NCBI GenBank assembly: GCA_021787665.1
Contig: JAJYLN010000028.1
Location: forward strand, 1-19,852
Direction of reading: 5' to 3'
DNA length: 19,852 nucleotides
Source of the DNA: a bacterium
GTDB lineage: Bacteria; JAMCPX01
Below, piece by piece: positions 1 to 19,852 of this stretch. Every line of letters starts with the position of its first letter. Position 1 is the stretch's first letter. The notes beneath the pieces were generated by a model that was not told the origin of the DNA, did no database searches, and saw nothing but the letters and a program-made list of their open reading frames with translations. Both the position numbers and the translations under genes were made by a program.

Positions 1-59
1 CCGATGACAGTCAATTTCAAATTGACGGGTCTCCGAACCTACCGCCTTCAAGGCGGTAG
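1..59 (+). CDS. tnpA: IS200/IS605 family transposase TnpA, C-terminal end (5' part outside window)
   Basis: The window opens inside an open frame (codons from position 3) reading DDSQFQIDGSPNLPPSRR and then TAG at 57-59. An acidic Q-F-x-I-D tail matches, from memory, the end of Y1-type (HUH) TnpA transposases of the IS200/IS605 family, which cut and join single-stranded DNA at subterminal hairpins. The stop codon sits inside a perfect hairpin (40-58), as expected where the transposase gene runs into the element's right end. The catalytic HUH and Tyr motifs lie outside the window, so activity cannot be judged. The call is supported by the complementary TnpA start at the right edge of the window. 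Confidence 0.6.
   Translation, partial: DDSQFQIDGSPNLPPSRR
40..58 (+). mobile_element. right-end hairpin of an IS200/IS605 element
   Basis: TACCGCC (40-46), loop TTCAA (47-51) and GGCGGTA (52-58) form a 7-bp perfect stem with a 5-nt loop. It overlaps the TnpA stop codon. Subterminal imperfect or perfect hairpins of this kind are the substrates of Y1 transposases. The exact element boundary is not visible; it lies between this hairpin and the point near 122 where lgt homology begins. Confidence 0.55.
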
Positions 60-91
60 TCATTCAGTTACAAGTGGTTGCTTCTATATAA

Positions 92-781
92 GAGGTCTTT
101 TTTACCCACTCACTTTGGAGAAGAGCCCTTTTTGTATTTCAGTACTGGCCTTATTATAAGGCGTACCCGAAGGAAATATACAGGCTGTGGTATGGAGGGC
201 TCGACCTGTACGGCGGCTACATAGCAGGGCTACTCTTTTTCATAGTTTACTTATCCATCAAGCGATTCAATATGTGGCGGTTCGGTGATATGCTCAGTCC
301 GTCAGTGGCTCTTGGATTGAGCATATGGCGGGTAGGCTGCTTCATGGGTGGCTGCTGTTTCGGCAGGCCTACTACCTTACCGTGGGGCATACGATTCCCC
401 AGAGGCAGCATCGCATATTACCAGCAGATTGAGCAATTGATCCTGCGGCCCCACGCAGTGAGTTCTTTGCCGGTACAGCCGACGGAGCTGTACGAGGTCT
501 TCGGAGGCTTGATTTTACTGGCCGTGCTCCTTTTGCTCGAGAGGCGCCAGCGCTATGACGGACAGCTTTTCTGGGGCCTTACCCTCGGGTATGCGGCCCT
601 GCGGTTCTTCAATGAGTTCGCACGGGGCGATTTCGGAAGGGGATGGATATGGAAGCCATACCTGTCGCTCCCTCAGGGCATCAGCATAGTGCTCATAGGT
701 ACGGCACTCATCGTGATGCACGCTTTGAAAAAGTCCGCCCTGAGACAATCATGTCGCCACGACGTCACCAATGAGAATTGA
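92..781 (+). pseudogene. lgt: prolipoprotein diacylglyceryl transferase, 5'-truncated remnant
   Basis: Lgt is the inner-membrane enzyme that moves diacylglyceryl from phosphatidylglycerol to the lipobox cysteine of prolipoproteins. The frame is open from 92 (TAA at 89-91). Lgt-like sequence is recognisable from about 122 (RALFVFQYW, then a PKEI..LWYGGLDLYGGY block). Next come the signature region WRVGCFMGGCCFGRPT, PVQPTELYE and LRFFNEFARGD, ending with a hydrophobic C-terminal helix. The usual N-terminal 60-80 residues and the start codon are missing. The first in-frame ATG is at 272 and would give only 169 aa, against about 260-280 in the family. The break coincides with the IS200/IS605 right end just upstream, so the simplest reading is disruption by the element. 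If translated from 272 it would lack early transmembrane helices and probably be inactive. A chimeric assembly at the repeat cannot be excluded. Confidence 0.75.
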
Positions 782-837
782 AATCTCCTGACCCAAGGAG
801 AACTTGGGTGCCGCGCCATCTTTTTCGGGGTACCCAT

Positions 838-863
838 CCGGAGTATGGCTCCGGGGATTTTTT
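838..863 (+). terminator. Rho-independent terminator downstream of lgt
   Basis: CCGGAG (838-843), loop TATGG, and CTCCGG (849-854) form a 6-bp GC-rich stem. GGA and a run of six T (858-863) follow directly. It lies 57 nt after the lgt stop and before the MCP promoter, so it separates the two transcription units. A second small hairpin (ACCCAAG 791-797 / CTTGGGT 803-809) precedes it but has no adjacent T tract. Confidence 0.6.
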
Positions 864-925
864 GCATTTTCCCCCTTTGGAAAAGGGGGACGAAATGAGG
901 GGGGGGTAAAAAATCCCCCACTTCG
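864..925. repeat. dispersed C/G-run palindromic repeat, copy 1
   Basis: CCCCCTTT (871-878), loop GGA and AAAGGGGG (882-889) form a perfect 8-bp stem. A long G run (898-906), TAAAAAAT and CCCCC (915-919) follow. The same arrangement (palindrome, purine run, ATTT or ATCCC) occurs in opposite orientation at 19570-19630. This resembles REP/MITE-like intergenic repeats that I recall as common in Nitrospirota and related genomes; the family name is unknown to me. Confidence 0.45.
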
Positions 926-932
926 GGGTTCG

Positions 933-960
933 TTGACAAAAAATGACTTTTCGGTATGCT
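933..960 (+). promoter_or_regulatory. sigma70-type promoter of the MCP-recO operon, leaderless arrangement
   Basis: TTGACA (933-938) matches the -35 consensus in full. A 16-nt spacer and TATGCT (955-960) follow; the latter agrees with TATAAT at four positions. The -10 box ends 6 nt before ATG 967, so transcription should start at or next to the start codon. No Shine-Dalgarno-like sequence precedes that ATG. Confidence 0.5.
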
Positions 961-966
961 TGGTAC

Positions 967-3495
967 ATGAAATTCAAGACGAAGATAACGATTGCGAACG
1001 TCATCATAACGCTCATAGCGGTTGCTGCCATCTACTATGTGACCGTCAAGACCATCAGCTTTACCATGGACGTGATCAGGTTCGTGTCGATCGTCGCCGG
1101 CATTATCGTGGTAATAGCGCTCGGTATCCAGTATATCGCGAGCATCAGGCCGTTCTCGATCATAGAAGAATACGACCGGAGGGCGAATGGTGGCGGGGCA
1201 GACGACAAGTTTACCAGACTGGCCTTTTATACCGTGCTCAATTTCCCGTTTTATTTTATGGCCGTGTCCGCTGCCCAATGGTATGTCGCGTCCATAATCT
1301 TTTTCATCTTGCTGTACGGGTTCGAGCACACCGGCCTCACGATCGCCCTGAGGACCGCCTTTGCGATTATCAGCGGCGCTACCATCGCGAACATCTTCCA
1401 GTACTTCGTGTACCAGAGACTGACCGAGCCCCGGATGAGGGAGATCCAGCAGCATATGAAGGACACGGAGCTCTATGTCAGGAAAAGAATCGGCATTGTC
1501 GCAAAGGTCTTCTTCAGCTTCTTTGTCCTTGTCCTCCTCTTTCTGATATTCATTCGGACGATCAGCGACAAGCTCATAGAGGACATCTTCAGGGGGAACG
1601 GCGTCTCATCAGCGAAGGTCGAGCTTGCTGCGTACGTCCCGGCCATTAACTCCCTACTATCGCAGCGACTGCCTGCCGAGCAGACGGCCATAGATCTTTC
1701 GAAGTTCACGTTGGGCAGCTCGGGCTATGTCATCGTGATGGACAATACCGGCAAGGATGTTTTTCGCGGGTCGGACAGCTACGAAGGCAATCTCCCCCTC
1801 GATAAGCTCGCTACACGGGACACGTACAATGATTTCAAAAGCTCGAGTTCCCTGATCAAGGTGTCTATCGGCGATGGCTACTCCCTGGTGGGGGTCTACG
1901 CATGGTCCGATTATGCCTCTGCCCTCTCCAGATTCTCCGAATCGCAGAATTGGCTGCTGCTCGCTATGGCTCTTATCCTTACGACCATCTCCCTATTCAT
2001 CGCAATCGATATATACCTTCCGGTAAAGGCGATTAGCTCTACGGTGGAAAAGCTGACCATGGGCAACTTCTCCACTACAAGCGGCCTGTTCGTCGAGGAT
2101 GAGGCGGGCGTAGCCGCCAACGCAATCAGGAAGATGATCGAGAACATCACGTCGGTCATAAAGAGCATAAAGTCTTCAAGCGCCAATATCATAGGGATAT
2201 CCGATAGGTTGATGAACACCATCGATGGTACCCGGGAAAACATGCTCGTTCTCGACAAAGAGATCAAAAACAATGCAGGAATCATCACCGCAGTACAGAA
2301 CACGTTGAACCAGCTTGCAGAGTATATAGAAGGTCTTCTCAACTCGATCCAGGAGACCCTCGCAAGCAGCCACAAGCTCGAGAAGTCCCTGGCGGGCAAC
2401 GGGAAGACACTTGCAGAGCTCAGGGCAGCCATAGGAAGGCTCCTGAATTCGAGCGATAATCTTCTATCGAAGCTCGCCTCGATACAGCGCCACACCGAGG
2501 ACGACATGGGCAACATCTCCCTGAACGGCTACGGATATCTGAGGAACACGGATATGGAGAACGAGGAGATCATGCACCGCCTACGCGACACGATCGGCTG
2601 GATGACGGACGGCTTGAGCAAGCTCGGATCCGAGTTGTCGGCCAATGTGCAATACCGGCAGAAGGTAGGGAACATCTTGTATAAGGCCTCGAGCGTCGTT
2701 GCTACCCTCGATGAGCACGTCAATAAAATCGTAGTGGACTTAAACAAGATAGACCTCGTTATCGACGATACGAACCTCCTCGCCATGAACTCCTCCGTTA
2801 TATCGGCACAGGCGGGAGACTCTGGGAGAGGTTTTGACGTCGTTTCAGAGGAGATAACGAAGCTTGCCAATGTGACGCAGAACAAGATCATAGAGGTACG
2901 AAGCCTGACAGCGCTCCTCGTGAAAGAGAAGGACGCTATCATGAGCAATGTGAAAGAGAAGCAAAAGTTCATCGATATCTTCGACGGCAAGCTGGGATTA
3001 CTGAACGCCGAGACAGGTACCATGACGGGGAACGTAGCTGCCCTCAGGCTCGAATCTGATCAGATTGCCAAGGCAATACAATCCGTGTCTTCCGGGATCC
3101 AGGGACTGCTGAGTTACGCTGCATCCGGCAAGGATACCCAGAGGCTCATAAACGCAAGGCTGGTACACCTAAGCAAGTCCGCGGCCGATATAGAGAAGCA
3201 TGCGACTATCCTGAAGGAAAGCCTGGAACAGCTGGGCCAAGGATGGTCTGCCTATGCGGAAGGCCTCGGGCCCTTCGCTTCTGCGCTGTCTGCCATAAGC
3301 GGTCCTGCGAACGCTATCAACGATTATATGGGGTCGATAAAGGATAGGCTCGGCGAGGTACAGAGGCTCCTCGATAGCATCTCCGGCACATCTCAAAGGC
3401 TCAGCGGGCAGCTCGATAGCCTCGCGGTAAGGGAAGAGCTCGAAAAGATCGTCGTTGCCATTAACGAAGAACCCAGGAAGTACAGAGTGATATGA
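967..3495 (+). CDS. 6-TM HAMP/MCP-like signalling protein, paralogue A (degenerate hairpin tip)
   Basis: This is a membrane signal transducer of the methyl-accepting chemotaxis protein type, 842 aa from ATG 967; an in-frame ATG at 943 would add 8 residues. I prefer 967 because a strong promoter places the transcript start there. Residues 6-58 hold two membrane helices and 86-148 further hydrophobic helices. Another helix spans about 178-198, an extracytoplasmic sensor about 200-327 (with SSGYVIVMDNTGKDV, Cache-like), and a last helix about 328-350. A HAMP-like linker and a long coiled-coil hairpin reach the C-terminus. The tip carries DDTNLLAMN..SAQAGDSGRGFDVV (N603). By eye against E. coli Tsr, F373 is D, E385 is I and R388 is Q, residues needed for trimer or CheA/CheW contacts. 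No cheA, cheW, cheR or cheB is in the window. The stop overlaps the next start by 4 nt (ATGA), so the pair is translationally coupled. The signal sensed is unknown. Confidence 0.8.
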   Translation: MKFKTKITIANVIITLIAVAAIYYVTVKTISFTMDVIRFVSIVAGIIVVIALGIQYIASIRPFSIIEEYDRRANGGGADDKFTRLAFYTVLNFPFYFMAVSAAQWYVASIIFFILLYGFEHTGLTIALRTAFAIISGATIANIFQYFVYQRLTEPRMREIQQHMKDTELYVRKRIGIVAKVFFSFFVLVLLFLIFIRTISDKLIEDIFRGNGVSSAKVELAAYVPAINSLLSQRLPAEQTAIDLSKFTLGSSGYVIVMDNTGKDVFRGSDSYEGNLPLDKLATRDTYNDFKSSSSLIKVSIGDGYSLVGVYAWSDYASALSRFSESQNWLLLAMALILTTISLFIAIDIYLPVKAISSTVEKLTMGNFSTTSGLFVEDEAGVAANAIRKMIENITSVIKSIKSSSANIIGISDRLMNTIDGTRENMLVLDKEIKNNAGIITAVQNTLNQLAEYIEGLLNSIQETLASSHKLEKSLAGNGKTLAELRAAIGRLLNSSDNLLSKLASIQRHTEDDMGNISLNGYGYLRNTDMENEEIMHRLRDTIGWMTDGLSKLGSELSANVQYRQKVGNILYKASSVVATLDEHVNKIVVDLNKIDLVIDDTNLLAMNSSVISAQAGDSGRGFDVVSEEITKLANVTQNKIIEVRSLTALLVKEKDAIMSNVKEKQKFIDIFDGKLGLLNAETGTMTGNVAALRLESDQIAKAIQSVSSGIQGLLSYAASGKDTQRLINARLVHLSKSAADIEKHATILKESLEQLGQGWSAYAEGLGPFASALSAISGPANAINDYMGSIKDRLGEVQRLLDSISGTSQRLSGQLDSLAVREELEKIVVAINEEPRKYRVI

Positions 3496-6014
3496 AACGG
3501 GCGAACCTTTTTCTCACGGCCCTCTTTCTCATCAATTCGTCTCTGGTGATGACGGTCTTCAGTGTCGTACTCGTTACGACGTACACGATAGAGATAAACG
3601 ACTCCGTACTCAACATGATCCTGATAGCGTTTGTCTCCCTCGTTGCCTCGATCGTTTTTTACCTGCTGAACCCTGTCCAGCTCAAAAAGATGGGGGCCTT
3701 GCTGGACAAGCGGTACGATGACTCCGCCCGGGGAATGCTCGATGTGCTGGTTACCTATCCGGTGAAGGCGATACCGATTGTTGCCGCACTATGGCTGGCC
3801 GGCATGGCCCTGTACCTCCTTGCAGGCGGCCTGACCAGTATATTCAGGGCAAACTTTATGCCCCTCGGCTTCCTCTTCTCCGCTCTGTTCGTGATGATAC
3901 TCGGCATTGTTTCACAGACCTATTCGTTCAAAATCGCTACGAACGCATACATCTCGATGGCTATAAAGAAGCTCAACATCCTGGAACTGAAGAGCGTATA
4001 CATTCCCATCAAGTATAAGCTCATCGGTATATCGGGCATGGTGATAGTGAGCGCCTACCTCGTGCTCCTCTATAGTGCTTATCATGGCGCCATGAGGTAC
4101 GTGAACCGCGACGTCTACAGCGATACGCTCCAGGTCGCTGCCGGCGTTGCGCACGGTGTTGAGAAAAGCGCTGATCCTGAGGGCCTGCTGAGAGACCTGT
4201 CCGGCAAGTTTTCAGACAGATACAACTTCTACCTCTACGATCCGCTGGGCAAGTCCGTAACAGACTATTCCGATGCCCGGATCCAGGGCGATGTCGCGAG
4301 GCGGCTCGACAGAGAGGACATTGTGAACGACAGACAGAACCATCAGATACTGTTCCTTCTGGGCAAGCCCGTGAGCGTAAACGGCAAGAGCTATCGCCTT
4401 CTGGTGGGAATAAAGAAGGACTTTTACCATGCGCCCCTGAGAGGGTTCCTGTATAACCTCATCCTGTCCGGGATATTGATACTCATCGTTCTGCTCATAA
4501 CCGACGTCCTCATAGCGAACGACATATCGTCGCACGAAAGGAGCCTGTCGGACTATTCGGTCATGCTCTCGAACAGAGAGCTCACGCGTCTGCCGGAGAT
4601 AGTCTCGACGGACGAACTCGGCATAATCGTGGTCAATATCAGGACGCTTGTCATGAACTTCAGGGACTCCAGGCTCAAGATATCAAAAGACATAGAGTCA
4701 CTGAGCGGTATTATGACCTCGATGTCCGGAGGTATAGCCGGCATACGATCGACCATTGCCGAGCAGTCAAAGTATACCGATGAGCTACGCGATATCGTGC
4801 GCTCGATACGGGAAGTTTCCGGTCAGATATTGTCGCAGAGTGCGCCGCTGAATGAGGCCGCTTCGGGCAATAGCCACTTCGTGCTCCAGGCGCTGCAAAA
4901 AAACAAGGAGTTTGCGCTCTGCGTGAACAGCGTGTCGTACCAGATGACACGGGTATCAACGTTTCTCGTGAACAATATCCGTGTGTACGAAGACATAAGA
5001 AGCAATATCATTACCTTGAAGGAAGTCGTCGTTTCGATCGGTACGGCGGCGAGCTCGATCGACGCGGGAGCGTCCACCATGCATGCCATCCTTGACCGGT
5101 TCTCGGAGTCCCTGGCTGCCGTACAGACATTGAACACGAAGGGTACGGAACTCAAGAAGGATATCGAAGCACTGTTGAGCGAGGTATCGGACATAACGGA
5201 CAATATCATCTCCTTGCTTTCCTCATTCCTCTCCCACATCCAGCAGGCGAGCGAGATGCTGGGCATCATCAACAATATAGCCGAGCGCACGAACCTCCTT
5301 TCCGTCAATGCCTTCATACTCGCTGCATCCCACCAGACCGAGGGCAAGAGCTTCAAGGTGGTGGCCGAGGCGATCAAGAAACTCGCAGACAGGGCCCGGA
5401 CCGGATCGAGGGATATTGCGAACTACATAACGAGGGTCAGGAGGAACGTGGACGAGATCGTGAGCAGCATGAAAGACATCAACGGCTTCATCGCGCTCAC
5501 CAGACAGTCTTTTTCCTTCATTAACTCGATCGAGGAACGGGTCGATCAACTGGTCACATCGGCCGCCGGTATATATGGAAGCAGGACCGGCAGTGTCGTA
5601 TCGTCCACGGACAGGGAGATGCTCCACAGCCTCAGCGCGACCGTCGAAGGCTCGGTCAAGACACTCGTTGACGATATAGCCACCGCAGTCGGTCTTATGT
5701 CCGATATGAACGGCGCGGTCACGGGGATAAAATCTTCGCTCGACAGGATGGCTGAGGTCAATGAAGCGGACAATGCCGCTCTGACTGCGGTCAACCACTC
5801 TATCGAGGACATAAAGACCTTTACCGGGTATATAAACGACAGCCTCGCTGTGGACGTCAGTAACCAGATACTCCTGTCCGAGAGCTCGGCGGGAGAGCTG
5901 GGTGATCGCATCAAGGGTAACGAGCAGACCGTCCATGAGCTTGAGGGTATCGTCCGGCAGCTCGCGTCCGAACTCGATTCCCTGAACAACGCCATCAAGC
6001 TGTTCGTCGTGTAG
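3492..6014 (+). CDS. 6-TM HAMP/MCP-like signalling protein, paralogue B (strongly degenerate hairpin tip)
   Basis: 840 aa with the same plan as the upstream gene. Membrane helices lie at about 7-30, 40-60, 91-113, 122-142 and 175-196. An extracytoplasmic domain spans about 197-315 (NFYLYDPLGKSV). A sixth helix lies at about 316-341, followed by a HAMP-like region to about 395 and a long coiled coil. The tip asparagine is residue 601, almost the same position as in paralogue A (603), so the two are probably an old tandem duplication. The tip reads ERTNLLSVNAFILAAS and HQTEGKSFKVV. The AGE-GRGF hallmark is lost, and by eye the Tsr residues F373, E385 and R388 correspond to E, L and S. The flanking VVAEAIKKLADRA helix stays canonical. 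The start ATG overlaps the preceding stop by 4 nt, and recO begins 10 nt after its stop. A structural partner or heteromer with paralogue A, or a receptor uncoupled from CheA, are inferences. Confidence 0.8.
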   Translation: MKRANLFLTALFLINSSLVMTVFSVVLVTTYTIEINDSVLNMILIAFVSLVASIVFYLLNPVQLKKMGALLDKRYDDSARGMLDVLVTYPVKAIPIVAALWLAGMALYLLAGGLTSIFRANFMPLGFLFSALFVMILGIVSQTYSFKIATNAYISMAIKKLNILELKSVYIPIKYKLIGISGMVIVSAYLVLLYSAYHGAMRYVNRDVYSDTLQVAAGVAHGVEKSADPEGLLRDLSGKFSDRYNFYLYDPLGKSVTDYSDARIQGDVARRLDREDIVNDRQNHQILFLLGKPVSVNGKSYRLLVGIKKDFYHAPLRGFLYNLILSGILILIVLLITDVLIANDISSHERSLSDYSVMLSNRELTRLPEIVSTDELGIIVVNIRTLVMNFRDSRLKISKDIESLSGIMTSMSGGIAGIRSTIAEQSKYTDELRDIVRSIREVSGQILSQSAPLNEAASGNSHFVLQALQKNKEFALCVNSVSYQMTRVSTFLVNNIRVYEDIRSNIITLKEVVVSIGTAASSIDAGASTMHAILDRFSESLAAVQTLNTKGTELKKDIEALLSEVSDITDNIISLLSSFLSHIQQASEMLGIINNIAERTNLLSVNAFILAASHQTEGKSFKVVAEAIKKLADRARTGSRDIANYITRVRRNVDEIVSSMKDINGFIALTRQSFSFINSIEERVDQLVTSAAGIYGSRTGSVVSSTDREMLHSLSATVEGSVKTLVDDIATAVGLMSDMNGAVTGIKSSLDRMAEVNEADNAALTAVNHSIEDIKTFTGYINDSLAVDVSNQILLSESSAGELGDRIKGNEQTVHELEGIVRQLASELDSLNNAIKLFVV

Positions 6015-6024
6015 GAAACAGACC

Positions 6025-6780
6025 ATGGGAACCTTTACATCCGAAGGCATTGTCATAAACAGACTGAAGTATCTCGAATCGGACCTGATCGTTACCATTC
6101 TGTCGAAGGACCATGGAAAGATTAAGGCCATGGTAAAAGGGGGCGCAAACAGCAGGAAAAGGTTTCCGGGCGCTTTCGAGACAGGCAATATCGGAGAGTT
6201 TGGCTTCGTGGAGAAGAACCCCTATCAGATCGCGTATGTGGCGCATGCAACGATAGATGATTATCTGATACGGCTCAAGAAAGACTACGAGAAGACGCTG
6301 TTGCTCATCTACTTGTCCGGTCTGACGGATGTGATGACTCCGGAGCGTCAATCCAGTCAGGTGTTGTTCTCCGCGCTGAGTGATACGGTCAGGTTCCTCG
6401 AGGATAGCAAACAACTGAGCCAGGCACGGCTGTTCTACGAGCTGCAACTGCTGAGGATAAACGGGCTGCTCCATGTCGTGGGGAGGTGTGAGTTGTGCAA
6501 GGAACCGTTCCGCAGCGGCGACGATGTCCATCTGGTGGTTGCGAGCGGAAGATTTGTCTGTCATGCATGTGTACCGAATGACGGCAAGGTCTGCCGTATC
6601 CCGTTGGCCCTGCTCACGCTCATAAAATCAGCCGCTCATCATGACATTTATCTGAACGGCCTCTCTGGTATGGAAATACCGTCGGCGCTGTTCGGCTTTA
6701 CCAGAAGGATCATCACCTCCTATATCGACAAGCCATTGAAACTATGGGACATGATTGATACGTTATTGCTCTATGAATAA
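6025..6780 (+). CDS. recO: DNA repair protein RecO
   Basis: RecO works with RecF and RecR to load RecA onto SSB-coated single-stranded DNA, and anneals complementary strands, in the cytoplasm. The 251-aa protein has the N-terminal OB-fold start (TSEGIVINRLKYLESDLIV, then S-K-DHGKI-A-VKG). It also has a Cys4 zinc-binding site, CELC at 155-158 and CHAC at 179-182, followed by the helical C-terminal domain. Length fits the family (about 240-260 aa). ATG 6025 has a good AGGAAA ribosome site a few bases upstream. It lies 10 nt after the second MCP-like gene and its last codons overlap the M50 protease start, so it is embedded in a four-gene operon rather than its common rnc-era-recO context. Confidence 0.92.
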   Translation: MGTFTSEGIVINRLKYLESDLIVTILSKDHGKIKAMVKGGANSRKRFPGAFETGNIGEFGFVEKNPYQIAYVAHATIDDYLIRLKKDYEKTLLLIYLSGLTDVMTPERQSSQVLFSALSDTVRFLEDSKQLSQARLFYELQLLRINGLLHVVGRCELCKEPFRSGDDVHLVVASGRFVCHACVPNDGKVCRIPLALLTLIKSAAHHDIYLNGLSGMEIPSALFGFTRRIITSYIDKPLKLWDMIDTLLLYE

Positions 6781-7687
6781 AGATTATCTGGACAATACGC
6801 AGATAGACCTGGAGAAGCTCCATGACGACTTTTATGGATGGAAGCCGCCCGAGCCACCGAAGATCAAGATAGTTGCGCCGGCTATCCTGTTCTTTGTGAC
6901 CTTTATTGCGGTCCTCTTTGCAGGATCACTACAGTATGGTGTAAACCCCTTTTCCCATCCTGACCAGGTGTATAGGGGCTTGCCATTCGCGCTGGTCCTG
7001 ATGGGCATATTGTTGTCCCACGAGATGGGACATTTCCTTATGTCGAAGCATCACCATGTCGCAGCCACTCTGCCTTATTTCATTCCTGCCCCCAACATCC
7101 TCGGCACGTTCGGCGCATTCATACGCATGAAATCGCCGATACCGGACCGCAACGCGCTCGTGGACATCGGGGCCGCTGGTCCCCTGGCGGGGTTCGTGGT
7201 CGCGCTCCCGGCACTGATTATCGGAATGAGGATGTCGTCGGTCTCGGCTGTTACTGCTGCCGGGAGCTTCAGGCTGGGAGACTCACTGCTTGTCAAGCTC
7301 GTGTCCCTCCTGGTCAGACCGGACGTCACTGCCGGTCGTCAGCTCGTACTGAGCCCCATTGCGTTCGCAGGGTGGATAGGTATGTTCGTCACCGCAATGA
7401 ACCTCATACCGATAGGTCAGCTCGACGGCGGTCATATCGCGTATGCGCTCTTCGGTAAATGGTACAACGCCATTGCAAGGCTGGCCCTCGTTGCGCTCGT
7501 CGTCATGGGTATATGGGGCTGGGAGGTATGGCTGTTCTGGGCACTGATCATACTGATTCTCGGCGTACGACACCCGAGTCCCATGGACCCGTATCAGCCC
7601 CTCGACAGAAAGAGAAGGTCGATTGCGTTGATCGCCATGGTCATCCTGATCATCACCTTTATACCCGTACCGTTCTCCGGGTTCTGA
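6773..7687 (+). CDS. site-2 protease-type membrane zinc metalloprotease (M50 family)
   Basis: This is an intramembrane metalloprotease of the M50B type, 304 aa, with about six hydrophobic helices. The zinc-binding HEMGH motif is at residues 83-87, and the third-ligand region NLIPIGQLDGGH has its LDGG at about 217-220. A G-rich helix (DIGAAGPLAGF) lies between, as in S2P homologues. No PDZ domain is evident, so it is a short, PDZ-less member rather than RseP. Substrates cannot be told; relatives cleave membrane-bound anti-sigma factors or signal peptides. ATG 6773 overlaps the recO stop by 8 nt (ATGAATAA). A TTG at 6755 is an alternative that would add 6 residues. Its stop codon directly abuts the stop of the opposing gene. 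An anti-sigma factor lies about 10 kb away in this window, but a link between them is speculation. Confidence 0.88.
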   Translation: MNKDYLDNTQIDLEKLHDDFYGWKPPEPPKIKIVAPAILFFVTFIAVLFAGSLQYGVNPFSHPDQVYRGLPFALVLMGILLSHEMGHFLMSKHHHVAATLPYFIPAPNILGTFGAFIRMKSPIPDRNALVDIGAAGPLAGFVVALPALIIGMRMSSVSAVTAAGSFRLGDSLLVKLVSLLVRPDVTAGRQLVLSPIAFAGWIGMFVTAMNLIPIGQLDGGHIAYALFGKWYNAIARLALVALVVMGIWGWEVWLFWALIILILGVRHPSPMDPYQPLDRKRRSIALIAMVILIITFIPVPFSGF

Positions 7688-8470
7688 TCACGACACCGGC
7701 GGTGGGATCGGCTGCTCCCCGGTGTTTCCCTGATAGTCGTAGTACAGGATACCCGCGTAGATCAGGAGCACGAGGTTCAAAGCCCAGACGAAGATAAATC
7801 CGATATACGGCATGAACCCCAGGAACAGGTTTATAATCCATGTGGCAACGAACGCCATGACGAGCGCTGTCCAGAACGGGCCTTTCTTGGAGAGTGCTGC
7901 CGCCTTGGCAGCCTGGAAACCCTCGGACGCAGATTTACCCTCTGCGATGACGGGGTAGGCCCAGAAGAAGAAGCCTCCGTAATTTTTACCGATGAACAAT
8001 ATGTAGATAAGAAAGCCGATCATGTATACGAACCCGACAACCGGTATCATTGCCGGGACGGCAGGCAGGAAGATGTACACGATGCCGCCGGTGACAAGAG
8101 GGCCGAGCCGGTCACCGGTATACGATAACACCTCATCGAAGCTGAGATTGAACTCCTCATTGCGGTGCTTGAGGGCCTGGCCAGCCCCGGCAAGAGCGAC
8201 CATCCAGAGGAGTACACTTATCGCCATGGTCAGTATGAGGACCAGGACCAGGTGTCTCAGTCTGACTATCATGTCCATGCCGGGACTCTTCACCATGAGG
8301 GACGACATCAGGGCACTCATGCCTCCGTAGAGAAAGGCGCGCGATACGATGCCCCAGAGGAGTCCAAGCAACACCGGTATAATGAACGCAAGGTAATACC
8401 GTTTACTGAGCTCTATAGCCTGTTTCAGTGCTACCGAGAACGCCTGCGATGCGCTGCCTTGTATAGTCAT
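7688..8470 (-). CDS. multi-pass membrane protein of unknown function (GPDPase-membrane-domain/DUF4013-like pattern)
   Basis: A 260-aa hydrophobic protein with about five to seven membrane helices: roughly 26-45, 73-97, 124-160 in one or two passes, 165-175, 199-220 and 222-243. The cytoplasmic-looking loop YPVIAEGKSASEGFQAAK resembles the P-x-I-x-x-E-G-x-x-x-x-x-A/G-F pattern seen between helices in glycerophosphodiesterase membrane-domain and DUF4013-type proteins. This is a weak, by-eye resemblance, and I assign no function. ATG 8470 has a strong AGGAGAT ribosome site (RC of 8474-8480). It faces the M50 gene: the two stop codons together form the palindrome TGATCA (7685-7690). The C-terminus is proline-rich (QPIPPPVS). 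Confidence 0.75.
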   Translation of the reverse strand: MTIQGSASQAFSVALKQAIELSKRYYLAFIIPVLLGLLWGIVSRAFLYGGMSALMSSLMVKSPGMDMIVRLRHLVLVLILTMAISVLLWMVALAGAGQALKHRNEEFNLSFDEVLSYTGDRLGPLVTGGIVYIFLPAVPAMIPVVGFVYMIGFLIYILFIGKNYGGFFFWAYPVIAEGKSASEGFQAAKAAALSKKGPFWTALVMAFVATWIINLFLGFMPYIGFIFVWALNLVLLIYAGILYYDYQGNTGEQPIPPPVS

Positions 8471-8642
8471 AAGATCTCCTCTGTATCAGAAAGTATCATC
8501 CGGCATTCAAAAATCAAGAAAACTCATCGGTGTGATGAGCGCTCGCCAGTTTTACCATGCCTACATCAAGGCAATCGTTCCTGCTGTATTGTTAGCCTAA
8601 GGCTTCTGATAGTCTTCCTGAGGTGCCCGGTTCCTGAGCCAG
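8471..8642. other. 172-nt intergenic spacer between two minus-strand membrane protein genes
   Basis: Holds the AGGAGAT ribosome site of the downstream gene near 8474-8480 and a small hairpin (CTCATC GGTGT GATGAG). No clear terminator for the ABC-2 permease and no convincing ORF were seen. Confidence 0.5.
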
Positions 8643-9401
8643 CTATTTTATCAGCCGCCGCTTTATCAGCCGGTAAGAAATGATGCCCATGGGTATGCTC
8701 ACGATTCCCATGATACAGGAAAGCAAGAGTGCATCATAGTTGAGTATCCCGCTGTTCGACGCCCGCGCAAGCTGTACCATCGGCGTGAGGGGCAGATAAA
8801 GGGCGATGCCTCTTACCCAGTGGGGTAGTGTGTCTAAGGGGAAAAAGATGCCGGAAAACAGGAACAGAGGGGTCAGGATGAGCGTAAAAAAGTAGTTGAA
8901 GGACTCGTAGGAATGAGAAAAACCCACGAACACCATCGAGAGAGTCGAGAAAAACAGTCCGTCCATGACGACCGCCACAATCGAGATGCCGAATAGCCAC
9001 GAGTGTATGAGCCCGAAGACCGCCATTATCGCTATGAAGAAGATGCTGCTGATCAACCCCTTTGTCGTACTCCAAAGGATCTCTCCGCTGACGATCTCCG
9101 ACAGGTTGACCGGTGTCACCATGATCGCATCATAGGTCTTCTGGGTTATCATCCTCGTGTAGCTCGATATGGTCGCCTCGAAGCTTGCCGCGTACATAGT
9201 GGAAGAGAGAATGAGGCCCGGAGCAAGAAAGTCTATATATTTCATACCGTTTATCTGCGGCACGAGCTTGCCCATGCCGTAGCCCATGAGTGCGAGGTAA
9301 AGAAGAGGCTCACCGAGATTTGCGACAAGGCTCGGCTTGACGTACTTTGTCCAGACGATAAAGTTCCTGAACCATACTGTGTAGATCATCTTTATGTTCA
9401 T
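8643..9401 (-). CDS. ABC-2 type transporter permease (NodJ-like), ATPase partner not present
   Basis: A 252-aa inner-membrane permease of the ABC-2 family, which exports polysaccharides, lipids or drugs with a separate ATPase. It shows the usual layout: a short cytoplasmic N-terminus; a first helix with NLGEPLLYLALMGYGMG; then FLAPGLILSSTMYAASFEAT; the TYDAIMVTPV cytoplasmic loop; three central helices; the re-entrant FLFSGIFFPLDTLP motif; and a last helix ending in basic residues. The length is typical for NodJ-type permeases. No ABC ATPase gene is adjacent: 172 nt of non-coding DNA follow it and a divergent gene precedes it. It is therefore an orphan, or it shares an ATPase encoded elsewhere. 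No clear ribosome site precedes ATG 9401. ATG 9389 (residue 5) is an alternative start. Confidence 0.85.
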   Translation of the reverse strand: MNIKMIYTVWFRNFIVWTKYVKPSLVANLGEPLLYLALMGYGMGKLVPQINGMKYIDFLAPGLILSSTMYAASFEATISSYTRMITQKTYDAIMVTPVNLSEIVSGEILWSTTKGLISSIFFIAIMAVFGLIHSWLFGISIVAVVMDGLFFSTLSMVFVGFSHSYESFNYFFTLILTPLFLFSGIFFPLDTLPHWVRGIALYLPLTPMVQLARASNSGILNYDALLLSCIMGIVSIPMGIISYRLIKRRLIK

Positions 9402-9409
9402 GCTGGTAT

Positions 9410-9436
9410 ATTGTATTGTTTTTTATAATATATCAA
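9410..9436 (-). promoter_or_regulatory. candidate promoter of the ABC-2 permease
   Basis: On the minus strand TTGATA (RC of 9431-9436), a 15-nt spacer and TACAAT (RC of 9410-9415) precede ATG 9401 by 8 nt. The spacer is short and the region is AT-rich throughout, so the exact boxes are uncertain. No Shine-Dalgarno lies between the -10 box and the ATG. Confidence 0.3.
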
Positions 9437-9463
9437 GGAATATGTTTGGACGCATTTTCCTCA

Positions 9464-9491
9464 TTTGCAGTAATGCTTGACACCATATAAT
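9464..9491 (+). promoter_or_regulatory. candidate promoter of the DUF59-Rrf2 pair
   Basis: A perfect TATAAT (9486-9491) is preceded after 16 nt by TTTGCA (9464-9469). This predicts a start near 9498 and a short leader carrying the GGGAGAGG ribosome site (9512-9519). A TTGACA at 9477-9482 is also present but has no good -10 box at normal spacing. Confidence 0.4.
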
Positions 9492-9524
9492 GAGTTGATT
9501 ACTTATATATTGGGAGAGGCGTGT

Positions 9525-9818
9525 ATGGCTATAACAAACGATATGGTACTCGATGCGCTCAGGACTGTCATGGATCCGGAGATCGGCATGGACGTCGTGA
9601 CGCTCGGCCTCGTCAGGAAGATAGACATCGATGAGAAGAATAACGTCAAGGTCGATATGATCATGACCGTGCCGGGATGCCCTCTGGTCGACTATATAAT
9701 CATGAATGCAGAGACGCGGATAAAAGGCATCGAGGGAATTGGGAATGTCGATGTCGCATTGCTCGATGAGCCATGGTCGCCTCCCTGGGCCAACGCCGAT
9801 CAAGGACCTGCGAAGTGA
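9525..9818 (+). CDS. MIP18/SufT-like (DUF59) iron-sulfur cluster assembly protein
   Basis: A single-domain DUF59 protein of 97 aa. Members (SufT, PaaD-like, Cia2/MIP18) help mature Fe-S proteins in the cytoplasm. The diagnostic pieces are visible: VLDALRTVMDPEIGMDVVTLGLVRKI near the start, then MIMTVPGCPLVDYI with the conserved cysteine in a T-x-P-G-C-P motif, and the tail DEPWSPPW. ATG 9525 has a strong GGGAGAGG site; a longer frame from TTG 9477 would run back across the promoter and is rejected. An Rrf2 regulator with IscR-like cysteines starts 45 nt downstream in the same direction, which supports an Fe-S role. It could also be a PaaD-type protein, but no phenylacetate genes are nearby. 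Confidence 0.85.
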   Translation: MAITNDMVLDALRTVMDPEIGMDVVTLGLVRKIDIDEKNNVKVDMIMTVPGCPLVDYIIMNAETRIKGIEGIGNVDVALLDEPWSPPWANADQGPAK

Positions 9819-9863
9819 GTCTTATCATGCAGGTGTGCCGGCCATGTTGAGCGGAGCAGAGCT

Positions 9864-10295
9864 ATGAGGTTGTCTTCACGAGCACGATACGGCGTCAGGG
9901 CGATGGCAAGGCTCTACAGCGATTACAAGGGCGAGCCCATATCCCTCAAGGAGATAGCCCGGCTCGAGATGATAGACGAGGCGTACCTTGCGCAACTCCT
10001 GCTGAAGCTCAAGAACTCCGGACTGATAGCAACCGAGCGCGGCAAAAGCGGGGGATACATACCGGTAAAGCCGTCAGAGGAACTCACGCTCATGGACATG
10101 CTCAGGGCAGTGGAAGAAGAAATTATGCCGCTCGAATGCTTCGGAAATATCCCTATATGTCCGCTCAACTCCACGTGTTTTACCAAGGACTTCTGGTTCA
10201 ACCTGAAACAGGAGATAGAAAAGGCACTCTCGAGTATTACGCTCAAGTCGATCATCGACAAGCACGAAATAGCGGCTATTTATGAGCGGAAATAG
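9864..10295 (+). CDS. Rrf2 family transcriptional regulator with IscR-like three-cysteine motif
   Basis: A 143-aa winged-helix repressor or activator of the Rrf2 family. The N-terminus MRLSSRARYGVRAMARL, the recognition region LKEIARLEMIDEAYLAQLL, and the wing RGKSGGY are all typical. Cysteines at 92, 99 and 105 (C-x6-C-x5-C) lie where IscR and NsrR bind a [2Fe-2S] or [4Fe-4S] cluster, so DNA binding probably responds to Fe-S status, oxidation or nitric oxide. Family knowledge gives these options; the ligand here is inference. A GGAG site sits 7 nt before ATG 9864. Its location directly after a SufT-like gene suggests control of Fe-S assembly genes, including this pair. A hairpin overlaps the stop codon. 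Confidence 0.88.
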   Translation: MRLSSRARYGVRAMARLYSDYKGEPISLKEIARLEMIDEAYLAQLLLKLKNSGLIATERGKSGGYIPVKPSEELTLMDMLRAVEEEIMPLECFGNIPICPLNSTCFTKDFWFNLKQEIEKALSSITLKSIIDKHEIAAIYERK

Positions 10296-10297
10296 CC
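10274..10297. terminator. hairpin between convergent rrf2-like and small membrane protein genes
   Basis: GGCTATTT (10274-10281), an 8-nt loop and AAATAGCC (10290-10297) form a perfect 8-bp stem that includes the stop codon of the regulator gene. No long T tract follows on either strand, so function as a bidirectional terminator is only a possibility. The convergent genes are 34 nt apart. Confidence 0.3.
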
Positions 10298-10329
10298 CTG
10301 CGCGGTACCGATAGCTCAACTGCCTTGCT

Positions 10330-10557
10330 TTATTGGTCCGAGGGCCCCATGGGCAGGCCTTTGTAGCCCTGCTTCACGTCCTGATTGATCCGCTGTTGCA
10401 CGTTCTTCACCATGCCGGTGGTATACTGCTCCACCTTCTTCACGTGTTTCGCGTTGATCTTTGCAACGGTCTTGCCCTCATGACCTGCTAGGTCCTTCAG
10501 AAGAAATATCCCCGCGGCTATCACCGCTATGATCATGAGCCATTTAATGATCTTCAT
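10330..10557 (-). CDS. small membrane-anchored protein of unknown function
   Basis: A 75-aa protein from ATG 10557: a short basic start (MKIIKW), one membrane helix (LMIIAVIAAGIFLL, about residues 7-20), then a charged, lysine-rich amphipathic stretch and a GLPMGPSDQ tail. I do not recognise a family. The frame stays open upstream to 10695, but that extension is proline/arginine-rich, lacks a ribosome site and crosses the promoter, so it is rejected. A very good promoter ends 6 nt before this ATG, which supports both the start and expression as a separate unit from argH (stop at 10711). The helix could be an uncleaved anchor or signal peptide; there is no lipobox. Confidence 0.6.
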   Translation of the reverse strand: MKIIKWLMIIAVIAAGIFLLKDLAGHEGKTVAKINAKHVKKVEQYTTGMVKNVQQRINQDVKQGYKGLPMGPSDQ

Positions 10558-10563
10558 GTGCTT

Positions 10564-10593
10564 AGTATAGGTCCGCAAGGCCAAGGTTGTCAA
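10564..10593 (-). promoter_or_regulatory. sigma70-type promoter of the small membrane protein, leaderless arrangement
   Basis: On the minus strand, perfect TTGACA (RC of 10588-10593), an 18-nt spacer and TATACT (RC of 10564-10569, five of six consensus) are followed by AAGCAC and ATG 10557. The predicted transcript start coincides with the start codon and no Shine-Dalgarno is present. Confidence 0.5.
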
Positions 10594-10710
10594 GGCATGG
10601 CAATTCTTGGAGCTGCAAACGGTCCGCAGTACTGGCCTTATACCGGGCCGGTCTGGCCGTGAGCGTCTTGGGGGTTTCCTGTAGAGGTCCCACACGGATA
10701 GAGCAGGTGC

Positions 10711-12150
10711 CTACAATCTTCCGAGTATGCCCCTATAGTGACTGATCTTTTTTTCGAGCTTCTTGATGGATGTCTTCACCTGCTTCTCTGCGGTTGCGCC
10801 GGTTACCACCCTGCTGTTGATAGAAGCCTTGATGTCGAGTGCATGAACTATATCGGGTCTGAAAAGGGGTGAGAACGCCTTCAGCTCGTCATAGGACAGG
10901 GACGATACGTCCACGCCCTTCTTTATGGCATACAGTACGATGCGGCCGGTCAGCGCGTGGGCCTTCCTGAAGGGCATGCCGCCCCGCGTAAGGTAGTCTG
11001 CGATATCGGTGGCCAGGAGGTTACCGTGCGACAACGATTCGTGCAGCTTGCCTGTGTTGACCGTTATATGCCGGAGGAGCTGTGACCAGACATCGAGCAC
11101 GGCCTTTACGGTGTCCAGGGCATCGAATACCGCGGGCTTGTCTTCCTGCATGTCTCTGTTATACGACAGGGGCAGGCCTTTCATCATAGTGAGCAGGCTG
11201 ATGAGCGAGCCGTATACCCTGCCTGTCCTGCCCCTGGTAAGTTCAATCACATCCGGGTTCTTTTTCTGCGGCATGATGCTGCTCCCGGTGGTGAACGCAT
11301 CGGGCAGCGAAACGAACCCGAATTCATCGGTGCTCCAAAGGACGAGCTCTTCCGAGAGCCTGGAGAAGTGCATCATCAGGGTGCTCAATGCATAGACCAC
11401 ATCGACGGCAAAGTCCCTGTCCGAAACGGCGTCAATGCTGTTCATGCTTATGTCCCTGAATCCGAGAGGCCCGGACAGTGTCTCCCGGTCGATGTCATAG
11501 GGGGTGCCGGCGAGGGCGCCCGAGCCGAGCGGCATGACCGAGGTCGCATAGTAGGCATGGAAGAGCCTCTCGATGTCCCGGTTGAACATCTCGGTATAGG
11601 CGAGCAGATGGTGGCTCAGGAGCACAGGCTGAGCGTGCTGCAGGTGCGTGAATCCCGGCATGGGGACGCCGATGTGCCTGATCGCCAATACGTGAAGAGC
11701 GGACTGAACGTCCAGCAGCCCGGCGATGATGGCCTTGATCTCGTCGATCTGATAGAGCCTGAATGCCGTGACTACCTGGTCATTGCGGCTCCTGCCCGTG
11801 TGTAGCTTGTAGGCAGTATCGCCGATGATGGCATGCAGCCTCTTTTCTAAGGCAGTGTGAATGTCTTCGTCGGCAGGATCCGCTACGAACCTGCCTGCCC
11901 TGAATTCGGTCTCGATCCTATGCAATCCTTTCTGCACGCTGCTGTATTCACCGGGGGCCAGTATGCCGGCGTTCAAAAGGCCTCGCGCCTGTGCAAGGCT
12001 CCCCTTGATATCGTAGAGGGCGAGCCTCCTATCAGCTTTGAGCGAGTTGGCAAACCTGTCGGCGACCTCTGCCGGCTCCTGCTCGAACCTGCCGCCCCAG
12101 AGATGCAATACATTGTCCTTGTCGTGCTTTTTTCGCTTCACGTTCTTCAT
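10711..12150 (-). CDS. argH: argininosuccinate lyase
   Basis: Catalyses the last step of arginine synthesis, splitting argininosuccinate into arginine and fumarate, as a cytoplasmic homotetramer. The 479-aa protein has LWGGRF near the start, DEDIHTALEKRL, the TGRSRNDQVVTAFRLY motif, GFTHLQHAQPV, and the fumarase/aspartase superfamily signature GSSIMPQKKNPD near residues 287-298, which carries the catalytic serine. It ends in the ArgH C-terminal domain with GGMPFRKAH. It is about 20 residues longer than E. coli ArgH, partly from a lysine-rich extension (MKNVKRKKHDKDN) before the conserved start. It lies 72 nt after the MacB-type permease. A possible promoter 6 nt upstream of the ATG suggests it can be transcribed on its own. 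No other arg gene is in the window. Confidence 0.96.
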   Translation of the reverse strand: MKNVKRKKHDKDNVLHLWGGRFEQEPAEVADRFANSLKADRRLALYDIKGSLAQARGLLNAGILAPGEYSSVQKGLHRIETEFRAGRFVADPADEDIHTALEKRLHAIIGDTAYKLHTGRSRNDQVVTAFRLYQIDEIKAIIAGLLDVQSALHVLAIRHIGVPMPGFTHLQHAQPVLLSHHLLAYTEMFNRDIERLFHAYYATSVMPLGSGALAGTPYDIDRETLSGPLGFRDISMNSIDAVSDRDFAVDVVYALSTLMMHFSRLSEELVLWSTDEFGFVSLPDAFTTGSSIMPQKKNPDVIELTRGRTGRVYGSLISLLTMMKGLPLSYNRDMQEDKPAVFDALDTVKAVLDVWSQLLRHITVNTGKLHESLSHGNLLATDIADYLTRGGMPFRKAHALTGRIVLYAIKKGVDVSSLSYDELKAFSPLFRPDIVHALDIKASINSRVVTGATAEKQVKTSIKKLEKKISHYRGILGRL

Positions 12151-12156
12151 GGGGTC

Positions 12157-12186
12157 TCTATACTACAGGTACGGCCCTCGAGACAA
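12157..12186 (-). promoter_or_regulatory. candidate argH promoter, leaderless arrangement
   Basis: On the minus strand TTGTCT (RC of 12181-12186), an 18-nt spacer and TATAGA (RC of 12157-12162) end 6 nt before ATG 12150. Each box matches the consensus at four positions. The intervening GACCCC is not a ribosome site. It is weaker than the two similar promoters at 933 and 10593 but has the same geometry. Confidence 0.35.
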
Positions 12187-12222
12187 GGGTTCCGTTCAAT
12201 GCTCGACGACAGCCCGTGGGCC

Positions 12223-13440
12223 CTACTCGTACCGCAGGGCCTCGATAGGGTTGAGCTTGGACGCCTTCGTTGCCGGGTAGAGCCCGAAAAAGACCCCTAC
12301 GGAGAACGAAAACAAGAATGCGACGACCACCGGGAGGATATTCACTTTCACCGGTATCTTGATGAACGATGCTGTCGTAAGACTGAGGATGGACCCGAGT
12401 ATGATACCTATGATACCACCTATGGTGCTCAGGGTGACGGCCTCCAGCAGGAACTGGAGCAGAATGTCCCGCCGCTTCGCCCCCACGGCCATCCGTATGC
12501 CGATCTCCCTGGTCCTTTCGGTGACGGAGACGAGCATGATGTTCATGATGCCGATGCCGCCGACGATCAGGGATATGGACGCAATACTCCCGAGAAAGAT
12601 CGTCAGGAGTCCCGTTATGTTCATTACGGTGGAAAGCATATCCGCCACATTCCTTATGGTGAAGTCATCGTCGGAGCCCGTCTTTATAGTATGCCTCTGG
12701 CGCAGGAGTGCCTCTATCTCGTTTTGCGCCGCGTCGACGGATGAGCTCGATAAGGCCTTGACGAAGATGAAATTGAGATAGTCTATTCCGAGCACCTTTT
12801 TCTGGATGGTCGTATACGGTGCGAGGATCGAGTCGTCCTGGTCCTGCCCGAACCCGGCCGTGCCTTTTGTCGCCATGACGGCGACCACTTTGAACGGCAG
12901 GTTCTTTATCTTGATGATCTTGCCTATGGGGTCGATGCCACCGAACAGTTGTTGCTTTACGACCTGTCCTATGGCGCACACGTTGGCTGCCGCATCCACG
13001 TCCTCTTTATCAAAGAAGTTACCCTCCGCGACAGGCCAGTCCCTTATCATAGGGAAGCTTGAGCCGACCCCCAGGATCGTCGTCGCCCAGTTCTGATTTT
13101 GGTACACGGTCTGGCCAACCCACCTGACCCCCGGTGAGACATACAGGGCATCCGGCACCTGGGCCGCTATCGCTGCCGCGTCGGATGGCATGAGGGTATT
13201 TACAGAGCCGAAGCCCCCGTGCACACCGCCCATGGACGTACTGCCGGGAAGGATGAAGAGCAGATTCGAGCCGAGCGAAGCGATCTGGCTTTCTATTTTA
13301 TTGCTTACACCCTGTCCCAGAGAGACGAGGGCGACGACAGCGGCAATGCCTATGATGACACCGAGCCCGGTAAGCACGGAGCGCATCTTGTTCTTGTAAA
13401 GCGCCCGGCTCGATACCTTGATTGCCTCAGTTAAGTTCAT
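12223..13440 (-). CDS. macB: MacB-type ABC transporter permease (MacB_PCD/FtsX)
   Basis: A 405-aa membrane subunit of a tripartite, mechanotransmission-type exporter. The first helix is about 20-42 (NKMRSVLTGLGVIIGIAAVV). A large periplasmic MacB_PCD domain runs to about residue 270. Three C-terminal FtsX helices follow, with VGGIGIMNIMLVSVTERTRE and the ending FFGLYPATKASKLNPIEALRYE, both hallmarks of the family. In E. coli the ATPase is fused to this subunit; here it is a separate gene whose stop overlaps this start by 4 nt (ATGA). With the adaptor and TolC-like genes upstream it should form a MacAB-TolC-like pump exporting peptides, macrolides, lipids or envelope stress products; the substrate is unknown. 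Confidence 0.9.
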   Translation of the reverse strand: MNLTEAIKVSSRALYKNKMRSVLTGLGVIIGIAAVVALVSLGQGVSNKIESQIASLGSNLLFILPGSTSMGGVHGGFGSVNTLMPSDAAAIAAQVPDALYVSPGVRWVGQTVYQNQNWATTILGVGSSFPMIRDWPVAEGNFFDKEDVDAAANVCAIGQVVKQQLFGGIDPIGKIIKIKNLPFKVVAVMATKGTAGFGQDQDDSILAPYTTIQKKVLGIDYLNFIFVKALSSSSVDAAQNEIEALLRQRHTIKTGSDDDFTIRNVADMLSTVMNITGLLTIFLGSIASISLIVGGIGIMNIMLVSVTERTREIGIRMAVGAKRRDILLQFLLEAVTLSTIGGIIGIILGSILSLTTASFIKIPVKVNILPVVVAFLFSFSVGVFFGLYPATKASKLNPIEALRYE

Positions 13441-14153
13441 GGTCCCACCGTGTCCGATACCACGAGCCCGTCTCGGAACGTTATAATCCTCTGCCCGTAG
13501 GCGGCGATATCATGCTCATGGGTCACCAGTATTATGGTCACGCCCATCTCCTCGTTGAGCCTCTTGAGTACGTTCATGATCTCGTAGCTTGTCTTGGTGT
13601 CGAGGTTGCCGGTCGGCTCGTCCGCGAGTATGATACTCGGAGCGTTGACGAGTGCGCGCGCTATAGCCACGCGCTGCTGCTGTCCGCCGGAGAGCTGCTG
13701 CGGGTAGTGCATGTCGAACCCCTTCAATCCCATCATTTCGAGCAGCTCGAGTGCCTTCTGCTGCCTCTCATGCCTTGGTACGCCGGCGTATACGAGCGGT
13801 AGCTCGACGTTCTCCATGGCGCTTGTCCTGGCAAGCAGATTGAAGTTCTGGAATATGAAGCCGATCCTTCCATTGCGGATTCCGGCAAGCATGTCAGGGG
13901 ACAGCAAAGAAACATCCGTTCCTTCGAGCAGGTAGTGTCCCTCCGTGGGCTTGTCGAGACAACCCAGTATGTTCATAAAGGTCGTCTTCCCTGAGCCGGA
14001 TGCGCCGGTTATGGACACAAAGGAGCCCTTCGGTATCTCCATATTCACCTCTTTGAGGGCTGGCACCGCGATGTGGTCCAGAAAATAGGTCTTCTTGAGT
14101 CCGACGACCTTTACGACCGTGTCATTACTGCTTTGTACGGTACCCTGTGACAA
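13437..14153 (-). CDS. MacB/LolD-type ABC transporter ATP-binding protein
   Basis: A 238-aa nucleotide-binding subunit that energises the neighbouring permease. Walker [10 protein letters not shown] is at 50-58, Q-loop Q102 (FQNFNLL), the ABC signature [14 protein letters not shown] at 154-167, Walker [13 protein letters not shown] at 174-185, and the switch histidine in VTHEHD at about 212. The MGLKG and DKPTEG surroundings are typical of the LolD/MacB branch. No in-frame ATG exists near the start. A TTG at 14151-14153 has an AAGGAG site 6 nt upstream (RC of 14160-14165), so TTG is the likely start. It overlaps the end of the adaptor gene by 29 nt and the permease start by 4 nt, which implies strict co-translation. 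Confidence 0.92.
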
Positions 14154-15315
14154 CCTCGTCTCCTTTTTTCAGGTCCCCTTTGGTCAGCTCGGTGAAGTTG
14201 TTGTTCCTTATACCGGTCTGCAGGGGTACCGGTATGAACTCTCCGCCCTTGTAGAGCCAGACCTTCTGGGTACGGTACCAGATCCTCCCGTCGTTTCCCT
14301 CGTTCCCGGCCAGTGCCCAGGCCGGAAGTTTATGGTGCTTGCTGTATGCCTGGATGATTGCTTCGGAGCCCTTGGGAGCAAACCTCAGTGCCTGGTTTGG
14401 GACCATCAGGATGTTGTCTTTTTTGCCCACGTCGATGGTGACATAAGTCGTCATACCCGGCTTGAGCTTCAGGTCCTTGTTGTTCACATAGATGATCACG
14501 TCGTAGTTCACGACGTTTTGGATGGTTATGGGCGCATTCCTTATGATGGCGACGGTACCCGTGAATACCGTGGTGGGGTAGGCATCCACGGTGAATTCCG
14601 CCTTCTGTCCGACGTTTACCTTTCCTATATCGGTCTCGACCACGTTCGTATCGCTTTCCATTTTCTTGAGGTCTTCCGCAATATCGAACAGGTCAGGTGT
14701 TTGGAACGATGCTGCTACCGTCTGGCCAATGTTAATGTTGCGCGAAACGACGATCCCGTTGAGGGGTGATATGATGCGCGTATGCTCGAGATTGAACTTG
14801 ACGGCCTTATAGTTTGCGCCGGCCTGCATGAGCGCTGCCTGTGATGCCGAAAAGTCCGCGGCTGCCGCTTCGTATGTAGCCCGTGCTGTGTCGAGGTCGA
14901 GTTTCGAGATCAGCTCCGGCGGGAGCGTACGGTCCCGCTCATAAGTCGTACGATCAAGGTCCATGGTTGCCTTAGCCTTTGCGACCCCTGCCTGTGCGTT
15001 CAGGAGGTTCGCCTGTGCCTGCGTCAGCGCCTCTTTGAAAGGTGTCGGGTCTATCAGGGCGAGCAGTTGTCCCTTTTTCACCCTGCTGTTGAAGTCGGCA
15101 TACAGCTTTATGATCTGTCCGGAGACCTGGGTGCCGACCTGAGACTCGACGATGGGGTTGATCTGTCCCGTAGCGGTCACAGTCGCTGTAATGTCACCCC
15201 GACTAATCCTTTCAAAGGTGACCTGAGGCTTCTTTTCCCTTTTGATCACGACCACCACGATAAGTATGGTGACGACGACGGCCGAGACTGCCAGAATCCA
15301 GTGCTTACTCTTCAT
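14125..15315 (-). CDS. macA: MacA/HlyD-type periplasmic adaptor subunit
   Basis: A 396-aa membrane-fusion protein. It has an N-terminal anchor helix (about 5-24) and a beta-barrel/lipoyl first half (ISRGDITATVTATGQINP, QVSGQIIKLYADFNSRVKKGQLLALIDP). A coiled-coil hairpin rich in A, Q and L, the second lipoyl half (ISPLNGIVVSRNINIGQTVAA), and the beta-barrel and membrane-proximal domain (LKPGMTTYVTIDVGKK, LMVPNQALRF) follow. It bridges inner-membrane MacB-like and outer-membrane TolC-like proteins. ATG 15315 is preceded by GGAG and overlaps the TolC-like stop by 11 nt; a longer frame to 15354 lies inside that gene and is rejected. The C-terminal part carries an unusual low-similarity insert (about 310-350, HHKLPAWALAGNEGNDGRIW) before the last barrel strand. 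Confidence 0.92.
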   Translation of the reverse strand: MKSKHWILAVSAVVVTILIVVVVIKREKKPQVTFERISRGDITATVTATGQINPIVESQVGTQVSGQIIKLYADFNSRVKKGQLLALIDPTPFKEALTQAQANLLNAQAGVAKAKATMDLDRTTYERDRTLPPELISKLDLDTARATYEAAAADFSASQAALMQAGANYKAVKFNLEHTRIISPLNGIVVSRNINIGQTVAASFQTPDLFDIAEDLKKMESDTNVVETDIGKVNVGQKAEFTVDAYPTTVFTGTVAIIRNAPITIQNVVNYDVIIYVNNKDLKLKPGMTTYVTIDVGKKDNILMVPNQALRFAPKGSEAIIQAYSKHHKLPAWALAGNEGNDGRIWYRTQKVWLYKGGEFIPVPLQTGIRNNNFTELTKGDLKKGDEVVTGYRTKQ

Positions 15316-16636
15316 TATCTTTACTCCGATCCCCCGCTGTATTGCCGGTGACATAGTCGAGGTTTGCCAGTGCTATATTGTAGGAAGCGAGCGCCGTAGC
15401 ATACGAGGACTGGGCGGTCTGGTACGTGCCCACGGCCGTGAGGAAATCGAGATAGTTGTTTATGCCCGCCTTGTAGCCCTTTTCGACAAGCTTCAGGTTT
15501 GCGTTCGCCTGGCGCAGGGTCTCTTTCCCGACATCGATACTTTTTCTTGCCTGTTCAAGGTTATCCAGTGCAGACTGCACCGACAGCTCGACCGACAGTC
15601 TCTGCTCATCGATGGTATATTTCAGTTTGAGCATCTGAGCCTTCGCGACCTCACTGGCGGAGGTGTTCTGGAGCCCGGAGAATAGGTTGAAGCCGAGCTC
15701 GAGCCCTATCTCCCAGTTCCATACGAGGGGAAAGTCCTGTCCGCTCCAGTTGTAGGACGCATTTCCCGACAGGGTAGGGAAGTATGCACTGATGGATTGC
15801 TTGTACGAGTATGTGGCAGCATCGAGCTGTCTCTTCAGTGACAGATAATCAGGCCTGTTGTCCAGCGCCTGCCGGACTTCGGTGTCCGCATTGGTCGTAA
15901 CGGCGGCTGCCATAAGCTCTCCGGTGAATTCGACACCGGCAGTAAGCGGCAGGCCCATGAGCGACAGGAGGTTCAAGGTGTAGATGTTTCGCGCATTCTC
16001 CGCTGTTATCAGGTTAAGCTTGATGTTGCCGAGGCTTGCCCGTGCGCTCAGGACGTCGATCTCGGTCTTGATGCCTGCCTTGTAATACGCCTGCGCCTGC
16101 TGCAACTGCGTCTCTGTCTGCTTGAGGATATGCCTGTCCGCATCGATGATCATATTGTACTGCAGGATAGAGAAGAAGTTCTGCTTCACGTTGTAAATAA
16201 GGGTATTTCGCGTGTTGATAAAATTGTACCGTGAGGAGTCTATCGTCTCCGCGGCAGATCTCATACCGAAGTAGTCCTTCCCGAAACTGAACAGTTGCTG
16301 GCTCAGCGTGAGCGAGGCGGTATAGTATGGATAATTGATGTTGTCCGGGGGCCTGTAGAAGACAGAGGTATAAGGACTCTTCGATGTCACGATGAGGTTC
16401 GAGGTTGCCCTCTGAGCGTTCGCCACGGCGTTTATCTGTGGCAGAAGGGCGGCCCTTGCGATTCCATAGTTCCCGCGGCCCGACAGAATATCCATCTCCG
16501 ATGCACGTAACTGCGGGTTGTTCTGGAGGGTAATTTTTACACAATCATCGAGCGTGAACGCATGATTTTCATCCGCCCTGGCCGTCGTAACGGCCACGAG
16601 TACTGTAAGCAGGACGATGTATGTCGCGATTTTCAT
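15305..16636 (-). CDS. TolC-family outer-membrane efflux protein
   Basis: A 443-aa precursor of an outer-membrane channel. The start ATG 16636 gives a clear signal peptide (MKIATYIVLLTVLVAVTTARA, cleavage near ADE). After it come FTLDDCVKITLQNNPQL, the duplicated outer-membrane efflux repeats with long alpha-helical segments (AQAYYKAGIKTEIDVLSARA and a second, similar EKGYKAGINNYLDFLTA), and a final LANLDYVTG. Length matches TolC/OprM-type proteins. It lacks a lipobox cysteine, so it is TolC-like rather than OprM-like. A longer frame to 16693 adds non-signal sequence and is rejected. It begins 69 nt after the Spy-like gene and ends 11 nt inside the adaptor gene. Confidence 0.9.
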   Translation of the reverse strand: MKIATYIVLLTVLVAVTTARADENHAFTLDDCVKITLQNNPQLRASEMDILSGRGNYGIARAALLPQINAVANAQRATSNLIVTSKSPYTSVFYRPPDNINYPYYTASLTLSQQLFSFGKDYFGMRSAAETIDSSRYNFINTRNTLIYNVKQNFFSILQYNMIIDADRHILKQTETQLQQAQAYYKAGIKTEIDVLSARASLGNIKLNLITAENARNIYTLNLLSLMGLPLTAGVEFTGELMAAAVTTNADTEVRQALDNRPDYLSLKRQLDAATYSYKQSISAYFPTLSGNASYNWSGQDFPLVWNWEIGLELGFNLFSGLQNTSASEVAKAQMLKLKYTIDEQRLSVELSVQSALDNLEQARKSIDVGKETLRQANANLKLVEKGYKAGINNYLDFLTAVGTYQTAQSSYATALASYNIALANLDYVTGNTAGDRSKDNEE

Positions 16637-16705
16637 GCCGATTCCGATAACCGGGAAACAAAGAAAGATTTTATCCTTGTTGAAGCAGAGCAAAGAGTGT
16701 TTTGG

Positions 16706-17188
16706 TTAGTGTCGGCCACCGTGTCCCTGTCTGTCTTCTCTCCTTGCCATGAATTTGTCTATCAGGTCGAAGAACCTTTTCTGCTGATCCCGGTCCAGCA
16801 GCGTCTTGACCTCAAGGATATGGGTGACGATTCTCCGCTGTATACTTTCCTGCATATCGCCTATCGAGGAGATGGTCTGATTGATTGCCTCTGTATCGGG
16901 ATTGTCCGAGCGTATAAGGCTGAGAAGAGCCATCTTTTTTTGAAACATCTGCCGCTTTGCGGCGTCGAGTTCCTTATGGAACAGCCTGCCCTTTTCTTCC
17001 ATCGTATTTGCCTGGTCAGGCGTCAGCGAGAGTTCCTTTACCAGGAACGCGTATCTCCCGTGTTTGCGGCCTGTTCGGAAGAGATGGTACGGGGAGTTCT
17101 TGTAATACAGATACCCGGCTGTTCCGAGAATAGCTATATTGAGGACCAGGGACAGCATCAGCAGGAACTTCAGGGTGCTACTTTTCAT
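16706..17188 (-). CDS. Spy/CpxP-like periplasmic heavy-metal-sensor family protein
   Basis: A 160-aa protein with an N-terminal membrane anchor or signal helix (about 7-28) and an all-helical periplasmic domain. It carries the L-T-x-x-Q motif LSLTPDQANTM and, near the end, a second related motif LLDRDQQKRFFDLID. These are the marks of the LTXXQ (Spy/CpxP/ZraP) family of envelope chaperones and stress sensors. The C-terminus is rich in His, Arg and Gly (REDRQGHGGRH), which could bind metal. The start overlaps the anti-sigma stop by 11 nt. Anti-sigma plus periplasmic LTXXQ pairs are known next to ECF sigma factors; here the next genes downstream are an efflux pump, suggesting that the sensor informs the pump's expression (inference). 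Confidence 0.8.
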   Translation of the reverse strand: MKSSTLKFLLMLSLVLNIAILGTAGYLYYKNSPYHLFRTGRKHGRYAFLVKELSLTPDQANTMEEKGRLFHKELDAAKRQMFQKKMALLSLIRSDNPDTEAINQTISSIGDMQESIQRRIVTHILEVKTLLDRDQQKRFFDLIDKFMARREDRQGHGGRH

Positions 17189-17627
17189 GGGTTCCCTCCA
17201 TCATCGCGATGTATGCCCCGCCTATGGAGTTAGGCTGTACCGACTCGAAGCTGTCGAGCGATAGAGACGAAACCATGGTCGACCGCTGTTGTACGAACGC
17301 ACTGCCGAGGAGAACGCCGGCCTTTGTTCCTATCAGTATTATTGCGGCTATGGCAGCCGCTTCCACGAGCCTTGTAAACACGGGCAGCAGAAGCGGTACG
17401 CCCTTCGGTCTTTCCGCTATACCGGACATCACCCTTGTCGCGAACCCGTATGGTGCCTGCGGCATAGCCAGATGTGCGAAGCTGCTTTGGAGGCCCCGTA
17501 GGACCTCGAGTTTTGTGCTACATGCTGCGCAGCCCTTCACATGGGATTCGATCAGATGCTTCTGGCCGGCCGATAGCTCGTTGTCAATATAGGGCGACAA
17601 CAGTTTTTTTGCCTTTGAACATCTCAT
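17178..17627 (-). CDS. zinc-finger (zf-HC2) transmembrane anti-sigma factor
   Basis: A 149-aa single-pass protein. The N-terminal zinc-binding anti-sigma domain has C3, H29, C33 and C36 (HVKGCAAC; the H-x3-C-x2-C core). A proline-containing linker, one membrane helix (about 84-110) and a short periplasmic tail follow. Such proteins hold an ECF sigma factor at the membrane until stress releases it. No sigma-factor gene lies upstream, where it is usually found: proC ends 158 nt away and no ORF fills the gap. ATG 17627 has a GAGGAG site, and a candidate ECF-type promoter lies 20 nt upstream. It starts the efflux module as first gene, overlapping the Spy-like gene by 11 nt. Confidence 0.85.
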   Translation of the reverse strand: MRCSKAKKLLSPYIDNELSAGQKHLIESHVKGCAACSTKLEVLRGLQSSFAHLAMPQAPYGFATRVMSGIAERPKGVPLLLPVFTRLVEAAAIAAIILIGTKAGVLLGSAFVQQRSTMVSSLSLDSFESVQPNSIGGAYIAMMEGTHEK

Positions 17628-17646
17628 ACCTGGCTCCTCATGTTAT

Positions 17647-17674
17647 ATAACGATGCAAGCAACCGTTTTGTTCC
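17647..17674 (-). promoter_or_regulatory. candidate ECF-sigma promoter of the anti-sigma/efflux operon
   Basis: On the minus strand GGAAC (RC of 17670-17674), a 17-nt spacer and CGTTAT (RC of 17647-17652) resemble ECF promoters (GGAAC, 16-17 nt, CGT). It would give a leader of about 12 nt containing the GAGGAG ribosome site before ATG 17627. The -10 area overlaps the 10-bp palindrome GTTATATAAC (17642-17651). The match is by eye, and a sigma70 reading of the AT-rich -10 area is possible. Confidence 0.35.
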
Positions 17675-17785
17675 GTAAATCTATAGGTACTATAAAATTC
17701 GGAGTCCATGTGGCACGAAGGCATTCCCGAAACTGATACAGGGGCGGCAAACGACGATAACATATCCCCGCGGCTATCGAAGCGT

Positions 17786-18604
17786 TCATGTACTCTGGGA
17801 CGCGATCTCCCTGGAGCGCAGCGTCGCCGCCTTTACCGCTTCGATGATCGCGGAACGTACGCCCTTGTGCTCGAGCACCGCCAGTGCCTCCGCCGTGGTG
17901 CCCGCGGGCGAGATCACGGCCTCCTTCAAGGTTGCGAACGAGAGCTCCGCTCCCTTTGCCATCTTTCCGGCGCCGATGACGGTCTGTGTGGCGAGCCTGT
18001 TCGCCACGTTCCTGGATAGCCCCATTCGTACGCCCGCGTCCGAAAGCGCCTCGAGGAACATGAGGATATAGGCAGGTCCCGACCCGCTGAGCCCTGTCAC
18101 CGCATGGAACATCTCCTCGTCCCGTATCTCTATGACGTCTCCGACGCTCAGGAGGAGCTCCCTGACGACGTTGATGTCGGTTGCGTCAGCGGCGGCGTTC
18201 TTCATGATGACGCTCATGCCTTCGCCGACGGTCGCCGCTATGTTCGGCATGACCCGTACTACTTTTGTCTCCTTGTCGAGCAGGCTCTCTATGAATTTTA
18301 CCTCGATCCCTGCAGCGATAGAGACCACCAGCTTCGATTGCCTGAGGATGGATTTGCATTGCTCGAGTACTGCTCCCACGTCCTTGGGCTTTACGCTGAG
18401 GAATACTATGGAGCCTTCCTTTGCACATATAACGTTATCCGGAGTAGACCGGACGTTGTAGCCTTTCTCTATCTCAATGCGTCGCTTGTCGTAGTTGTCG
18501 CTGACGATGACCTGTGCATTCGTTATTTTTCTGGATGAAAGCAAACCCGCGATGATCGCCTCTGCCATTTTCCCTGCGCCGATGAAGCTTACCGTCTTGT
18601 CCAT
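17786..18604 (-). CDS. proC: pyrroline-5-carboxylate reductase
   Basis: Reduces 1-pyrroline-5-carboxylate to proline with NAD(P)H, the last step of proline synthesis, in the cytoplasm. The 272-aa protein has the Rossmann start VSFIGAGKMAEAIIAGLL (GxGxMA at about 9-14), SDNYDKRR, VFLSVKPKDV, VVRVMPNIAATVGEGM, and the ProC signature TGLSGSGPAYILMFLEAL followed by DAGVRMGLSR. Length fits the family. ATG 18604 is preceded by AAGGGGG within the end of yggS, whose stop lies 2 nt before it. The yggS-proC pairing is conserved in many bacteria. Confidence 0.96.
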   Translation of the reverse strand: MDKTVSFIGAGKMAEAIIAGLLSSRKITNAQVIVSDNYDKRRIEIEKGYNVRSTPDNVICAKEGSIVFLSVKPKDVGAVLEQCKSILRQSKLVVSIAAGIEVKFIESLLDKETKVVRVMPNIAATVGEGMSVIMKNAAADATDINVVRELLLSVGDVIEIRDEEMFHAVTGLSGSGPAYILMFLEALSDAGVRMGLSRNVANRLATQTVIGAGKMAKGAELSFATLKEAVISPAGTTAEALAVLEHKGVRSAIIEAVKAATLRSREIASQST

Positions 18605-18606
18605 GT

Positions 18607-19296
18607 TTACCCCCTTGGACCGAATATTAACGTCCCTATCCTTAGCATAGTCGCACCCTCATTTATAGCGATTTTATAGTCCATGGACGTCCCCATGGAC
18701 AGCTCTCTGAATGCGCTGCCGAATACGCCCTGCGCCAGGACCCTGTCCCTCATCTCCCTGAGCTCGGAAAAATACCCGGACAGCCGTGCCACGCTGTCGA
18801 TAGGCGGAGGCATCGTCATGAGTCCGGACGGACGTAAGTGCCGGAGGACCTGCAGGGCCTGGAGCGTATCGAAGAACTGACTCGGGCTAAAGCCCGACTT
18901 CGTCGACTCGCCCGCGAGGTTGATCTCGAACAGCACCGGCTGGATGCGGCCCTTCTGCGCCGCCCTCCTGTCTATCTCCACGGCCATGTCCGTGCTGCCA
19001 ACGGAGTGTATGAGCTCGAAAGGCCCGACGATGTGCTTTATCTTGTTCCTCTGGATGTTGCCGATGAAGTGCCAGTGGATGCCCGACGGTAGCGAGCCCA
19101 TCTTCTCCATGGCCTCCCGGACGTAGTTCTCTCCGAAGGTATCGAGCCCTGCGTCGATCGCCTGCTGTACCCTGTTCGTCCCCACGGTCTTGGACACCGC
19201 GACGAGCCTGACCTCCTCTGTCTTCCTTCCGGACCGCATGCACACGGCCGCTATCTCTTCTCTGAGCTTCTGTATGTTGTCCCGTATCATGTCCAT
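18607..19296 (-). CDS. yggS: pyridoxal phosphate homeostasis protein (YggS/PLPBP family)
   Basis: A cytoplasmic PLP-binding protein that balances vitamin B6 vitamers and amino/keto-acid pools without known catalysis. From ATG 19296 it has 229 aa, as usual. Visible landmarks are LVAVSKTVG with the PLP lysine at about 36, TFGENYVREAMEKM, IHWHFIGNIQRNK, LIHSVGS, GLMTMPP, and the phosphate-binding end ELSMGTSMDYKIAI, then GATMLRIGTLIFG. ATG 19290 (residue 3) is an equally possible start. The frame is open to an ATG at 19410, but the extra 38 residues are not family-like and cross the promoter region. No strong ribosome site is seen. It heads the proC pair. Confidence 0.93.
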   Translation of the reverse strand: MDMIRDNIQKLREEIAAVCMRSGRKTEEVRLVAVSKTVGTNRVQQAIDAGLDTFGENYVREAMEKMGSLPSGIHWHFIGNIQRNKIKHIVGPFELIHSVGSTDMAVEIDRRAAQKGRIQPVLFEINLAGESTKSGFSPSQFFDTLQALQVLRHLRPSGLMTMPPPIDSVARLSGYFSELREMRDRVLAQGVFGSAFRELSMGTSMDYKIAINEGATMLRIGTLIFGPRG

Positions 19297-19309
19297 CGGT
19301 GCACCAGCC

Positions 19310-19338
19310 AGTCTAACCAAGGAAGGACGAAAAGTAAA
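19310..19338 (-). promoter_or_regulatory. candidate yggS promoter
   Basis: On the minus strand TTTACT (RC of 19333-19338), a 17-nt spacer and TAGACT (RC of 19310-19315) lie 13 nt before ATG 19296. Each box matches the consensus at four positions; weak evidence. Confidence 0.25.
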
Positions 19339-19569
19339 TCTGGCCCTTATCCCCACAAGGATCATTGGACTGATAGAACAAAGAAGAAAGAATTGTTCTA
19401 TATTGTCCAACCCACTGAAGGGTCTTTAAACAACCAATCTCAAAGGTGGCAAAGTCAGTGCTGTTTTTCTCTGGATTACTTTATACACAGAAGAGAGAGC
19501 AGGCTTCAAGAAGAATTTGGCGGGAGCGCATTATTAGTCGGACCATAATTGTATGGACATTAAAGATCA

Positions 19570-19630
19570 AATCCCTCCCTGCCTCCCTTTTCAAAAGGGA
19601 GGAGTCCTCCCTCTTTTTCTAAAGAGGGGC
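19570..19630. repeat. dispersed C/G-run palindromic repeat, copy 2 (double hairpin)
   Basis: CCTCCCTTTT (19582-19591) and AAAAGGGAGG (19593-19602) form a near-perfect palindrome around one base. Immediately after, CCCTCTTT (19609-19616), loop TTCT and AAAGAGGG (19621-19628) form a second 8-bp stem. Its reverse complement reads palindrome, purine run, then GGGATTT, the same order as the copy at 864-925. Confidence 0.5.
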
Positions 19631-19734
19631 ACAACAAGGAACGATTGCATGGGAGAGGTACGGTAAAACCGGGGAGCACCCAGGAGAGAACCGTAAATCT
19701 GTGTTAAAGCCACGTCAATATGTCAGTTAATGTC

Positions 19735-19776
19735 CTCTTCGGGGATGGTTGAAATCCCTCGCCTTTAGGCGAAGAG
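19735..19776 (+). mobile_element. left-end hairpin region of an IS200/IS605 element
   Basis: TCGCC (19759-19763), loop TTTA and GGCGA (19768-19772) form a hairpin. The outer arms CTCTTCG (19735-19741) and CGAAGAG (19770-19776) offer an alternative, larger fold with GGGAT/ATCCC inside. It lies 22 nt before the TnpA start, the place where IS200/IS605 left-end structures occur; in relatives such hairpins also limit transposase expression. Confidence 0.5.
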
Positions 19777-19798
19777 AAGAATGTGCTAATGTGGTTGC

Positions 19799-19852
19799 AT
19801 GCGACAATATCGTACAGGGACGCACACGAAATACGATATCAAGGTACATCTG
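19799..19852 (+). CDS. tnpA: IS200/IS605 family transposase TnpA, N-terminal end (continues beyond window)
   Basis: From ATG 19799 the frame reads MRQYRTGTHTKYDIKVHL to the window edge. The THTKYDIKVHL block is the well-known start of Y1 (HUH) transposases of the IS200/IS605 family, where it forms the first beta strand before the HUH motif. Only 18 codons are present, so integrity cannot be judged. Orientation is the same as the TnpA fragment at the left edge, which supplies the C-terminal end of the same kind of protein; whether the two are the same element is unknown. Confidence 0.75.
   Translation, partial: MRQYRTGTHTKYDIKVHL

Follow-up and report, generated by a model that had tools for sequence, protein, structure and literature searches.

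Genes A and B, which lie next to each other in the 19,852-nucleotide stretch of bacterial DNA analysed here (the window), are best explained as a co-expressed, non-adapting pair of 64H receptors that work in the single CheA array of their host and probably control type IV pili. We give this reading a probability of about 0.58, and we infer the docking, the hetero-oligomerisation, the lack of adaptation and the output. Each protein consists of a four-helix membrane module that leads into a unit of TM5, sensor, TM6 and HAMP, and from there into a coiled coil of 64H length. The two proteins would be divergent partners that are expressed together and do not adapt through CheR and CheB, and they would most likely insert into the single 64H CheA/CheW array of the host, perhaps as A-B hetero-oligomers. 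A, with a tip near the class standard, would be the better binder of CheW and CheA, and B, in which the turn is altered, would act as a modulator or as a partner with weak coupling.

Results

As originally predicted, A and B are adjacent genes for proteins of 842 and 840 amino acids, and the open reading frames confirm that they overlap, sharing ATGA at the junction (Table 1). The length of A is counted from the ATG at 967, and a second in-frame ATG is present at 943. Both proteins score above the curated cut-off of 34.6 bits for PF00015, the MCP signalling domain (59.2 bits for A and 52.7 bits for B), and the Pfam HAMP match in A (E 0.041) falls under its own cut-off. The proposed plan of four plus two membrane helices, a sensor, HAMP and a coiled coil is borne out by hydropathy, Pfam and structure models. 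Positions 1-781 of the window encode a prolipoprotein diacylglyceryl transferase that has lost its N-terminus at the contig start (the frame stops upstream).

Table 1. Features of the gene pair, its conserved neighbours and the che operon of the host
Feature	Coordinates	Strand	Evidence
Gene A, 842-aa six-TM 64H-class MCP-like receptor	967..3495	+	ORF; PF00015; phylum orthologues 8/9
A residues 1-163, four-TM N-terminal module	967..1455	+	Hydropathy; hhalign homology to other 64H receptors
A residues 173-356: TM5, periplasmic sensor (helix plus beta strands), TM6	1483..2034	+	Hydropathy; model
A HAMP region, VEDEAG motif at 376-381	2008..2154	+	Sub-threshold Pfam HAMP; conserved motif
A signalling tip, residues 590-640	2734..2886	+	Best-conserved stretch of A
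Gene B, 840-aa six-TM 64H-class MCP-like receptor, degenerate tip	3492..6014	+	ORF; PF00015; orthologue adjoins A
B residues 1-161, four-TM N-terminal module	3492..3974	+	Hydropathy; hhalign
B residues 173-348: TM5, PAS/Cache-like periplasmic sensor, TM6	4008..4535	+	Model; weak fold matches
B signalling tip, residues 588-638, TNLLSVNAFILAASHQTEGKSF	5253..5405	+	91% identity over 589-613
recO, conserved neighbour 3' of B	6025..6780	+	TIGR00613, 112.7 bits
Peptidase M50 family protein, conserved after recO	6773..7687	+	PF02163
che operon on G000:C24: DUF4388-RR, RR, CheA, AAA, two CheW, MCP, zinc-ribbon RR, HEAT, CheR, CheB	L098:1135-14673		

The phylum sample comprised nine genomes, most of them metagenome bins with names that suggest acid mine drainage; they represent a single family and four of its genera. 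Orthologues of A and B are adjacent in eight of the nine, and the pair and its tip substitutions are conserved outside this genome; three of the B orthologues are truncated where a contig ends. Wherever assembly extends past B, the gene order is A-B-recO-M50. recO lies directly 3' of B in all seven such genomes, and the M50 order is conserved in six relatives. The homologues are therefore not always next to cheA and cheW, as the pair sits beside recO, away from the che genes. We do not accept the absence of the pair from the ninth genome (G005) as a true loss; recO is missing there too, which makes an assembly gap likely.

The reading frames of A and B are open in all genomes that hold them, with dN/dS values of about 0.14 (A) and 0.23 (B) that fall to near 0.02 in the tips, where dN is about 0.02-0.03 against a dS of about 1 in the two closest genomes. 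The tips are near-invariant, with 98% identity at 593-617 in A, and are the best-conserved stretch of each protein. Branch lengths in the tree are 2.5 for A, 3.2 for B and 0.55 for the CheA-linked receptor of the host.

Hydropathy supports six membrane helices in both proteins, and also in the 64H receptors L173, L174, L178 and L181-L184 from outside the phylum. When 386 genomes were searched with an N-terminal profile, the matches outside the phylum were weak and confined to the HAMP end; unlike this search, comparison with a profile of seven outside six-TM 64H receptors, and only this, brought out homology. The N-terminus of A matched that profile with 99.5% probability (E 8e-23) and that of B with 98.4% (E 4e-15), and the first 200 residues, which exclude the sensor and HAMP, still matched in hhalign with 97.6% (E 2.7e-12) and 94.1% (E 1.3e-7), respectively. 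As controls, reversed versions of the profiles and five further membrane proteins all stayed below 1%. Judged by these profiles, most of the six-TM N-terminus of A and B is homologous to the N-terminus of ordinary 64H receptors. Between A and B themselves the N-terminal match is 88.9% and drops to 5% without HAMP, and both still match the outside six-TM profile. As this match is lost and the tree leaves B unplaced, these data do not show A and B to be sister duplicates.

The structure models of both proteins consist of long helices plus an alpha/beta sensor. In A, pLDDT is about 70-80 across sensor residues 221-310. The top fold matches of the B sensor are extracytoplasmic PAS and Cache sensor domains, with weak E-values. 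For the N-termini, confidence in the models is low to medium (pLDDT 60 and 71), and for that reason only the fold of the B sensor was used, with caution.

The original prediction measured the tips against E. coli Tsr and held that residues contacting CheA and CheW had been lost. The residues equivalent to Tsr 373, 385 and 388 had been read correctly, as D/I/Q in A (D600, I612, Q615) and E/L/S in B, but their label was wrong: E385 and R388 make an ionic lock that joins the dimers within the trimer of dimers (PMC8144572), and hence they are not CheA/CheW contacts. In the phmmer matches to Tsr 1QU7, taken as starting at residue 294, the query and chain stretches are equal in length, which is consistent with N603 of A and N601 of B being N376. 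These two asparagines had been mistaken for the hairpin tip. The hairpin centre of Tsr is E391 (PMC5364426), and its equivalents are D618 in A and T616 in B, the turn lying about 15 residues past N376. With S388, Q390 and T391, B has lost the class Q388, the turn glycine G390 and E391, and the tip of A stays close to the class standard. The AGE part of an AGE-GRGF hallmark said to be missing from B is indeed gone, but the GKSF of B is shared with the CheA-linked receptor of the host. Likewise, position 373 is acidic in both proteins as claimed, but we ruled this out as a special feature, since E or D occurs there in 41 of 52 outside-phylum receptors and F in 3. A literature search for natural variants of the trimer contacts found none.

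Tsr is a 36H receptor and is therefore the wrong yardstick for A and B, even though the canonical E and R are literally absent from both tips. It resembles them in the MCP signalling hairpin and at positions N376, N381 and F396, but its rod is much shorter and it carries E385/R388. The 64H receptors are a known MCP class that is included in MiST3 (PMC6943060) and occurs, for example, in Desulfuromonas (PMC8235581). By their sequences, A and B have the rod length of this class in both arms, from HAMP to tip and from tip to C-terminus, at about 64 heptads by our own arithmetic rather than by assignment with the MiST3 64H profile. From the HAMP DExG to N376 there are 224 residues in A and 226 in B, compared with 226 in the CheA-linked receptor of the host, and the tail is 239 residues long in all three. 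The tip residues were compared in 52 distinct outside tips, a sample that is biased, its loci having been chosen for their resemblance to A or the CheA-linked receptor, and whose members are not independent. I/L385 together with Q388 is present in 19/19 receptors with a tail of 237-245 residues; in the remaining 33, E385 occurs in 26 and I/L-Q in seven, mostly receptors whose HAMP spacing is the same and whose C-terminus is longer. A (I/Q) matches this signature, which was found in the present analysis, and B (L/S) matches half of it. I385/Q388 also occurs in a second type of MCP from the phylum (IIANQAGEHGKGF). Another receptor of the phylum, L058 (G008:C195), has E385/R388, a HAMP spacing of 209 and a tail of 238, and lies near further CheW domains; this is possibly a second che system or contamination.

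Neither a strict nor a loose methylation-site consensus was found in the coiled coil of any A or B orthologue. The CheA-linked receptor of the host has two strict and seven loose motifs, and every further 64H receptor checked has at least two, apart from a degenerate one in G051. By composition alone, zero motifs is not improbable (P(0) about 0.6), so the argument rests on the consistency across orthologues. Lacking the standard motifs, A and B therefore probably do not adapt through CheR and CheB.

The absence of che genes that had been noted is true of the window but not of the host genome, which has one complete che operon elsewhere, away from A and B. CheW-domain matches were found in 8/9 phylum genomes, and a host without che genes is thus ruled out. 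The CheA-linked MCP of the operon (tip QTNLLALNAAIIASQSGEYGKSF) shares I385/Q388 with A and GKSF with B. Because it carries the same residues as A, E385I/R388Q cannot be taken as loss of CheA contact, and these substitutions do not support signalling through something other than a standard CheA array. The substitutions follow the 64H length class instead, and the six-TM N-terminus also occurs inside a che operon. In the che operon of the host, an AAA_22 ATPase follows CheA, and the zinc-ribbon RR and the HEAT-repeat protein precede CheR; parts of the gene set recur in other lineages (L172, L174, L184, L190 and L193).

PilT was found in 9/9 phylum genomes and flagellin in 0/9, which is why the output would probably go to type IV pili. 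The host genome has two PilT-family ATPases above the cut-off (G000:C28:1954-2979 and G000:C6:82628-83662), and a weaker, perhaps PilB-like match adjoins the former.

Elsewhere, six-TM and degenerate 64H receptors are found inside che operons. L184 holds a six-TM 64H receptor of 893 aa between cheW and HEAT-cheR-cheB, and in L174:151-4798 (G022:C95) an 843-aa six-TM 64H receptor heads a che operon and overlaps a two-TM 64H receptor. In L172:9638-14093 (G051:C198), an overlapping 64H pair lies in an operon with CheA, CheW and CheR and combines a normal receptor with a degenerate one without a methylation motif (tip ISAQVTSIEGRSF / NASIISAQVTSIEGRSF). This pair resembles A and B in being adjacent, overlapping 64H receptors with one degenerate, motif-less tip, but differs in that it is two-TM, lies inside the operon and has a normal, methylatable partner.

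Discussion

The main inference of the original prediction arose mostly from measuring 64H receptors against a 36H one. The 64H-class MCPs share with A and B the rod length in both arms, the HAMP-linked coiled coil and, in several members, the six-TM N-terminus. The I/L385-Q388 tip is common to them and A, but B differs, with L385/S388 and no G390/E391, and both proteins differ in lacking methylation motifs and in being paired away from the che genes. As far as the sequences go, the lack of motifs throughout the orthologues, the degenerate B tip and the separate locus are still unusual.

The rods match the CheA-linked receptor in length, and A and B would therefore most likely insert into the CheA array. 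Several features count against this reading: the location outside the che operon, the missing Q388, G390 and E391 of B, the long branches, and the P(0) that makes a lack of motifs unsurprising. Most of these, together with the motif-less coiled coils and the conserved place beside recO, would also suit a membrane array or scaffold of their own, independent of CheA, in which the tips keep only coiled-coil packing and the proteins pass their signal to some other partner or organise a different machine. We consider this unlikely, as the length fits that of the CheA-linked class, the tip typical of this class is retained in A, che operons elsewhere contain degenerate and six-TM 64H receptors, and no candidate output partner is encoded near A and B.

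Slightly less likely still is that B is not coupled to CheA and heterodimerises with A, holding it in a state or place as a brake or spacer. Wherever they are assembled, A and B lie side by side, and in the window they overlap; the class Q388 and turn residues are lost in B only, and the G051 pair offers a parallel. However, the tip is the best-conserved part of B, which suggests a specific contact, B has a sensor domain of its own, and the heterodimer is only predicted. The faster evolution of A and B than of the CheA-linked receptor, and the consensus residues lost in B, might even be taken as decay under relaxed constraint, but the open frames and low dN/dS, lowest in the tips, reveal purifying selection and contradict this very improbable reading.

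Within the preferred reading, in which the pair belongs to the CheA array, we would offer one further proposal, as a doubtful one: A and B may be an obligate, non-methylatable, heteromeric pair of pseudo-receptors that serves as a fixed-output or brace unit of the 64H array, with one tip unable to make the standard trimer and CheW contacts, and the G051 pair would be an independent case. Tip residues deemed essential from work on E. coli depend on the receptor class, as I/L-Q stands in place of the E385-R388 trimer lock in all 64H receptors sampled, and a false sign of CheA independence is thereby removed from annotation. As natural, conserved receptors of array length without methylation sites, A and B may be useful for learning what trimer and CheW contacts minimally need. 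The archaeal HtrVIII (PMC13401364) also combines six membrane segments with an MCP-like C-terminus; compared by description only, its segments are cytochrome oxidase-like, whereas those of A and B are arranged as four plus two, with the sensor between TM5 and TM6.
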